A stretch of DNA of 64,000 bases from Chthoniobacterales bacterium (GTDB lineage Bacteria; Verrucomicrobiota; Verrucomicrobiia; Chthoniobacterales; UBA10450), in contig DATENU010000017.1 in the NCBI GenBank assembly GCA_035274845.1, positions 1-64,000 of the forward strand. The letters run 5' to 3'. The notes under the pieces are model-generated. The model searched no databases and was not told where the DNA came from. It saw only the letters and a list, made by a program, of their open reading frames with translations. Position 1 is the stretch's first letter; each line of letters starts with the position of its first letter. Shown here piece by piece: positions 1 to 64,000 of the stretch. The translations under genes and the position numbers were made by a program.

Positions 1-1
1 G

Positions 2-1624
2 GCCCTGGCGTTCCTGCTTCAGAACGGGCTGAACTCGCTCCGGATCATCCTGAACAATACGTTCGAGCAACGGGTGATCTTCGATCTGCGGAGCGATCTC
101 TATTCGCACATCCAGATGCTGCCGCTGCGCTGGTTCGATAATCGGGCGACGGGTGATTTAATGACCCGGATCCTCGAGGATGTGACCTCGGTGGAACGGA
201 TGCTGATCGATGGGATCGAGCAGGGCGTGATGGCGGCCCTCCAGCTCGTGATCGTACTCGGGATGATGTTTTATTTCAGCGTGCCGCTAACGTTTGTGGG
301 CTTGGCGCCGCTGCCGCTGCTGGCTGCGGGGGCGCTTTGGTACACCCTGACGGCGCATCGGCGGTACCGGCTGCAACGGCGGGAGTCCTCGGCTATGAAC
401 GCGCTGCTGCACGATAACCTGGCCGGAATTCGTCAGATCAAAAGTTACGTGCGGGAACGGCACCAACATGGGCGTTTCAATTCGGTGAGCGACCAGCTGC
501 GGGACGCGACGCTCGTCGTGATGCGGGTCTGGGCGCTTTATCATCCGTCGATGATCCTGGTCGGATCGCTCGGGATCGTTCTCACCGTGTTCGTCGGCTC
601 GCGGATGGTGTTGGCGGGAACCATGCAGCTCGGGGACATGCTCGCGTTCCTGATGCTGACCGGGTTCCTCTACGAACCGATCAACAAGCTGCATCAGTTG
701 AATCAGCTGGTGCAGGCGGGCCGGGCGGCGGGCGAACGCGTTTTCGAAATCATTGACGAGCCGGTCGAGCCGGGATGGGGCGTCGAAAAGCCGGCGACGC
801 GCGTGACGGGCGACGTCCGTTTCGAAGAGGTCGGGTTCAGTTACGGAAAAGAAGCCGCGCCGGCGTTGCAGCAGATCACGTTTCATGCGCGCCCGGGCGA
901 GACCATCGCCCTGGTGGGGACGACCGGCGCGGGCAAATCAACGCTGGTGAATTTGCTGACGCGTTTTTACGAGTACGACACCGGCCAGATTCTCATCGAC
1001 GGCAAACCGCTGCGCGACTACGGCACCCGGCGCCTGCGGGAGATGATCGGCGTTGTGACGCAGGAAAGCTTTTTGTTCAACGGTTCGGTGCGCGAAAATC
1101 TGCTGATGGGCCGGCCGGACGCGACCGACGCGGAAGTTCTGGCCGCGGCGGAAGCGGCGAACGCGCGGGGGTTCATCGACCTTTTGCCGAAGGGACTCGA
1201 TAGCGTGGTAGGCGAGCGCGGGGTGAAGCTGAGCGTCGGGGAAAAGCAACGCGTTTCAATCGCACGCGCGCTCCTGAAAGACCCACCCATCCTGATCCTC
1301 GACGAGGCGACAGCGAGCGTGGACACGACGACCGAGCGCCTGATCCAGGAAGCGCTCGAGCACCTGATGTCGCACCGGACCTGTTTTGTGATCGCGCACC
1401 GGCTCTCGACGATTTTGCGGGCGAATCAAATTCTGGTGCTGGAGCGCGGCCGGATCATTGAGCGCGGCACGCATGCGTCGCTCCTCGAGCTGGGAGGAAA
1501 ATACGCGCGGCTTTGGGAGCAGAGTTTTCTCGAGAAGCCCGCCGAAGATCCGGAAACGGACCTGGAAGAAATCCCAAACATCGAAGATCCAGATCCGGAA
1601 GAGAAGCTCGACGTTCCGGTTTAG
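2..1624 (+). CDS. ABC exporter, fused membrane and ATPase domains (5' truncated by window edge)
   Basis: The frame is open from base 2, so the start lies outside the window; about 540 residues are visible. The N-terminal half is an ABC exporter membrane domain with the typical WFDNRATGDLMTRI segment. The C-terminal half is a nucleotide-binding domain with Walker A GTTGAGKST, Walker B ILILDEATASVD and H-loop AHRLS. The signature reads LSVGEKQR instead of the usual LSGGQKQR. One fused half-transporter would work as a homodimer in the inner membrane, as MsbA-like lipid or drug exporters do. The acidic tail after the ATPase has no recognisable domain. The substrate cannot be read from sequence; MsbA-like lipid A flipping is possible, as is multidrug export. 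Confidence 0.9.
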   Translation, partial: ALAFLLQNGLNSLRIILNNTFEQRVIFDLRSDLYSHIQMLPLRWFDNRATGDLMTRILEDVTSVERMLIDGIEQGVMAALQLVIVLGMMFYFSVPLTFVGLAPLPLLAAGALWYTLTAHRRYRLQRRESSAMNALLHDNLAGIRQIKSYVRERHQHGRFNSVSDQLRDATLVVMRVWALYHPSMILVGSLGIVLTVFVGSRMVLAGTMQLGDMLAFLMLTGFLYEPINKLHQLNQLVQAGRAAGERVFEIIDEPVEPGWGVEKPATRVTGDVRFEEVGFSYGKEAAPALQQITFHARPGETIALVGTTGAGKSTLVNLLTRFYEYDTGQILIDGKPLRDYGTRRLREMIGVVTQESFLFNGSVRENLLMGRPDATDAEVLAAAEAANARGFIDLLPKGLDSVVGERGVKLSVGEKQRVSIARALLKDPPILILDEATASVDTTTERLIQEALEHLMSHRTCFVIAHRLSTILRANQILVLERGRIIERGTHASLLELGGKYARLWEQSFLEKPAEDPETDLEEIPNIEDPDPEEKLDVPV

Positions 1625-1642
1625 AGGGCCGGCCGCCGCGGC

Positions 1643-2146
1643 CTAACCGTTCGGAGGAGGCGAGGGCGAGCCTGGCGAATTCGCAGAAGGCGGAATCATG
1701 ATCGTCTGGCCGATCTGGAGCTTCCGGTCGTTCTCGATGTGATTGAACTTCTGCAATTCCTCCACGGTCACCTTGTGCATTTTCGCGATCGACGTCAGGG
1801 TTTCGCCTTTGGCAACGACGTGGCTGTTCCCGGTTTGCGGAGGTTTCGGGGGCTCCGTCGTCGCGGCAGTGTTAACCGCCGCCGGGGCCGGCGTGGGAGA
1901 CTCGCCGATCATGACTCCAGGACGCGTGTTCTTGGAGACCTGCTGTTCGAGTTTGAGAATCTGCTGGGAGAGCGCATCGATCTTGGCGTTTTGTTCGTCG
2001 ATCTTTTTAGACAAAGCCTCGAGCAGCGCGTGGTCGGATTTGTCTCCGGCGGGGGTTTGGGCGCGCAGCCCCGGGCAAACCATCGCTGCGAAAAGAACCG
2101 TGCAGGAGGCTAAGGCCAGGCGTCTCATGGGGCCGCATTTTGCCAT
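1643..2146 (-). CDS. Secreted LysM-domain protein with coiled coil
   Basis: This 167-residue protein starts with a signal peptide; the hydrophobic core is LALASCTVLFAAMV. ATG at 2128 (MRRLALA) is an alternative start that fits the signal peptide better. A coiled-coil segment follows (roughly residues 40-72, LLEALSKKIDEQNAKID...), then a Pro/Ala/Thr linker. A single LysM domain lies at about residues 109-153, with the characteristic VVAKGETLTSIAKMHKVT and LQIGQTIMIP ends. LysM binds peptidoglycan glycan chains, so the protein probably sits in the periplasm on the cell wall. It is divergent from the UBact operon, with 85 bp between starts. Confidence 0.82.
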   Translation of the reverse strand: MAKCGPMRRLALASCTVLFAAMVCPGLRAQTPAGDKSDHALLEALSKKIDEQNAKIDALSQQILKLEQQVSKNTRPGVMIGESPTPAPAAVNTAATTEPPKPPQTGNSHVVAKGETLTSIAKMHKVTVEELQKFNHIENDRKLQIGQTIMIPPSANSPGSPSPPPNG

Positions 2147-2231
2147 TGAGGAAAGGTGGTGGCAAGTCCCGGCGCGCGCCCCTCTCGGGGGCCCAGCTTG
2201 CCTTTCGATTATTTATCTCTAACGTTTTTTC

Positions 2232-2402
2232 ATGCCTGAGCGGGTCCAAAAACCTCCGGTTCCCTGGGGCCCGAAACCGGGAGACGGGGATGGCCCCAAG
2301 TCGCCTGACATCACGAGGCCGGACACGCGGGACCTCCTGCAAAAAATGCGCAAGGTGGACCCAAACCAGTCCAAGCGCTATCGCCAGCGAACGGGTCAAT
2401 AA
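2232..2402 (+). CDS. ubact: UBact, prokaryotic ubiquitin-like protein
   Basis: This 56-residue protein has the layout of UBact, the Pup-like modifier of Verrucomicrobia, Nitrospirae and related phyla. It has a short disordered Pro/Gly-rich N-terminus, a GPKSPDITRPDTRDLLQKMR core, and the C-terminal signature YRQRTGQ. An in-frame stop (TAA at 2220-2222) sits just upstream, so ATG 2232 is the only usual start. Its stop TAA overlaps the ATG of the proteasome beta gene by one base, which implies translational coupling. By analogy with Pup, the C-terminal Gln would be deamidated and then ligated to substrate lysines to route them to the proteasome. The Dop/PafA-like ligase and the ATPase ring are not in this window. 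Confidence rests on the C-terminal motif plus the exact operon position. Confidence 0.93.
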   Translation: MPERVQKPPVPWGPKPGDGDGPKSPDITRPDTRDLLQKMRKVDPNQSKRYRQRTGQ

Positions 2403-3223
2403 TGGAACCGCCGGCCCTGGAGCTCGACCAGAATTCTTCTGGAGCGAGCGATGATTTTCCGACGCTGCTTCGCCGCCGCGGGCTTATCGCGGGCGCGCCG
2501 CCACCGATGGCCTCGGGGACTGCCGCGAACCCGGCCTGGGTCCCTACGCAGGCGACTACCATTCTGGCGTTCAAGTTCCAGGGCGGGGTCCTTGTCGCCG
2601 GGGATCGGCGCGCCACCGCCGGCAACACGGTTGTTTATGATCGGGCCGATAAAGTCCTGGAGATCGATCGGCATTCCATCATGGCGATCGCGGGCGTCCC
2701 GGCAACGGCGTGGGAAATGGCGCGGGTCCTGGAGCATTCCTTTCAATTTTTCCGGCGCACCCAATTGCAGGAGATGAGCGTGGACGGAAAAGTCCGCGCG
2801 CTTTCGCGACTGTTGCGGGACAATTTTGGATTCGTCCTCCAGGGCGCTGGTATCGTCGTGCCGATTTTCGCCACTTATGATTCCGGCGCGGATCCATCCG
2901 CCCGGCTTTATTTTTACGACGCCATGGGCGCGCAATTCGAGGTGGCTGATTACGCCGCCACCGGCTCGGGATCGCCGGCCGTCCGCGGAATTCTTTATTA
3001 CGAGAACAACTGGGGGAAAAAACCGCTGCTCAAGCTAACGGAGGACGAGGCGGTCACGGTGGCATTACGCGCTCTCGACACGGCCGCCGAATCGGACACC
3101 GCCACAGGCGGTGTGGATCGGAACGCGAAAATATTCCCGGTGATCAAAGTCGTCTCGCGCGATGGGATCAGCACTTTGTCGGAGAAGCGGATCGCCGCCC
3201 TCTTTAAACGGAGCGTGGCATGA
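2402..3223 (+). CDS. prcB: 20S proteasome beta subunit
   Basis: This 273-residue protein is a catalytic N-terminal-threonine hydrolase. A propeptide of 51 residues ends at ...TQA, and the mature protein would start at Thr52 (TTILAFKF). Counting from Thr1, the expected catalytic partners are in place: Asp17 is Asp68 (GDRRAT) and Lys33 is Lys84. It forms the inner rings of the barrel in the cytoplasm. It is coupled at both ends: its ATG overlaps the UBact stop, and its TGA overlaps the prcA start by 4 bp. The order UBact-beta-alpha is the established gene order for UBact-proteasome loci. Confidence 0.95.
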   Translation: MEPPALELDQNSSGASDDFPTLLRRRGLIAGAPPPMASGTAANPAWVPTQATTILAFKFQGGVLVAGDRRATAGNTVVYDRADKVLEIDRHSIMAIAGVPATAWEMARVLEHSFQFFRRTQLQEMSVDGKVRALSRLLRDNFGFVLQGAGIVVPIFATYDSGADPSARLYFYDAMGAQFEVADYAATGSGSPAVRGILYYENNWGKKPLLKLTEDEAVTVALRALDTAAESDTATGGVDRNAKIFPVIKVVSRDGISTLSEKRIAALFKRSVA

Positions 3224-3999
3224 TCGAAGAGCCGTACCGTTGGGTCGAAGCGATCGCGAACCGCGGTGAATACATCGAGACGCAGCTCGCGGCGGGCAGC
3301 CCCATTGTCGCCCTGGGTTACCGGGATGGAATTCTATTCCTTACGTTGGGACGGACGCGGCAAAAGCTCTTCGAGATTTACGATCGCATCGCGATGGGAG
3401 CGATCGGGCATCCGGGAGACATCGAGCGGCTGCGAATGGCGGCGATTGAACTCGCCAGCACCGAAGGCTTCACTCGTTCCGCGGCTGACGTCTCGTTGCG
3501 GCGTCTCGCCTTCTATTCGCTCAGTCCGGTTCTGAAGACGGCCTTCGAGCAAGTCTACGGCGCGCCCTATCTCGTCCGGCTTCTTTTCGCGGAGATCGGC
3601 GCAAAACAGGAAAACGATTTGTTTCTCCGGCTCGAGTACGACGGCGCGATTGCGACTAATAACGCGACCTTCACCCAGACCCGACAGGATTTTGGCGCGC
3701 TCAGCGGCACCCGGGCCTCGACGGATTTGATGGAGAGCTATCTCGCCGCGGAACATTCCCCCGGCGCGACCTTCGACCGTGCGCTGAAGCTCGGCTTGGA
3801 TGCCTGGACGGTTGGCCATCTCGCGCTCGGCGAGGCCGGGGTGAAAGAAATTCCCGGGCGCGACAAGATTCTGGCGGAGCGGAAGGAACGATTGCGGGCG
3901 GCGGGCATCGAGGCTGCAATCCTGGAGCGGGATAACAAGACTGCGATTCGTTATCGGACATTAGCGGAAACCGAAATTCGATCAGGGCTGGGCGACTGA
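3220..3999 (+). CDS. prcA: 20S proteasome alpha subunit
   Basis: This 259-residue protein would form the outer, gating rings of the proteasome. The N-terminal segment (residues 1-60) has the YRWVEAIANRGEYIETQLAAG gate and the first strand. There is no catalytic threonine, as expected for alpha. Alternating helix and strand blocks follow to about residue 225, then a charged helical tail ending GLGD. Its ATG overlaps the end of prcB by 4 bp (ATGA), so the two subunits are probably made in equal amounts. It lacks the Gly-Gln-Tyr-Leu tail that mycobacterial Pup adaptors have, but that motif belongs to the ATPase, not to alpha. Confidence 0.9.
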   Translation: MIEEPYRWVEAIANRGEYIETQLAAGSPIVALGYRDGILFLTLGRTRQKLFEIYDRIAMGAIGHPGDIERLRMAAIELASTEGFTRSAADVSLRRLAFYSLSPVLKTAFEQVYGAPYLVRLLFAEIGAKQENDLFLRLEYDGAIATNNATFTQTRQDFGALSGTRASTDLMESYLAAEHSPGATFDRALKLGLDAWTVGHLALGEAGVKEIPGRDKILAERKERLRAAGIEAAILERDNKTAIRYRTLAETEIRSGLGD

Positions 4000-4017
4000 G
4001 TCCCCTCCAGGGAGACA

Positions 4018-4863
4018 ATGTTTCGGCGAGCTCGACACGATCGACGGAGAAGCCAGTCGCTGCTGGCCTGGCTTGGGCTCCTGCTCATGACCGTATCGTT
4101 CGTCTGGCTGCAACTCACGTCGGTTCCGCGCGGGCCTCGGTCTGAAGAGCCGCCCCCACCCCCCGCCGCTCCGTTCGGTCTCGTCGTTATCGATCCAGGA
4201 CATGGCGGCAAGGATTCCGGAACGACGAAAACCGGGATGGTGGAAAAGGAACTGACTCTCGACGTCGCCCGCCGGGTCGAACGGCTGCTGCAGGATCGGG
4301 GACTCGCTACTTTGCTTACCCGGGCCGACGACACCTTTGTTTCCCTGCCGGGAAGGGTGCAGGCTGCCAACGAACAGGCGGAATGTGTTTTCGTGAGCAT
4401 TCATTTTGATGAAGCAACGAGATCGGCCGCGGCCGGCGTCGAAACCTATTACGCGGCGCGGAAGAGTTCGCTCCCGGAGCGGGTGGCATCGTGGCTGCCG
4501 TTTCTTCAGCGCGCGTCGCTGGAGCCGGCAGACGTGGAAAGCCAGAGTCTGGCCAGCTTTATCCAGGAAGCGCTCGTGGCGCGGACCCAGGCGGTAAATC
4601 GCGGAACGCGCCCGGAACAATTCTTTGTCATCACTAATGTGCGCCATCCCGCGGTCCTGGTGGAAGGCGGTTTTCTGACCAACAAGGATGACGTCAACAA
4701 ACTCACCAACGGGGATTACCGGGAGCAAATCGCCGCCGCGATCTCGGACGGAGTATTGCGGTATCGGGAGAATTTGCAGGAGAAACAAACACCGCTGGCG
4801 GTTGACCTTCCCGGGGCGATGAATAGCGAAAGCGATCTGGCGTCCAAACCAAATCAGCCATGA
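4018..4863 (+). CDS. N-acetylmuramoyl-L-alanine amidase (Amidase_3, AmiC-type)
   Basis: The 281-residue protein has an N-terminal membrane anchor (residues 14-34) and a proline-rich spacer, then a zinc amidase domain. Metal ligands are visible as His62 (IDPGHGGKDSG), Glu77 (EKELTLDVA) and His129 (VSIHFDEA). The catalytic Glu is Glu216 (VLVEGGFL). The enzyme cuts the bond between MurNAc and the stem peptide of peptidoglycan in the periplasm. It starts 18 bases after prcA, so it may be in the same transcript. It overlaps the following peptidoglycan-binding gene by 4 bp, which suggests the two act together on the wall. Confidence 0.92.
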   Translation: MFRRARHDRRRSQSLLAWLGLLLMTVSFVWLQLTSVPRGPRSEEPPPPPAAPFGLVVIDPGHGGKDSGTTKTGMVEKELTLDVARRVERLLQDRGLATLLTRADDTFVSLPGRVQAANEQAECVFVSIHFDEATRSAAAGVETYYAARKSSLPERVASWLPFLQRASLEPADVESQSLASFIQEALVARTQAVNRGTRPEQFFVITNVRHPAVLVEGGFLTNKDDVNKLTNGDYREQIAAAISDGVLRYRENLQEKQTPLAVDLPGAMNSESDLASKPNQP

Positions 4864-5618
4864 ATCGAAGGCTTCTCGTGACAGCTCTGTTTCTCCTGGC
4901 CGCCTGGTCCTCGGCCCGGGCCGACCAGACCGTCGCGACGGTCCAGCAAAAACTGAAGGATGACGGGTTTTATTACGGAGAGATCACCGGTCAAAAAGAC
5001 GCGGAAACGACCGCCGCGCTTCGCCGTTATCAGATTCGTAATGGGCTGCACATTACCGGCGAGATTGATTCCGAGACTCAACGGTCTCTCGGCATTGCCT
5101 CCAAGCCCGGTCCGACTCCGCCCCAACCTTCCAACACACCGCCACCGGACAGACCTCGTTCACCTGACGAATCTCGCGGTCCAAAACAAACAACACCCCC
5201 GCCGGGGCCGCCCCAGGATCCGTACGACGCGGAAGAGGCGCCGTCGAATGAACCCGGCGTCCCGCCCCAATCACCGCAGGGAAACGCGAATCCTTTTTGG
5301 GGCACTCCATTCGTAACCGCACCGCCGGACGTGCAGCGAGACGTAATCATTCGCGCACAGGTGAGTCTGATGCGCCAGGGGCTGTATCGGGAGGGAATTG
5401 ACGGCATCTATGGCCCGGGGATGAGTTTCGCTCTTCGCACCTACCAGGCGCGAATCGGCCTGGAGCCCACGGGCCGTCTCGATGTGGAAACGCTCGCATC
5501 ACTCAATCTTCTCCCGCCGCCGCGGCCTCAGCGTCGCCTGAATCCGTTTTATCCCCGGACCTACCCGCCGCGGCCTCGCTTCGGCCCGGGCGGTGAGCCC
5601 ATCTACATTCCGCGCTGA
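4860..5618 (+). CDS. Secreted protein with two peptidoglycan-binding domains
   Basis: The 252-residue protein has a signal peptide (MNRRLLVTALFLLAAWSSARA) and two PG_binding_1 three-helix units. The first (about residues 26-80) ends in TGEIDSETQRSLGI. The second (about 155-220) has GIDGIYGPGMSFALRTYQ and TGRLDVETLASLNL. A Pro-rich linker of about 70 residues joins them, and the C-terminus is Pro/Arg-rich. No enzymatic domain is present, so it is probably a wall-binding partner. Its start overlaps the amidase stop by 4 bp. Confidence 0.85.
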   Translation: MNRRLLVTALFLLAAWSSARADQTVATVQQKLKDDGFYYGEITGQKDAETTAALRRYQIRNGLHITGEIDSETQRSLGIASKPGPTPPQPSNTPPPDRPRSPDESRGPKQTTPPPGPPQDPYDAEEAPSNEPGVPPQSPQGNANPFWGTPFVTAPPDVQRDVIIRAQVSLMRQGLYREGIDGIYGPGMSFALRTYQARIGLEPTGRLDVETLASLNLLPPPRPQRRLNPFYPRTYPPRPRFGPGGEPIYIPR

Positions 5619-5644
5619 TTGCCCGCTCCGTTCTGCCGCGGGAA

Positions 5645-6448
5645 CTACGGCTTCGCTTTGTCGAATTCGACCGACTGCAGCTCGGCGAAAACCGTTCCTA
5701 CAAAAATCTGCGCCTCTATTCTCAGCATTAGCCGGTCGGGATCGTCCGAGATCCATGCATTCGCGTGCCGGAATTTTCGATGCGGCTCGAGCCGTCGCTC
5801 CTTCCCGATCTTGCTCAATTGCAAATCCAGTTTGATCGCGTTGTAAGTGCCGGCGGGCACGGTGAGACGTTCACGACCAAGCACCGTCACGGTCGCCAGG
5901 TAGGCAGAAGTGGCGGGATAAACGACGATTCGCTGAATGCTCCGTTCCTGGAGCGCCTGGCTGCGGAGATATAACAAACCCGATTGCAAATCGAACAGGT
6001 TCGCGAAATCAAATTTCCGCACCTTCGGTCCGGGACTCTTCGAGGGTGTCTCGGTGACCTTGGAAGTGACGCCGGCCGGTCCGAAGGAAAGTTCGGTCAC
6101 CGTTTTCTTATTCCGCACATTCTCGACCTGCTTCACCTCCACGGGATGCAACGTCGCGCCGTGCACAACCGAGGTGTGACTGGCGTCGAATTTCCAAAGC
6201 GATCGAACCAGGCCGATCGTGTGAGCCGTGACCTCGAGCTGCAGGCGATCGCCGGCCGTCCTGCTCAAGCGTATGTCCGCAGTGGCACCCGGGAAACCGC
6301 TCCAGCCAAAGCTATACTTGGCCTGCATCGGGCGCGGGTTTGGGAACGTGGGAGGCGAGGAGGCAGTCAGGGTGGCCTCCCAGGAGGCGCCGGACGCAGT
6401 CGCGCCGAGGCAAACCAGGAGAAAGAGCGAGAGCAACCCGGGTCTCAT
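5645..6448 (-). CDS. Secreted DUF3108 family protein
   Basis: The frame is open further upstream, but that part runs through a hairpin terminator, so the start is set at ATG 6448. This gives a 267-residue protein with a signal peptide (MRPGLLSLFLLVCLGATASG). ATG 6511 is a less likely alternative. The body matches the DUF3108 pattern of periplasmic beta-rich proteins, with FGWSGFPGATADIRL near the start and a VPAGTYNAIKLDLQL segment near the end. DUF3108 proteins have a lipocalin-like or LolA-like fold and unknown function. It is transcribed on the same strand as skp but is separated from it by a terminator. Confidence 0.75.
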   Translation of the reverse strand: MRPGLLSLFLLVCLGATASGASWEATLTASSPPTFPNPRPMQAKYSFGWSGFPGATADIRLSRTAGDRLQLEVTAHTIGLVRSLWKFDASHTSVVHGATLHPVEVKQVENVRNKKTVTELSFGPAGVTSKVTETPSKSPGPKVRKFDFANLFDLQSGLLYLRSQALQERSIQRIVVYPATSAYLATVTVLGRERLTVPAGTYNAIKLDLQLSKIGKERRLEPHRKFRHANAWISDDPDRLMLRIEAQIFVGTVFAELQSVEFDKAKP

Positions 6449-6537
6449 CGCTAAAGAGCCTGGATAACGCCACAGACCTCCTTCACCCGCTATTTGGAAC
6501 ACCCGCGCCATCACGGACAATACGATGCCGGACAAGA

Positions 6538-6566
6538 AAAAACACGCGGGGATGCCGCGTGTTTTT
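6538..6566 (-). terminator. Rho-independent terminator after skp
   Basis: A perfect 12-bp stem (6538-6549 with 6555-6566) closes a 5-base loop. The GC-rich top is CGCGG/CCGCG. On the minus strand the stem is followed by a run of T. It lies 21 bases past the end of skp and would end the bamA-skp transcript. Confidence 0.85.
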
Positions 6567-6587
6567 CCAAAAAAGCTGAGAAAGCCG

Positions 6588-7241
6588 TTACGGCTTTTTC
6601 GGAGTAGTGGCCGGGGCGGCCGCCGGGCTGGTGGCCGGTTTTTCCGTGGCCGGCTTTTCGGTTGTCGTAGTCGCCGGTTTCTTATTGAGGGCCGTGATGA
6701 TGTCGGTTGTGAAATCGGTGTTGTCCTTGGAATACAGGAGCACCTCGACGCCATTCATGCTCGGGCCGGACTTATCAAAAACGAGGTCGTAGCCGGCGGA
6801 TTTCACCCGCTCCATGATGATGTCTTTAATTTCCTTGATGATGTTTTCCCGCATCCGCATCGCCTGCTGTTGCAGCTGGTTCTCGCGAGTTTGCCGAAAC
6901 TCATTGATCTCGCGTTCCATGTTCTTGATGTTCGAGATCTTCTCGTCCCGCTCCTTGGCCTTGGCTGTTTTCGCATCCGCGCTCAAAGCGGGAGCTTCAA
7001 GCTGCTGGCTGAGCTTGTTGATTTCTTCGAGGGCCTTCTTGTAGTTCTCGGCGCGATCGTCGTATTCCTTCTTCGCGGCGTCCTTGGCTTCGTTGATCTT
7101 CTTCTCAGAATCCTTCGTTTTGTTGTACTCCTTGAAGGCGCGGTTCATGTCCACAGTACCAACTTTGAGAGTGCCTTGAGCAAAGCCCGCGACCGGAAAA
7201 GCGAGGCCGGCGGCCGCAGCGAGAAGAAGAAGTTTTTTCAT
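6588..7241 (-). CDS. Skp/OmpH family periplasmic chaperone
   Basis: The 217-residue protein has a signal peptide (MKKLLLLAAAAGLAFPVAGFAQ) and the Skp N-terminal strand KVGTVDMNRAFKEYNKT. A long charged coiled coil of about residues 40-145 forms the tentacle arms, and the C-terminal strand segment is GYDLVFDKSG. An Ala/Thr/Pro/Lys-rich tail of about 30 residues is additional to the usual Skp length of about 160. Skp holds unfolded outer-membrane proteins in the periplasm. It lies directly downstream of bamA on the same strand, the standard arrangement, and ends in a strong terminator. Confidence 0.92.
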   Translation of the reverse strand: MKKLLLLAAAAGLAFPVAGFAQGTLKVGTVDMNRAFKEYNKTKDSEKKINEAKDAAKKEYDDRAENYKKALEEINKLSQQLEAPALSADAKTAKAKERDEKISNIKNMEREINEFRQTRENQLQQQAMRMRENIIKEIKDIIMERVKSAGYDLVFDKSGPSMNGVEVLLYSKDNTDFTTDIITALNKKPATTTTEKPATEKPATSPAAAPATTPKKP

Positions 7242-7298
7242 AGGAAAGGGTAAAAGTGGTTGCTGGAAAGGGGTTAGACCGTGACCCCCACTATTCGT

Positions 7299-9626
7299 TC
7301 AAAATTGATAACCGACATTAAAGTTGAATTTCCCGCCTCCGCCATTGCGATCTTTGATGATGGGAATGCCATAATCGATCCGCAGAGGGCCGATGGGAAG
7401 GTCAAGTCGCAGTCCCACGCCGACGTCGGAAACAACGTGGTCGGTATTGAAATCCCACGGCCGGGCGTTCACAAAACCGGTATCGTAAAAAACGGCGGCA
7501 CGGGCCTTTTCGATGATTGGCATGGTGTATTCGATGGTGAAGGCCGCCTCAGTCTGGCCGCCCAACGGCTCGCCGTTGATATCCTTCGGACCGACATCGC
7601 GGTAATCAAAGCCGCGCAAATCGTTCGCGCCTCCCAGGAAGAGCCGGTCGTAAATCCGCACGCGATCTCCGTCGCCCCAGGTATCGACGGCGCCGAACGA
7701 GCCGGCGAACACCAAAATGGAGTCTTTATAGAGACGGAAATACTGCCGGGCTTCGATGTTCAAACCGTAGATCTGCTCGCTTCCGCCGAGAAAGCCCCCG
7801 GCAATGTAGGGAGTCACGGAAATGCGGTGCCCGCGGCGGCTCAGGAAAGGATTATCAAGGGTGCTGTGAACAATCATCGAAGTGATCTGGCTCTTCGTGG
7901 ACGAGCCTTGCTCCTTCAAAATCGCATCCGAGACACCGGCGGCGACATCGAATAGCTCCGTCACTTCGAGGCGATATCCCAGGCTGGCCGACATGAAACT
8001 GCCGATGGCCTTTCGCATTTCGAACGAGGTCCCGTAATTTCGCTGCGCGTAAACTGAACTGAGATAATCGGCCTCGCGGTAATAAACATCACCCCCAAGC
8101 GAAAGGCGGCGATCGAGAAAATACGGTTCGGTCAGCGAAAGGATGATGTCTTTACGGGTGTTCCCGTATTGGAGGCGGGCGCGAAACTTTTGACCGGCCC
8201 CGGTGAAATTTGGCCAGTTCATGATGTCGAAATTTCCCTGAGTCATTTCGATGAAACCGACCAGTTGATCGATGGTGCTGAAGCCGGCGCCGAAGTTGAG
8301 CGAGCCGGTCCGCTTCTCTTCCACCTGAATAATAAGATCCTTGCGCCCGGTTACGCCCGTGTCTTCCGGATAGGTTTCGACCTTCGCGAAATATCCGAGG
8401 TTATCGAGCCGCTTCTTGGTCGTTTCGACGCGGACGCTGTTGAGAATGTCGCCCGGCGCGATCAAGACTTCCCGGCGGATCACTTTGTCTTTCGTGCGGG
8501 TGTTTCCAATAATGTTGATGCGCTGAACAAAGGAAGGCCCGCCCTCCTGGATGGTATAGTGGACGTCGATCCGCCCCTCGCCGGCCGGGACTCCCTGCGG
8601 GGTCACCTGCAAGTCCACATAACCGCCGCTTCCGTACGCGTCCGCGATTTTCTTCGAATCTTCACGAACCTGTTTCGGCGAATAAATGCCGCCCTCTTTC
8701 ATCTTCATGAGGGCGCGAATCTTGTCGCCGCTCGCCACTTTCTGGCCGGTAATGGTTAACTTGCCGACGTGGTAAATCGGTCCTTCCACCAGGACGACGG
8801 TAAGATTCAATTTACCGTTAATGCGCTCCCGGCGGACCTCTTTGACCTCCACATCGATGTAACCGTGGTCCTGGTACCATTCGCGAACGGCGTTGATGTC
8901 CTGCTCGAGCTGGGTCTCATCGAGCCGTCCCGATTTATCGATAAATGAATAAAGCGTCTTGCCCTTCGTTTTCATCTGCTTGCGCAGAACCTTGTCGGGA
9001 AATTTCGTGTTCCCTTCGAAGCGAATGGCGCTGACGGCGCCCTTGGCTCCTTCGGTGATCGTGTAAACGACGCGCGATGTTCCGTGGGCATCGTCGGTAT
9101 CGACCCGGAATTTGACGTCGATGTCGGTGAAGCCCTTGGCCTGGTAGGTTTCAATGATCTTCTGGCGTCCCTTTTCGAGCTCTTCTTCGGTCAACGGGCC
9201 GTTGATCTTGAGGTCGATCATTTTTCTCAGTTTTTTTGCCCCGACCCGCTCGGCGCCTTCGATCTCAATTTCATTCACCAGCGAACGCGTCTGGAGAACG
9301 ACCATGACTTTGACTCGCTCACCGTCCGCCTGCCCGAAGATCCGGACGTTTTGGACGGCACCAGTCTGGTAGAGAGCTTTGATGTCCTGCTCGACGACGG
9401 CCTCGGAATAGGGCTGCCCGGGTTTGGTGCGGATTTGGGCCAGGACTTTCTCGCGCGAAATCGTCTGCGGACCAACGTATTGGACCTCCACAGAACTGAT
9501 GATGGGCGGACCCTGGCTTTGGGGCGCGGTTTGCCCCTGACCGCTTAAAGTCGCCAGAAAGGCCACAATGACGCCCAGGAGGGCTGCCTGTATTCGGCGA
9601 CGGGTCGGACCGACAAAATGTATCAT
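7299..9626 (-). CDS. bamA: BamA, outer membrane protein assembly factor
   Basis: The start is set at ATG 9626, which gives 775 residues and a signal-type N-terminus (RRRIQAALLGVIVAFLATLS). Upstream codons in frame have no BamA features. Five POTRA domains occupy about residues 45-430, followed by a 16-strand barrel ending in the C-terminal aromatic signature FNFNVGYQF. The barrel keeps the conserved surface-antigen segments, for example LFLGGANDLRGFDYRDVGP. BamA inserts beta-barrel proteins into the outer membrane. The skp gene follows 57 bases downstream, and mqnC lies 135 bases upstream on the same strand. Confidence 0.95.
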   Translation of the reverse strand: MIHFVGPTRRRIQAALLGVIVAFLATLSGQGQTAPQSQGPPIISSVEVQYVGPQTISREKVLAQIRTKPGQPYSEAVVEQDIKALYQTGAVQNVRIFGQADGERVKVMVVLQTRSLVNEIEIEGAERVGAKKLRKMIDLKINGPLTEEELEKGRQKIIETYQAKGFTDIDVKFRVDTDDAHGTSRVVYTITEGAKGAVSAIRFEGNTKFPDKVLRKQMKTKGKTLYSFIDKSGRLDETQLEQDINAVREWYQDHGYIDVEVKEVRRERINGKLNLTVVLVEGPIYHVGKLTITGQKVASGDKIRALMKMKEGGIYSPKQVREDSKKIADAYGSGGYVDLQVTPQGVPAGEGRIDVHYTIQEGGPSFVQRINIIGNTRTKDKVIRREVLIAPGDILNSVRVETTKKRLDNLGYFAKVETYPEDTGVTGRKDLIIQVEEKRTGSLNFGAGFSTIDQLVGFIEMTQGNFDIMNWPNFTGAGQKFRARLQYGNTRKDIILSLTEPYFLDRRLSLGGDVYYREADYLSSVYAQRNYGTSFEMRKAIGSFMSASLGYRLEVTELFDVAAGVSDAILKEQGSSTKSQITSMIVHSTLDNPFLSRRGHRISVTPYIAGGFLGGSEQIYGLNIEARQYFRLYKDSILVFAGSFGAVDTWGDGDRVRIYDRLFLGGANDLRGFDYRDVGPKDINGEPLGGQTEAAFTIEYTMPIIEKARAAVFYDTGFVNARPWDFNTDHVVSDVGVGLRLDLPIGPLRIDYGIPIIKDRNGGGGKFNFNVGYQF

Positions 9627-9761
9627 AGCGTAAAAAATCCCCAGGCGTCCTTCGTCTCCGACGCTTCGCAGGCGGTATTCATGGGTAAGAAGGTGGGCAT
9701 CGTCAAGGCGGATTTGGCGCTGGCGCGAGGCGTTGGACGGAGAAGAACGCACCAGTCGGCG

Positions 9762-10853
9762 CTAATTCAAGAGCTCGTACCAATTATTCCTGCGCCGTGG
9801 CTCATAGCCCGCATCCCGAATCAGGGTTTCAATTTGCGCCGAATCCAGCCGGAAAGTCGTGCCGGCGCTGCTCACGACATTCTCCTCCATCATGACCGAG
9901 CCGAAGTCGTTCGCCCCGTACTTCAGCGCCACCTGGCCGATGTCCGGCCCCTGCGTTACCCACGAACTCTGGACGTTGGCGAAGTTATCCAGGAAAATCC
10001 GGCTGAGCGCCTGCATGCGCAAATATTCGGACACGCCGGTGGGCTGTTTCACTTTTAGCACCGTGTTCTGCGGCTGGAAGGTCCAGCAGATAAATGCCGT
10101 GAACCCGCCGCTCTTGTCCTGCTGATCGCGCAGGCGCTGCAAATGTTCGATCCGGTCTGCGATCGTCTCCACATGGCCGAACATCATGGTTGCGCTCGAT
10201 TTCAGACCGAGCTCGTGCGCGGTCTGCATCACCTCCAGCCACGCGTCGGAATTGCATTTGAGGGGTGAAATCCGGTCCCGCACCCGATCGACCAGGATCT
10301 CGCCGCCGCCGCCGGGGATCGATCCAAGCCCGGCCGCTTTGAATTGTGAGATCACTTCGCGCAGCGGCATCCCAAAAAGATGCGCGAAATGCTGGAGTTC
10401 CGGCGGGCTGAAGCCGTGGATGTTTATGTGGGGATATTTTTCGCGGATGTGCCGGAGCAATTCGAGGTACCAATCGAACGACAGCCCTGGATGGTGCCCC
10501 CCCTGCATCAGGATTTGAACACCGCCCGCCGCGGAAAGTTCGTCGAGTTTTTGGTCGAGCTGCTCCCGGCTGAGCACATAATGATCTTCGTCTTTTTCGG
10601 TGCGATAGAACGCGCAGAACTTGCAGTAAACGTTGCAGACGTTGGTGTAGTTGATGTTGCGATCGATGATGTAAGTGACGATCTCGCGGCCGCGCCGATC
10701 ATAACTGGCGCCCTTCGCCAGGTCGCGCCGGGCATTGGCGAGCACCCCCAGCTCCGGCAGCGGCCGCCGATAGAGCTCGAGCGCTTCGGCGCCGGAAATT
10801 CGTTCCCCCGCCAGCACTTTGTCCGTGAGCGATTTCTCCGATAATGCGACCAC
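9762..10853 (-). CDS. mqnC: Cyclic dehypoxanthinyl futalosine synthase, radical SAM
   Basis: This protein catalyses a step of menaquinone synthesis by the futalosine route. The radical SAM cysteines are CNVYCKFC (Cys73, Cys77, Cys80 from the chosen start). Family segments QGGHHPGLSFDWYLELL, GSIPGGGGEILVDRVR and TFQPQNT are present. The open frame reaches 10946, but its first 31 codons come from a dispersed repeat (10891-10976). GTG 10853, giving 363 residues, fits the family length better; this start is an inference. It is divergent from the D-amino-acid oxidase gene. Confidence 0.93.
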   Translation of the reverse strand: MVALSEKSLTDKVLAGERISGAEALELYRRPLPELGVLANARRDLAKGASYDRRGREIVTYIIDRNINYTNVCNVYCKFCAFYRTEKDEDHYVLSREQLDQKLDELSAAGGVQILMQGGHHPGLSFDWYLELLRHIREKYPHINIHGFSPPELQHFAHLFGMPLREVISQFKAAGLGSIPGGGGEILVDRVRDRISPLKCNSDAWLEVMQTAHELGLKSSATMMFGHVETIADRIEHLQRLRDQQDKSGGFTAFICWTFQPQNTVLKVKQPTGVSEYLRMQALSRIFLDNFANVQSSWVTQGPDIGQVALKYGANDFGSVMMEENVVSSAGTTFRLDSAQIETLIRDAGYEPRRRNNWYELLN

Positions 10854-10890
10854 GGCTAATTGTAACCGAGGCAGCGCCACTCTGCACGCT

Positions 10891-10976
10891 CCAAGGAGAG
10901 GCGATTTGAAATCGCCGTGGCGTGGTCCAGCGGCGGCTAAAAACAAAAAACGGCGGTTTCAAACCGCCGCTCCTTG
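10891..10976. repeat. Dispersed palindromic repeat (GGCGATTTGAAATCGCC family), copy 1
   Basis: Two inverted half-elements, 10891-10917 and 10951-10976, each begin or end with the AAGGAG/CTCCTT edge and contain an internal palindrome around TTTGAAA or TTTCAAA. The spacer is 33 bases. Related copies lie near 24.8, 48.9 and 58.7 kb. This copy fills the intergenic space between mqnC and the D-amino-acid oxidase gene and extends the apparent mqnC frame. Confidence 0.85.
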
Positions 10977-11003
10977 AAGTCTGAGCTACAGTCTCTGCGC
11001 CAA

Positions 11004-11945
11004 ATGAAACGACGTGTGGCCATTGTCGGCGCAGGAGTCTCGGGCCTGACCTGCGGGGTACTCTTCGCCGAGAACGGGTTTGAGACTTCCATTCTCGCGG
11101 AACAGATGGGCGATGAAACCAATTCCGCCGCCGCGGCCGCGATCTGGTACCCGTACGATGTCGGCGCCGGCGCGGAAATCATTCCGTGGGCTCTCGCCAG
11201 TCGCCGTCATTTTCTCGAGCTCGCGCGCCGCCCCGATACCGGGGTGTCAGTCACGGAACTCCGCGTCTTCTCCCGGCTCGGCCCGATTGAACCGCCAGCC
11301 TGGGCGCAGTCTTTTCCGACCCGCGCGCTCGCCTCCCGGGAGATCCCAGCCGCCTTTGGGAACGGCTTTTCGATTGAAGTGCCGTTGATTGAAACCGGCA
11401 AATATCTCGAATATCTCGCGGCCCGCCTCACGACTGCCCGCGGCTCGCTCAGCAGCGGGACTCGTTTCGACAAGCTGGAGGAAATCGACGCCGCCTTTGA
11501 CCTGATCGTCAATTGCGCCGGCATCGGAGCGCGCGAGCTGGCGCCCGATCCTGAAATGGAACCACATCGCGGCCAGGTCGCGGTCGTCCAAAAGTTCGAC
11601 CTGGCTTACGCCGTCGTCTGCGATGACCCGCCGTTAATGTACGCCATCCCGCGATCGAACGATTGCGTGATCGGCGGCACGAATGACGTGAGCGACGACC
11701 GCACGCCCGATCCCAGAACAACCGCGCAGCTCATCACCGAATGCGAACGAGTCCTCGGCCGGCCAACGCCGCCTTTGATCCGCGAACGCGTCGGCTTGCG
11801 TCCGAGCCGCTCCAGCGGCGTTCGCGTCGCGGCGGGAAAACTGCGCGACAGCCGCACGGTCATCCACAACTACGGCCACGGCGGCGCCGGTTTTACCCTG
11901 TCGTGGGGTTGCGCGGAAACCGTTCTCGGGTTGGCTACGGCATAA
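11004..11945 (+). CDS. D-amino-acid oxidase (FAD-dependent)
   Basis: The start is ATG 11004, which gives 313 residues and puts the FAD dinucleotide-binding motif VAIVGAGVSGLTCGVLF at the N-terminus. The D-amino-acid oxidase family C-terminal blocks are clear: NCAGIGARELAPD, RVGLRPSRSSGVRV and HNYGHGGAGFTLSWG. The enzyme oxidises D-amino acids to keto acids with release of ammonia and hydrogen peroxide. A D-aspartate oxidase specificity cannot be excluded. Its end overlaps the convergent hydrolase gene by 11 bases. Confidence 0.93.
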   Translation: MKRRVAIVGAGVSGLTCGVLFAENGFETSILAEQMGDETNSAAAAAIWYPYDVGAGAEIIPWALASRRHFLELARRPDTGVSVTELRVFSRLGPIEPPAWAQSFPTRALASREIPAAFGNGFSIEVPLIETGKYLEYLAARLTTARGSLSSGTRFDKLEEIDAAFDLIVNCAGIGARELAPDPEMEPHRGQVAVVQKFDLAYAVVCDDPPLMYAIPRSNDCVIGGTNDVSDDRTPDPRTTAQLITECERVLGRPTPPLIRERVGLRPSRSSGVRVAAGKLRDSRTVIHNYGHGGAGFTLSWGCAETVLGLATA

Positions 11946-12792
11946 GCTTGTGCTTTTCGAGAAACGCGACCAGAGCGCGGTTGAATCGCTCCGGCTGTTC
12001 CATCATCAGAAAATGGCTGACCTTCTCCCAGACCTGATAATCCAGATCGGGCACGATCCCGCGCGCGAACTGTTCGTATTCGGCCGACCAAAGCGGTTGC
12101 TTCGCCAGAACCATAAGCACCGGAACGTTGATCTTGTCCGGCTTCCATAACGCGTCATCGACCGTCGCCTCGAACTCCGGGACCGCCACATATTGCGGCG
12201 TTTTCAGCATGGAGGTCTTGATCTTCTCGCGCATTGCCGCGTCCTGAATCGGACTCGTCATGTTATCGATCAGTTTGCCGACGTTGTCCGCATAGCTCGG
12301 CCCTTTCAATTCCGCGACGAATTTCTCCATCGCCTCCTTGTTCAAAAACGGCCGCAACCCGCCATCCACGATGACCAGTGCCCGTGTTTTCGCCGGATAC
12401 TTTCGGTAAAATTGCCAAATCACCGGCGTCCCATTGCTGTGGCCGATCAAGGTCGCCGATTTCACTTTGGCGTCGGTTAGCACCGCGTCGATGGCCCGCG
12501 CATACAAAGGCATCGTATAAGCGATCTGCGGCTTATCGCTTTGGCCATGTCCGGGCAAGTCGATCGTGATGACGTGATACTTCTCCGCGAGCGCTGCCGC
12601 CTGTCCGGACCAGAAGGTTTCGTCACACGCCCAGCCGTGAACGAAGAGAAGCGCGTTTTCCCCGGTGCCGTAATCCGTGTAATGGACCTTTGCCCCGTCG
12701 AGTTGGGCCGTTCGTGAAACTCCGCGCGATTCCGCCGCGGTGGCGACCGCTGCGGAAAACAACAACGCGGCCAAGCCGAGCTGTGCCTTCAT
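11935..12792 (-). CDS. Secreted alpha/beta hydrolase
   Basis: The 285-residue protein has a signal peptide (about residues 1-20). The alpha/beta hydrolase landmarks are the oxyanion motif LLFVHGW, DLPGHGQSDKP, the nucleophile elbow GHSNG (Ser119) and a C-terminal His260 in KVSHFLMMEQPERF. The acid residue is probably Asp143 (VIVDGG). The substrate is not predictable; relatives include esterases, haloperoxidase-like enzymes and carboxylesterases. It is convergent with the oxidase gene and 17 bases from the crystallin-like gene upstream. Confidence 0.85.
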   Translation of the reverse strand: MKAQLGLAALLFSAAVATAAESRGVSRTAQLDGAKVHYTDYGTGENALLFVHGWACDETFWSGQAAALAEKYHVITIDLPGHGQSDKPQIAYTMPLYARAIDAVLTDAKVKSATLIGHSNGTPVIWQFYRKYPAKTRALVIVDGGLRPFLNKEAMEKFVAELKGPSYADNVGKLIDNMTSPIQDAAMREKIKTSMLKTPQYVAVPEFEATVDDALWKPDKINVPVLMVLAKQPLWSAEYEQFARGIVPDLDYQVWEKVSHFLMMEQPERFNRALVAFLEKHKLMP

Positions 12793-12809
12793 TCGCGAGG
12801 GGAACGCGC

Positions 12810-13205
12810 TTACGTCAGCTCGATCGCCTGGAAGGAGCTAATGACGTCGTCCGGGCCTTTGTCCTTGAAAAAGCACTCGTAGAACCCGGGGCCCAGATCC
12901 CAATGGTCGCCCTTGTAATATTCGTCGCGATAAAACCGCCAGACGCCGCTGACGATGATGAGCGAACTGATGCGGTCGTTCCAAAAATCGCCCAGGAAAT
13001 GAAAGCTGAGGTTCGTGCGGCAGGCAGCCCCTTTGAATCCAACGTGGTCGAAGATCACGAGTTCCGGCATGGGCGCGTTGTGCGCCGCGTGCACCTGCCC
13101 GGTAATGCTCGCGCAGGCGTGGTAACTTAACGGGCCCACCTTCCACTTCGTGTCGATGATACAGCCATTCTCCGGCGCCAGTTCGGTCTTGGGTACTAGT
13201 CTCAT
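12810..13205 (-). CDS. Betagamma-crystallin-like calcium-binding protein
   Basis: The 131-residue protein has no clear signal peptide. From about residue 46 it forms one betagamma-crystallin domain. Two Greek-key calcium signatures of the (N/D)(N/D)xx(S/T)S type are visible: NDRISS at about 76-81 and DDVISS at about 119-124. Both signatures look intact, so calcium binding is likely. Microbial betagamma-crystallins are often stress or dormancy proteins, but no specific role can be deduced here. The first 45 residues have no recognised domain. Confidence 0.75.
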   Translation of the reverse strand: MRLVPKTELAPENGCIIDTKWKVGPLSYHACASITGQVHAAHNAPMPELVIFDHVGFKGAACRTNLSFHFLGDFWNDRISSLIIVSGVWRFYRDEYYKGDHWDLGPGFYECFFKDKGPDDVISSFQAIELT

Positions 13206-13286
13206 ATGGGTGTAGGAAGATTTGACCAGACGATTAGTGGGATGTCGAGGAGATGTTGCAGAGATATCCCCGGCGCGCCGACTCTC

Positions 13287-14351
13287 TCAAATCTTGTGCT
13301 CGCGATTATCCGACCGGAGCCGGATCGTTTTGTTCTGGAGGTCGTGTAAAGCCTTGATGAATCGAACCGTCCGGCTCTTCGCCCGCATGAGGATGGAATA
13401 AGTGACCGCGGTAGCTCCCTGCGACTTCACTCCCCGCAGCAGCGCGCTGTCACTAATGCCGGTTGCGCAAAAAATGATGTTCTTCCCATTCGCGAGATCG
13501 TCGGCAAAAAAAACGCGGCCCAAATCGGCTTCGTACCCCTCGGCGATCAGACTCTTGCGTTCTTTCTCGTCGCGGGGCCACATCACGCATTGCATGTCGC
13601 CTCCCAGGCATTTGATGCCCGCGGCGGCCAGGACAGCTTCCGGCGATCCGCCGATTCCAAAATAGACGTCGATCCCGCTGTCGGGAAGGGCGGGCGCCAT
13701 GGCCGCCGCGATGTCGCCGTCGCTGATCATCCGCAGAGAAGCGCCTACCGCCCGGATTTCCGCGACGATCTCCTTGTGCCGGGGCCGATCGAGCATCATC
13801 ACGACCACGTCCTGGACCCGCTTGTTCAGGGCCTGGGCGATAACGCGCAGCATTTCGTCGATCGGGCTCTCGATCTTGAGCGTGTCGATGCCGGTGATCT
13901 GCATGTGTTGCAACACTCGTGGACCGTAGGAGAGCTTCGTCATATAAAAGGAAGGAATGTCGCGCAGCGCGACTTTCACTCCCTTCTCCGGACTGGCCGC
14001 GGCGATGCAACTGATCGAATTCGGCGCGCCCTTCGAGATATTCGTCGTGCCGTCGATGGGATCGATCGCAATGTCGAATTGAGGCGTCCCGGGAAGCCAT
14101 TTCCCAAGCTGTTCGCCTTTGAAAATGCCCGGGGCGTCGTCCTTGATTCCTTCGCCGATTACGACTTCGCCGCAGATGTTCATCAGGTCGAACATTCCGC
14201 GCATCGCGTCGCAGGCCGCGGCGTCGGCCTTCTCCTTTTCGCCGCGCCCCAGCCACGGAAGCGAATTCAGGGCCGCCGCCTCCGTCGCGCGCACGAAATC
14301 GAATTCGATGATCCGTTCGATGTCGTGATAACTTTGCGGACGAAGTTTCAT
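13287..14351 (-). CDS. glpX: Class II fructose-1,6-bisphosphatase
   Basis: The start at ATG 14351 (MKLRPQSYHDIERIIEFDF) gives 354 residues. Lithium-sensitive phosphatase motifs are present: GEVVIGEGIKDDAP, DPIDGTTN (metal-binding DPxDGT) and GIGGSPEAVLAAAGIKCLGG. GlpX hydrolyses fructose-1,6-bisphosphate to fructose-6-phosphate in gluconeogenesis; some homologues also act on sedoheptulose-1,7-bisphosphate. An earlier start at 14414 is open but less likely because family members start at the MKLRPQ-like segment. Confidence 0.94.
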   Translation of the reverse strand: MKLRPQSYHDIERIIEFDFVRATEAAALNSLPWLGRGEKEKADAAACDAMRGMFDLMNICGEVVIGEGIKDDAPGIFKGEQLGKWLPGTPQFDIAIDPIDGTTNISKGAPNSISCIAAASPEKGVKVALRDIPSFYMTKLSYGPRVLQHMQITGIDTLKIESPIDEMLRVIAQALNKRVQDVVVMMLDRPRHKEIVAEIRAVGASLRMISDGDIAAAMAPALPDSGIDVYFGIGGSPEAVLAAAGIKCLGGDMQCVMWPRDEKERKSLIAEGYEADLGRVFFADDLANGKNIIFCATGISDSALLRGVKSQGATAVTYSILMRAKSRTVRFIKALHDLQNKTIRLRSDNREHKI

Positions 14352-14745
14352 TTCGGGACATTCTGCCTTCTGCGGGTAAATCGGCAAGCCGCGATCCGGT
14401 GAACCTGTTTCCACTGCAGGAAAGGCGGATGCGATTCGAGCGCCGAAAGGCGCGAAGGATTAACAGCCCGGAGTGAGCGAAGCGAACTCCGGGTATCCCG
14501 TAACCACGACACCGAACCCCTGCCAAAGTGACGGAAAACGGAGGCTGCGCTTCGTTCTCCTCCGTTCGCGATCCGTCGCCCCTTTCAGGGGCTTGTGCCG
14601 ACGCCATCACAACCCGGAGTTCCGCTTCGTTCCACTCCGGGCTTTATCTCCGACGTCCCTCCGGGACTGCAGCGGGGCCCTGGATAACAACGAACGCAAA
14701 CTCCCTCCAAGGGTGACGGCGTCTCGGGATGGGAGCAGGGCCGCG
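14352..14745. other. Gene-free interval with GC-rich repeats
   Basis: About 390 bases between glpX and the S9 peptidase gene. No plausible gene is seen; open frames here show no domain. It is filled with short inverted repeats, listed separately. The glpX promoter should lie at its left end. Confidence 0.6.
14465..14643. repeat. Pair of inverted CCCGGAGT...ACTCCGGG elements
   Basis: A dyad at 14465-14494 (CCCGGAG, then GAGCGAAGCGAA, then CTCCGGG) and a second at 14612-14643 are approximate reverse complements of each other. Each is itself a hairpin with 7-8 bp CCGGAGT/ACTCCGG arms. Other smaller palindromes lie between them, for example CCCCTTTCAGGGG at 14579-14591. Confidence 0.7.
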
Positions 14746-17046
14746 CTACCGATTTCCGGGCGGCTTCGGCTTCGGGGCGTTACTTGGTTTCACCGGCACT
14801 TCGCCCGGCCCGACCTCATACTCCGGCTTCGCCACCCCCATCAGCCAGCGATCGAACCAACCCACAATATGCTGGAGCCGTTCGATTCGGTGCCACGGCT
14901 GGCCCGCCCGGGACAGCTCGTGCGTCTCATTCGGAAACTTCACCATCACCGTCGGAATCTTCCTGAACTTCAGCGCCCTAAACATTTGTTCCCCGCCCGC
15001 GCCCGGAGGAGTGCGGGAATCGTTCTCGCCCAGGATGAACATCATCGGCGTCTTTACCTCGTTGATGTAGGTGATGGGCGAGCGCGCCTTGAAATCCTCG
15101 GGGTCTTGAAAGGGCGGCGCCTTGAACCAGCGCGGTTGAAAGAGCGTGAAATCGGCGGTGTACCACCAATCGATCCAGCTGGCGATGTCGCGCTGGGCAA
15201 CCGCCGCGGCAAAACGGGTCGTATGACCGACCACCCAATTGGTCAGTAATCCGCCGCCGCTGCCGCCGGTCACACCCAGTTTTTTCTCATCGATGTAGCC
15301 GCGCTTGATCGCCTCATCCACCCCGAGCATGAGGTCCTGGTAATCGTCGCCGGGATAATGATATTGAATCACGTTGCCAAATTCCTGGCCGTAGCTCGTG
15401 CTTCCCCGCGGATTCGGATAAAGCACCACGTAACCTTTGGCGGCCATCCACTGAAACTCGTGGTCGAAAACAAAGCCGTAGGCGGCGTGCGGACCGCCAT
15501 GGATGTTCAGGATGAGCGGATATTTTTTTGTCTTATCGAATCCCGGTGGCCGCTGGAGCCAGGCCTGAATCATTTTCCCATCGAAGCTCTTGTAGCGGAT
15601 CTCCTCCGGCTCAGTCAGGTTGAGCTGTCCAAACAGCTCGTCATTGTTAAAGGTTAATTGCCGCGCCTCCCCCGAGGCACGTTCGAGCCAGAAGAGATCG
15701 CCGATGCGGGTGGGAGTCGACAGAAGATAAACCAGCTTAGAGGCGTCCGGCGCCGCGCGAAAACGCGTGATCGCCTGGTCTCCCTTCGTGATCTCGGTCA
15801 TCGCGCCGGTCGCAACGTCAAACTGTCCCAGATTGGTTTGACCTTCCCTCGCGAAGTTCTCGACGATCGCCATCCCGTCCGCCGTCCAAATCGGCGGGTT
15901 GCCGCCGCCGCCGCGCGGCGAACCGTTATCCCCGAAAACGCTGCTGCCGACGTCCCAATCAAAATTGGCGGTGAGATTCCGCGGCTTGGCGTCCTTGACG
16001 AGGTCGAGCACCCAGAGATCGGGTTGCGTATAGGAATTGACCGGTTGCTCCACCGAGGCAATGAAGGCCACCTGCAATCCATTCGGACTCAAAGCCATGC
16101 TGCCGATGTCCATATCGAGGGTGGTAATCCGGGACGGCTCGCCGCCGTTTACCGAAATGGAATAGACCTCGGTCTTCGCCAGGTCGTAGTACGGCTCGTC
16201 GTTGTGCAGCGTCGTGAAATAAATCTGCGTGCTGTCCTTCGACCAGATGGCGCCATCCTCGTCGAAGCGGCCGCTCGTCAGTTGCTTTGGCTGGACTTTT
16301 TCCTCCGCGTTACGCGGCGCCGGCACCACCCAGAAATGCTGCGGCCGCTTGAAATCCAGATAGCCTTCGTCGTTCGAGCGATAAACGGCGCGAGTGACGA
16401 CATGGATGTCGCTCTCGCGTTCGTTTTCGGCCTCGGCTTTCTTCGCCGCGTCGTCAGCCGGTTTCGGTTTGTCTTTCCCGCCATCCTTGCCGGGAGTCGG
16501 CGAAAGCTCGGCCGCCGCCGCCCGCTTCAATTCCTCTTCCCTCCGCTTTTTCTTTTCCTGCTTCTCGAGATCCTCAGGATTTGAGGAGCTGGCGAAAACG
16601 ATCAGCTTCCCGTCCGGCGACCATTTGGGATCGCCCGCGCCTTTTGGAAGGCTGGTGAAAGGAAACGCGTCGCCACCCGCCATCGAAAGCATGAAAAGCT
16701 GGGGCGGCTCCGGTTTGCCGTCCTTCTCCGTCGTCCGCGTGAACGCCAGGAATTTCCCGTCCGGCGACCAGCGCGGCGTCGAGTCGCGCTCGCCGGTGGT
16801 CAAGCGATGCGGAAGCTCTTTCCCGGTGGTGGCCACCATCCAGATCGAGGTGTTATAGCCTTCCTTCTTTTCATTCACCGTCACCCGGACAAAGGCGACC
16901 CGGGCTCCGTCCGGCGAGACCTGCGCGTCCCCGATCCAGACGAAATCGAAGAGATCCTTTTCGGTAATCAGGCGTTTCTCGGCCGCGACAGCTCCGGTCG
17001 CAGCCGCGATGAAAAAAAGAATGGCGAAGTAGAATCGAAAAGACAT
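14746..17046 (-). CDS. S9 family (prolyl oligopeptidase-like) serine peptidase
   Basis: The start at ATG 17046 gives 766 residues with a signal peptide (MSFRFYFAILFFIAAATGAVAA). The N-terminal two thirds form a TolB-like beta-propeller, with blocks such as DAQVSPDGARVAFVRV, and carry a charged Lys/Glu insert near residues 180-220. The C-terminal part is an alpha/beta hydrolase with nucleophile motif GGSGGG, acid in LGENDSRTP and His in ETHELSR. It resembles acylaminoacyl-peptidase or dipeptidyl-peptidase types and probably trims peptides in the periplasm. A Pro/Lys-rich tail of about 20 residues ends the protein. Confidence 0.92.
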   Translation of the reverse strand: MSFRFYFAILFFIAAATGAVAAEKRLITEKDLFDFVWIGDAQVSPDGARVAFVRVTVNEKKEGYNTSIWMVATTGKELPHRLTTGERDSTPRWSPDGKFLAFTRTTEKDGKPEPPQLFMLSMAGGDAFPFTSLPKGAGDPKWSPDGKLIVFASSSNPEDLEKQEKKKRREEELKRAAAAELSPTPGKDGGKDKPKPADDAAKKAEAENERESDIHVVTRAVYRSNDEGYLDFKRPQHFWVVPAPRNAEEKVQPKQLTSGRFDEDGAIWSKDSTQIYFTTLHNDEPYYDLAKTEVYSISVNGGEPSRITTLDMDIGSMALSPNGLQVAFIASVEQPVNSYTQPDLWVLDLVKDAKPRNLTANFDWDVGSSVFGDNGSPRGGGGNPPIWTADGMAIVENFAREGQTNLGQFDVATGAMTEITKGDQAITRFRAAPDASKLVYLLSTPTRIGDLFWLERASGEARQLTFNNDELFGQLNLTEPEEIRYKSFDGKMIQAWLQRPPGFDKTKKYPLILNIHGGPHAAYGFVFDHEFQWMAAKGYVVLYPNPRGSTSYGQEFGNVIQYHYPGDDYQDLMLGVDEAIKRGYIDEKKLGVTGGSGGGLLTNWVVGHTTRFAAAVAQRDIASWIDWWYTADFTLFQPRWFKAPPFQDPEDFKARSPITYINEVKTPMMFILGENDSRTPPGAGGEQMFRALKFRKIPTVMVKFPNETHELSRAGQPWHRIERLQHIVGWFDRWLMGVAKPEYEVGPGEVPVKPSNAPKPKPPGNR

Positions 17047-17106
17047 GGCGTGAGATGCTGGCCGCAAGCAGGCGAACCAGCAAGTTTTCTCGAATGCCTC
17101 GTCTTT

Positions 17107-18603
17107 CTATTTCGCAGCCGGCGTCATTTGGTCGTGATGGTGATGCTCCAACAAGGAAGGCCGGACTCTCAGGAAAACCTGGAACGAGAACGGAACGTCA
17201 TCGCCGTAATAGCGATCCAGAGTGTCCGGCACATCATGGATTGTGAGCTGGCCGCCTAATCCCACGTCCACTCCGCCGCCGTGCGTCAGATCGCGGACGT
17301 AGCCCACCGTCCAAGCGTTGATCGGAAATACGCCGTGTTCGTCGACAGGATCGAGCACCAGTTCGTGGCCCGGTTTCTCCACATGCTCGTAGCGCGCGAA
17401 CAACGTGTTCCGCCCGCGCTGGTAATTTGTCTCGAGCAACACCGACTGCGTCTTGCCGTGGTCGCCGTCCCGGTTCTGTCCCCAGACAATCGAGTTCGAC
17501 CAATTAGAATCAGGACCGCGCGGTTTGTTATAGATCAGAGATGCCGTCGTCCGGTGGCGGTTCGCCTCCGGTTCCAATTCCTCGGGACTGTGGAGGTAAC
17601 CATGCGAAACCTGGAGCGCCAGGTTCTTTGTCGGATTCCAGGAAATTCGGCCGCTGAACGAATCCAGCTTCGGCTCATCGAAATCGTAGCGCACTTCGTC
17701 CGGCTCGCGTCCCTTGAAAGTCGAGCCTTCGATTTTCAAATCGCGCCAAACCAGTCCGAGCGTCACAACTCCAAAAGTGACATGGGTCGAATCCTGCCAG
17801 TGATGGCTCAGCGGCGCGTCGGGATTGTCCATCGCCGAGAGCCGGTGCATGAACGCCGGCGGCCCCAGCGCCGGTTCACCCGGATATGCCAGATAGAGAT
17901 ACGCCGAAAAATCCCTGCCGAACTTTTGCGAGTAGCTCAGCGAAAGTTCGTCGAACAAATCGTGCGGATGCTGCCGATCGTGGAGCGCGTTTCCGTTCCA
18001 GGTCTCGCCGGTTTGAAAGAGGAGCGGATAACCGCGGCCGCCTTCCGTCAACAAATCAAGACTCATCATTCCACGAAAACCGAGCTGGGCGTTTTCGTTG
18101 AAGGGATGCGAATACATCGCCATGAACCAGTTCGGCGCGTCGATCCGATCGTCGCCCCGGAGGGTGTTGGCATTTACATAGCGCGGAAAGATCGCGCCAT
18201 GCAGCATCAGCATGTCGTCGCCAAACATGCGCATCCAGCCGTACATTGGCGTCGAATCCGGGACCCAGCTGGACCCGGAACTCTCCCGGCTCATCGGCTC
18301 CGCGATATTCAGCGACGACGCCATCGTCATCTCATGCTGATGCTGCGGCATGTCGTGCTTTTCCTGGGACAATTCCTTTTCTGACTTCGACGTTGGGCGT
18401 TGGACGTTGGGCGTTGGACGTTTTCTTTCTTCCTCCTTCACCGGCTCCAGCGTCATTCCGCATTTTGGGCAATCTCCCGGCGCGTCCGTTACCACTTCGG
18501 GATGCATCGGGCAGGTGTATTTCTGGGTGGAAACTTCCGCGAGAGCGCTCGTCCTCACGAACAGCGCCAACCCGGCGATCACAAATAATATTGTCTTCTT
18601 CAT
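17107..18603 (-). CDS. Outer-membrane-type protein with heavy-metal-binding domain
   Basis: The start at ATG 18603 gives 498 residues with a signal peptide (MKKTILFVIAGLALFVRTSALA). A heavy-metal-binding domain follows at about residues 27-55, with the motif CPMHPEVVTDAPGDCPKCGM found in copper and silver resistance proteins. A His/Met-rich stretch (HDMPQHQHEMTM) comes next. The remaining 380 residues are rich in alternating aromatic and polar positions, consistent with a beta-barrel. A His-rich end (EHHHHDQ) closes the protein. It is probably a metal-handling envelope protein. A 14-nt tandem repeat inside the gene encodes the odd RPTPNVQRPTSK linker after the metal domain. Confidence 0.75.
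   Translation of the reverse strand: MKKTILFVIAGLALFVRTSALAEVSTQKYTCPMHPEVVTDAPGDCPKCGMTLEPVKEEERKRPTPNVQRPTSKSEKELSQEKHDMPQHQHEMTMASSLNIAEPMSRESSGSSWVPDSTPMYGWMRMFGDDMLMLHGAIFPRYVNANTLRGDDRIDAPNWFMAMYSHPFNENAQLGFRGMMSLDLLTEGGRGYPLLFQTGETWNGNALHDRQHPHDLFDELSLSYSQKFGRDFSAYLYLAYPGEPALGPPAFMHRLSAMDNPDAPLSHHWQDSTHVTFGVVTLGLVWRDLKIEGSTFKGREPDEVRYDFDEPKLDSFSGRISWNPTKNLALQVSHGYLHSPEELEPEANRHRTTASLIYNKPRGPDSNWSNSIVWGQNRDGDHGKTQSVLLETNYQRGRNTLFARYEHVEKPGHELVLDPVDEHGVFPINAWTVGYVRDLTHGGGVDVGLGGQLTIHDVPDTLDRYYGDDVPFSFQVFLRVRPSLLEHHHHDQMTPAAK
18391..18422. repeat. 14-nt tandem repeat (CGTTGGGCGTTGGA) inside a gene
   Basis: Two exact units (18391-18404 and 18405-18418) and a four-base partial third. It is in frame in the heavy-metal-binding protein and encodes part of a Pro/Thr/Arg linker. 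Confidence 0.85.
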
Positions 18604-18686
18604 TTTGAATTCCTGAACGAATGGCTGCGACCGGCTAAGGACCGCACACAAATGCAGGCGCACACGCGCCTGCCACTACGAGGCGT

Positions 18687-19085
18687 TCAGGGAACAGGAG
18701 GAGCGTGCGAAAGCATGCTCTCCTGCAAGACAGACTCGGCGAAACTCAAACAACCGGGCGGTCCGGTATCGAGTTCTTCGATCTCGACAGCGACGCGCAA
18801 GGGCGGCGCGAAAATCGCGGTCGCGTAGTCGCGCGGACCGAGCAGACGAAGAGCGACGGGATTGGCGGCGACGCATTTTGCGACGATCGCGCGAAGATCT
18901 TTGCAGCAGGGCGTCTTAGCCGCGGGCTTCTTCTTGGCCGGCGGCGAATGCATCGGGCAGCCGGTCGGTTCGGAAGCGGATTCCGCTGGGCCCGCGGCGG
19001 CCCCGATCGCACAGTGATTCGAGAGCGCGAACCACGCCGCCAGCGACAGAACCACGATAAAGGATCGAATCGCGCCGCGCTGCAT
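18687..19085 (-). CDS. Small secreted Cys-containing protein (possible metal-handling partner)
   Basis: The start at ATG 19085 gives 132 residues with a hydrophobic signal segment (SFIVVLSLAAWFALSNHC). A GCPMHSPP segment echoes the CPMH of the neighbouring heavy-metal-binding protein, and a second cysteine pair occurs in PCCKDLR. The middle (about 90-115) looks like a short beta strand block. No known domain was recognised. It is 83 bases upstream of the metal-binding gene on the same strand, so co-expression is likely. The frame stays open upstream to 19385 but that part overlaps the next gene. Confidence 0.6.
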   Translation of the reverse strand: MQRGAIRSFIVVLSLAAWFALSNHCAIGAAAGPAESASEPTGCPMHSPPAKKKPAAKTPCCKDLRAIVAKCVAANPVALRLLGPRDYATAIFAPPLRVAVEIEELDTGPPGCLSFAESVLQESMLSHAPPVP

Positions 19086-19140
19086 ACGGTGGGAAGGTTC
19101 GCGCAGATTGCCGAATTCGCAATTCCACCTCGAAGCCGAG

Positions 19141-19974
19141 TTAGTGGAAAATGCTTCGGAAAACGTGGTGAATCGTCCGCCCGACCGCGGCCGGAAAATT
19201 CGGCGGCCGGCGGCGATGGCGGGAAGGACGCCTGACGCGGGCCTCCTTGACGGAGACAATTTCCAGCGAGTCGCCACGCTTGGCCAGGCTGAAAGTAGTG
19301 TCGGTCTTGCCGTGGGCCGTCCGGTTATTCGGAGGATTCGCGACGTCAAAGGAGACGCGGATTCTTGCGATGGTGAAATTCCCATTCCTGACCACGCGCA
19401 CGGAATCGCCTAACGAATATTTTCGGACTGGCCATCTTTGGTCGTAAACGGCGAGCTCGTTTCGAATGTAGGGCTTGTCCACCGCGCCATGATCGAAGTA
19501 TTCAACCCGGTCCGCATAGAAGGCGAGTTCGTCCTGGGGATTGGCTGACTGGGAGGCATCGAAATAGCGACGCAGAAAAGCGTGGATCTCGCTCTTTGCC
19601 ACCGCCCCCGCGTTTTGTTCTTTCGTCGGCACTGGGGCCGGCGCGGGCCTTTGTTCGCGCAACGCGGCGTCGCTCTTCAAGACAGGGATGTCAGGGAGAT
19701 CGGCTTTCCCTTCCGCCGGCGAGGCCGGCTCCCCGATTCCAAGCGAATAGAGCGTCATCTCATCGGCCAGGCCGGTGACGGCGAAGCCCTGGCGCGCCTG
19801 ATAGCGTTTTAGCGCGATCGCGTATTCGAGACTGGGGCGGCCATCGATGTCGCGAAAAAAAAGATGCCGCTTGCGCAATTCCTCCTGCACCTGCCGCGTC
19901 TCCTCATCTGCCAAGGCAAGCTGCGGATAAAAAATGCCGCAGAGCAGCAGCACGAGGATGGTCCTATGTCTCAC
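19141..19974 (-). CDS. Secreted protein with PG-binding-like and NTF2-like domains
   Basis: The 277-residue protein has a signal peptide (about residues 1-22). A PG_binding_1-like three-helix unit spans about residues 25-80 (VQEELRKRHLFFRDIDGRP, TGLADEMTLYSLGI). After a Pro/Ala linker, residues 128-245 fit an NTF2/SnoaL-like ligand-binding fold, with FLRRYFDASQSANP at its start and FTIARIRVSFDV in a core strand. The C-terminus is Arg-rich. It is probably a periplasmic protein near the wall; the ligand is unknown. The related domain order in 4860-5618 suggests a lineage habit of using PG-binding units. Confidence 0.72.
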   Translation of the reverse strand: MRHRTILVLLLCGIFYPQLALADEETRQVQEELRKRHLFFRDIDGRPSLEYAIALKRYQARQGFAVTGLADEMTLYSLGIGEPASPAEGKADLPDIPVLKSDAALREQRPAPAPVPTKEQNAGAVAKSEIHAFLRRYFDASQSANPQDELAFYADRVEYFDHGAVDKPYIRNELAVYDQRWPVRKYSLGDSVRVVRNGNFTIARIRVSFDVANPPNNRTAHGKTDTTFSLAKRGDSLEIVSVKEARVRRPSRHRRRPPNFPAAVGRTIHHVFRSIFH

Positions 19975-20126
19975 AGAGAGAGTTCGTTGCGGAAGAGTAA
20001 AGTGGCCTTAAACGGTTTCCATTTGCAGCAACTCTTTTGCCGTCCGAGTGGACACGCTCGGGCATTGTCTCGCGAATGCGAAATATTCCGGCTATCGCCG
20101 GAATTGGCGATCCCCGCCCAATCTTG

Positions 20127-21374
20127 TCAGTTTGCGCGTGGTGGAAGCCCCGGATCACTGATCCCGGCTACGGCGGGCAACCGCGGGATACGCGTCGCCA
20201 AAATCATTGCGACAAAGAGAAGGAATGCTCCGAGGTACCAGGGCGCGCCGGGAAGGTTCCATCCATTTTTTTGGTCGATGAAGTAGGCAAAGATGTAGGT
20301 GAACAGGCCCGGTCCCAGGATCCAGGCGAGGCTGCAAAGACTGCTGATGGCACCCTGCAATTCCCCCTGCTCTGACTCGCCCACTCTCCGCGTCATCATT
20401 CCCTGCGCGGCGGGCGTTGAAACCGTCCACATCATCATCACGGGGATGGAGAGGAAAAAGAATCCGCTGGTGGGCGCCACGCCAGCCAGGACCATTCCGA
20501 GCGCGCCAAAGAGTTGGCCTATGTACAGGGTGCGGCGTTCGCCCAGCCGCGACGCCATCGCGGGCACGATCCAGCTCGAAATCACGATCGAGCAAACGCC
20601 AACCAGCGCGAGCGAAAGTCCAATCGTCCCCTCGCTCCAGGCGTAACGAAAGATCGTGTAGAGCGCCCAGACGTTGAAGACTTCGTGGGCCACGTAACCG
20701 ATGAACTGAATCGTCGCGAGCTGAAACAATTCCGGATGCGAACGCAAGAGCACGAGCGAGCCGACCGGATTCGCGCGGCGCCAGGTGAAGGCCTTGCGTT
20801 TCTCGGGCGGGAGCGATTCCGGCAGGACGAAATATCCGTAAAGCGCATTTGCCAGACTCAACCCGCCCGCGACCCAGAACGGCAGGCGCGGATCGGAATT
20901 CCCCAGCAGCCCACCCAGCGCCGGGCCAAGGACGAAGCCGACTCCGAACGCCGCCCCGATCATCCCAAAGGCGCCGGCGCGTTTCTCTGGCGCCACCACG
21001 TCCGCGACGTAGGCGGTGCCCGTCGTGATGCTGGCCGCGGTGATCCCCGAGATCACCCGCCCAACAAAGAGCCAGCTCAGGGTCGGTGCCAGGGCCATTA
21101 CGATGTAATCGAGGCCGAGCCCGAAATTCGAAAGCAGTATGACCGGCCGCCGCCCGAACCGGTCCGACAAGACCCCGAGCACGGGCGAAAAGAGAAACTG
21201 CATCAGCGCCCAGACGGTCCCGAAAATGCCGAACATCTTCGCGGCATTCGGCGTGTCTCCGCCGAGAAAATTCAGAACCAGTTTCGGCAGGACCGGCATG
21301 ATCAGCCCCAGCGCCAGCATATCGAGCGTGACGGTGATGAAGATAAAAACGACCGCTGCCTTGCGTGACTTCAT
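20127..21374 (-). CDS. MFS exporter, TetA-like (TCR/Tet family)
   Basis: The 415-residue protein has 12 predicted membrane segments. The motif after the second segment, GVLSDRFGRRPVILLS, is the MFS signature; GRVISGITAASITTGTAYVAD and VLGPALGGLLG are typical of class A-C tetracycline exporters. It would exchange a drug for protons across the inner membrane. The family also contains other drug transporters, so tetracycline resistance is not proven. It is divergent from the hydrolase gene at 21426. Confidence 0.87.
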   Translation of the reverse strand: MKSRKAAVVFIFITVTLDMLALGLIMPVLPKLVLNFLGGDTPNAAKMFGIFGTVWALMQFLFSPVLGVLSDRFGRRPVILLSNFGLGLDYIVMALAPTLSWLFVGRVISGITAASITTGTAYVADVVAPEKRAGAFGMIGAAFGVGFVLGPALGGLLGNSDPRLPFWVAGGLSLANALYGYFVLPESLPPEKRKAFTWRRANPVGSLVLLRSHPELFQLATIQFIGYVAHEVFNVWALYTIFRYAWSEGTIGLSLALVGVCSIVISSWIVPAMASRLGERRTLYIGQLFGALGMVLAGVAPTSGFFFLSIPVMMMWTVSTPAAQGMMTRRVGESEQGELQGAISSLCSLAWILGPGLFTYIFAYFIDQKNGWNLPGAPWYLGAFLLFVAMILATRIPRLPAVAGISDPGLPPRAN

Positions 21375-21425
21375 GTTGCTCCGCGTCGTCCTTCGCTGAA
21401 AACTCTGGCGCGATCAATTCCGGAG

Positions 21426-22316
21426 ATGAAAATCAGACAAATCGCTGTAGCGGCGTTGATCCTTGTTTTGCTCCTCGGGCTGGCCGCATTCGTCGCCGGC
21501 ACTCTTCTCACTGCTCCTCATCCGCGGGAGATCGGCAGCCTCCCCTCCAACCTTACGGGCGAAACGGTCGAATTCCCGAGTGAGTCTGGCTCGCAGATCC
21601 ACGGCTGGTTCCTACCCGGACGCGCCAGCCAGGGCGTGGTCGTCGTCATGCATGGAGTGCGGGCCTGTCGTCTCGATATGCTCGATCGTGCCGAATTCTT
21701 GTCCGCGGGGGGGTATGCGGTCCTGGTATTCGATTTTCAGGCCCACGGCGAAAGCCCGGGTAAGCAGATCACGTTCGGCTACCTCGAAAGCAGGGACGCG
21801 CGAGCCGCCGTTGCGTTTGCCCGGTCTCGCTCACCGGATGAAAAGGTGGGAGTCATTGGAGTTTCGATGGGGGGCGCCGCGGCGATGCTGGCGGAACCTC
21901 CATTGCAAATCGATGCCCTGGTTCTGGAACAGGTTTACCCAGCACTTCGTGAAGCGATCGGCGATCGCATCTCGATGCGATTGGGAAATTGGTCGAGGAT
22001 CCTGACGCCATTTCTTTCCTGGCAACTCGGACCTCGCCTCGGCGTGAGGGGAAGCGCGCTCCGGCCGATCGATCACGCGGCAAAACTTCCGAGCCCAAAG
22101 CTATTCATCGGCGGATCGGCGGACCGACATACCACCCCGGCCGAGCTCGAAAAGATGTTCGAAGCGGCAGCCGAGCCGAAAGAGCTTTGGATAGTCCCAC
22201 GGGCCCAGCATGTGGATCTCTGCCGATTCGGCAAGGCGGAGTATCAAACCCGGATTCTCGAGTTCTTAAGCCGCTCTCTGCGCCGTGTCTCCAAACCGGC
22301 CGGGACTTCCCCTTAA
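21426..22316 (+). CDS. Membrane-anchored alpha/beta hydrolase
   Basis: The 296-residue protein starts with a single hydrophobic anchor (about residues 5-27). The hydrolase fold shows VVVMHGVRA, FDFQAHGESPGK, the nucleophile elbow GVSMGG and FIGGSADRHTTP with the acid. The catalytic His is in RAQHVDLC. It belongs to the YqiA/Hydrolase_4-like group of serine hydrolases with unknown substrate and faces the periplasm. Its end overlaps the convergent DUF2167 gene by 4 bases. Confidence 0.85.
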   Translation: MKIRQIAVAALILVLLLGLAAFVAGTLLTAPHPREIGSLPSNLTGETVEFPSESGSQIHGWFLPGRASQGVVVVMHGVRACRLDMLDRAEFLSAGGYAVLVFDFQAHGESPGKQITFGYLESRDARAAVAFARSRSPDEKVGVIGVSMGGAAAMLAEPPLQIDALVLEQVYPALREAIGDRISMRLGNWSRILTPFLSWQLGPRLGVRGSALRPIDHAAKLPSPKLFIGGSADRHTTPAELEKMFEAAAEPKELWIVPRAQHVDLCRFGKAEYQTRILEFLSRSLRRVSKPAGTSP

Positions 22317-23233
22317 CTCGCGGTCGTTCCGTCCGTGTTCGTCGCGGCCTTGTTCCTGCCGAATAGCTTCCGGAGAAAAGCCACCAGCGCGACGACGCCA
22401 ATGACAACAAACTTTTTTGCGCCCAGCAGAAGGACCCAAAGCCCTTTGAAAAGACCGAGCTTCGCCGCCACTCCGCCCGCCACCAAAGCGGCAATGCCGT
22501 ACGACGCCACCTTGTCGCCGGAGGCTTCGCTGAAATCAGCATAGCGATTGCCCGGATTGAAATCGATCGCGCTCAAAATCTTGGGCGCGCTTCTCTCGAT
22601 CTCCGGAAGCTGCGACATCGCGGCGACGGCATTCAAAACGAGCACCCCTCGCCGTCCCAAGATCCGAATATTGTAATTCAAAGTGTCCTCATCTCCGCCG
22701 CTGAATTTCAGCTGCTTCGCCCAATAGAGTTTGTGCACCGTCTTGTCGTAATGAGGTGGGGCGGCCCAGCCAACCAGCTCTACGGTGGAGTATCCCTGTT
22801 TCTGGCGTTCCTTGTTCGTTTCGCGGGCGTCCTTCTGCATCTGCTTGAGCAGGTCCGCGTAATCGATTTTCTCGGCATCCTTGTCTTTGACGTAGCCTTC
22901 CTCTTCGTAGGTAATGATCACCGCCCATGCATTCGGATCCAGCGGGCCCGCGTCGGCCGGCATGATCAAACCAAGCGGAGACGGCATCGGCGGGTTATTC
23001 CATAATTGGACCAGGACTGTCCACGCATCGTGGCCGTTGAGGAACCGGAGACCTTCGGGAACTTTCAACGTAGCCAAGCCATCCTTCAGGACAATTTCGC
23101 CCTCCTGAAATTTCAGGCCTGCGGCAATCGCTTCCGCTTCCTGCTTATTCTTCGGTCGATCCTGGCCATAACCGGGGCCAGTTGAAATTACGATTAGGGC
23201 GAGAAAGAGAAAAAGGAGAGTTGACGGTTTCAT
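22313..23233 (-). CDS. DUF2167 membrane protein
   Basis: The 306-residue protein has a signal peptide, a soluble domain of about residues 35-235 with the DUF2167 pattern (FLNGHDAWTVLVQLWNNPP, WAVIITYEEEGYVKDKDAEKIDYADLL shortened here to the first half in the protein core), and two hydrophobic C-terminal segments (about 243-285). The function of DUF2167 is unknown. It is divergent from creD, with 165 bases between starts; DUF2167 proteins are often found near CreD-like genes, which suggests a shared envelope-stress role. Confidence 0.82.
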   Translation of the reverse strand: MKPSTLLFLFLALIVISTGPGYGQDRPKNKQEAEAIAAGLKFQEGEIVLKDGLATLKVPEGLRFLNGHDAWTVLVQLWNNPPMPSPLGLIMPADAGPLDPNAWAVIITYEEEGYVKDKDAEKIDYADLLKQMQKDARETNKERQKQGYSTVELVGWAAPPHYDKTVHKLYWAKQLKFSGGDEDTLNYNIRILGRRGVLVLNAVAAMSQLPEIERSAPKILSAIDFNPGNRYADFSEASGDKVASYGIAALVAGGVAAKLGLFKGLWVLLLGAKKFVVIGVVALVAFLRKLFGRNKAATNTDGTTAS

Positions 23234-23398
23234 GAGGGGAAGTGGTTGGAATCAGATTCGACGGGTATTTGATAAATTGCGGACAAGGTAAAGCATATTC
23301 GCTGCCGCAACTCTCAGTCACCATTCTCTCCGCAATTCCGGCTTCTTCGGGCGTATTGTTGTTGCCCAAACAAAGGGAGTTTCGCAATTTCACCTGTC

Positions 23399-24790
23399 AT
23401 GCCCGACGCACCGCCACCGCTGCCGAAATCGCAGCCATTTTTCAAACGCCGAAGCAGCTCAATGCTGAAGCTGCTCGGAGTCGGCGCGCTCATCCTCCTG
23501 ATGCTGATTCCGCTCCTCATGATCCAAGGGGTGCTGAACGATCGGCTCGAGCGGAGGAACGAAGCCGTCAATGACATCACCGCGTCGTGGGGGAAAGAGC
23601 AGAACATCATCGGACCGGTTCTGGTGGTGCCCTATCTCCATCATGGAACCGTGGTTCGGTCAGTGACCTTGCCGGATGGCCGCGTCGAAACGCGCGAAGT
23701 AGCGGAAACGACGGTGGCGTTCGCCTATTTTCTGCCCGACACCCTCGAAGTCAGCGGCGATCTGCAAAACCAGACGCTCCATCGCGGAATTTACGATGCC
23801 GCCGTTTTCCGCGGAACGATCAAGCTTTCCGGGCAATTTCCCGCGCCCGACATGGCAGCGCTCAAGATCGACCCGAAAGACGTGCTCTGGAAAGACGCCA
23901 GCGTGACCCTCGCGGTCAGCGACCTGCGCGGGACGCGTGAGAGTCTGTTGCTCGATTGGGGCGGGAAAAAGATCCAGTTGCAGCCCGGCTCCCAGTTGCC
24001 CGGGTACACGACCGGAATTACCGCCCAGCTCGCCAGCGATCAGCCGATCGCGGTGCCGACCAACTTTTCCATCGCGCTCGATCTGAACGGAAGCAGCGGA
24101 ATTTTCTTTGCGCCTTTCGGCATCCACAACGTTGTCTCGCTCAAGTCGAACTGGCCGGACCCGGGATTTCGCGGGGCGTTTCTCCCGGCGGAACGGAATG
24201 TGCGGACGGACGGCTTCGACGCCACCTGGAAGGTTTCCTATTATGGCCGCGATTATCCACAGCGCTGGACGAGCCGTTCGGGCAACGAACGATTCAGCAC
24301 CACGGCGGTTTCCAATTCACTCTTCGGCGCGCAATTCCTGCGCGTTCTCGACGCCTACCGTTACGTCGAACGCTCGATCAAATATGGCGTCCTCTTTTTC
24401 GTCCTCGTCTTCACGACCTTTTTCCTCTTTGAAATCACCGCGCGCCAGAAAATCCATCCGCTCCAATACCTGATGGTGGGCGCGGCCCTCTGCCTTTTTT
24501 ATCTCGCGCTGCTCTCGGCCTCCGAGTTCATCGGCTTCACCCTTTCCTATATTATCGCGACGGTGACTGCGACAGGGTTGATCACCTGGTATTGCAGCTA
24601 TTTTCTGGGGGGCGGGGCGCGCACGTTGATCATCGGCGGCGGATTGATCGGTGTTTACACCTTTCTTTACATCACCCTGCGTCAGCAGGACTACGCCTTG
24701 CTCATGGGAACGGTCGCGCTCTTTGTCCTGCTCGCGGTCGTGATGTGGGTGACGCGCAAGATCGATTGGTACGCGCGCGATACCGATTGA
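23399..24790 (+). CDS. creD: CreD family inner-membrane protein
   Basis: The 463-residue protein has one N-terminal membrane segment (about residues 24-44). A large periplasmic domain with the family segments IIGPVLVVPYLH and SLKSNWPDPGFRGAFLP follows. Five C-terminal membrane segments (about 305-455) end the protein. CreD is linked to cell-envelope stress and beta-lactam response in enterobacteria and Stenotrophomonas; the exact activity is unknown. No creBC two-component system is next to it. Confidence 0.9.
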   Translation: MPDAPPPLPKSQPFFKRRSSSMLKLLGVGALILLMLIPLLMIQGVLNDRLERRNEAVNDITASWGKEQNIIGPVLVVPYLHHGTVVRSVTLPDGRVETREVAETTVAFAYFLPDTLEVSGDLQNQTLHRGIYDAAVFRGTIKLSGQFPAPDMAALKIDPKDVLWKDASVTLAVSDLRGTRESLLLDWGGKKIQLQPGSQLPGYTTGITAQLASDQPIAVPTNFSIALDLNGSSGIFFAPFGIHNVVSLKSNWPDPGFRGAFLPAERNVRTDGFDATWKVSYYGRDYPQRWTSRSGNERFSTTAVSNSLFGAQFLRVLDAYRYVERSIKYGVLFFVLVFTTFFLFEITARQKIHPLQYLMVGAALCLFYLALLSASEFIGFTLSYIIATVTATGLITWYCSYFLGGGARTLIIGGGLIGVYTFLYITLRQQDYALLMGTVALFVLLAVVMWVTRKIDWYARDTD

Positions 24791-24808
24791 GGCGGTGCGC
24801 TTCGTCAC

Positions 24809-24832
24809 CAGGAGCGGCGATTTGAAACCGCC
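24809..24832. repeat. Half copy of the GGCGATTTGAAA palindromic repeat family
   Basis: A single half-element, CAGGAGCGGCGATTTGAAACC plus GCC, sits 18 bases after creD. The partner arm is missing or degraded. Confidence 0.7.
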
Positions 24833-24904
24833 TTTTTCGCCGCCCGCCTGACGGTGCCTGAATTCCGTCCTTGTCTTCGAGCCCGATTTTGTGCTGACTG
24901 ATCT

Positions 24905-25726
24905 ATGCCGAACAAGGGCGAAACGGATTACGTGCTCGGCACGCACGATGAAGAAGTCGCGCGTCTCGGGTTGCAGCATCGCGTCTGGCGACCGGTCGCG
25001 TCCGATTGCTGGCGGCGCGCCGGAATCACGATTGGCTCGCGCGTGCTCGATGTCGGCGCTGGTCCTGGCTACGCGACCGTTGATCTCGCGGAAATTGTCG
25101 GTCCCACCGGCGAAGTCTTCGCGGTGGAACGCTCAGCGCGTTTTCTCGAAGTGGCGAAACGCGTCTGCGCGGAGCGCGGGCTCTCGCAGGTGCGTTTTCG
25201 CGAGGCCGACCTGGTCGAGACCGAAATCGGGCCGCTGAACTTTGATTTCGCCTGGTGCCGATGGGTGGCGTGCTTCGTGGCGTCGCCGGCGAAACTGATC
25301 GCAAACATTGCCCGCGCTTTGCGGCCCGGCGGCCTGGCGATGTTTCATGAGTACAGCCATTACGAAACATTTCAGTTCGCGCCCCGCCGTCCGGCCCTGG
25401 AAGAATTTTCCGAAAAAGTGATGACGAGCTGGAAGGCCGCCGGAGGCGAACCGAACGTGGCGGTTCAATTTCCGGCCCTGCTCCACGAGGCAGGCCTCGA
25501 GATCATCGAAGCCCATCCGCGCATCGTGACGATTTCGCCGGCGAGCTACGTCTGGGAATGGCCGGCGAGTTTCATCGAAATCAATCTCGCCCGCTTGCGC
25601 GAGCTCGGCCATGCGACCGAAGAATGGACGGAGTCGGTCCGGCGCGAATTTAAGGAAGCGAAAGCGGACCCGCGGACACTGTTCACGACGCCGCTCTTTC
25701 TCGAAGTCATCGCGCGGCGGCGCTAA
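24905..25726 (+). CDS. Class I SAM-dependent methyltransferase
   Basis: The 273-residue protein has the SAM-binding motif I VLDVGAGPGYATVDLA and the post-I acidic residue in VFAVERSARF. Motif III is near LRPGGLAMFHEYSH. The C-terminal half is helical and may bind the substrate. The family includes ubiquinone/menaquinone and antibiotic methyltransferases; no specific substrate can be assigned. It is monocistronic between creD and the TIR gene. Confidence 0.85.
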   Translation: MPNKGETDYVLGTHDEEVARLGLQHRVWRPVASDCWRRAGITIGSRVLDVGAGPGYATVDLAEIVGPTGEVFAVERSARFLEVAKRVCAERGLSQVRFREADLVETEIGPLNFDFAWCRWVACFVASPAKLIANIARALRPGGLAMFHEYSHYETFQFAPRRPALEEFSEKVMTSWKAAGGEPNVAVQFPALLHEAGLEIIEAHPRIVTISPASYVWEWPASFIEINLARLRELGHATEEWTESVRREFKEAKADPRTLFTTPLFLEVIARRR

Positions 25727-25852
25727 CCCCATCGGGTTAAGCTTGCCAGTCGCCCAAATGATCGAGAACCTTTCCTGATCGGATGAATAAGCGTTTGCTT
25801 CCTGAGGTTGACGGAACCACGCGCGATCCGTTATGACGATTCGCGGGAGTCG

Positions 25853-27304
25853 ATGATCGCAATCTCTTATCGCCGGCAGGACTCCAGCCCGGTCGCGGGC
25901 CGGCTTTACGATCGGCTCCAGGCCGAGTTCGGCAAAGGCAGCGTCTTCATGGATTTCGATTCAATCCCCTACGGCGTCGATTTCCGCGAACATATCAAAC
26001 AAACTCTGCAACGCGCCAAAGTCGTGGTCGCGATCATTGGGCCGGAGTGGTGCGGCGGCCGAGAGCCGGCAAACCGCCGCATCGACGATCCGACCGATTT
26101 TGTTCGGCTTGAAGTGGCGAGCGCCCTGGAGCATGGCATCCCGATTATCCCGGTCCTGATCAACAACACCCCGATGCCGGAAGCAAAAAATCTTCCGCCG
26201 GAACTGGAAGGCCTGGCGTTTCGAAATGGCCTCGCTCTCGACACAGGGATCGACTTCCATCATCACGCGGACCGCCTTATCGCCGGAATCCATCGAGTGG
26301 TCGATCCGCCAAAGGCGCCCGAACCACCGGCTCCCCTCGTGCCTCAAACGAGTGCGGCTCCGGCAGCCCGGAAGCCGTCCAAATTGCTTCCGGTTTCCAT
26401 TGCGGTCGTTGCGTTGGCCGGAATAGCAGCGTGGTATTTCTCGAGGCGACCGAACCAAGCCACGACAGTCCACGAGGTAGTCGCAACAACTCCGGCGCCG
26501 GCCGCGGCTTCGCCCGCCGCCACGAGTTCACCACCGGCGATTGCGGTCGCCAGTCCGACGGCAATGCCAATGGCCGCCGTTCGATCGCCCGCGGCCGCGA
26601 CCTCCGGCGAAGCACCGCCGACGGGTCCAGGTCGAGTCAGCGCCAGCGAACAAGTCTTCACGGGCAAAATTGGGGCCAAAGAAGCGACCTTTCGCCTGCG
26701 CTTTGAACCGGACGGTCGGGTTACCGGCACCTATTCCCAGAGCGGTTCGACCTATCGTCTCGAAGGCCGCCGCACCTCGGACAAGTTGCTGCTCGATGAA
26801 TTCACGGGCGAACGGATCACTGCCCACCTCGACCTCGCCCGGTTGGAAACGGGTGGCGCCAGCCGCTGGGAGGGAACCATGCGCAACACGCCTCCGGACA
26901 AGCGCGTGCTCGCGGTCTTCTTCGAGAGCGGGCCTGCCACCGCCGCTACGTCCCAGCCCCCCGCTGCCTCAAATTCCGCTGAAGAGAGCGGGACAACCGG
27001 CGAGTATTCCTATCGGGGGAAAGTCGGCCCTTACGATGCCTCCTTTCAGTTGCGTTTTGAACCGAGTGGACGCGTGAGCGGCACGTACACGCTGTCGAAA
27101 AACACGAGTCTGGTTCTGCGCTTGGAAGGACGAAATCCAAAGGGCCGGTTGTTCCTGGACGAATATACCCACGATCGTCTCAGCGCCCGGATCGAACTCA
27201 GCCTGATCGATTCCGCCAGTGACATCCGCTGGGAAGGAACGATGTATAATACACCGCCGGATAATCGGGTCTTCCCGGTTTCATTCTCCCGGCCTCGGAA
27301 ATAA
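25853..27304 (+). CDS. TIR domain protein with membrane anchor and duplicated beta domain
   Basis: The start at ATG 25853 (MIAISYRRQDS), preceded by GGGAG, gives 483 residues. A TIR domain covers residues 1-150, with MDFDSI and the putative NADase glutamate Glu87 in DFVRLEVASA. A Pro/Ala linker and one membrane segment (about 180-198, LLPVSIAVVALAGIAAWYF) follow. After a low-complexity Ala/Pro/Thr region come two copies of a domain of about 85 residues, beginning VFTGKIGAKEATFRLRFEP and YRGKVGPYDASFQLRFEP. The TIR half would be cytoplasmic and the repeat pair periplasmic, which suggests a transmembrane sensor. The role of the duplicated domain is unknown. Confidence 0.85.
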   Translation: MIAISYRRQDSSPVAGRLYDRLQAEFGKGSVFMDFDSIPYGVDFREHIKQTLQRAKVVVAIIGPEWCGGREPANRRIDDPTDFVRLEVASALEHGIPIIPVLINNTPMPEAKNLPPELEGLAFRNGLALDTGIDFHHHADRLIAGIHRVVDPPKAPEPPAPLVPQTSAAPAARKPSKLLPVSIAVVALAGIAAWYFSRRPNQATTVHEVVATTPAPAAASPAATSSPPAIAVASPTAMPMAAVRSPAAATSGEAPPTGPGRVSASEQVFTGKIGAKEATFRLRFEPDGRVTGTYSQSGSTYRLEGRRTSDKLLLDEFTGERITAHLDLARLETGGASRWEGTMRNTPPDKRVLAVFFESGPATAATSQPPAASNSAEESGTTGEYSYRGKVGPYDASFQLRFEPSGRVSGTYTLSKNTSLVLRLEGRNPKGRLFLDEYTHDRLSARIELSLIDSASDIRWEGTMYNTPPDNRVFPVSFSRPRK

Positions 27305-27318
27305 TATTTAGCCCACCT

Positions 27319-27957
27319 ATGAACAAGAATAGAACCCTCCTCGCGCTCGCCCTCTTAACCCTGGCCTCGGTCTCCAGTGCCCAGGCCGAGGAACCAAAAG
27401 CTTCCACAGACTATTTCCCTTTGCGGGTCGGGGATTCGTGGACCTACCGCAATAGCGCGGACCAGAGCGAGTACACGCTGAAAGTTCTTGGAGAAGAAAA
27501 GCAGGCCGACGGCTCAGTCCGTTATCAGGTTGAAAAACTGGCTGGCCCGAAAGACAGCCAGGTCAAAATCCATCTCTGGTTCTCCAAGGCGAAGGGCTGG
27601 GTTTTGCTGCATGGCGAGCGCTACCCCGAGCATGAAGGCCTGGAGGCAAAATACGAACCGCCCAAACAATACCTGCCGAGCCCGCCCGCTCCCGAAGCGA
27701 AATGGGAGTGGAGCGGCAAGGATTACACCCAGACCCCGATGCTCGAAAAAAACCGAGTGGTTGGGTCCGAAGAGATAACGGTTCCGGCCGGAAAGTTTCG
27801 CGCAATGAAAGTGGTCAGTGAGGTTACCGGGAGCTCGGCTCCGGTCACCAAGACCTATTGGTACGCGGACGGGGTCGGCCTGGTAAAGACCACTTCAGAA
27901 GCCGGCGAAATCAAGTACGGCTCGGAGCTGGCAGATTACAGCTTCAAGAAGAAGTAG
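27319..27957 (+). CDS. Secreted protein of unknown function
   Basis: The 212-residue protein has a signal peptide (MNKNRTLLALALLTLASVSSAQA). The mature part begins with YFPLRVGDSWTYRN, a segment common at the start of secreted beta-rich proteins in soil bacteria. A later segment, VPAGKFRAMKV, resembles the VPAGTYNAIK block of the DUF3108-type protein at 5645-6448, so the two may share a fold. It follows the TIR gene after 14 bases and is probably in the same transcript. Confidence 0.7.
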   Translation: MNKNRTLLALALLTLASVSSAQAEEPKASTDYFPLRVGDSWTYRNSADQSEYTLKVLGEEKQADGSVRYQVEKLAGPKDSQVKIHLWFSKAKGWVLLHGERYPEHEGLEAKYEPPKQYLPSPPAPEAKWEWSGKDYTQTPMLEKNRVVGSEEITVPAGKFRAMKVVSEVTGSSAPVTKTYWYADGVGLVKTTSEAGEIKYGSELADYSFKKK

Positions 27958-28276
27958 GAGCGCTCGGAGGGGATGCGCCCCGCCGCAGCGGGGCTTTGAA
28001 TCCTTCAATTAGCAACGGGGAGCGCCCGACCTTCCGGGGACTTCGGTCGGCTCGGCACACCGGTTTACCTCGTCGGCTCTCCGGTCTTGTGCGGCGCGGT
28101 GCCTGACTCTTCATCGAACTTTCCGGCAGGAGCCGGTTTCAGATTGGTCGCCGGTTGGGAGAGGCTCGACAAAGATTGGTTTAATTACCGAAGAGCTTAA
28201 TAAAGAAACTGGGGTTTTTCTTTAATAACGAAGGAGTTGAAGAAAGCTTCCTTTAGTTGGAACTCTCAATCGAAAA
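27958..28276. other. Gene-free interval before the decayed Fic gene
   Basis: About 320 bases. A hairpin at 27977-27994 (7-bp GCCCCGC/GCGGGGC stem followed by TTT) may terminate the TIR operon. The right part (about 28160-28260) is clearly more AT-rich than its surroundings. It contains an imperfect dyad, AATAAAGAAA and TTTCTTTAATAA, around 28198-28229 that could be an operator. No gene was recognised. Confidence 0.6.
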
Positions 28277-29306
28277 ATGAAACCGCAGGACTTCAAGAGC
28301 AGGGAAGCGGGCCGCCTCGTCAAACAACCGGGTGGCTTTTTCGCCTTTGTCCCAGCCCCCTTGCCGCCGCCATTGAAATACGACGCTGCCTTGGCGGTAG
28401 CGCAATCTCGCGCGGATGCCGCCTTGAGCGAACTGGCGGGTGTGGGCCGGCTCCTGCCGAATCCGCACCTCTTGATTGATCCTCTGATGCGATAGGAAGC
28501 GGTCCTCTCCAGCAAGATCGAAGGGACGCGCGCCAGCCTCTCGGAAGTCCTTGAAGCAGAAGCGTTGGAAATGAGCGACGCCGAGAGCGGCGACATCCCC
28601 GAAGTCCGCAACTACATCGGGGCGATGACGCATGGTCTTCAGCGGTTGAAATCGCTGCCCCTGTCTTTGCGGTTGGTGAGCGAATTGGACAAGCGCCTGA
28701 TGCGGAATGCTCGCGGTCATGACAAAACGCCCGGGAAATTTCGGCGCTCACAAAACTGGATTGGACCGCAGGGCAGCACGCCGGAGAATGCCGTGTATGT
28801 CCCGCCGCCCCTCGACGAACTGATGCCAGCCCTTGGCGACTGGGATGTTTTCTTATACAAGCGCGACGCGTTGCCGGATCTGATTCAGTGCGCGGTGATG
28901 CATGAGCAGTTCGAGGCGATTCATCCGTTTCTCGATGGAAACGGCCGTGTGGGCCGCCTGCTAATCACACTGTTCCTGATCGAGCGCGGTCGGCTCACGC
29001 AGCCGCTCCTTTATCTCTCAGTTTTCGTCGAAGCGCATCGCCAGGAACATAATGAATTGTTGCAACGAGTGCGGACCCCACGGCGATTGGGGTCGTGGCT
29101 GCGGTGGTTTCTGCGTGGAGTCGAAGTGACAGCACGTGGCGCTGCTGCAATGCACGACGCCGACAGCTCTGAAAGCAATCAGCGAAATCGAAGCGCAGGG
29201 AATCCTGACCGGAGCGATTCGGCACGCGGAAGCAGTCGACTTGTCTGGTGAAAACTTCCTCGGGTTCACGCCGATTTTTCGAGGTGCAGCCACGCGGTTT
29301 CTCTGA
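28277..29306 (+). pseudogene. Fic family protein, disrupted by a stop codon and a frameshift/deletion
   Basis: Residues 1-72 (MKPQDFKSREAGRL...) end at an in-frame TAG at 28493-28495. The same frame then continues with EAVLSSKIEGTRASLSEV, the usual Fic helix with the inhibitory-type motif SKIEGT. The intact catalytic motif HPFLDGNGRVGRL lies near 28920-28960. Fic enzymes transfer AMP or other groups to target proteins. Near 29130 the frame breaks: the expected C-terminal winged-helix (TTPTALKAISEIEAQGILTG) continues in another frame to 29306, and about 60 residues seem to be missing. The gene is probably inactive. Residue-level recoding of TAG is not supported. Confidence 0.85.
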
Positions 29307-29314
29307 TTCTCTGA

Positions 29315-29520
29315 GATAAGGCGCCCGCTTAATGCGAGCAGCAATACGTGGCCAATACTTCAGGGCGAGATCACACTCCCATACCCGCACCACGCACCAG
29401 CCTACTCTGCACAGAGTTTTCATGACGAGGAGATCGCGCTCGCAATTGCGCTGCAACTTCGCCGCCCACCATTCAGAGCGATTCTTCGGTAAAGGAGCAT
29501 GCTTCGGCTTCGGCCCGCTG
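29315..29520 (-). pseudogene. vsr: Remnant of a very-short-patch repair endonuclease (Vsr)
   Basis: On the minus strand an open frame encodes the C-terminal half of Vsr: PLPKNRSEWWAAKLQRN, ERDLLVMKTL, GWCVVRVWECDLALK. In Vsr these positions carry the PxNxxFWxxK...RD and VWEC signatures. The N-terminal half, with the catalytic region and zinc site, is absent. The break point is where the TIR-WD40-GTPase gene starts on the other strand. Vsr nicks G:T mismatches left by cytosine methyltransferases. The remnant suggests a lost restriction-modification locus. The right and left limits are approximate. Confidence 0.7.
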
Positions 29521-32500
29521 TAGCATCGACTCGGATTGTGGGATGTGAGATAACGGACATCGTGGATGCCGACTTTGAATACGACGTCTTCCTGAGCTAC
29601 AGCGCGAAGGACAAGGCGGTGGTGCGCCCGCTCGCGGAGCGGTTGCGGTCGGACGGGGTGAAGGTGTGGTTCGATGAATGGGTGCTCAAGCCCGGCGATA
29701 GCATCCCGGCGAAGATCGAGGAAGGGCTGGAGCATTCGCGCGTGCTGGTGCTCTGCATGTCGGCGAATGCGTTCGGCTCAGACTGGGCGCAGTTGGAATC
29801 CGGCATATTCCGGTTTCGCGACCCGCTGAACAAGGAGCGCCGCTTCCTTCCCCTGCGACTCGACGACGCCCCCATCAAAGGCTCCTTGGCGCAATTCCTT
29901 TACATCAACTGGCTTCCGGCGGAACGCGAGCAGGGGTATGCGAGGCTCCTCGAAGCCTCTAGACCTCCGGCCACACGCCAGCTTGAAGAGCCAGCAATTC
30001 GCTGCGAGGGAGGGTCTGAGCAGAAGTCGTTCTTTTCGGTTAAGTCAGAAATACATTCCCTCGCATTCAATTCGGATGGAGTTCGAGCCCTCTCGGGAGG
30101 CTACGACAACACGATGCGATTATGGAACATAGCGCGAGGAGTTTCGATTCGCGAGTTCAGGGGCCATAGGGGCACTGTTTTGGGTGTGGCTTGGAGTCCG
30201 GAGGGCAGACGCGCCCTCTCCGGATCCGATGACAATTCGGTCCGGGTTTGGGATGTGGAAACGGGCCGCTGTCTGTTGGTGTGCAAAGGACACACTGCCT
30301 CAGTGAATGATGTAGCTTGGAGCCCGGAGGGCCAGCGCGCCCTGTCCGGATCCGATGACAAAACCGTCCGACTTTGGGAGGTTAAGACAGGCCGCGGCCT
30401 CTCTGTATTCCAAGGGCACACGCACTGGATTAAGTGTGTAACTTGGAGTCCTGACGGCAAGCTAGCGCTTTCCGGGGCTACGGATCAAACTCTTCGAGTA
30501 TGGGAGGTCCAGACCGGCCACTGTGTGAGCGTGCTCGAGGGTCACTCAGGCGCTATCACGAGCGCGGCTTGGAGTCCCGACGGCCAACTTGCCCTGTCCG
30601 GTTCTTCAGATAACACCGTCCGGTTGTGGGATGTGAAAACGGGACGCTGCCTCTTTGTGTTGGAAGGTCACACCGCCTCCATCTTGAAAATAGTTTGGAG
30701 GGCTGATCGGCATTATGCCCTTTCTGGCTCCAGAGATGAGACGGTGCGTCTTTGGGACCTAAAGACGGGGCGATGCTTGCATATCCTCAAGTGTAGCATG
30801 GCTGTTAGGGGGTTGGAATGGAGCGCCGATCAACACCATGCGTTTTCCGGTGACACTTGGGGCGGAATTCGAATGTGGGATCTATCGGAATTCGTAAAGG
30901 ATGCAGGGTCATCTGCAGATGCGGGGCTGTCTCCGCTCGATCAAGTTCAATACACGAATGCCAAGATCCTCCTCGTCGGCGACAGCGGTACGGGCAAGAC
31001 GGGACTTTCCAAGCGGCTCGCTTTGAATGACTGGCAGCCCAGTGACTCGACGGTCGGCGCGTGGGCGACGCAGTGGAAGCTGCCGGTATCGGGGGGCAAG
31101 GGCGTCGAGCGGGAAATCTGGCTCTGGGATTTCGGCGGGCAGGCGGACCAGCGGTTGATCCACCAGCTTTACATGGACGAAACCGCTCTCGCGGTGCTGG
31201 TCTTTGACGGCCAGAAGGAAGACCTCTTCGAGACACTGGGCCAGTGGGACCGCGATCTCACCCGCGCTTCCCGAAAGGAGTTCGCCAAGCTGTTGGTCGC
31301 CGGGCGCGTGGATGCCGGCGGCCTGCGCGTCAGCCGGAGCGAGGTCGAGAAGTTTGCGGCGGATCGGAAATTCGGGGGCTTTCTGGAAACGAGCGCGAAG
31401 AAGAATACGGGCTGCGAGGAACTCAAGCAGGCCATCCTCGACGCCATCAAGTGGGACGAGCTTCCCTGCCGCACCACGGAGGTGCTTTTCAAGCGGCTCA
31501 AGGAGGAGATCATCGCGCTCAAGGAGAATGGCCGGGTACTGATGCGCTTCAATGAACTGCGCGAGACGCTGCAACTCCGGCTGACCGGCGAATTGGCGCG
31601 GTTTAACGATGCAGAACTGCGCGCGGTGCTGACGCTGCTTGCCGGTCCCGGCGTGGTGTGGGAACTGGCATTCGGCAGTTGGGTGCTGCTCCAGCCGGAG
31701 CGCATCAACGCCTACGCGCAAGCCGTGATCCGGACGTTGCAGGCGGACGAGAATCAGCGCGGCTGCCTGATGGAGGAGCGGGTGCTGAAGGGCGACCTGA
31801 TGTATGAGTCGTCCATCGGAAAGCTGGAAGGCGACGACGAGCGTTTCGTCCTGCTGGCCATGCACCAGACGCTCGTGGAGCGCGGCCTTTGCCTGCGGCA
31901 GCCGACGTCGAAGGGCAATCTGCTCGTCTTTCCCAGCTATTATCGCCGCGAACGAGAGGAGCAGCCGAAGCTTCCGGCGGTGCTCGTGGACTATCGCTTC
32001 ACGGGATTCCTCGATGAGATTTATGCAACGCTGGTCGTGCGCCTGCACCACAGCGACGCGTTCCAGCAGGACAAGCTGTGGCGTTACGCCGCCGATTTCA
32101 AGACGAACGCCGGGAAACAGCTCGGCATCAAGCTGACGCGGCGCGCGCCCGGGGTAGGCGATTTGGAGGTGTATTTCGACCCGGCGGTCTCGATGGAGGA
32201 GAAGATCATCTTCAGCAAATACGTCCACGAGCACCTGCTCCAGCACGCGCGCGACGTGGAGCGGCTGCGGCATTATGTCTGCCCGGAGTGCGGCACGCCG
32301 GTGGGCAATCGCGAGGTGGCGATGAAGCGGCTCAACGACTGGCTGCGAGGCCGGCCACCGCAGCCGGAAGCGACGGGCTCTTTCAAGCTCCGCCAGAAAA
32401 AGGAGGAGACGCCGAGCATCATCTGCGTGGGCTGCGAGCAGCGGGTGCTGCTCTGGGATGAGATGGAGCAGTGCTTCGCCAGCCCGGAGATTCAGCAGCG

Positions 32501-32984
32501 GGTCCGCGAGATGCAGGAGGAGTCCGCCATCGAGCTGAGCAACCAGAGCAAGGAACGCGCGCTGGTGGGCGAGGTAATCTCCACCGTGGCACTCGCGGAC
32601 CAGATCAGCCGGGAGTTCAATGTGAGCGATCAGGGCATCGACATGGAGATTGAGTTCAATGACGACGCGCACGAGGCCACCGGCGCGAAGCTCTACCTGC
32701 AACTCAAGTCGGGCGATTCCTACACGCGCAAGCGCAGGGGCGACGGCGCCGAAATCTTCACGCTCAAGAAGCAGCGCCACGCGGAATACTGGATGGCGCA
32801 GAAGTTCCCGGTGCTCCTGGTGATCCGCAATTCCGAGGGCGAAGTCCGCTGGATGGAAGTGCGCGACTGGCTGAAGCGCGCAAGCGACAACGGGAAGAAA
32901 GCGGTGAAGCAAATCGTCTTCGAAGGCGAGCGCTTCGACGTGATGAGTGTGCGGCGGTGGCGCGAGCGAGCGTTGGCGTCCTGA
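29499..32984 (+). CDS. TIR - WD40 - Roc/COR GTPase - zinc ribbon - DUF4365 protein
   Basis: This 1161-residue protein combines five parts. TIR is at about 27-145, with putative NADase Glu100 in SDWAQLE. Seven WD40 blades span about 183-461; the LW(D/E/N) ends recur almost exactly every 42 residues. A Roc-type GTPase spans about 486-655, with P-loop GDSGTGKT (494-501), switch II WDFGGQ (543-548) and G5 motif ETSAKK; the G4 site is degenerate (AGRVD). A winged-helix COR-like region covers about 660-910. A zinc ribbon is formed by Cys928, Cys931, Cys976 and Cys979. A DUF4365 nuclease-like domain covers about 1025-1135, with GIDMEIE and LQLKSG (D-QxK residues Asp1048, Gln1068, Lys1070). A propeller sensor, GTPase switch and two possible effectors in one chain suggest an anti-phage defence protein. 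GTG 29562 is an alternative start. Confidence 0.92.
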   Translation: MLRLRPAVASTRIVGCEITDIVDADFEYDVFLSYSAKDKAVVRPLAERLRSDGVKVWFDEWVLKPGDSIPAKIEEGLEHSRVLVLCMSANAFGSDWAQLESGIFRFRDPLNKERRFLPLRLDDAPIKGSLAQFLYINWLPAEREQGYARLLEASRPPATRQLEEPAIRCEGGSEQKSFFSVKSEIHSLAFNSDGVRALSGGYDNTMRLWNIARGVSIREFRGHRGTVLGVAWSPEGRRALSGSDDNSVRVWDVETGRCLLVCKGHTASVNDVAWSPEGQRALSGSDDKTVRLWEVKTGRGLSVFQGHTHWIKCVTWSPDGKLALSGATDQTLRVWEVQTGHCVSVLEGHSGAITSAAWSPDGQLALSGSSDNTVRLWDVKTGRCLFVLEGHTASILKIVWRADRHYALSGSRDETVRLWDLKTGRCLHILKCSMAVRGLEWSADQHHAFSGDTWGGIRMWDLSEFVKDAGSSADAGLSPLDQVQYTNAKILLVGDSGTGKTGLSKRLALNDWQPSDSTVGAWATQWKLPVSGGKGVEREIWLWDFGGQADQRLIHQLYMDETALAVLVFDGQKEDLFETLGQWDRDLTRASRKEFAKLLVAGRVDAGGLRVSRSEVEKFAADRKFGGFLETSAKKNTGCEELKQAILDAIKWDELPCRTTEVLFKRLKEEIIALKENGRVLMRFNELRETLQLRLTGELARFNDAELRAVLTLLAGPGVVWELAFGSWVLLQPERINAYAQAVIRTLQADENQRGCLMEERVLKGDLMYESSIGKLEGDDERFVLLAMHQTLVERGLCLRQPTSKGNLLVFPSYYRREREEQPKLPAVLVDYRFTGFLDEIYATLVVRLHHSDAFQQDKLWRYAADFKTNAGKQLGIKLTRRAPGVGDLEVYFDPAVSMEEKIIFSKYVHEHLLQHARDVERLRHYVCPECGTPVGNREVAMKRLNDWLRGRPPQPEATGSFKLRQKKEETPSIICVGCEQRVLLWDEMEQCFASPEIQQRVREMQEESAIELSNQSKERALVGEVISTVALADQISREFNVSDQGIDMEIEFNDDAHEATGAKLYLQLKSGDSYTRKRRGDGAEIFTLKKQRHAEYWMAQKFPVLLVIRNSEGEVRWMEVRDWLKRASDNGKKAVKQIVFEGERFDVMSVRRWRERALAS

Positions 32985-32987
32985 CGG

Positions 32988-33845
32988 CTACTTTGGAATT
33001 GCCGAGAATGTCACCGCCGTAAGTCGGGAGGTGGTTTGGAGCGCGCCGAGGAGGGTGAATAGCTTGGGAGATTTCCCGAAGGCGAAGAGGCGATAGAGGT
33101 GGTAGTCGGGGTCGCGAGCGGCGGAGAATTCGACTTCGTTGCGGGAGGCGAAGAATGGGGTGAGGGCACCGAATCGGGTGGTCTTGACTTCGATGAGGCG
33201 TTCGCGGCCGTCGATCTCGAAGGAATGGATGTCGTAGCCGAGATGATCGCCTAGGGTTTGGGAGATGTGTTCGATGCGGTCGGCGAGGCGGCGTTCGCCG
33301 GCGCGCCAGAGGCGCTCGTGCTCGAAGCGCAAGACGAGATCTTCGCCAGCGCGGCCGAGGGAGCGGCTGCGTGCTTCGATTTCCAAATAGTTGCGACGGA
33401 CGGGCGGTTGGGCGGACGACGGTTCTTCGCGCACGCGAGCCGTCGGCTCCTCGGAATGCGGGCGCGGGACTTCAATGCCAAGAATGTCGTCAAAGACGGG
33501 CGGTGGAAGAAGGGGTGCTTCTACCGCGGCTGCGACCGTGGCATTGAGATTGGCCGCAGCGCTTAGGCGCTCAGCGACGACTTCGGCGAGAAGCCGCTGG
33601 TAATTGCCGAGCGGCTTGTATCCATCGATGTAGGGATAGCCGAGTTCGATGAGGATCGCGCTAATGTTTTGATGCTTGCGTTCGACGGAACCGCGTGGGC
33701 GATCATCGAGCATCAGCTGCAGATTCCGATTGCGCTCGGCTTTGTTGAACGGCTCCCCGCGCAATTCCATAGTCAGCATCGCGAAGTAATCGGCGACGAC
33801 GGCTTCGACTTCTTCGCGCAACCAATTGGCGGGCATGTGGGACAT
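32988..33845 (-). CDS. DUF3883 (NO VEIN-like) domain protein, restriction-type
   Basis: The start at ATG 33845 (ATG 33836 is equally possible) gives 285 residues. The N-terminal part, with WLREEVEAVVADYFAML and FNKAERNRNLQLML, then KHQNISAILIELGYPYIDG, matches an N-terminal module often joined to nucleases. The C-terminal part (about 185-275) is DUF3883, with LGYDIHSFEIDG, LIEVKTTRFG and PFFASRNEVEFS. Glu and Lys in LIEVKTT suggest a PD-(D/E)xK nuclease core. DUF3883 proteins are common in restriction and phage-defence loci. It is convergent with the TIR-GTPase gene, with 3 bases between them. Confidence 0.85.
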   Translation of the reverse strand: MSHMPANWLREEVEAVVADYFAMLTMELRGEPFNKAERNRNLQLMLDDRPRGSVERKHQNISAILIELGYPYIDGYKPLGNYQRLLAEVVAERLSAAANLNATVAAAVEAPLLPPPVFDDILGIEVPRPHSEEPTARVREEPSSAQPPVRRNYLEIEARSRSLGRAGEDLVLRFEHERLWRAGERRLADRIEHISQTLGDHLGYDIHSFEIDGRERLIEVKTTRFGALTPFFASRNEVEFSAARDPDYHLYRLFAFGKSPKLFTLLGALQTTSRLTAVTFSAIPK

Positions 33846-33923
33846 TATTCGACGAGCTCGCCGCATGGAAGGCGCTTCTCTGGCGGGCGAGTCATCTTCT
33901 ACAACGTGCAGGCGTTCCACCGT

Positions 33924-34091
33924 TCAGTGCCCGCGCCAGTAAGCACGGATTTTGATGCCGGGATTGCGCACCCCAATCTTGATGCCGCTGAGGTAAGTGC
34001 GGCCGAGATCGAACGATTCGGCCAGTTGGTCTTGAGAAAGGCCGCGATCACTGCGCCGGCGCGCCACGTTGCGGCCAAACGCAGCCAGCAT
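33924..34091 (-). pseudogene. Truncated XRE-family HTH regulator
   Basis: The start at ATG 34091 gives 55 residues (TTG 34127 is an alternative). It matches the start of an XRE helix-turn-helix: MLAAFGRNVARRR, GLSQDQLAES, DLGRTYLSGIKIGVRNPGIK. After NPGIK the usual continuation is found in another frame (about LLARALNGGTPAR), so a frameshift has probably broken the gene. It lies upstream of the DUF3883 gene on the same strand. Such regulators often control restriction genes. Confidence 0.65.
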
Positions 34092-34136
34092 GAGGTCACG
34101 CTTCGGTCTGCGGACAATCGGCGACAAATATCTGGT

Positions 34137-34250
34137 TTAGAACATTCGAATTTCCGTCCGTCCGGCGAAATCAGCCTTCGCCAGATACCCAGCTTGCTTC
34201 TGCGAAAGTTTCATTAGTTTCACGCCGATCTTTTGGAGGTGCAGGTGGGC
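34137..34250 (-). pseudogene. Remnant of an ahcY 3' end
   Basis: On the minus strand the codons read [19 protein letters not shown] then AGYL, close to [18 protein letters not shown] plus AEYL at the end of the intact AhcY encoded from 36151 down to 34718. After that point it differs and stops at 34137-34139. The nucleotide match is clearest at 34221-34250 against 34805-34834 (30 bases, 5 differences). The remnant is in the same orientation as ahcY and lies on the far side of hicAB. Confidence 0.75.
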
Positions 34251-34255
34251 CGATA

Positions 34256-34480
34256 TCAAACGGTGACAGGTACGGTGACGAGCGCCCGTTTTGCAGGCAA
34301 GGCGCGATGCCCTCGTTCGCTTTCGGCGATCTCATCGCTCACCAATCGCGAAAGCTCCCGATAAACCTTTTGTTCATCAGCGCCATGGCAGACACCGCCG
34401 ATAAAGAGGTCGGGGCAATATCCGACGAAAAGCTGGTCTGATACATTCCACTGAACAAATTTTAAGTAATCGGTTTTCAT
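34256..34480 (-). CDS. hicB: HicB-like antitoxin
   Basis: The 74-residue protein begins with the HicB-type segment KFVQWNVSDQLFVGYCPDLF, then IGGVCHGADEQKVYRELSRLV. The usual C-terminal DNA-binding domain is absent, so it is a short HicB form. Its ATG overlaps the hicA stop by 4 bases (ATGA), as is normal for this toxin-first gene order. HicB would bind and neutralise HicA. Confidence 0.78.
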   Translation of the reverse strand: MKTDYLKFVQWNVSDQLFVGYCPDLFIGGVCHGADEQKVYRELSRLVSDEIAESERGHRALPAKRALVTVPVTV

Positions 34481-34677
34481 TTTCGCACTTCGCGGACGGC
34501 GATCCTGACTGCCTTTTCCTGGTAGTGATGAGCATCTGCGCCGCCCGCTCCGCTAAGAATTATTTTACGCGGCGAATCAGGGTGAGCAAACTTGCGATGG
34601 CTCCCTTTGCCACCGCTTGTGTTAAGCCAACCGGCTCTTTCCAGTTCTGCAACCAGTTCGCGGATTTTCCGAGGCAT
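34477..34677 (-). CDS. hicA: HicA-like mRNA interferase toxin
   Basis: The start at ATG 34677 gives 66 residues. The double-stranded-RNA-binding-like fold motif GGKGSHRKFAHPDSP carries the catalytic His27. The start MPRKIRELVAELERAGW is typical of HicA. The toxin cleaves mRNA when HicB is lost. The frame stays open upstream into the end of ahcY but that part has no HicA features. The 40-base gap to ahcY and the ahcY remnant on the other side suggest an inserted cassette. Confidence 0.82.
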   Translation of the reverse strand: MPRKIRELVAELERAGWLNTSGGKGSHRKFAHPDSPRKIILSGAGGADAHHYQEKAVRIAVREVRK

Positions 34678-34717
34678 CGCGCCTGTCGTTCTCGTGGCCG
34701 GAGCTCGTGATGTCCGC

Positions 34718-36151
34718 TTAGTAGCGGTAGTGCTCTGATTTGTACGGGCCTTCGATCGGCACACCGAGATACTCGGCCTGCCTCTCGGTCAGCTTGGTCA
34801 ATCTCACCCCGATCTTCTGGAGATGGAGGCGGGCAACTTCTTCGTCGAGTTGTTTCGAAAGAACGTAAACACCCACCTTGTAGGTATCCTTGTTCTTCCA
34901 GAGATCGAGCTGGGCGAGCACTTGGTTCGAGAACGAATTCGACATCACGAAGCTCGGGTGGCCGGTGGCGCAACCGAGGTTCACGAGCCGGCCTTCCGCC
35001 AGCATGAAAATTTCGTGGCCATCCGGGAAGGTGTATTTGTCCACCTGCGGCTTGATGTTGGTCCGCTTCACGTCTTTGCGCTCGTTGAGCGGCTCGACCT
35101 GAATCTCATTATCGAAATGTCCGATGTTGCAGACGATCGCCTGGTCCTTCATCCGCTCCATGTGCTCGAGCGTGATGATGTCGACGTTGCCGGTCGTGCT
35201 CACGTAAATGTCGCCACGCCCCAGCGTGTCTTCGACCGTGGTCACTTCGTAGCCCTCCATCGCCGCCTGCAGCGCGTTGATGGGGTCGATTTCGGTGATC
35301 ACCACGCGCGCCCCCTGGCCGCGGAGTGATTGAGCGCAGCCTTTGCCGACGTCGCCGTAACCGCAAATGACCGCGACTTTGCCCGCGATCATGACGTCGA
35401 GCGCGCGGTTGAGACCGTCGACGAGCGAATGACGGCAGCCGTAAAGATTGTCGAATTTCGATTTGGTAACCGAGTCGTTGACGTTAATGGCCGGGATGAG
35501 CAGCTGATTGTTCTGCTGCATCTTGTAAAGGCGATGAACGCCGGTGGTCGTCTCCTCCGAAACGCCGCGCCATTCCTTCACCAGCTCATGCCAGCGATAG
35601 GGATTCTCGCGCTGCACTTCGAGCAGCAGATCCTTGATGACCTGTTCTTCCTTGCTCGCCGACTTCGATTTCGCCCACTCGCCGCCTTCTTCCAGCTCGT
35701 AGCCTTTGTGGATGAAGAGCGTCACGTCGCCGCCGTCATCGACGACGAGCTGAGGACCTTTGCCGTCCGGGAACGAGATCGCCTGGTTGGTGCACCACCA
35801 ATATTCCTCCAGGGTCTCGCCCTTCCACGCGAACACCGGCACTCCCGCCTTCGCAATCGCCGCCGCCGCATGGTCCTGGGTCGAAAAAATATTGCAGCTG
35901 GCCCAGCGCACTTGCGCGCCCAGAGCGACGAGCGTCTCAATCAAGACCGCCGTCTGAATCGTCATGTGCAGGGAACCGGTCACGCGCACGCCCTGGAGCG
36001 GTGTGCTCGGCGCGTACTTCTCGCGGATTGCCATCAATCCCGGCATCTCTTTTTCGGCGATCGCAATTTCCTTGCGACCCCAATCCGCGAGCGTGATGTC
36101 GCGAACTTTGAAGTCTTGTTTCGTGATTTCTTGGGTGGTGGTAGTGCTCAT
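34718..36151 (-). CDS. ahcY: Adenosylhomocysteinase
   Basis: The 477-residue protein hydrolyses S-adenosylhomocysteine to adenosine and homocysteine, removing the product inhibitor of methyltransferases. The NAD-binding motif GYGDVGKG, the N-terminal block [17 protein letters not shown], and the conserved C-terminus [10 protein letters not shown] are present. It lies 4 bases after metK on the same strand, so the two form a SAM-cycle operon. Confidence 0.97.
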
Positions 36152-36155
36152 AAAT

Positions 36156-37355
36156 TTATTTCGCAGCTTTCTTTAAGGCGGCGGCCTTGTCGGTTTTTTC
36201 CCAGGTAATATCGGGGTCGTCTTTGCCGAAGTGGCCGTAGTTGGTGGTCTTGGAGTAAATCGGGCGAAGCAGGTCGAGCTGCTTAACGATATCGGCAGGC
36301 TTGAACGAGAAAGTGCGGTTGATGGCGCGCTCGATCGCTTCCTCGTCGACGGTGTTCGTGCCGAAGGTGTTGATCGCCATGCTGACTGGATCGGGGTAGC
36401 CGATCGCGTAGGCGAATTGGATCTCGCAACGCTTGGCGAGCCCGGCCGCCACGACGTTCTTCGCGACCCAGCGTCCCATGTAGGCGGCGCTGCGATCGAC
36501 TTTGCTCGGGTCCTTGCCGGAAAACGCCCCGCCGCCGTGCCGGCCCCACCCACCGTAGCTGTCGACGATAATCTTGCGGCCGGTGAGACCAGTGTCGCCC
36601 TGCGGACCGCCGATCACGAAGCGACCGGTTGGATTGATTAGAAATTGGGTGGTGCCGTTGAGCATCGATTTCGGCAGAACCTTTCGGATTATCTTCTCGA
36701 TGCAGAACTTTTCGATCTCGCTGTGGGCCTTGTCCTCGGTGTGCTGGGTCGAAATAACCACGTTGGAAATGCCAACCGGCTTGCCGTTCTCGTAAATCAC
36801 CGAGACCTGCGATTTCGCGTCGGGGCGAAGCCATTCGGCTTTCCCGCTCTTGCGAATCCGGGTCAGCTCGCGGCCGAGACGGTGCGCGAACATGATCGGC
36901 GCCGGCATCAATTCCGGCGTGTCGTCACAGGCGAAGCCGAACATCAGTCCCTGGTCGCCCGCGCCCTGTTCCGCGGTCTTTTTGCCTTTCGCCTTCTTCG
37001 CGTCGACGCCCTGCGAAATGTCGCCGGATTGGTCGGTGATGACCGTGTTCACGAAAATTTTCTTGGCGTGAAAGACGTCGTCGTCGTGGACATAACCGAT
37101 CTCTCGAACGGTATCGCGCACGATCTGGTTGATCGGGATGACGTCTTCGAGGTGCTTGTTCTTCGGCAGATTCGGCACCGTGATTTCGCCGCCGACTACG
37201 ACCACGTTGCTCTTGGCGTAGGTTTCGCAGGCCACGCGGCTCCGACGGTCCTGGCGGAGGCAGGCGTCGAGAACGGCATCGGAAATGGTGTCACAAACTT
37301 TATCCGGATGGCCTTCGCCTACGGATTCGGAAGCAAAAATGAAACGTCGAAGCAT
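36156..37355 (-). CDS. metK: S-adenosylmethionine synthetase
   Basis: The 399-residue protein has the ATP-binding start [20 protein letters not shown] and the P-loop-like [16 protein letters not shown]. The phosphate-binding segment around [19 protein letters not shown] is intact. It makes SAM from methionine and ATP. It is the first gene of the metK-ahcY operon and is divergent from an ArsR-methyltransferase gene, with 104 bases between the two starts. Confidence 0.97.
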
Positions 37356-37459
37356 GGAAGTGCAGTTGGAAGATTGGAGATTACGCTGAACTGAAGAAGC
37401 AAATGATCAGCCAACATATTGACCAATCATGATACGTCGATATATCGTTTGGGCAGCAA
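37356..37459. promoter_or_regulatory. Shared promoter region of metK and the ArsR-methyltransferase gene
   Basis: The 104-base divergent region contains a perfect 10-bp palindrome, CGATATATCG, at 37438-37447. It also has an ATGAT...ATCAT inverted repeat (about 37403-37430). It is AT-richer than its flanks. The palindrome is 12 bases before the ArsR-type start, a good place for an autoregulatory operator; this is inference. Confidence 0.55.
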
Positions 37460-38395
37460 ATGGCGTCAACCATTAATTTTCTCAAGCTCCTGGCCGATCC
37501 GACCCGGCTCCGGCTCCTCCTTTTACTCGAGGAAGACGAGCTCTCCGTGGCCGAGCTGCAGAAGATCCTTGGGATGGGCCAATCCCGCATCTCGAGTCAC
37601 CTGGCCCAGTTGAAACGGGCCGGCGTCGTGGAAGACCGCCGCGCGGGGAAGAATGTTTATTATGGGCTGACCGCGAAGGAGGAACGCAATCCCGCCCGGG
37701 CCAAAGTCAGCGAGCTGATTCGGGTGCTCGCGCGCGAGATGCCGGAAACAGCGCGGGACCGGACGGCGCTTCAACTCACCCTCCGGAAGCGGCGGGACAA
37801 GGCGCGCGAATATTTCGACGAGCTCGCCGGCAAATTTGGACGCAGTTATGTCCCCGGCCGATCCTGGCAGGCGCTTGCTCACACCTTAATTTCGCTGCTC
37901 CCGAAATTGACCGTGGCCGATCTGGGCGCGGGAGAAGGAACCCTTTCCCAGCTCCTCGCGAAAACCGCGCACAAGGTCATCGCGATCGATAATTCGCCGA
38001 AGATGGTGGAGTTCGGGTCGCAGCTGGCAAAAAAACACGACTTCACAAATCTCGAGTACCGCCTCGGCGACATAGAAGACCCACCCATCGCCAAGGGGAC
38101 GGTGGACCTGGCGATTCTGAGCCAGGCCCTGCACCACGCGATTTATCCCGAGCGCGCCATCGCCGGCGCCCACCGCATTTTGCGAAAGGGCGGACGGATC
38201 GTCATTCTCGATTTGCTCAGCCACCGCTTCGAGCGGGCCCGCGAGCTTTACGCCGATCACTGGCTCGGCTTCAGCGAAATCCAGCTCCATCAATTTCTCG
38301 AAGCGGCCGGCTTCAAGAACATCGAAGTCACCGTCGTCTCCCGGGAAAAACAGAGCCCTCATTTCCAGACGGTTTTTGCCACCGGGCTGAAGTAA
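37460..38395 (+). CDS. ArsR-family HTH regulator fused to a SAM methyltransferase domain
   Basis: The 311-residue protein has an ArsR winged helix at about residues 1-90 (LKLLADPTRLRLLLLLEEDE, LGMGQSRISSHLAQLKRAGV). A class I SAM-binding domain covers about 145-260 (VADLGAGEGTLSQLLA, VIAIDNSPKMVEF, ILRKGGRIVILD). It lacks the cysteine metal site of ArsR metal sensors. Divergence from metK-ahcY suggests it senses SAM or SAH and controls the SAM cycle; SahR of proteobacteria is a functional precedent without the fused domain. Whether the methyltransferase part is catalytic or only senses SAM is unknown. Confidence 0.88.
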   Translation: MASTINFLKLLADPTRLRLLLLLEEDELSVAELQKILGMGQSRISSHLAQLKRAGVVEDRRAGKNVYYGLTAKEERNPARAKVSELIRVLAREMPETARDRTALQLTLRKRRDKAREYFDELAGKFGRSYVPGRSWQALAHTLISLLPKLTVADLGAGEGTLSQLLAKTAHKVIAIDNSPKMVEFGSQLAKKHDFTNLEYRLGDIEDPPIAKGTVDLAILSQALHHAIYPERAIAGAHRILRKGGRIVILDLLSHRFERARELYADHWLGFSEIQLHQFLEAAGFKNIEVTVVSREKQSPHFQTVFATGLK

Positions 38396-38501
38396 GGCAG
38401 CGCTCGGCGATTTTGGGGAGAGACACAAAATCGCTGGGATCGGCGAGATTCATCGCGTGTTTTCGCGCGCCCAAGTGTCTATGCTTTTAGATCGCCCGCC
38501 T

Positions 38502-40019
38502 ATGAAAAGAATAATCCTTCTCCAGTGTATCGTTACCGCCATCTCCTCGCCGGCATTCGGCGGCCCGCCCGCCCTCACGATTTACAACCAAAACTTTGCC
38601 GTGGTGCGGGACACGATACCGCTGGATTTGAAGGAGGGAGCCAATGAGGTGCGCTTCTCGGAAACGACGGCGCATCTCGAGCCGGATTCGGTCATTCTGC
38701 GCGATTCGCAGGGAAAAACGAATCTCGAAATCCTCGAGCAAAATTACCGGAACGACCCTGTCTCGCAGGAATTACTCCTCTCGATGTTTGAAGGAAAGAC
38801 CATCGATTTTCTAGTGACGGAAGCGAACAAACCGAACACGATCGTGCAGGGCAAGATCATCCGGAGCGGATATGCGATGCACTCGCAATCGGCTTTGAAC
38901 CGTTACGGCCCGAATTACAGCGCGGCGCAATCGTCGATGGCTTATGGAACGACCGGCACTTCCCAGCCGATCATCGAAGTAGACGGGAAGCTTCGGTTTG
39001 CCCTCCCAGGACAGCCACTTTTCCCCGCGCTCGGCACCGACACCGTTCTGAAACTAACCATCGCGTGGCAGCTTCGGGCGGACAAGCCCGGCAAACTCGA
39101 AGCGGAGCTGGCCTACGTGACCAGCGGAATGAGCTGGGAAGCGGATTATAACGTCGTGGCCCCCGAGAACAGCGACCTGCTGGACGTGGTCGGCTGGGTC
39201 ACAATGGACAACCAGAGCGGCAAAACGTTCGAGAACGCCAAGATCAAGTTGATGGCCGGAGACGTGAGCAAAATCCAGGAAAGAGGCGCCTACGACTACT
39301 TGGGGAACGAAGAGCTCGCCGTCTCTGCCGTCAGCCAGGTTCCGCCGGTCACGGAAAAGGCCTTCCAGGATTACCACCTCTACACCCTCGCGAGACCGAC
39401 GACTCTGCGGGACCGCGAAACGAAGCAGGTCGAGTTCATTCGCGCCGCCAAGGTGCAGTCGCAGAAGATTTACGTTTACGACGGGATGAAGCTCGATTGG
39501 CAACGGTATCGCGGTTACTCGATGGAAAATATGCGAAACAACCAGGACATCGCCGCGGAGTCCAATTCCAAGGTCGCCGTCATGCGCGAGTTCAAGAACT
39601 CGGAAGCCAACCATCTCGGAATGCCGCTTCCGAAAGGCCGGGTCCGTTTTTACAAGGAAGACGACAAACAGCTGGAGTTCACCGGCGAGAACGTAATCGA
39701 CCACACGCCCAGGGACGAAACGGTCCGCATCTTCACCGGGAACGCCTTCGATCTCGTGGGCGAACGGCGCCGGACGAATTTCAAGATCGACACGTCGAAA
39801 AACACGATCGACGAATCGTTCGAGATTACTCTGCGTAACCGGAGCAAGGAAGGGGCGGAGATCCGGATCGTCGAACATCTCTTCCGCTGGTTCACCTGGG
39901 ACATTAGCGAAAAGTCGGACGCCTTTACGAAGACCAACGCCCAGACTGTCGAGTTTCGCGCCCAGCTCAAACCGAACGAAGAAAAGAAGGTGCGCTACAC
40001 GGCGCATTATTTCTGGTGA
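38502..40019 (+). CDS. Secreted DUF4139 family protein
   Basis: The start at ATG 38502 gives 505 residues with a signal peptide (MKRIILLQCIVTAISSPAFG). An N-terminal segment, LTIYNQNFAVVRDTIPLDL, fits DUF4140-type beginnings. The rest matches DUF4139, with AYVTSGMSWEADYNVVAP and the C-terminal VEFRAQLKPNEEKKVRYTAH. DUF4139 proteins are beta-rich surface or periplasmic proteins of unknown function. Confidence 0.82.
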   Translation: MKRIILLQCIVTAISSPAFGGPPALTIYNQNFAVVRDTIPLDLKEGANEVRFSETTAHLEPDSVILRDSQGKTNLEILEQNYRNDPVSQELLLSMFEGKTIDFLVTEANKPNTIVQGKIIRSGYAMHSQSALNRYGPNYSAAQSSMAYGTTGTSQPIIEVDGKLRFALPGQPLFPALGTDTVLKLTIAWQLRADKPGKLEAELAYVTSGMSWEADYNVVAPENSDLLDVVGWVTMDNQSGKTFENAKIKLMAGDVSKIQERGAYDYLGNEELAVSAVSQVPPVTEKAFQDYHLYTLARPTTLRDRETKQVEFIRAAKVQSQKIYVYDGMKLDWQRYRGYSMENMRNNQDIAAESNSKVAVMREFKNSEANHLGMPLPKGRVRFYKEDDKQLEFTGENVIDHTPRDETVRIFTGNAFDLVGERRRTNFKIDTSKNTIDESFEITLRNRSKEGAEIRIVEHLFRWFTWDISEKSDAFTKTNAQTVEFRAQLKPNEEKKVRYTAHYFW

Positions 40020-40150
40020 TACCCCAGGATTGCTTCCAATAACGTGAAGCCGTCGTCCCTCGCATAGACGGAGCAACGGCGCTCGATTTCACTCGTCAGC
40101 GAAGAAGACCGCTGGTAGGACTCATTTCGCCCCTCGCGGAAAAACCAAGT

Positions 40151-41911
40151 GTGAATCTAAAAAAATTTTTCGCCGAATTGCAGCGGCGAAATGTTTACAG
40201 AGTGGCTGCGGCTTACGGGGTCGTGAGCTGGCTTCTCGTCCAGATTGCCACCCAGGTCTTTCCTTTCTTTGACATTCCGAGCTGGACGATTCGGATGATT
40301 ATTGTCGTCCTCCTCCTTGGGTTTCCGGTCGCGCTGATCATAGCCTGGATCTACGAGCTGACACCCGAGGGACTGCAGCGCACCGACGACGTAGCGTCCG
40401 CGAAAGCGCCGGCGTCGAGCAAGGGACGTAAAATCGATTTCGTCATCATCGGCGTGTTGCTCGCCGTCATCGCCATTTTAGCCTGGCGGCACTTTCACCA
40501 GGGCCGGACGGCTACTAATCCGGATCTGCCCCGGAAGAGCATCGCCATTCTCCCCTTTATCGATCTGAGCCAGACAAAAGATCAGGATTATTTCAGCGAT
40601 GGTATCACGGAGCAGATCATCAACTCTCTCTCTCACATCCGGGGTTTGCTCGTGGTCGCCCGCACCACTGCCTTCTCTTTCAAGAACAAGGAAATGGACG
40701 TGCGAGAGATCGGGCGCCAGCTCCAGGTCGACCACATGCTCGAAGGCAGCGTTAATCGGGGTCCCGATAAAGTGCGCGTGGTGGCGCGACTCATCGATGT
40801 GGCGAACGGATTCAACCTGTGGTCGGAAACGTATTATTCGTCAGAGAAGGATCTCCTGTCGCTGCAGAGCGACGTAGCCGCGAAAGTGGCCAGCGCTCTC
40901 CGTCTCGAGCTGAAGCTGGCCGAGACCACTCAAATGGCCAAGTCTCTGACTCAGGATCCGGAAGCGTATGATTTATATCTGCGCGGACGCTATTTGCTAA
41001 ATAAGCGCACGAACGAATCGACCCAGAAAGGACGCCTGCTTTTCGAACAGGCGGTGGCGAAAGATCCTCGCTTCGCCCTGGGGCACGCGGGAATCGCGGA
41101 TTCCTACATCCTGCTTGGCAAAGCGGGCGCCATCTCGCCTGACGAGGCGTCCAACGCGGCCTGGTCGGAAGTTTCCACCACGCTTGGAATCGACGAGAAC
41201 CTGGCGGAGGGCTACATTTCCCGGGCGACCATCCTGGCCGATTTCGACTGGAACTGGCCGGCAGCGGAGGCCGACTTCCGAAAGGCGCTCACGTTAAACC
41301 CCAACAGCGCGATAGCTCACCATTGGTACGCACGAAATCTTGCGCAGCTGGGCCGTTGGGACGAGGCGCTCAGGGAAAATAGCGCGGCTGAAAAACTCGA
41401 TCCCCTCTCTCCGGTCATTTTGCAATCCCGGGCGAAGATTCTTTTTGCCGCTCGCCGTTACCAGGAAGCGATCGCTTCCTGCCAGAAAGCACTTGGGCTC
41501 GAAGGAAATTTTAGCCAGGCTTTCCAGATCCTGGCGCAGGCTTACGTCCACGACAAACATTATCCGGAGGGTATCGAAGCTGCGAAAAAGTATGTGGAGC
41601 TATCGAATCAAAGCAGCTACACAAAGTTGGAGCTGGCCTACGCTTACGCGCTCGCCGGGAACAAAACGGAGTCCGACCGAATCGTAACCGAAGTCATTTC
41701 CAAGAAGGAGCCGTTCTCGCCCTACGACATGGCCACTATCCGCGGGGTCTGGGGCGACAAGGATGCCGCTTTGGAGTGGCTCGGAAAAGCAATCGACCAG
41801 CGCTCCGTTGATGTCATCTGGATCAGAGTTGATCCGCGCCTTGACCCACTGAGGTCGGACCCGCGTTTTGCCCAAGTCCAGGCCCGCCTGGTGCCACGCC
41901 GTCAACCTTAG
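40151..41911 (+). CDS. TolB-like/TPR membrane protein, copy 1
   Basis: GTG at 40151 gives 586 residues. The N-terminus is FFAELQRRNVYRVAAAYGVV with two close membrane segments (about 18-65), and a third segment is near 95-112. A TolB-N/FlgO-like domain (about 130-270) begins SIAILPFIDLSQTKDQDYFS. TPR repeats follow to about residue 540, and the end DPLRSDPRFAQVQ is a family hallmark. Such proteins probably act as envelope scaffolds or sensors; precise roles are unknown. Two paralogues follow at 43986 and 46129. Confidence 0.82.
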   Translation: MNLKKFFAELQRRNVYRVAAAYGVVSWLLVQIATQVFPFFDIPSWTIRMIIVVLLLGFPVALIIAWIYELTPEGLQRTDDVASAKAPASSKGRKIDFVIIGVLLAVIAILAWRHFHQGRTATNPDLPRKSIAILPFIDLSQTKDQDYFSDGITEQIINSLSHIRGLLVVARTTAFSFKNKEMDVREIGRQLQVDHMLEGSVNRGPDKVRVVARLIDVANGFNLWSETYYSSEKDLLSLQSDVAAKVASALRLELKLAETTQMAKSLTQDPEAYDLYLRGRYLLNKRTNESTQKGRLLFEQAVAKDPRFALGHAGIADSYILLGKAGAISPDEASNAAWSEVSTTLGIDENLAEGYISRATILADFDWNWPAAEADFRKALTLNPNSAIAHHWYARNLAQLGRWDEALRENSAAEKLDPLSPVILQSRAKILFAARRYQEAIASCQKALGLEGNFSQAFQILAQAYVHDKHYPEGIEAAKKYVELSNQSSYTKLELAYAYALAGNKTESDRIVTEVISKKEPFSPYDMATIRGVWGDKDAALEWLGKAIDQRSVDVIWIRVDPRLDPLRSDPRFAQVQARLVPRRQP

Positions 41912-41981
41912 CCGGCACCCAAAAACAAAAAAGCTTGTTCTCTCGCCTAACAAATCCTCTAATCGGGCCGGAGCAAACGAT

Positions 41982-42257
41982 ATGGCAACCTACCAATGTC
42001 CAAACCCCTCCGGGGAGAAATACACGGTTAACACGCTCAACCGAAAACTTAAGAGCGATAGCGCCTTTGCCGCGTTCTTTTCCGCCCAAATGAAGCTGGC
42101 TGTGGCGGGCGATAAGGAGGCCCAGGCCTGTATTGATTCCTATTATGAGCCTGCTGACTCGGAAATGCAGGGTCTTGGGATCCCCTCCTCCGATTGGGCC
42201 GTAATGAGAAAATGCACTGATTCAGGATCACTGCTGGCTCCTACGGCGGGGGAATAG
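41982..42257 (+). CDS. Small protein, paralogue of the next gene; candidate RiPP precursor
   Basis: This 91-residue protein has no signal peptide. The centre (LNRKLKSDSAFAAFFSAQMK) resembles the leader of Nif11-type or nitrile-hydratase-type precursor peptides. The C-terminal part is GLGIPSSDWAVMRKCTDSGS, rich in Ser, Thr and Cys. The neighbouring 107-residue protein shares this pattern, with about a third of aligned positions identical. Both lie directly before a LanKC-like kinase. A role as substrate of that enzyme is inference from position and composition; it could also be an unrelated small regulator. Confidence 0.65.
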   Translation: MATYQCPNPSGEKYTVNTLNRKLKSDSAFAAFFSAQMKLAVAGDKEAQACIDSYYEPADSEMQGLGIPSSDWAVMRKCTDSGSLLAPTAGE

Positions 42258-42303
42258 ACATCCGAGGAAACTACGCAAACGATAATCAACCCACCAGAAA
42301 AAT

Positions 42304-42627
42304 ATGGCCAAGAAAAAGAAGGAAAAACCCACTGCCTTACCTGACATCTGCTCAAATCCGGGGCGCGCGTTAGGCCTCTGGGACCTCATAGCAAAACTTC
42401 AGAGCGACAAAGGTTTCGCCGCAGAGTTCATTGATCTGCTGAAGCTCGCCAATAACAACGAGCAAGACGCTATTGACTGTGTTAACGCCTTACTGGCGCC
42501 CAGCAAGGATGAACTAACAGGTTTGGGCGTACCCCTGTCTCAAGTGGACAGCTTTAGGAAATGCACCGAGTCGGGATTGCTGGTTGCCGCCATAGCCCGA
42601 CAAGGCGCCGAAAAATCCCGCAAGTAA
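42304..42627 (+). CDS. Small protein, paralogue of the previous gene; candidate RiPP precursor
   Basis: This 107-residue protein has a Lys-rich start (MAKKKKEKPTALPD). A leader-like helix region, LIAKLQSDKGFAAEFIDLLK, precedes GLGVPLSQVDSFRKCTESG. The RKCT(D/E)SG motif is shared with the preceding gene. The Ser-x3-Ser-x3-Cys spacing in SQVDSFRKC is near but not equal to the labionin pattern Ser-x2-Ser-x3-Cys. It ends 7 bases before the first possible codon of the LanKC-like frame. Confidence 0.65.
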   Translation: MAKKKKEKPTALPDICSNPGRALGLWDLIAKLQSDKGFAAEFIDLLKLANNNEQDAIDCVNALLAPSKDELTGLGVPLSQVDSFRKCTESGLLVAAIARQGAEKSRK

Positions 42628-42634
42628 GATCGGT

Positions 42635-43945
42635 ATTCCTGTTTCTGAGGTAGCCCGCGAACCATCGCAGCGTTGGCTCGCGCTGATAAGGCACCTGCCG
42701 GTATCCGACGGCGACTGGGCCTATTCGCGGTCGGCGCGGAGAGACGACCCGGCGCAGGGGTGGAAGCTTCACGTCTCAGCCACGATCCTATCGGCCGCGG
42801 AGGTCTTCGCTCGGACCGAGCCGATCCTGCGCGGCAACGATGCGCTCTTTAAGGTGCCCTGCCGGCTGGAGCTGCTCCGATCGCTAAATTCGGGCCTGGG
42901 CGATTTCTCCCAGATTGGGAAATTCCTGACCGTTTATCCGCGTTCCATTGACGAGGCTTTGAAATTGGCTCGCGAACTCCACGGCGCCACCCGTGGGCTA
43001 CCCGGTCCCCCCATTCCGTTCGACGCCCGATACCGCAAGGGTAGCCTGGTCTATTATAGATATGGGGCCTTCCGCAGGCCCGTCGGGGCCCTGGCCGGAT
43101 ATATTCTCGATCCGAAAGGAAAGCGCCATCGAGACAAACGCGCGCCCGGCCGGGCCGTGCCGCGATGGATTCAAGATCCCTTCCAGAAGACGCCGCCGAA
43201 AAGCTCGGCCTGGCGGGGACTAATCAGCCGGCAACTTCTGGTCTTTCGCGCCAAAGCTCAACGTGGCAAAGGAGGCGTTTATGAAGCGCTCGACCTCTCC
43301 GTTTGGCCTGTCCGTGAAGTGATCATCAAAGAAGGCCGGCGTCATGGTGAAACCAACTGGGATGGGAGAGATGGCTACGCGCTCGTCGAGCACGAGGCCC
43401 GGGTCCTGCGCAAGTTGCGCAAAGCAGGGTTACCTGTTCCCGGGATTCTTCGGGAGTTTACCAAGAACGGGAACCGTTACCTTGTGCTCGAGAAAATTAT
43501 TGGACGCCCTCTACTGGCCAACCGACGCCTCCATCCGCCTCGACCTTCTTCCCTTCGCGCCGGGAGGGTTCTGGAGCAGTTGGAGCCAATCCTGTCCAGG
43601 ATGCACGCGACGGGATGGACCTGGCGAGATTGCAAGCCGTCACATATTCTTGTCCATCGAGGATCGGTGCGCTTAATCGATTTCGAGGGTGCGTGCCGAA
43701 TCGATCAAACCGAGTCGCTCCCCTGGGGCTCGCCGGATTATGTTCCCCCCCGTTGCCGCGGAAAATTTTCCCGGCCCGCCGGAACTCTCGAAGATGATTA
43801 CGCTCTGGGCGTCATTGGCTTCCAATTCCTATCCGGGGAATTTCCACCTTCTGGAGGGCGCGCCCGGTCCGCCATATACCGGCGCACAAACTGTCCGAAG
43901 CCGCTGCGGGAGAGAATTGAGCGGCTGTTAAATTCGACGATTTAG
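42635..43945 (+). CDS. Class III lanthipeptide synthetase-like protein without cyclase (N-terminal domain plus kinase)
   Basis: GTG 42854 is the first ordinary start, giving 363 residues. However, the frame upstream encodes conserved family sequence back to about 42635 (QGWKLHVSATILSAAEVF), so translation probably begins at ATT 42635, CTG 42683 or through coupling; no ATG, GTG or TTG occurs in frame there. Residues follow the LanKC N-terminal region (QIGKFLTVYP, SLVYYRYGAF). A protein kinase-like domain comes next, with lysine in EVIIKEG, loop WRDCKPSHILV (the usual Asn is His), and IDFEGA in place of DFG. The C-terminal LanC-type cyclase is absent. LanKC enzymes phosphorylate and dehydrate Ser and Thr in precursor peptides. 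Confidence 0.83.
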   Translation: MPVSEVAREPSQRWLALIRHLPVSDGDWAYSRSARRDDPAQGWKLHVSATILSAAEVFARTEPILRGNDALFKVPCRLELLRSLNSGLGDFSQIGKFLTVYPRSIDEALKLARELHGATRGLPGPPIPFDARYRKGSLVYYRYGAFRRPVGALAGYILDPKGKRHRDKRAPGRAVPRWIQDPFQKTPPKSSAWRGLISRQLLVFRAKAQRGKGGVYEALDLSVWPVREVIIKEGRRHGETNWDGRDGYALVEHEARVLRKLRKAGLPVPGILREFTKNGNRYLVLEKIIGRPLLANRRLHPPRPSSLRAGRVLEQLEPILSRMHATGWTWRDCKPSHILVHRGSVRLIDFEGACRIDQTESLPWGSPDYVPPRCRGKFSRPAGTLEDDYALGVIGFQFLSGEFPPSGGRARSAIYRRTNCPKPLRERIERLLNSTI

Positions 43946-43985
43946 TCGCGCTTTGTAAAGTGACCGCCTGGGAAACCGTCTTAGC

Positions 43986-46028
43986 TTGGCCAACTCATTC
44001 AAGTCTTCACGTCTCTATGGATTCTTTTGCGAACTGCGGCGCCGCAAGGTCTACCGCGTCGCGGCCGGCTATGGCGTGGTGGGCTGGTTCGTCATTCAAA
44101 TCGCGGTCACCGTCCTGCCAGTCCTGACGCTGCCGCTTTGGTTGACGCGGCTCGTTGTCATTCTGGTGCTCGCTGGATTTCCGATCGCGCTCATTCTGGC
44201 CTGGGCCTTCGACATCGGTTCGGACGGAATCGAGGTGACGCCGGAGCCGGCGGCCGGCGAGGCGTGCCCGCCCGCCCTGCCCAGCCGGCGAAGGAACATT
44301 TTCGCCCTGGCCGTAACCGGCCTGATCATTTCGGCGCTCATTGGTTATTTCGTTCTCTCCCGCACTTCTTTCCGAAAGCTGGAGAAGTCGATCGCGGTTT
44401 TGCCTTTCGCGAACTTCAGCACGGACGCCGCGAACGCCTATTTCGCCGATGGAATTCAGGACGACGTGTTGACCAACCTCGCCAAGATCAGCGATTTGAA
44501 AGTGATCTCGCGGACTTCGGTGCTGCCGTATCGCGGGCAGACCCACAACATTCGAGAGATCGGCATGGCGTTGAATGTAGCCACGTTGCTGGAAGGCAGC
44601 GTCCGGCGCGAGGGAAAGCGAGTTCGGATAAATGTCCAGCTCATCGACGCCGTGAACGACCGGCATCTTTGGGCGCAGGTTTACGACCGCGAGCTAACCG
44701 ATGTCTTCGCCATCCAAAGCGAGCTGGCGCAGGAAATTGCCTCCGCCCTCAAAGCCACGCTTGCTCCCGGCGAACAGGAGAGGATCGAACGCAAACCGAC
44801 TCAGAACGGCGACGCCTACCTCCTGTATCTGGAGGCGCACGAAATATTCAACCGGCCGGATCGCCATCATGACGACCTGGCCAGGGCGGAAGAACTTTAC
44901 GAGAAAGCAATCCGGCTCGACCCGACTTTCGCCCTGGCCCAGGCGCGTCTTTCCCATCTGCAAAGCTGGACGTTTTACGCCATCGAACCACTCCCCGTCC
45001 GGGCCGAGAAAGCACGGGCCGCGGCAAGCGAAGCGATCCGCCTGCAGCCCGATCTGGCGGAGAGCCATCTCGCCATGGGTTACGTGCATTATTATGTCGA
45101 CCGCGACTATGACAAAGCCCTGAACGAGCTGGCCCTGGCGCGTCGCGGATTACCCAACGATCCCGGTGTCTTTCGCGCCATGGCCGCAATCCAGCGGCGG
45201 CAGGGAAAATGGGACGAATCCAGCGCCAGCTACGCGAAGGCCGTCTCGCTCGACCCGAAGGATCCGATTCTTCTCGAGAACATGGGCATGAATTACCTGG
45301 CGGTCAGGGATTACGCCAACGCGGCGAAAATATTCGACCGGGCGTTGAAAGCTGCGCCGGACACATTCACGATTCGGGAACTCCGCGCCCGGGTCGATTT
45401 CTATTCCAAAGGCGATTTGAAACCGATCCAGGCCCTGTTGGCGTCCTGGCCTGAAAACATCGATCCGAACGGAACGATCACCCTCGCGCGCTTTAACTAC
45501 AAGATGTACGAGCGCAAGTTCGACGAAGTCATCAGCCTTCTGGAACGCAGCCCGGCGGAAAAATCACGCGGGGAAACGAGCGCGCCTCTTTCGAAGTCAT
45601 TTCTAAAGGCGACCGCTTACGCCGCCATGAAAGACGCAGCGAACGCCAGGGCAAGCTACGAAGAGGCGCGTGAGAAAGCCGAGAAGGCAGTCCAGGAAAG
45701 TCCGGACGATGGTCCTCGCCACGCCTTGTTGGGCCTGATTTACGCCGGGCTCGGCCGTTGCGATGAAGCCCTCGCTGAAGGAAAGCACGCGGTCGAATTA
45801 TTGCCGGAAGGCAAAGACGCCTTCGACGGCCCGATCCTGGTCATCTCTCGGGCCCGGATCAGCATGATGTGCGGCGATTTCGATACCGCGCTCGCCCTTC
45901 TGGATCGATCGCTCCAAACGGCCTCCGGAGTTACCCTGCCGGAGCTGCAATTGGATCCGGTCTGGGATCCGCTCCGGAGCGATCCACGCTTTCCCAAAAT
46001 GCTTGCGAAATTCAGTCGCCCGAAATAG
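43986..46028 (+). CDS. TolB-like/TPR membrane protein, copy 2
   Basis: TTG 43986 gives 680 residues. The N-terminus (LYGFFCELRRRKVYRVAAGY) and two adjacent membrane segments match copy 1, and a third segment is near 105-122. The TolB-like domain begins SIAVLPFANFSTDAANAYFA. TPR repeats with hallmark FALAQARL and RRQGKWDESSASYAKAVSLD fill about 290-640, and the end is DPLRSDPRFPKM. It starts 40 bases after the kinase-like gene, so it may share its transcript. Confidence 0.82.
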   Translation: MANSFKSSRLYGFFCELRRRKVYRVAAGYGVVGWFVIQIAVTVLPVLTLPLWLTRLVVILVLAGFPIALILAWAFDIGSDGIEVTPEPAAGEACPPALPSRRRNIFALAVTGLIISALIGYFVLSRTSFRKLEKSIAVLPFANFSTDAANAYFADGIQDDVLTNLAKISDLKVISRTSVLPYRGQTHNIREIGMALNVATLLEGSVRREGKRVRINVQLIDAVNDRHLWAQVYDRELTDVFAIQSELAQEIASALKATLAPGEQERIERKPTQNGDAYLLYLEAHEIFNRPDRHHDDLARAEELYEKAIRLDPTFALAQARLSHLQSWTFYAIEPLPVRAEKARAAASEAIRLQPDLAESHLAMGYVHYYVDRDYDKALNELALARRGLPNDPGVFRAMAAIQRRQGKWDESSASYAKAVSLDPKDPILLENMGMNYLAVRDYANAAKIFDRALKAAPDTFTIRELRARVDFYSKGDLKPIQALLASWPENIDPNGTITLARFNYKMYERKFDEVISLLERSPAEKSRGETSAPLSKSFLKATAYAAMKDAANARASYEEAREKAEKAVQESPDDGPRHALLGLIYAGLGRCDEALAEGKHAVELLPEGKDAFDGPILVISRARISMMCGDFDTALALLDRSLQTASGVTLPELQLDPVWDPLRSDPRFPKMLAKFSRPK

Positions 46029-46128
46029 GGCGGCGGAAGTCGCTGCCGGCCGCTCCCAACAATTCCACAACGCCAGTCGAACAAATCTTGTCTCAGAGTG
46101 AGCAGAAGTCTGTAATTTAAGCCCAGAG

Positions 46129-48123
46129 ATGAGCGGTTTCTTCGAAGAGATAAAACGACGGAAGGTGTATCGCGTAGCAGTCGCCTATGCGGTCGTCGCC
46201 TGGCTGGTTATCCAGGCGGCGTCGATCGTCTTTCCGGCGTGGGAGCTTCCCGCCTGGGCCCTGCGTCTGACCATTCTCCTGCTGTTAATCGGGTTCCCGA
46301 TCGCGCTCATCCTAGCCTGGGCACTGGAAGTGACCCCGGAGGGAATCCGCGCCACACCGAGCATCCCCATGGCGCCGCGCCGCCGCCGCAATATCGTGGC
46401 CCTCGTTGCGATCGGGGTCATTGTCTCCGCCGCGGCGGGCTTTTTCCTTCTGCCTCGCGCTTCCGCACGCAAAATCGACAAGTCGATCGCCGTCCTCCCA
46501 TTCGAAAACTTCAGCGACGACAAGGAAAACGCTTACTTCGCCGATGGAATCCAGGATGACATCCTGACGAACCTTTCCAAGATCGGGGACCTGAAGGTCA
46601 TCTCGCGCACTTCGGTGATGCCGTACCGCGGCAAGGAAAAGAACGTGAAGGAAATCGGCAAAGCGCTGGGAGTTTCGGCAATTCTGGAGGGAAGCGTCCG
46701 CAAATCCGGCAATCGCGTCCGGGTCAACGTCCAGCTAATCAATGCCGAAAACGACGAACACGTCTGGTCGGAAATTTACGATCGCGATCTCACGGACATG
46801 TTCGCGATCCAGACCGACCTGGCGAAGAAGATTGCCGACGAGCTGCACGCCAAGCTTTCGCCGACCGAGAAAGCGCAGATGACGCGGAAGCCGACCGAGA
46901 ACGGGGAAGCGTACCTGGCGTTCGTCCAGGCGCATAATCTTCAGCGCGAACGGGAGGAACTTCCGAAATTGAAACAGGCGGAGCCGCTTTTCGACCGCGC
47001 GCTTCAGCTCGATCCGAACTTTGCCCTGGCGGCCGCCAGTTACTCCCAGCTTCAAAGCTGGATTTATCACAGCTTCGAGCCGACTGCCGAACGGCGGAAC
47101 CAGGCCCGCACCCTGGCGGAGCGCGCCCTCCGACTCCAGCCCGATCTCGCCGAGGCTCATCTCGCCTTGGGATTCGCCTTCTATTATGGCGAGCGTGATT
47201 ACGATCGCGCTCTGGCCGAATTTGCCATTGCTCAAAAAGGGTTGCCCAACGAGGCCGAAGCCTACCTGGCGATCGGCGCCATCCAGCGGCGCCAGGGCAA
47301 GTGGGACGAATCGAATGCGAACCTGGAAAAAGCGGCCAGCCTGAGCCCAAACGAAACCTGGCCGTTGCAAAACCTGGCTTTGAACTACCAGATGCAGCGA
47401 AAATGGGAGCTGGCGAATAAGACAGTTGATCGCGGTTTGAAGGTGGCGCCCGACTCTTTTGCGCTCTGGTCGATCAAGGCCCAGCTCGAGATTTCGGAAA
47501 AGGGAACGTATGAGATCGCCGAGCGAGGCGCGAAAATGGTCGCGACCAAACCGATGGATGAGCAGACGCGGCTGCACTTCAACATCGGGATTGCGCAAGT
47601 CCGTTTATTGCAGCGCCGGTATGCCGAAGTCGTGCAATTGACCGACAGCATGCGAGACGAGCTGCTTGGGAATGATGTGGAACAGTTGATGGGAAAATAC
47701 GGCACGAGCGGGCTCGCCAAGAAAATGCTGGGCGACGAAGCGGGCGCGCGGGAGGCTCTTCTGAAGGTGAAAGGTTACGCCGAACAATTCGTCGCCGCCG
47801 CGCCGAACGAAGCAAAGCGCCGCACCCGGCTGGCCGAATGCCTGGCGTGGCTCGGCGAAAAGGAAGCGGCCATCGCGGAAGCAAAACGCGCGATCGAGCT
47901 GCTCCCGGAAAGTGTGGATGCTTTCGATGGCCCGGTCTGTACGCAGACGCTGGCGGAGGTCTACATGATCGTCGGCGACTACGATCAAGCGCTGGCGATC
48001 GTCGATGGCTTGTTGTCCCGGCCGTCGGATGCCACGGTGGCGAAACTGAAGGTAAATCCGCTCTGGGACCCGATCCGGAACGATCCTCGTTTCATCGCGC
48101 TGTTGAAGAAGCATGGCGGCTAG
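46129..48123 (+). CDS. TolB-like/TPR membrane protein, copy 3
   Basis: ATG 46129 gives 664 residues. The domain order is the same as in copy 2, with FFEEIKRRKVYRVAVAYAVV, three membrane segments, SIAVLPFENFSDDKENAYFA and a TPR region. Copies 2 and 3 are closer to each other than to copy 1, which lacks part of the TPR region. The end (DPIRNDPRFIALL) overlaps the next gene by 11 bases. Confidence 0.83.
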   Translation: MSGFFEEIKRRKVYRVAVAYAVVAWLVIQAASIVFPAWELPAWALRLTILLLLIGFPIALILAWALEVTPEGIRATPSIPMAPRRRRNIVALVAIGVIVSAAAGFFLLPRASARKIDKSIAVLPFENFSDDKENAYFADGIQDDILTNLSKIGDLKVISRTSVMPYRGKEKNVKEIGKALGVSAILEGSVRKSGNRVRVNVQLINAENDEHVWSEIYDRDLTDMFAIQTDLAKKIADELHAKLSPTEKAQMTRKPTENGEAYLAFVQAHNLQREREELPKLKQAEPLFDRALQLDPNFALAAASYSQLQSWIYHSFEPTAERRNQARTLAERALRLQPDLAEAHLALGFAFYYGERDYDRALAEFAIAQKGLPNEAEAYLAIGAIQRRQGKWDESNANLEKAASLSPNETWPLQNLALNYQMQRKWELANKTVDRGLKVAPDSFALWSIKAQLEISEKGTYEIAERGAKMVATKPMDEQTRLHFNIGIAQVRLLQRRYAEVVQLTDSMRDELLGNDVEQLMGKYGTSGLAKKMLGDEAGAREALLKVKGYAEQFVAAAPNEAKRRTRLAECLAWLGEKEAAIAEAKRAIELLPESVDAFDGPVCTQTLAEVYMIVGDYDQALAIVDGLLSRPSDATVAKLKVNPLWDPIRNDPRFIALLKKHGG

Positions 48124-48880
48124 AATTGCGCTGGTTGCCGCACTTCTGTTCCTGCTGCGCGCCATTTCGGCGGACGCGGCTTGGACGGTCGCTTCATCAG
48201 AAAGTGAACCTGGCACCGCGGCCGGAGTTGAACGCCGCCATATCATTGTCTCCGGCGCGACGGGAGACGAAGCCCGGCTGGAGCTGGCGCTCTTCTCGAG
48301 CAAATCCGCCACTGTCCGCGTGGTCGATAATCCCAGCGGCGACGAACTTGGCTCGGTGGCGAGCCGGTTGCGGGCCCTCGCCGGCGTAAATGGCGGCTAC
48401 TTTGATCCGCAGAACGCTCCCGTCGGACTGGTAATCGGTGATGGTAAAATGATCGCACCATTCCGGAAAGCGAAGCTGTTGAGTGGCGTGCTCGTCGTTA
48501 ACAGGAACCGAGTGGAGCTGATGCGCTCAGCCGAGTATTCGCCGCGGAAAAACACCATAGCGGCATTGCAGTGCGGGCCCTTCCTGGTCGACGGCGGCAC
48601 GCCGGTCGCTGGCTTGAACAATACCAGGCCTGCGAGGCGAACCTTCTTTTTTACCAGCGGATCGGACCGGGCCGGCATCGGGTTCTGCTCCTCGGTGACG
48701 CTGGCCGAAATGGGCGAAATTTTGGCGACGCCACGCCTGGCCGGCGACCTGAAGGTTCAACGCGCCCTCAATTTTGACGGCGGATCCTCGAGCGCGTTCT
48801 GGTTCGCCGGCGAAAAAGGAGTTTTCTCCATCGGCGAGCTAAAGACCGTGCGGAATTTCGTCGTGCTGACGCCGAAGTAG
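48113..48880 (+). CDS. Secreted phosphodiester glycosidase family protein (NAGPA/DUF2233)
   Basis: The 255-residue protein has a signal peptide (about residues 1-22). The family blocks are GVNGGYFDPQNAPVGLVIGD, LQCGPFLVDGG and ALNFDGGSSSAFW. The family includes the mammalian enzyme that uncovers mannose-6-phosphate and bacterial relatives of unknown substrate. It would act on exopolysaccharide or wall sugars in the periplasm. Its start lies inside the end of the previous TPR gene. Confidence 0.88.
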   Translation: MAARIALVAALLFLLRAISADAAWTVASSESEPGTAAGVERRHIIVSGATGDEARLELALFSSKSATVRVVDNPSGDELGSVASRLRALAGVNGGYFDPQNAPVGLVIGDGKMIAPFRKAKLLSGVLVVNRNRVELMRSAEYSPRKNTIAALQCGPFLVDGGTPVAGLNNTRPARRTFFFTSGSDRAGIGFCSSVTLAEMGEILATPRLAGDLKVQRALNFDGGSSSAFWFAGEKGVFSIGELKTVRNFVVLTPK

Positions 48881-48889
48881 TTACAGCTT

Positions 48890-48951
48890 CAAGGAGCGGC
48901 GATTTGAAATCGCCGTTTTTTCGGTCGGCGATTTCAAATCGCCGCTCCTTG
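48890..48951. repeat. Palindromic repeat (GGCGATTTGAAATCGCC family), perfect copy
   Basis: A perfect 26-bp inverted repeat joins 48890-48915 to 48926-48951 around a 10-base T-rich spacer. Each arm contains its own palindrome around GATTTGAAATC, so it can fold in more than one way. It sits between the glycosidase and FAA hydrolase genes. Confidence 0.9.
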
Positions 48952-48988
48952 ACGCGAACCGTTGATCCACGCGAGACTCGCAATTCCC

Positions 48989-49759
48989 ATGCGAACCTTC
49001 GGCGGCTTCAAGCGAAACGGCCAGATCGTCTATGGCGAAGTCCGTGGCGAGGAGGTGCATTTGCTGACGAAACCTTTCTGGCTCTCCCTCGATTTCACGG
49101 GCGAAGTCGCCCCGCTCGGCGACTTGCAAATCGACGTGCCGGTCGCTCCGGGCAAGCTTATCGCCGTCGGCCTCAATTACGCCGATCACATCGCCGAGAT
49201 GAAACGGACGCCGCTGGGGACGCCGCTGATCTGGTTCAAGGCGCCCACGTCGCTCCTTCCGCACGAAGGCACGATCGAGATCGCGTTTCCCGAGCACAAG
49301 ACCGATTTCGAGGTGGAATTGGCCATCGTCATCGGCAAGCGAACGAAAAACGTCAGCCAGGCTCAGGCGCTCGACCACGTCTTTGGCTTCACGATCGGCG
49401 AAGATATCAGCGACCGCGTTCTGCAAAGTTCCGAGAAACAATTCGCCCGGGCCAAGTCTTTCGACACCTATTCGCCAGTCGGTCCATTCGTTTATGCCGG
49501 CGTCGACGTGGCCGACCTCGAAATCACTCTTCGTCAAAACGGGGAGGTCAAACAACAGGCCCGAACCAGCCAGATGATTTATCCCGTGGCGGAAATTGTC
49601 TCGTTCGCCAGCCAGTCGCTCACCCTCTTGCCGGGCGATTTAATCATGACCGGAACCCCTTCCGGCGTCGGCCCGATCAAGGAGGGCGATGAGCTGGAGG
49701 CGCGGATCGGGGATTGGCCGCCGCTGCGTAATTCCGTCCGAAACAGCGGGGCGCCATGA
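48989..49759 (+). CDS. Fumarylacetoacetate hydrolase family protein
   Basis: The start at ATG 48989 (MRTFGGFKRNGQIVYGEV) gives 256 residues. The FAH fold shows KLIAVGLNYADHIAEM, the metal ligands in TDFEVELAIVIGKR, and SQMIYPVAEIVSFASQ, then PGDLIMTGTPSGVGPI. These enzymes cleave C-C bonds or isomerise in aromatic catabolism (for example 5-oxopent-3-ene-tricarboxylate decarboxylase) or act as acylpyruvases. The substrate is not resolved. Confidence 0.9.
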   Translation: MRTFGGFKRNGQIVYGEVRGEEVHLLTKPFWLSLDFTGEVAPLGDLQIDVPVAPGKLIAVGLNYADHIAEMKRTPLGTPLIWFKAPTSLLPHEGTIEIAFPEHKTDFEVELAIVIGKRTKNVSQAQALDHVFGFTIGEDISDRVLQSSEKQFARAKSFDTYSPVGPFVYAGVDVADLEITLRQNGEVKQQARTSQMIYPVAEIVSFASQSLTLLPGDLIMTGTPSGVGPIKEGDELEARIGDWPPLRNSVRNSGAP

Positions 49760-49953
49760 AAAATAATGCTTCCCTCGCGCAATTTCCTAACCCTAAGCTA
49801 CATCCCACGGAGGATGACAATGCGAAGTAGTATTAGTGGGTCCTCCGAAACGTCGAAACGAAAACGCGAAAGTTTTGCTCGACTCGCACTTATCTCATTG
49901 AGGATAACAGACTCATCGATATTCGATCCCGGGAAAGCTTTCCAATCAATCCT

Positions 49954-50979
49954 ATGAAAACACTGCTAATCGCCAGCCTCTGCTCCGTCCTGTTCGCGCT
50001 GACTTCGTTCGGCCAAACACCGCCACCGGCCCCGCCGAACGCGCCCGCCAATAAGCCACCCGGCGCGCCTCCGGTTACGGGGATAAGCCCGGCCGCAGTG
50101 AATCCCGCGGTTCCACCGGCGCCGGGCGCGTCCGTTGCGGGCACGAACCCAGTGGCCCCGGCCTCCACGGCCCCGGGAATATCGCCGATCGCCGGGACGA
50201 CTCCTTCGACCGCTGCCATGTCGCCAGCGACCACAACGACTACGACGGCGGCGACGGCCACGCCGACTCCGACCCCCGCATCAACCGAATCGGGTGGCGT
50301 TTTCGATAAGAATTTCTTCGTCGACAACTTCAAAAAAGGCGGCCCGATCATGTGGCCCATCCTGGTTGTTTCCCTCACCGCTCTGGCAGTGGTGCTCGAA
50401 CGCATTTTCTGGTGGCTCGGCCGCTGGATGCGCCGCGATCCGAAACGAATCGAGAAGGTTTTCACGGCCATCGAAGTCGGGGATGTGACGGAAGCGTCCC
50501 GGCTCTCCCGCGATTCGCGTGACCCAGTTTTGCGCATGATGTGGAACGGATTGAACCACCAGCACGCTTCGCTTCAGGGCGCGCTCCAGGTCGCGGCCGG
50601 CATCGAGATCAAACGCGCCGGGCGTTTCCTGGTCGTTATGGATACCCTCGTTACGCTCGCCCCGCTGCTCGGTCTGTTGGGCACGATCACGGGCTTGATG
50701 AAATCGTTCAGCTTCCTCGGCAACGAAGAGCTGGCGGTGCAGGCGGTCACTGGCGGTATCGCCGAAGCCCTCATCGCGACAGCGTGCGGTCTTGGCATCG
50801 CCATTTTTGCCCTGGTTCCGTTTAACTTTTTCACGTCTCGCGTGTCTAACTTAGAGTTCGAATTGCAGACCGCTGCGACGAACCTGGAAGTTATGTTGGA
50901 AGCACAAAGCAAGACCGGACATAGCGCGGTGGAGGTGCCGGGAACGACCCCGTCTTCCGCCACTCGTTCGTCAATCTAG
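49954..50979 (+). CDS. exbB: ExbB/TolQ proton channel protein with extended N-terminus
   Basis: The 341-residue protein begins with a signal-like segment (MKTLLIASLCSVLFALTSFG) and a Pro/Ala/Thr low-complexity region of about 90 residues. Three membrane segments of the MotA/TolQ/ExbB type follow, with TLVTLAPLLGLLGTITGLMK and IAEALIATACGLGIAIFALV. It forms the stator that uses the proton gradient to power TonB. It starts a four-gene cassette, exbB-exbD-tonB-exbD. Confidence 0.92.
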   Translation: MKTLLIASLCSVLFALTSFGQTPPPAPPNAPANKPPGAPPVTGISPAAVNPAVPPAPGASVAGTNPVAPASTAPGISPIAGTTPSTAAMSPATTTTTTAATATPTPTPASTESGGVFDKNFFVDNFKKGGPIMWPILVVSLTALAVVLERIFWWLGRWMRRDPKRIEKVFTAIEVGDVTEASRLSRDSRDPVLRMMWNGLNHQHASLQGALQVAAGIEIKRAGRFLVVMDTLVTLAPLLGLLGTITGLMKSFSFLGNEELAVQAVTGGIAEALIATACGLGIAIFALVPFNFFTSRVSNLEFELQTAATNLEVMLEAQSKTGHSAVEVPGTTPSSATRSSI

Positions 50980-50988
50980 AGGTTTCGC

Positions 50989-51426
50989 ATGGAAGTCGCC
51001 TCGCCCATCCCAAAAAAGCACGCGCGGATCGAGATCATTCCGTTGATCGACATCATGTTCTTCCTCCTCGCGAGCTTCATGATGGTGAGCCTGAGCCAGA
51101 CGACCATGAAGGGCATGAAAGTGAACCTGCCGGTCGGTGCTTCGGGTAAGACGCAGTCGAAAAAAGATTACGTCAGCCTCTCCGTCGACAAGGATGGTTT
51201 TTATTACTTCGACAAGACCAGAATCGCTCTCGAGGAGATTCTGCCGAAGTTGCAGCAGGTTTATCGCACAAACCCGGACGCGAAAATATTCATTCGAGGC
51301 GATCGGGATGCCGTTCACGGCAACGTGACCCGAATGCTGGATCAAATCCGTTCCTCCGGTTTCATGAAATTATCATTCGAAATCAAAAGCCAGGCGACAG
51401 CCGGAGTGCCTGGCGCGCCAAAATAA
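50989..51426 (+). CDS. exbD: ExbD/TolR biopolymer transport protein, copy 1
   Basis: The 145-residue protein has one membrane segment (IIPLIDIMFFLLASFMMV) with the conserved Asp (LID) that carries protons, then a periplasmic domain. The first 40 codons are nearly identical to those of the second exbD at 52086. It lies 9 bases after exbB. Confidence 0.92.
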   Translation: MEVASPIPKKHARIEIIPLIDIMFFLLASFMMVSLSQTTMKGMKVNLPVGASGKTQSKKDYVSLSVDKDGFYYFDKTRIALEEILPKLQQVYRTNPDAKIFIRGDRDAVHGNVTRMLDQIRSSGFMKLSFEIKSQATAGVPGAPK

Positions 51427-51431
51427 ACAAT

Positions 51432-52073
51432 ATGGCTGGACCACTTCTTTATCGTCCTCCGCCGAAATGGCAGACCTGGACGGCATTTGGCGGGGCCCTG
51501 GCGATTCACTTCGCGGCCGTCGCCATCGCGGCCATTAAGCCCACGGAGAAGATCGTGGACCTCTCTGATATTCCGGAAGCCACGGTCGAGATGTCGCTCG
51601 AGACGCAACCTGAGCCCCCGCAACCGACCCCGCCTCCGGAGGAGGAACCGCCGCCTCCACCCCCACCGGAAGCGATCCCGGAAGAAAAGCCGGAGTTCGT
51701 CGAAGAAAAGGCCACGCCGCCTCCGAAACGCACCCCGAGTAACCAGCCGGTCCAGCCAATTGCGAAACCGAAGCCGGCTGGAGTAGCCGGACCGATGTCG
51801 ATGTCCTCGGCCAAGGCTGTCGCGGTCAGTGCGCCACGGCCCGAATACCCTTATGAAGCGCGCCGGTCCAAGATCACGGGCAGCGGCGTTTGCGTGATGA
51901 CGGTCGATACCGGGAGCGGCGCAGTCACAAGTGCCGACATGGCCCAAAGTACCGGGAGCCCAATTCTGGACAATGCCGCCACCGCCGCGTTTCGGCGCTG
52001 GCGATTCAAACCGGGGACCGTTTCTCGGGTCCGAACACCGATCACCTTTACCATGAGCGGGGCGCAGTATTAG
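51432..52073 (+). CDS. tonB: TonB family energy transducer
   Basis: The 213-residue protein has an N-terminal anchor (about residues 15-33), a Pro/Glu-rich spacer (EPPPPPPPEAIPEEKPEF), and a C-terminal TonB domain (about 125-213) with APRPEYPYEARRSKITGSGV and FRRWRFKPG. It links the ExbB-ExbD motor to outer-membrane receptors. No receptor gene is next to it. Confidence 0.92.
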   Translation: MAGPLLYRPPPKWQTWTAFGGALAIHFAAVAIAAIKPTEKIVDLSDIPEATVEMSLETQPEPPQPTPPPEEEPPPPPPPEAIPEEKPEFVEEKATPPPKRTPSNQPVQPIAKPKPAGVAGPMSMSSAKAVAVSAPRPEYPYEARRSKITGSGVCVMTVDTGSGAVTSADMAQSTGSPILDNAATAAFRRWRFKPGTVSRVRTPITFTMSGAQY

Positions 52074-52085
52074 AGGGACACGAAC

Positions 52086-52577
52086 ATGAGAATGCGATCG
52101 CCCATTCCAAAGAAGCACGCCCGGATCGAGATCATTCCGTTGATCGACATCATGTTCTTTCTCCTCGCCAGCTTCATGATGGTGAGCCTGAGTCAGACTC
52201 ACATGAAGGGGATTGCGGTGAATCTCCCCAGTAACGTGCCGCAGAAGCCCCAGGATCCAAACATTAAGGATTATGTTGCCATCCGGATCACAGAGGGCGG
52301 CCTCGTCTATTTCGACAATGTCAATGTCATGACCGACGAAGTGCAGGGTAAACTCCTGCAGCTTCACGAGGCAAACAAGGACGTGAAGGTTTCGTTGAGC
52401 GCTGAAACCCTCGCCACTCACGGCGACGTAATCTCTGTCCTGGATAAGATTCGTCAGGCTGAGATCACCAAGATCGGCTACCAGATCAAACCAGCGGGGG
52501 TGACCGGGAGCACCGGGAACGTCCCACCGCCTGCGCCTGGAGCTCCGCCTCCGCCCCCACCTCCGCCAAAGCCCTGA
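52086..52577 (+). CDS. exbD: ExbD/TolR biopolymer transport protein, copy 2
   Basis: The 163-residue protein repeats the start of copy 1 (SPIPKKHARIEIIPLIDIMF), including the membrane Asp. The periplasmic part is different and ends in a Pro/Ala tail (PPPAPGAPPPPPPPPKP). Two ExbD types flanking TonB suggest a mixed ExbD pair in one motor or two motors sharing ExbB. Confidence 0.92.
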   Translation: MRMRSPIPKKHARIEIIPLIDIMFFLLASFMMVSLSQTHMKGIAVNLPSNVPQKPQDPNIKDYVAIRITEGGLVYFDNVNVMTDEVQGKLLQLHEANKDVKVSLSAETLATHGDVISVLDKIRQAEITKIGYQIKPAGVTGSTGNVPPPAPGAPPPPPPPPKP

Positions 52578-52590
52578 TTTTCGTTTGCGG

Positions 52591-53178
52591 TCAGGCCAGC
52601 AAGGATGCCCGAAGCGCGCAAATCGCCTTCCCGCGATGGCTGATTTCGTTTTTGTGTGCGGCTGGGAGCTCCGCGAAGGTTTGCGTTAATCCCGCCGGCT
52701 GGAAAACCGGATCGTAACCAAAGCCGGCGTCGCCGCGCGGCGGGGCGACGATCGTTCCTTCCACAACACCCTCGAAGGTCCCGAGGATGTTGCCGTCCCG
52801 GGCGAGAGCGAGCACGCAGCGAAAACGGGCGGAATGAGGGTCGTGCTTCGGTTGCTTAGCGAGTTCCGCCAGCAACTTCTCCACGTTCTCGTAATCGGTC
52901 GCGTTTTCTCCGGCGTAACGCGCCGAATAAGTCCCGGGCGCGCCCTTCAAAGCATCGACTTCGAGCCCGGAATCATCCCCCACCACCAGTTCGGGAAATT
53001 GCCTCGAAGTCTCCACCGCTTTCAAAATCGCGTTCTGGGCAAAGGTGGACCCGGTCTCCTCCACCACCGGGATCTCCGATTCACCGGACAAATCGCGGAC
53101 GGCAAACTCTCCCCCCAGCACCTGGGAAAATTCGCGGGTCTTGCCGGGGTTGCGGCTGGCGAGGAGAAGCTGGCGCAC
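52591..53178 (-). CDS. rdgB: Non-canonical purine NTP pyrophosphatase (RdgB/HAM1)
   Basis: The 195-residue protein has the family start LLLASRNPGKTREFSQVLG, the core VVGDDSGLEVDALKGAPGTY and the end ISHRGKAICALR. It removes ITP, dITP and XTP from the nucleotide pool. It is convergent with exbD and divergent from leuS. Confidence 0.95.
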   Translation of the reverse strand: MRQLLLASRNPGKTREFSQVLGGEFAVRDLSGESEIPVVEETGSTFAQNAILKAVETSRQFPELVVGDDSGLEVDALKGAPGTYSARYAGENATDYENVEKLLAELAKQPKHDPHSARFRCVLALARDGNILGTFEGVVEGTIVAPPRGDAGFGYDPVFQPAGLTQTFAELPAAHKNEISHRGKAICALRASLLA

Positions 53179-53188
53179 CGAAGGATTA

Positions 53189-53255
53189 ACCGCGAATGAA
53201 CGCGAATAGACACGAATATTTTTCCATTCGTGTTAATTCGTGTTCATTCGTGGTT
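53189..53255. repeat. Imperfect inverted repeat of ATTCGTG units between rdgB and leuS
   Basis: Arms 53191-53217 and 53227-53253 are built from repeated CGAAT/ATTCG words, with a few mismatches and a T-rich loop. The element fills the divergent rdgB-leuS promoter region. A similar wording occurs as a dispersed repeat in many bacterial genomes, as far as memory goes. Confidence 0.7.
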
Positions 53256-53263
53256 TCCATCTG

Positions 53264-55861
53264 ATGAACAACGAGCGCCGCAAACCCTATCCCTTCGACA
53301 AGCTCGAGCTGAAGTGGCAGGCCGTCTGGGACGCCGCGCGCACCTTTCACGCGCCCAACCCCGACGAACCCGGCTTCGACCCGGCCAAACCGAAGTTTTA
53401 CGTGCTCGACATGTTCCCCTACCCGAGCGGCGCGGGACTGCACGTCGGGCATCCCGAGGGGTACACGGCGACCGATATTATCGCGCGCTACAAGCGCCTG
53501 AATGGATTCAACGTCCTCCACCCGATGGGCTGGGACGCGTTTGGATTGCCCGCCGAACAGTACGCCATCAAAACCGGGCAGCACCCGGAGATCACTACCC
53601 GCGAAAACGTCGCGAAGTTCAAAATGCAGTTGAAACGGATCGGGTTTTCCTACGATTGGGAACGCGAGATCAACACGACCGATCCCGCCTACTACAAATG
53701 GACCCAGTGGATCTTCCTCCAGATCTACAATTCCTGGTTCAATCCGAAGACGAAGAAGGCCGAGCCGATCTCCACCTATCGCGGCGAGGATCCTGATTCC
53801 GTCCGGCTGGCTTACGTCGCCGAAGTTCCGGTGAACTGGTGCCCGGAGCTGGGCACTGTCCTCGCCAACGAGGAAGTCATCGACGGGAAAAGCGAAGTCG
53901 GAGGATTTCCGGTCGTCCGCCGTCCGATGCGGCAATGGATGCTGCGAATCACCACCTATGCCGAACGGCTGGCCGACGAGCTGGAAAACCTCGATTGGCC
54001 CCAGGGGATCAAGTTGCTCCAGAGAAATTGGATCGGTCGGAGCGAGGGCGCGGAAATCGAGTTTCCTGTGGTAGGGTCGTCGCGCTGCGACGACCGGACG
54101 CCGCAGCGCGGCGTCCCTACCATCGACGAGCGCCTTCGCGTTTTTACCACCCGCCACGACACGATTTACGGCGCGAACTATATGGTCCTCGCGCCGGAAC
54201 ATCCGCTGGTCGATCGGTTGACGACCGAAGACCGGAAAGCGGACGTCGCAAGATATCGGGAAGAGGTTGCGGCAAAGTCGGACCTCGAGCGGACCGACCT
54301 CGCGAAGGAGAAGACCGGTGTTTTCATCGGCGCGTATGCGATCAATCCGGTGAACAGCGAGAAGATCCCGATCTGGATAGGAGACTACGTCCTGATGGGC
54401 TATGGCACCGGCGCGGTCATGGGCGTACCGGGCCACGACGAGCGCGACCTGGAGTTCGCCCGCAAATTCAACATGACCGTGCTGCCCGTCGTCCAGGCGC
54501 CGGGGAAGACGCCGGAAGAATCGATCGGCTTCCTGGAGGATGGCGTTGCGGTCAATTCACCGATCATCAATGGACTGCCGACGCCAGAAGCGAAAAAGAA
54601 AATTCTGGCCTGGCTTCAGGAGCGCGGCGCGGGGCAACCGGATATTCGCTACAAATTGCGCGATTGGCTTTTTTCGCGCCAACGCTACTGGGGCGAGCCG
54701 TTCCCGATCGTTTGGCGGAATGGGCGCCATGAGGCCTTAACGGAAATCGAACTTCCGCTCAACCCGCCGGCGCTCGACGATTTCAAACCAACTGGCACCG
54801 GCGAACCCCCGCTGGCGAAAGCGAAGGATTGGATCCGGTACTCGGAACAGGCGACGAGAGAGACAAACACGATGCCGCAGTGGGCGGGCTCGTGTTGGTA
54901 TTACCTGCGTTTTTGTGACCCGCAAAATGCCGGGCGATTCGTCGGCGAAGAAGCGGAACGCTATTGGATGGGCGGCGGGCAGCCCGGCGGAGTCGATTTG
55001 TACATCGGTGGCGTCGAACACGCCGTCCTCCACCTGCTTTACGCGCGGTTCTGGCACAAGGTGCTGTTCGATCTTGGCCATCTTTCGAAACCGGAACCGT
55101 TCCAGCGGCTGGTGAACCAGGGGATGATTCTCGGCGAGGACAACCGCAAAATGTCGAAGCGTTGGGGGAATGTAATCGATCCGCTCGACGTGATCGAGAT
55201 CTACGGCGCGGACGCGTTCCGTTGTTACGAAATGTTCATGGGCCCGCTCGAACAGATGAAACCGTGGAGCATGAAGGGCGTCGAGGGTGTCTCACGGTTC
55301 CTGGCGCGGGTCTGGCGCCTGATGATGACGGAGAATCAGGCGGGCGAATGGGAAGTGTCGGCCGCGGTCCAGGCCGTGGAGCCAACCAAGGCGCAGCAGA
55401 AAATCACGCACGCGACCGTGAAGAAGGTGACCGAAGACATCGAGGCGCTGGCGTTTAATACCGCCATCTCCCAGATGATGATTTTCGTCAATGCGTTCAT
55501 CCCGCAGCGTGAGACCGACGTCGTGCCCGTTTCGGCCATGCGCACTTTCCTGGTGCTCTTGAATCCGTTTGCCCCGCACATCACCTCGGAGCTCTGGCAA
55601 CGGCTCGAGAGCCCGGGCGATATTACCTCGCAAACCTGGCCTTCTTTCGACGAAAAATTCCTGGTCGAAGACGAAATCGATATCGTCCTCCAGGTAAACG
55701 GTAAGGTGCGCGACCGGATCAGGATGCCGATCGACGTGACCAACGCAGAATTGGAAGCCGCGGCGCGAGCCAACGAGAAAGTGCAGAATGCCGTGGGCGC
55801 CCAGACGATTCGGAAGGTCGTCGTCGTCCCCAAAAAACTTGTCAACCTCGTCGCGGCCTAA
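53264..55861 (+). CDS. leuS: Leucyl-tRNA synthetase
   Basis: The start at ATG 53264 ([13 protein letters not shown]) gives 865 residues. Class I landmarks are [14 protein letters not shown] (HIGH-type) and [12 protein letters not shown] (KMSKS-type). The editing domain has FTTRHDT and [13 protein letters not shown]. In the linker at the start of the editing domain, between IEFPV and [10 protein letters not shown], an 18-codon palindromic repeat (54069-54122) is inserted in frame. The rest of the protein is intact. Confidence 0.96.
54069..54122. repeat. 54-nt cloverleaf-like palindromic repeat inserted in leuS
   Basis: An outer stem TGGTAGGG/CCCTACCA (54069-54076, 54115-54122) encloses two perfect hairpins: GTCGTCGC/GCGACGAC (54077-54095) and ACGCCGC/GCGGCGT (54099-54115). 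It is in frame and adds about 18 residues ([17 protein letters not shown]...). Confidence 0.88.
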
Positions 55862-55873
55862 CTAGCTTGCGGC

Positions 55874-56317
55874 ATGTTTAAAGAATTCAAGGAATTCGCG
55901 GTTAAGGGGAATGCGTTCGACCTGGCCGTCGGTGTGATTATCGGCGCCGCCTTCGGTGGGATCATCAGTTCGCTGGTCAAGGACATCATCATGCCACCGA
56001 TCAGTGTGCTGACCGGCGGGCTCGATTTCTCGAACAAATTCATTGTTCTAAAGGCGGGAAAAGACGGCGCCGAATCGTTCACCAATATCGCCGACGCAGT
56101 CAAAGCGGGCGCGGTGACGTGGAACTACGGCAACTTCGTCACCCTGGTGATCAACTTCATCATCGTGGCATTCGCGGTTTTCCTCCTGGTGCGCTCGCTC
56201 AATCGCATGAAGCGGTCGAAACCGGACGAGCCGGCGGTGGCGAAAGATTGTCCCGCCTGCACGATGTCGATCCCGATCAAGGCGACCCGTTGCCCGCACT
56301 GCACCTCCGAGCTCTAG
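55874..56317 (+). CDS. mscL: Large-conductance mechanosensitive channel with C-terminal zinc ribbon
   Basis: The 147-residue protein has the MscL start [20 protein letters not shown], the pore segment [19 protein letters not shown], and a second membrane segment ([20 protein letters not shown]). The cytoplasmic tail carries two CxxC pairs, CPAC and CPHC, which form a likely zinc ribbon instead of the usual bundle. It opens under osmotic downshock. It lies 12 bases after leuS. Confidence 0.94.
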
Positions 56318-56331
56318 GTGGCGATGCCGGT

Positions 56332-56413
56332 GGTGGATCGTGCGCTCCGTAGCGCGATGGGAGTTGGCTTGTAATCGTCGTCACTAATCGAGCGACGGAG
56401 CGCTCGATCCACC
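56332..56413. repeat. Inverted repeat between mscL and the PdeM-like gene
   Basis: Arms 56332-56358 and 56387-56413 pair over 27 bases with three mismatches; both contain GGTGGATCG and GCGCTCCGT. The spacer is 28 bases. It may serve as a bidirectional terminator for the two convergent genes, though no T-run follows. Confidence 0.8.
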
Positions 56414-57063
56414 TACGCGGCTTCTTTTGCCGGCAAGGCAAAGACGCGCTCCGCCGTGCACAACCAAATTCGGCCCGGCTCGTCGCTGGTCCAACGAGTG
56501 CCGCTGGCCCAGGGAGAAAACGCCGGCATGATCCAGCAACGCGCTTGCTGGACAAACGCCGGGCACTTCAGCCGCAGCCCGGCGCCATCGGTGATCACTT
56601 CGGCCGGATGGTGATGCCCGATAATCTGGATGCGGCCTTCTGAATTCGCGGCGCAATGCCCGTGATGAAAATGGAATTCGCCGGTTTGCCACGATTCCAC
56701 CATTGCAATCTTTCCGCGCAGCCGCCGGTCGTGATTTCCCGCCACCACGATTGTCTCGCAACGTAAACGGAGGGATTCGAGAAGGCGCGCGGCCTCGGTG
56801 GCGGCGGACTGATCGTGCACCAAATCTCCGAGGATAATCAGGCTCTTCGGCTCGTATTCTTCGATCAGTTGAAAAAGACGCTCCGAAACCGATGCCATCC
56901 CCCACATCGGAACAAGCCGCCCCGCCGCGCGCTGGCTGATTTCATACCCAAAATGCAGGTCGGCCACGGCCAGCCAGCCTTCCCGTTGGTGACAAAGCGC
57001 GAGCCGGCCATCGAGCAAAATATCGTCGGCGACGAGCGCCTGGTTCGGGCGTAAGGAAATCAT
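56413..57063 (-). CDS. pdeM: PdeM-like metallophosphoesterase (ligase-associated DNA repair type)
   Basis: The 216-residue protein has metallophosphoesterase motifs in order: ADLHFGYE, ILGDLVHD, VVAGNHDRR and the GHHH site in IIGHHHPAEV. The start, with DDILLDGRLALCHQREGWL, matches ligase-associated phosphoesterases that are normally clustered with a DNA ligase, Lhr helicase and exonuclease. None of those partners lies next to it here, so the DNA repair role is inferred from the family only. Confidence 0.8.
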   Translation of the reverse strand: MISLRPNQALVADDILLDGRLALCHQREGWLAVADLHFGYEISQRAAGRLVPMWGMASVSERLFQLIEEYEPKSLIILGDLVHDQSAATEAARLLESLRLRCETIVVAGNHDRRLRGKIAMVESWQTGEFHFHHGHCAANSEGRIQIIGHHHPAEVITDGAGLRLKCPAFVQQARCWIMPAFSPWASGTRWTSDEPGRIWLCTAERVFALPAKEAA

Positions 57064-57140
57064 GCAAACGAAAATGGCCCGGCAAATTATCGCTTGCGCC
57101 GCTGGGCTTCAATCGGTATTGAGCGGCTTTCCGTCTCCCA

Positions 57141-57647
57141 ATGAAGACCCTGCATAAAGTCATCATGCTCGGCGCTTTGGCGTGCGCCGCAGCCAGTTGT
57201 GAATCGCCTTCGACCCGAACCTCGGAAAGCGCGCAGATGCGGCCGGCCACCATCACCGGCGCGCGGCGGATTGCGAACGTTCGCACGACCGCCTACACCC
57301 ACACGGAGCGCGGCGGGCGCCGCAATGCCATCGGCACGCGCCTCGCCGGCGCGAATGTCATGAGCGCCGCGGCGGACTGGTCCCGGTTCCCGCTCGGAAC
57401 TCGATTCCAGATTGTTGGAACGTCGGACCGTTACGTGATTGACGATTATGGCGGCGCCCTTATTGGGACCAACACGATCGACCTTTACAAGACCAGCCGG
57501 AGCGCCATGCGCGCCTGGGGAGTCCGGCATGTCGACATCGATATCATCGAATGGGGTTCCAGGGAACAGAGCCTCAAAGTTCTCGGGCCGCGAAAAAGAA
57601 ACCGCCTCATCCGGCGGATGATCGCGGGCCTCGAACAGCGAACCTAA
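57141..57647 (+). CDS. 3D-domain (RlpA-like barrel) lipoprotein
   Basis: The 168-residue protein has a lipobox (ALACAAASC, Cys20), so it is probably a lipoprotein. The 3D domain (about residues 48-140) has the three conserved aspartates in RYVIDDYGGAL, TIDLY and VDIDIIEWG, and a double-psi barrel fold. 3D and RlpA-like domains include lytic transglycosylases (MltA, YorM). Wall-degrading activity is likely but not shown. Confidence 0.82.
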   Translation: MKTLHKVIMLGALACAAASCESPSTRTSESAQMRPATITGARRIANVRTTAYTHTERGGRRNAIGTRLAGANVMSAAADWSRFPLGTRFQIVGTSDRYVIDDYGGALIGTNTIDLYKTSRSAMRAWGVRHVDIDIIEWGSREQSLKVLGPRKRNRLIRRMIAGLEQRT

Positions 57648-57693
57648 GTTTGTTTGCTTTGACATCGCGCGCAGGAGCGCCACAACTTGCGCG

Positions 57694-58665
57694 ATGAAAA
57701 TCTTTGTGGTCGGCGGCGCCGGTTACATCGGCAGCGTCTGCGCCGAGCTGCTTCTCAACGAAGGCTACGAAGTCTGCATCTTCGATAATCTTTCGGAAGG
57801 CCATCGCGCAGCGGTCGATTCCCGCGCCGAATTTATCGAGGGCGACCTGGCCAGCGCCGATCAGATTCGATCCGCGCTCAAAGCTTCCCGGCCGGAAGCC
57901 GTCATGCATTTCGCGGCCAGCGCCCTCGTGGCGGAATCGATGGTAAATCCTTCGAAATACTTTCGAAACAATATCTCCAACGGCCTGAACCTGCTCGACG
58001 CCATGGTGGCCACCCAGGTCAACCGCCTCGTGTTTTCCTCCACCTGCGCCATCTTTGGACCGCCCGACCGCCTCCCGATTGACGAGACCCTGCCGCAACG
58101 CCCGATTAATCCATACGGTGAGTCAAAACTCGCGTTCGAGAAAATCCTGCGCTGGTACGACGAGATCCATGGCCTGCGCTTTGTCACGCTCCGTTATTTC
58201 AACGCCGCCGGCGCCTCGGAGAAGCTCGGCGAAGAACACCGGGTCGAAACTCATCTCATTCCGAATGTGCTGAAAGTCGCGCTCGGGCAAAAAGCGGAGG
58301 TGGAGATTTACGGCACCGACTACGAAACCCCGGATGGGACCTGTATCCGGGATTATATTCACATCCTCGATTTGGCCCGCGCGCATCTCCTGGCGTTGCA
58401 ATCGCCGGCCAGTGCCTGCTACAACCTCGGCACCGGCGGGGGCACGAGTGTGCGCGAAGTGATCGAGTCCTGCCGAAAAATTACGGGGCACAAAATCCCG
58501 GTGATTGAAAAATCGCGGCGGCCTGGCGATCCCGCGCGCCTCGTGGCGGCGTCAGAAAAAATTCAACGGGAACTGGGCTGGCATCCCCAATTTCAGAGTA
58601 TCGACGCCATCATCGAAAGTGCCTGGAAATGGCACCAGAAATTCCCGAACGGCTACGGAGGTTAA
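57694..58665 (+). CDS. galE: UDP-glucose 4-epimerase
   Basis: The 323-residue protein is a short-chain dehydrogenase. NAD binds at VVGGAGYIGSVCAELL. The catalytic pair is in YGESK, and the substrate region has FNAAGAS and GTCIRDYIHILDLARAHLLA. It interconverts UDP-glucose and UDP-galactose for surface polysaccharides. Other UDP-sugar epimerases of the same group are possible. Confidence 0.93.
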   Translation: MKIFVVGGAGYIGSVCAELLLNEGYEVCIFDNLSEGHRAAVDSRAEFIEGDLASADQIRSALKASRPEAVMHFAASALVAESMVNPSKYFRNNISNGLNLLDAMVATQVNRLVFSSTCAIFGPPDRLPIDETLPQRPINPYGESKLAFEKILRWYDEIHGLRFVTLRYFNAAGASEKLGEEHRVETHLIPNVLKVALGQKAEVEIYGTDYETPDGTCIRDYIHILDLARAHLLALQSPASACYNLGTGGGTSVREVIESCRKITGHKIPVIEKSRRPGDPARLVAASEKIQRELGWHPQFQSIDAIIESAWKWHQKFPNGYGG

Positions 58666-58668
58666 GTA

Positions 58669-58788
58669 CCAAGGAGCGGCGCTTTCCAAACCGCCGACCA
58701 AAACGACAGCGGCGAAGCCGCCGGAAATAATGATCGCGCGAGAGCGCGATCTAGAGAAGAAGGGCGGTTTGGAAAGCGCCCCTCCTTA
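58669..58788. repeat. Palindromic repeat family, long copy with inner hairpins
   Basis: Outer arms 58669-58695 and 58763-58788 pair with few mismatches and share the AAGGAG edge of the 10.9 and 48.9 kb copies. The centre reads CGCTTTCCAAACCGCC in place of the usual palindrome. Two further hairpins (GCGGC...GCCGC and GATCGCGC...GCGCGATC) lie inside. Confidence 0.8.
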
Positions 58789-58794
58789 TTAAAG

Positions 58795-58829
58795 AAAACA
58801 CCCGCGGAAACACGTTCCGCGGGTGTTTT
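58795..58829 (-). terminator. Strong hairpin terminator (shared by convergent genes)
   Basis: A perfect 15-bp stem (58795-58809 with 58815-58829) has a 5-base loop. The outer four pairs are A-T, so T-runs follow the stem on both strands. It ends the gene at 58860-59312 and probably also galE. Confidence 0.88.
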
Positions 58830-58859
58830 GAATCTTAATTCGAAACTACGAAGTGGCCG

Positions 58860-59312
58860 TTAAGGCTTGGTCGTAGTCGTGGTGGTGGTCGTCTTTTCCG
58901 TGGTTTCGTAGTACGACACCGGCTTGGTCAGGGTAATCTTGCTGATCACCATGCGGTCGCCTTCCTTCACGTAGGTGTATTTCACCGGCATGTCGGGTTT
59001 GAGCGAGGACCAGGCCACGGTCTTGCCTTCCGGGTCGACGATGGTCGTGCTCTTGGTGTAGTAATACTTCACCGGCGTCGTGCTCGTCTCGGTCTTAAAC
59101 GTGATGTAGTCCGAGCCCGGCGTGTAGGTGGTAATCGTTCCCGACCCGTCCATCGAGCTGGTCGATGTGGTAGTCGTCGATGAGCTGCTGGTGGTCACGG
59201 CCGGATTAGTGGTAGTGGTGGTGGTCGAAGAGGTTTGCGCGAAAGCTGTGGTGAGCGCGATTGCGCTGACGGCTCCGGCTGCCAATAGTGTGGTCAATCT
59301 GTTTTGTTTCAT
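58860..59312 (-). CDS. Secreted Thr/Ser-rich protein
   Basis: The 150-residue protein has a signal peptide (about residues 1-25) and a good Shine-Dalgarno (AAAGGAA) before its ATG. Thr/Ser runs lie at both ends (residues 27-52 and 139-148). The central 80 residues form short beta strands (DYITFKTETSTTPVKYYYTK, VDPEGKTVAWSSLKPDMPVK). No family was recognised. It ends in a strong terminator, so it may be well expressed. Confidence 0.7.
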   Translation of the reverse strand: MKQNRLTTLLAAGAVSAIALTTAFAQTSSTTTTTTNPAVTTSSSSTTTTSTSSMDGSGTITTYTPGSDYITFKTETSTTPVKYYYTKSTTIVDPEGKTVAWSSLKPDMPVKYTYVKEGDRMVISKITLTKPVSYYETTEKTTTTTTTTKP

Positions 59313-59435
59313 ATGTTCCTTTGCTTTGGTTAAACGGATGCTCTCCGTCGTGCATTCATCCGACTGCTCGAAGCTGGAGTTTATTCAACCGCACCTTAAT
59401 TTCGTAATCTGCCGCTACCCCGGTCGCCTCTGTTT

Positions 59436-60689
59436 ATGACGCAAAATCAGCCCTTGCCCGGTTTTCGCGATTTTTTGCCAAAAGATTGGGCGCGACAAAA
59501 TTACATCTTCGGAAAGTGGTGGAACGTCGCGCGGCGTTACGGTTTCGTGCAATGGGAAGGCCCTGCGCTCGAGCCGACGGAGCTCTACACGAAAAAAAGT
59601 GGACCGGAGATTGTCGGACAGCTTTTCAATTTCACCGATAAAGGCGAACGGGAAGTGGCGCTGCGCCCCGAGCTGACGCCTTCCCTGGCGCGGGTCGTCG
59701 CCGCTCACGACCGCGAATTCAAAAAACCGCTCAAGTGGTTCTCGATTCCGCATTGTTTTCGTTATGAAAAACAGCAGCGCGGCCGGCTCCGAGAGCACTA
59801 CCAATTCAATGCCGACATCATCGGCGAAACGTCGCTCGACGCTGACGTCGAGATGATCGCGCTTTGCGTGGATCTCCTCCGCGGCTTCGGTTTTGGTGCG
59901 AATGACTTCGTGGTTCGAATCAGCGACCGCCAATTCTGGATCGACTTTCTCCGGCAGCAGAATTTGCCGGAGGAAAAATGGCAGGAGACATTGCAGGTCA
60001 TCGACAAGAGCGAACGCGAGCCGCGCGAGAAAACGGCAGCGAAACTCGGCCCGCTGGCCGAACCGATTTTCAAGATCCTGGATGGCGAAGGGCGGAGCGA
60101 GAAGCTGGAGCAGGTAGTCGAGGCCCTTCGGGGACGCGGCCTCGGCGACTTTGTCCAGGTCGACCTCGGGATCGTCCGCGGCCTGGCCTATTATACCGGG
60201 ATTGTTTTCGAAGCGTTCGATCGAGGGGGCAAATTGCGCGCCCTCGCCGGCGGCGGCCGCTACGACAACCTCATCTCCCAATTGAGCAACGGCGCGCTTT
60301 CGCTCCCCGCCATCGGCTTTGCCATGGGCGACGTGGTCCTGGCGGAATTGATTGAGGAAATTCCGGCGGCCCAGCAGCAATTGGCGGCCGCCGTGGCCGG
60401 ACAACACGATCTCGACATCTACGTCGTGATCGCCAAGGAAGAGCGGCGGGCCGACGCGCTTGCCCAAATCCAGTCCCTGCGTGAAGCCGGTTTCCGAGTC
60501 GATTATCCGCTGGCGCCGGCGAAGGTAGGCAAGCAATTTCAAAATGCCGAGCAGCTTGGTGCGCGGGTGGCGGTTTTGTTCGGCGATGAATGGCCGCAGG
60601 CGAAAATCAAGGATCTGCGCAGCGGCGAGCAAACTCTGGTGGCGCGCGAAGAAGTTAGGGCGAAAGTTGCCGCTCTTTTGTCTGCCTGA
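59436..60689 (+). CDS. hisS: Histidyl-tRNA synthetase
   Basis: The 417-residue class II enzyme has motif 2 around CFRYEKQQRGRLREHYQFN and the histidine-specific block VRGLAYYTGIVFEAFDRGG. The C-terminal anticodon-binding domain covers about 325-410 and includes VIAKEERRADALA. Its TGA overlaps the aspS start by one base. Confidence 0.94.
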   Translation: MTQNQPLPGFRDFLPKDWARQNYIFGKWWNVARRYGFVQWEGPALEPTELYTKKSGPEIVGQLFNFTDKGEREVALRPELTPSLARVVAAHDREFKKPLKWFSIPHCFRYEKQQRGRLREHYQFNADIIGETSLDADVEMIALCVDLLRGFGFGANDFVVRISDRQFWIDFLRQQNLPEEKWQETLQVIDKSEREPREKTAAKLGPLAEPIFKILDGEGRSEKLEQVVEALRGRGLGDFVQVDLGIVRGLAYYTGIVFEAFDRGGKLRALAGGGRYDNLISQLSNGALSLPAIGFAMGDVVLAELIEEIPAAQQQLAAAVAGQHDLDIYVVIAKEERRADALAQIQSLREAGFRVDYPLAPAKVGKQFQNAEQLGARVAVLFGDEWPQAKIKDLRSGEQTLVAREEVRAKVAALLSA

Positions 60690-62467
60690 TGTATCGAACC
60701 CACCACTGCGCTCAACTTCGGAAAAGCGATATTGGCTCAACCGCCACGCTCGCGGGCTGGGTCCATGTTCGCCGCGACCTTGGTGGCGTGGTCTTTGTTG
60801 ATCTGCGCGATCGGGAGGGACTGACGCAGGTCGTCTTCCGGCCCGAAGAAAACGCCGAGCTGGCCAAACAAGCGCATCAGCTTGGCTACGAAGATGTCAT
60901 TCAGGTGCAGGGCAAAGTGGCGCCGCGCGCGCCCGGGATGGCGAATCCGCGAATGCCGACCGGGGACATCGAACTCGTGCCCGACACGCTGACTGTTTTG
61001 AATCGGGCCGAGGTCCTGCCCTTCCCCGTCGTCGAAAGCGAACCGGCCAACGAAGATTTGCGGCTCAGCTACCGTTACCTCGATCTGCGCCGGCCGCAGA
61101 TGACGCGAAACCTGCGCCTCCGTCATCGTGTTACGAAGGCGGCCCGCGATTTTCTCGATGCACAAGGTTACGTCGAGATCGAGACGCCGATCCTTTCCAA
61201 AAGCACGCCGGAAGGCGCCCGCGATTTCCTGGTCCCGAGCCGGATCCAGAATGGGAAATTCTACGCGCTGCCCCAGGCCCCGCAGCAATACAAACAGTTG
61301 CTCATGGTGGGCGGCATCGAAAAATATTTCCAGATCGCCAGGTGTTTTCGGGATGAAGACCTGCGCTCCGATCGGCAACCGGAGTTTACCCAGATCGACA
61401 TCGAAGCGTCCTTCGTCCAGCCAGACGACATTTTCACGCTGGTCGAAGGCTTGCTGGCCGCGCTCTTTCGCGCCGGGCGCAGCGTTGAAATCGCGACCCC
61501 CTTTCCCCGCATGACCTACGCGGAGGCGATGGATCAATTCGGCAGCGACAAACCGGATCGCCGCTTCGCCCTGCATCTCACCGATCTGGCCGAGATTTTT
61601 CGCGAGAGTTCGTTCAAAATGTTTCGCGGCACCCTCGATTCCGGCGGCTCCGTGAAAGCAATCAATGCGAAGGGGTTCGCGTCACTGACCACAGGGCAAA
61701 GTGACGATCTCACCGAAATGGCGAAGCACTACGGCGCCAAAGGCCTTGCCATGATCAAGGTCGAGAATGGCGAATGGAAATCGCCGCTCGTGAAATTTTT
61801 CTCCGAGACCGAGAAGGACGCCTTGCGCTCGAAACTTCTGATTGAGGAAGGCGATCTGATCCTGTTTGTGGCCGACAAACGGGAAATCGCCTGCGAAGTC
61901 CTGGGCCGGATTCGATTGCGCGTCGCGGAGATGCAAAAACTGACCGCGAATTCAGAACAGCTCGATTTTCTCTGGGTCACCGACTTCCCGCTCCTGGCCT
62001 TCGACGCCGCGGAAAAGAAATGGAACGCGGTCCATCATCCGTTCACCCGGCCAAAGGCGGACGATGTCGCCAAACTCGAAGCCGGAGAGTTCGCTGAGAT
62101 CCGCGCTGAAGCCTACGACGTGGTCCTCAATGGCGTGGAGCTCGGCGGCGGGAGCATTCGGATTCACGAGCCTGATTTGCAGGCGAAACTCTTCGCCGCC
62201 CTCGGCATTGACGAGGAAGCTCAGCAGTCACTTTTCGGCCACATCCTGCGCGCTTTTCGTCTCGGCACTCCGCCGCACGGCGGCATCGCTTTCGGGCTCG
62301 ACCGGATCGTCATGATGATCGCCGGCGAAGAAAGCATCCGCGAAGTGATCGCCTTCCCAAAAACCAACCGTATGATCGACCTCATGTCCCAATCACCGGG
62401 CGATGTCGATGAGCGGCAGTTGCGCGAACTCGGAATCAACCTCGCGCCCGAGAAGAAGAGCGAGTAA
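60689..62467 (+). CDS. aspS: Aspartyl-tRNA synthetase (bacterial type)
   Basis: The 592-residue class II enzyme has an OB-fold anticodon domain (about residues 1-105), the catalytic domain with [11 protein letters not shown] and [20 protein letters not shown], and the bacterial GAD insertion (about 305-420). The end [19 protein letters not shown] is motif 3. Length fits the bacterial type. It is coupled to hisS. Confidence 0.95.
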
Positions 62468-62477
62468 GATCCTAGTC

Positions 62478-62681
62478 ATGTTTGTTGAAGGCGGCCTGCA
62501 TCCCGAGCAGATCAAAGCTCTCCGCAAAATGTCGCTCGAGCGCCGGGCGCAGATCGCGCTGGGATTCATCCGATCGATGGGGCGATTGAAAGCTGCTGCT
62601 TTGCGGAATCAGCATCCAGATTGGAGTGACGATCAGATTGTCGCGGAGCTTCGCCGACTGGTATTGAATGGCCGAAGCTGA
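62478..62681 (+). CDS. Small protein paired with a nucleotidyltransferase-like gene
   Basis: ATG 62478 gives 67 residues, mostly helical and charged (LRKMSLERRAQIALGFIRS, WSDDQIVAELRRLVLNG). No DNA-binding motif is sure. It overlaps the next gene by 14 bases. The pairing with a nucleotidyltransferase suggests an antitoxin role, which is inference. Confidence 0.65.
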   Translation: MFVEGGLHPEQIKALRKMSLERRAQIALGFIRSMGRLKAAALRNQHPDWSDDQIVAELRRLVLNGRS

Positions 62682-63225
62682 TCCTGCTTCTGTTTTCGCG
62701 CCGCGTTTTAATGCGCTCGGCGCCCCATGGGCGGCCACCGGAGCGATCGCCTCTATCATTTACGGCGAAATTCGCACAACCCTGGATATTGATATCATCA
62801 TTCTGCTCGACTCGGGCTCAGTCGTCGCCCTGGAGCAGGTTTTTCCAGATGCGGAATTCTACCGGCCGCCGCGTAACGTGGTCGAAGTTGAACGCGCGAG
62901 GGATCAGGGCGGCCACATTAACCTGATCCATTTCGACAGCGGCTTTAAGGCCGATGTTTACGTAGGCATTGGCGATCCGCTTCACGGCTGGGCGATCCGT
63001 AACCGGCGGCTAATCGATGTCGACGGCATCCAACTTTGGTTAGCGCCGCCAGAATACGTGATTGTTCACAAGCTGGAATTCTATCGTGAAGGTGGCGGTG
63101 AAAAACATCTCCGCGACATTCGCGGGATGCTGGCAGCGACAGAAGTCGAGCGGTCCCTTCTAGAAAAGGAAATCGCCGCACGCGGATTGCAGGAAGCGTG
63201 GGGGGCGGTTGGAAAATCAAGCTAA
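62668..63225 (+). CDS. Nucleotidyltransferase-like protein (possible toxin of a TA pair)
   Basis: The 185-residue protein has the polymerase-beta-type nucleotidyltransferase pattern: ATGAIASIIYGEIRTTLDID with Asp-x-Asp, then KADVYVGIGDP as the third acidic site. AbiEii/MNT-type toxins and related proteins share this. The second strand of the site is intact, so catalysis is plausible. It overlaps the small partner gene before it and the convergent symporter gene by 9 bases. Confidence 0.72.
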   Translation: MAEADPASVFAPRFNALGAPWAATGAIASIIYGEIRTTLDIDIIILLDSGSVVALEQVFPDAEFYRPPRNVVEVERARDQGGHINLIHFDSGFKADVYVGIGDPLHGWAIRNRRLIDVDGIQLWLAPPEYVIVHKLEFYREGGGEKHLRDIRGMLAATEVERSLLEKEIAARGLQEAWGAVGKSS

Positions 63226-64000
63226 CGGCTCGATCGCGGCCGCCGGCGAATGATGATCGCGTCCGGTGCGGAACAGAATCGCGATGAAGAAGGTCACGAG
63301 CGTCCCGAAGAAGATCCACCACGGGAATTCCATGACCGGCAGCCAATCGGGCTGCGCGTAGAGTTTGCCGCCAAAGATATCGGCGACTTTGTTCGGCAGT
63401 CCGCTCAGAACCGCCACTACGACGAAGCCGGCGATCATCGCGAGGACGTTTCCGCGATCGTTTCCACGAGTCCGCGTCAGCATGCCCGCGAAGAATACGC
63501 CGAGGAGCGACCCGTAGGTGTATCCAAAAATGCTCAGGACGATCGGAATTATCCGGACGTTCGGATAGACGATCACCAAATACGCCGTCGCCGACGCGAC
63601 GACAATCATCAGGACGGAAAACCAAACCGTTGCCCAGCGCACGGCGCGCAGGCTTTGCTCATCGTTCGCAGCGGGATTGATGTAAGGCTCGTACCAATCG
63701 CGAGTGAAACTGGTGGCGAGCGCATTGAGCGCCGTGCTAAGCGAACCCATCGCCGTGGCGAAAATTCCGGCCAGCAGCAATCCCCGTAGTCCGACCGGCA
63801 TTTCGTAGAGGATAAAATGGCAGAACGTTTCGTTCGGCGTTTTCGACAAGGTCGGATCAGGATGGGCCTGATAATAAACCCAGAGCAGCAGGCCAATGCT
63901 CAGAAACGTGAATGCAATCGGTATATCGGCGAGTCCGGACAGGATCAGCGAGCGGCGGCTTCGGCGCACGTCCTTCGCCGTCAACATGCGCTGGACCATG
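63217..64000 (-). CDS. Sodium:solute symporter, C-terminal part (5' end beyond window)
   Basis: The frame runs from the window edge and shows membrane segments of an SSS-family transporter, with GLLLAGIFATAMGSLSTALN and IVLSIFGYTYGSLLGVFFAG typical of the core. About 260 residues are visible, with seven or so membrane segments. The apparent ATG near the edge is internal. The substrate is not resolved; sialic acid, sugars, proline and iodide are all possible in this family. Confidence 0.88.
   Translation of the reverse strand, partial: MVQRMLTAKDVRRSRRSLILSGLADIPIAFTFLSIGLLLWVYYQAHPDPTLSKTPNETFCHFILYEMPVGLRGLLLAGIFATAMGSLSTALNALATSFTRDWYEPYINPAANDEQSLRAVRWATVWFSVLMIVVASATAYLVIVYPNVRIIPIVLSIFGYTYGSLLGVFFAGMLTRTRGNDRGNVLAMIAGFVVVAVLSGLPNKVADIFGGKLYAQPDWLPVMEFPWWIFFGTLVTFFIAILFRTGRDHHSPAAAIEPLA

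Follow-up and report, generated by a model that had tools for sequence, protein, structure and literature searches.

A lanthipeptide-synthetase-like lyase-kinase without a cyclase, and its adjoining precursor-like small proteins, in a soil Verrucomicrobiota genome

Gene content of the locus

The window analysed here is a stretch of 64,000 nucleotides on contig C17 of a soil Verrucomicrobiota genome (4.54 Mb, 95.9% complete). Within it a gene for a TPR protein is followed by genes for two small proteins and then by a gene for a lyase-kinase of the lanthipeptide-synthetase type (Table 1). An earlier note on this DNA had described a lanthipeptide-synthetase-like kinase without cyclase, preceded by two paralogous small proteins, and our analysis bore this out: the two small open reading frames and that of the kinase were all located, the profiles for the lyase domain (RamC_N) and for the protein kinase domain matched above their cut-offs, and no LanC domain was found between the kinase and the stop at 43945. 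The small proteins are paralogous (phmmer E ~4e-13) and share the GLG(I/V)P...RKCT(D/E)SG end that had been recognized in them. What had been missed was where the kinase truly begins, and that the TPR protein upstream is linked to the cassette as a third component.

Table 1. Features of the cassette and the evidence for each
Feature	Position	Strand	Basis
TPR protein (membrane-helix N-terminus, FlgO/TolB-like domain, TPRs)	40151..41911	+	Pfam FlgO and TPR
Small precursor-like protein 1 (91 aa)	41982..42257	+	ORF, paralogy, family alignment and profile search
Invariant Cys-Thr of protein 1, proposed core start	42213..42218	+	Alignment of 16 family members
Small precursor-like protein 2 (107 aa)	42304..42627	+	ORF, paralogy, alignment, AlphaFold2 model
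Invariant Cys-Thr of protein 2	42562..42567	+	Alignment
Lyase-kinase (LanKC/LanL-like) without cyclase	42629..43945	+	Homology, coding bias; start codon inferred, ATC 42629 or ATT 42635
Lyase domain (RamC_N) with QGWKLH, FK, QIGK, FD, YRYG, DKR catalytic positions	42704..43198	+	PF25816; alignment with ThurKC and its mutagenesis
Protein kinase domain: GKGG loop, IIKE Lys, WRDCKPSH catalytic loop, DFE	43325..43870	+	PF00069; alignments
His codon in the catalytic loop (KPSH), where Asn is usual	43643..43645	+	Alignments

Start of the lyase-kinase gene

The PF25816 profile scored 142 bits (cut-off 27) on the frame extended upstream, and the PF00069 match was 45 bits. A kinase start at the GTG at 42854 was rejected, because the conserved N-terminus runs upstream to approximately 42629. 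The in-frame translation of this upstream part is QRWLALIRHLPVSDGDWAYSRSARRDDPAQGWKLHVSAT. Since the segment is 68% identical to the AV89 orthologue and its differences are biased by codon position (0.45 at third positions versus 0.17-0.20), we regard it as coding. There is no ATG, GTG or TTG in frame across this conserved segment in the window. Shortly downstream of the second small gene's stop are the codons ATC (42629) and ATT (42635), and in two congeners an ATT overlaps the stop of the small gene. This arrangement suggests that the kinase may be translated by coupled initiation at a rare start codon.

Kinase genes with no usable ATG, GTG or TTG at the conserved N-terminus were seen in the window (42596-42853) and at loci L032, L033, L036 and L038, and in the window, L032 and L033 an ATC or ATT adjoins or overlaps the small-gene stop. 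A fusion of small protein 2 and the kinase by frameshift was also considered. The two frames overlap in several loci, but not consistently, since in L035 there is one frame split by a stop and in L036 there is a gap, and this candidate was rejected. A structure prediction for the kinase from two sequences reached a pLDDT of 34.

Distribution and chromosomal site

Relatives of the kinase were detected in 19 genomes of one Verrucomicrobiota family, the source genome included, when 147 genomes were searched; the matches of G128 in this search were weak ones to ordinary kinases. Among 388 genomes sampled evenly from the phylum, RamC_N was confined to the same family, and a scan of genome contigs added the AV89 record and one C-terminal fragment but nothing else. 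The profile of the small proteins matched in 14 of 213 genomes of the order, exactly the set with clade A kinases, and in every one of them a small gene lies directly upstream of the kinase. This adjacency in 14 of 14 genomes argues that the linkage is not due to chance. Relatives of the small proteins that occur without the kinase would, by the earlier note, have counted against its reading; there were none among the 213 genomes. A match to the small-protein profile in G098 (E 0.001, a 42-aa frame with a stop) was set aside as chance.

The cassette occupies a fixed site, in which metK is followed by an ArsR-methyltransferase gene, the TPR protein, the small protein or proteins, the kinase and further TPR genes. 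Nine kinase-less genomes have the same site without the TPR subfamily, small protein and kinase. By inspection, no exporter or protease was found among the conserved gene clusters round the clade A loci. Residues are kept across relatives at 41-71% identity, and intact relatives are similar in length. In G054 (L045, 8212-8589) a C-terminal piece of the kinase runs into the beginning of a cyclase-type protein, and this is either a relic or an assembly chimera.

Orthologues of the TPR subfamily, at 50-75% identity, were located directly 5' of the small proteins wherever the contig extends that far. In a family-wide search, TPR matches had at least 51% identity in kinase genomes and at most ~43% outside them, the match in G039 lying on another contig. 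At some loci the TPR protein is of a cyclase type, and an N-terminal class III nucleotide cyclase domain was confirmed in one of these (L029). The TPR family is an expanded one with many paralogues in these genomes, and three of its members flank the cassette in the window (40151-48123), a single one on the upstream side and two on the downstream side. In one MAG a small-protein domain is fused to the C-terminus of a TPR protein (L034, 1-978), which may be an assembly effect.

Absence of LanC and conservation of catalytic residues

A LanC domain was never observed in the same chain as the kinase across the 19 genomes. PF05147 is absent from the source genome and was not found in 14 of 18 kinase genomes; among the other four, one match was below the cut-off, and the three over it were located on other contigs than the kinase. 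A separate cyclase as the rule elsewhere had been named as a finding that would speak against the earlier reading, and this survey ruled out LanC in trans as a general rule.

Mutants of ThurKC demonstrated that K65, H67, K94, K117, D152, R163 and R191 matter for dehydration (PMC10604976). In a HMMER alignment the window enzyme has K, H, K, K, D, R and R at these positions, and the equivalent lyase residues are conserved, or nearly so, in 17 aligned family members. Lys108 of ThurKC is not conserved and is a Gly in the window enzyme. The kinase retains the glycine loop, the Lys, the catalytic Asp and the Asp of DFE. Two deviations had been put forward as possible signs of atypical catalysis. The DFE motif is not such a sign, as characterised enzymes of class III conserve this form (PMC10604976). 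The catalytic loop does have His in place of Asn, and all 13 clade A enzymes with sequence at this position share the change, but it is specific to that clade: enzymes of clade B and Salipiger have Asn at the KPxN position. Since the Asn is a metal-binding residue, kinase activity in clade A could be altered. The Lys of HRDxK is kept in the cyclase-less family, and of the aligned LanKC/LanL rows only that of Embleya has it.

The small proteins

All small proteins have a helical leader-like domain that ends at a Cys-Thr or Cys-Ser and is followed by a variable tail. The Cys is invariant in the 16 aligned proteins, and the next residue is Thr in 15 and Ser in one. The tails of clade A are short, one having a single Ser/Thr, and several of the proteins carry additional Cys in the leader. 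The AlphaFold2 model of small protein 2 showed helices at residues 25-85 (pLDDT ~64-75) between low-confidence ends, so that the protein is predicted to be helical as far as the Cys-Thr and is uncertain beyond. Identity to the AV89 counterparts was 38% for the small proteins versus 72% for the enzyme, and this faster change is the behaviour of a precursor. A conserved-leader precursor beside a modifying enzyme is the arrangement expected of a RiPP, and strict adjacency, a shared leader and a variable tail were all found here.

When the small proteins were scanned against Pfam and NCBIfam, no match rose above chance level, a fold search with the small-protein model returned nothing significant, and no relative was found in a viral scan. 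The Os1348 NHLP clan gave weak matches, below the cut-off, to the family consensus (E 0.048) and to one Salipiger precursor (E 0.025). NHLP leaders are long, structured three-helix proteins (PMC12455567).

Cyclase-less relatives in Salipiger and clade B

Cyclase-less relatives in Salipiger and in clade B have clearer RiPP contexts than the window cassette. The plasmid NZ_CP014600.1 of Salipiger sp. CCB-MM3, in which no LanC was found, encodes a relative of 523 aa at 40% identity. It is preceded by two paralogous precursors, the first of them unannotated, that end in ACTCNSTTVTTTTSPICTGTTTTGSG and ACTCHSRTVITTSTPLCTTTTTTTSA; their cores are rich in Thr, Ser and Cys, begin with ACTC and contain three Cys each. 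The profile of the window family scored 17-18 bits on these precursors versus 5.9 or less for 1000 shuffles. At this locus (L086, 8182-10554) the precursors are encoded at 8182-8466 and 8578-8853 and the enzyme at 8983-10554, and a methyltransferase and an RTX/beta-helix protein lie downstream.

The enzymes of clade B (Verrucomicrobiota loci L040, L042, L043 and L044) are near multiple GG-leader peptides with a leader like KTRLSDLTPKKDARGG. The cores are mostly Cys-free and often end in [KR]x[ST]T[VL]. Locus L043 also has a cNMP-C39-ABC exporter, a HlyD protein and a sigma-54 activator, and by clustering L044 has the exporter and activator clusters in common with it. The strong form of the GG leader occurred only in the four clade B genomes. 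Across 83 genomes of the family, peptides with a weaker DLxPxKDxxGG leader were seen in many that have no clade B kinase; these perhaps belong to other RiPP pathways.

A small tree built from 25 sequences placed the LanKC/LanL rows in a group with 98/97 support, separate from all cyclase-less rows; the placement of the long Lactobacillus row in this tree is unsure.

Proposed function and alternative explanations

The earlier suggestion of a precursor-like pair served by an enzyme without LanC was strengthened by the linkage across 213 genomes, the LanC-free source genome and the RiPP-like relatives. On the observed gene content, conservation, strict linkage, retained catalytic residues and lack of LanC we base a proposal for the substrate, its site, the elimination chemistry, the partner and the cellular role. 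To judge from its sequence, the window enzyme is probably a lyase-kinase with products that are dehydrated (or phosphorylated) and not cyclised by LanC. It would correspond, in a single chain, to the dehydrating half of a lanthipeptide synthetase of class III/IV and would recognise the folded helical N-terminal domain of both small proteins as a leader. ATP-dependent phosphorylation of Ser/Thr in the C-terminal tail, chiefly of the Thr of the invariant Cys-Thr, would be followed by elimination of the phosphate by the lyase domain to give dehydrobutyrine or dehydroalanine. Since there is no LanC to close rings, the product would be a protein tail that is dehydrated and linear, or one that is phosphorylated if elimination is inefficient, and since the cassette contains no exporter or protease it is probably intracellular. 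As a possible partner or receptor, the upstream TPR protein, which is inherited with the cassette, is the strongest candidate. More tentatively, and as one possibility among several, the cassette might be an intracellular RiPP-like signalling unit in which a dehydro residue beside the invariant Cys is read by a dedicated TPR protein, which would be anchored in the membrane or joined to a nucleotide cyclase; the dehydration would then be a regulatory mark on a protein and not natural-product chemistry.

It is doubtful that the small proteins are only phosphorylated, as regulatory phospho-substrates in TPR/nucleotide-cyclase signalling, with the lyase stripping the phosphate irreversibly as a switch. 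The N-terminal class III cyclase domain in some TPR proteins (L029), the FlgO/TolB-like domain, the lack of an exporter in the cassette and the fusion of a small domain to a TPR protein at L034 all fit such a role, and clade A retains the kinase Lys, albeit with His for Asn. An intact lyase nevertheless predicts elimination, RiPP-like precursors stand beside the Salipiger and clade B relatives, and the small proteins evolve fast, which is more in keeping with precursors. Closure of a lanthionine or other thioether ring after all, by addition of Cys to Dha/Dhb spontaneously or via an unrelated cyclase, appears unlikely. The invariant Cys adjoins the Thr, extra leader Cys occur in several small proteins and there are three Cys per Salipiger core; on the other side, LanC is lacking in the source genome, in 14 of the 18 kinase genomes and on the Salipiger plasmid, a tail such as CTDVGMLVAVVAQKYA contains no further Ser/Thr, and the clade B cores are mostly devoid of Cys.

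The folded helical domain makes up most of the length of the small proteins, as might be expected if these were adaptors or regulators of a kinase with its true substrate elsewhere. The enzyme repeatedly follows small proteins with unrelated tails, and conservation is highest at the Cys-Thr/Ser that begins the tail, which makes such a role very unlikely. Least probable by far is a degenerate relic of a lanthipeptide synthetase: the cyclase is missing and there is no canonical start codon, but the frame is open with a purifying pattern, the residues are kept across 41-71% identity and all intact relatives have a similar length. We retain the proposal of a linear dehydrated, or phosphorylated, product as the working interpretation.

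Comparison with known systems

Like class III LanKC enzymes such as ThurKC, the window enzyme has a RamC_N lyase followed by a kinase in one chain, with the lyase residues and DFE, but it is without their C-terminal LanC-like cyclase domain and keeps the HRDxK Lys that the aligned LanKC examples have lost. It further differs in the His for Asn, a feature of clade A, in the missing Lys108 of ThurKC and in the precursors. It differs from class IV LanL in having no zinc LanC domain. The LanL and LanKC models of NCBIfam match over no more than their lyase-kinase part, and both remain below their cut-offs: LanL, the best NCBIfam match, gave 235.5 bits over lyase and kinase (cut-off 650), and the LanKC equivalog gave 182 bits (ORF from 42854; cut-off 575).

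Class V LanK and LanY (e.g. CaoK/CaoY) resemble the window enzyme in dehydration by a kinase and a phospho-lyase without LanC. In class V, however, the kinase is of the APH type, the lyase is HopA1-like, and the two are separate proteins that act with other enzymes (PMC9486802, PMC12291118), whereas in the window the kinase and lyase form one chain and the lyase is RamC_N. A LanM-type dehydratase with a methyltransferase from Lachnospiraceae is a possible precedent for dehydration without lanthionine, as cited in PMC10676384. Its class II lipid-kinase-like fold sets it apart from the window lyase-kinase.

Searches of the open PMC literature, the body of papers covered here, yielded no description of a single-chain lyase-kinase without cyclase. 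Lanthipeptide mining in PMC7268733 required a LanC domain, and as mining usually starts from this domain, lyase-kinases without LanC would be overlooked. An enzyme of lanthipeptide type that keeps the parts for phosphorylation and dehydration but has no cyclase, and that is always encoded next to its own precursor-like small proteins, points to a branch of peptide modification in which rings are not closed and which has drawn little notice. It would uncouple dehydration by one enzyme from cyclisation, with a testable system in the sequenced Salipiger sp. CCB-MM3, and in Verrucomicrobiota it may link dehydrated proteins with TPR/nucleotide-cyclase signalling.
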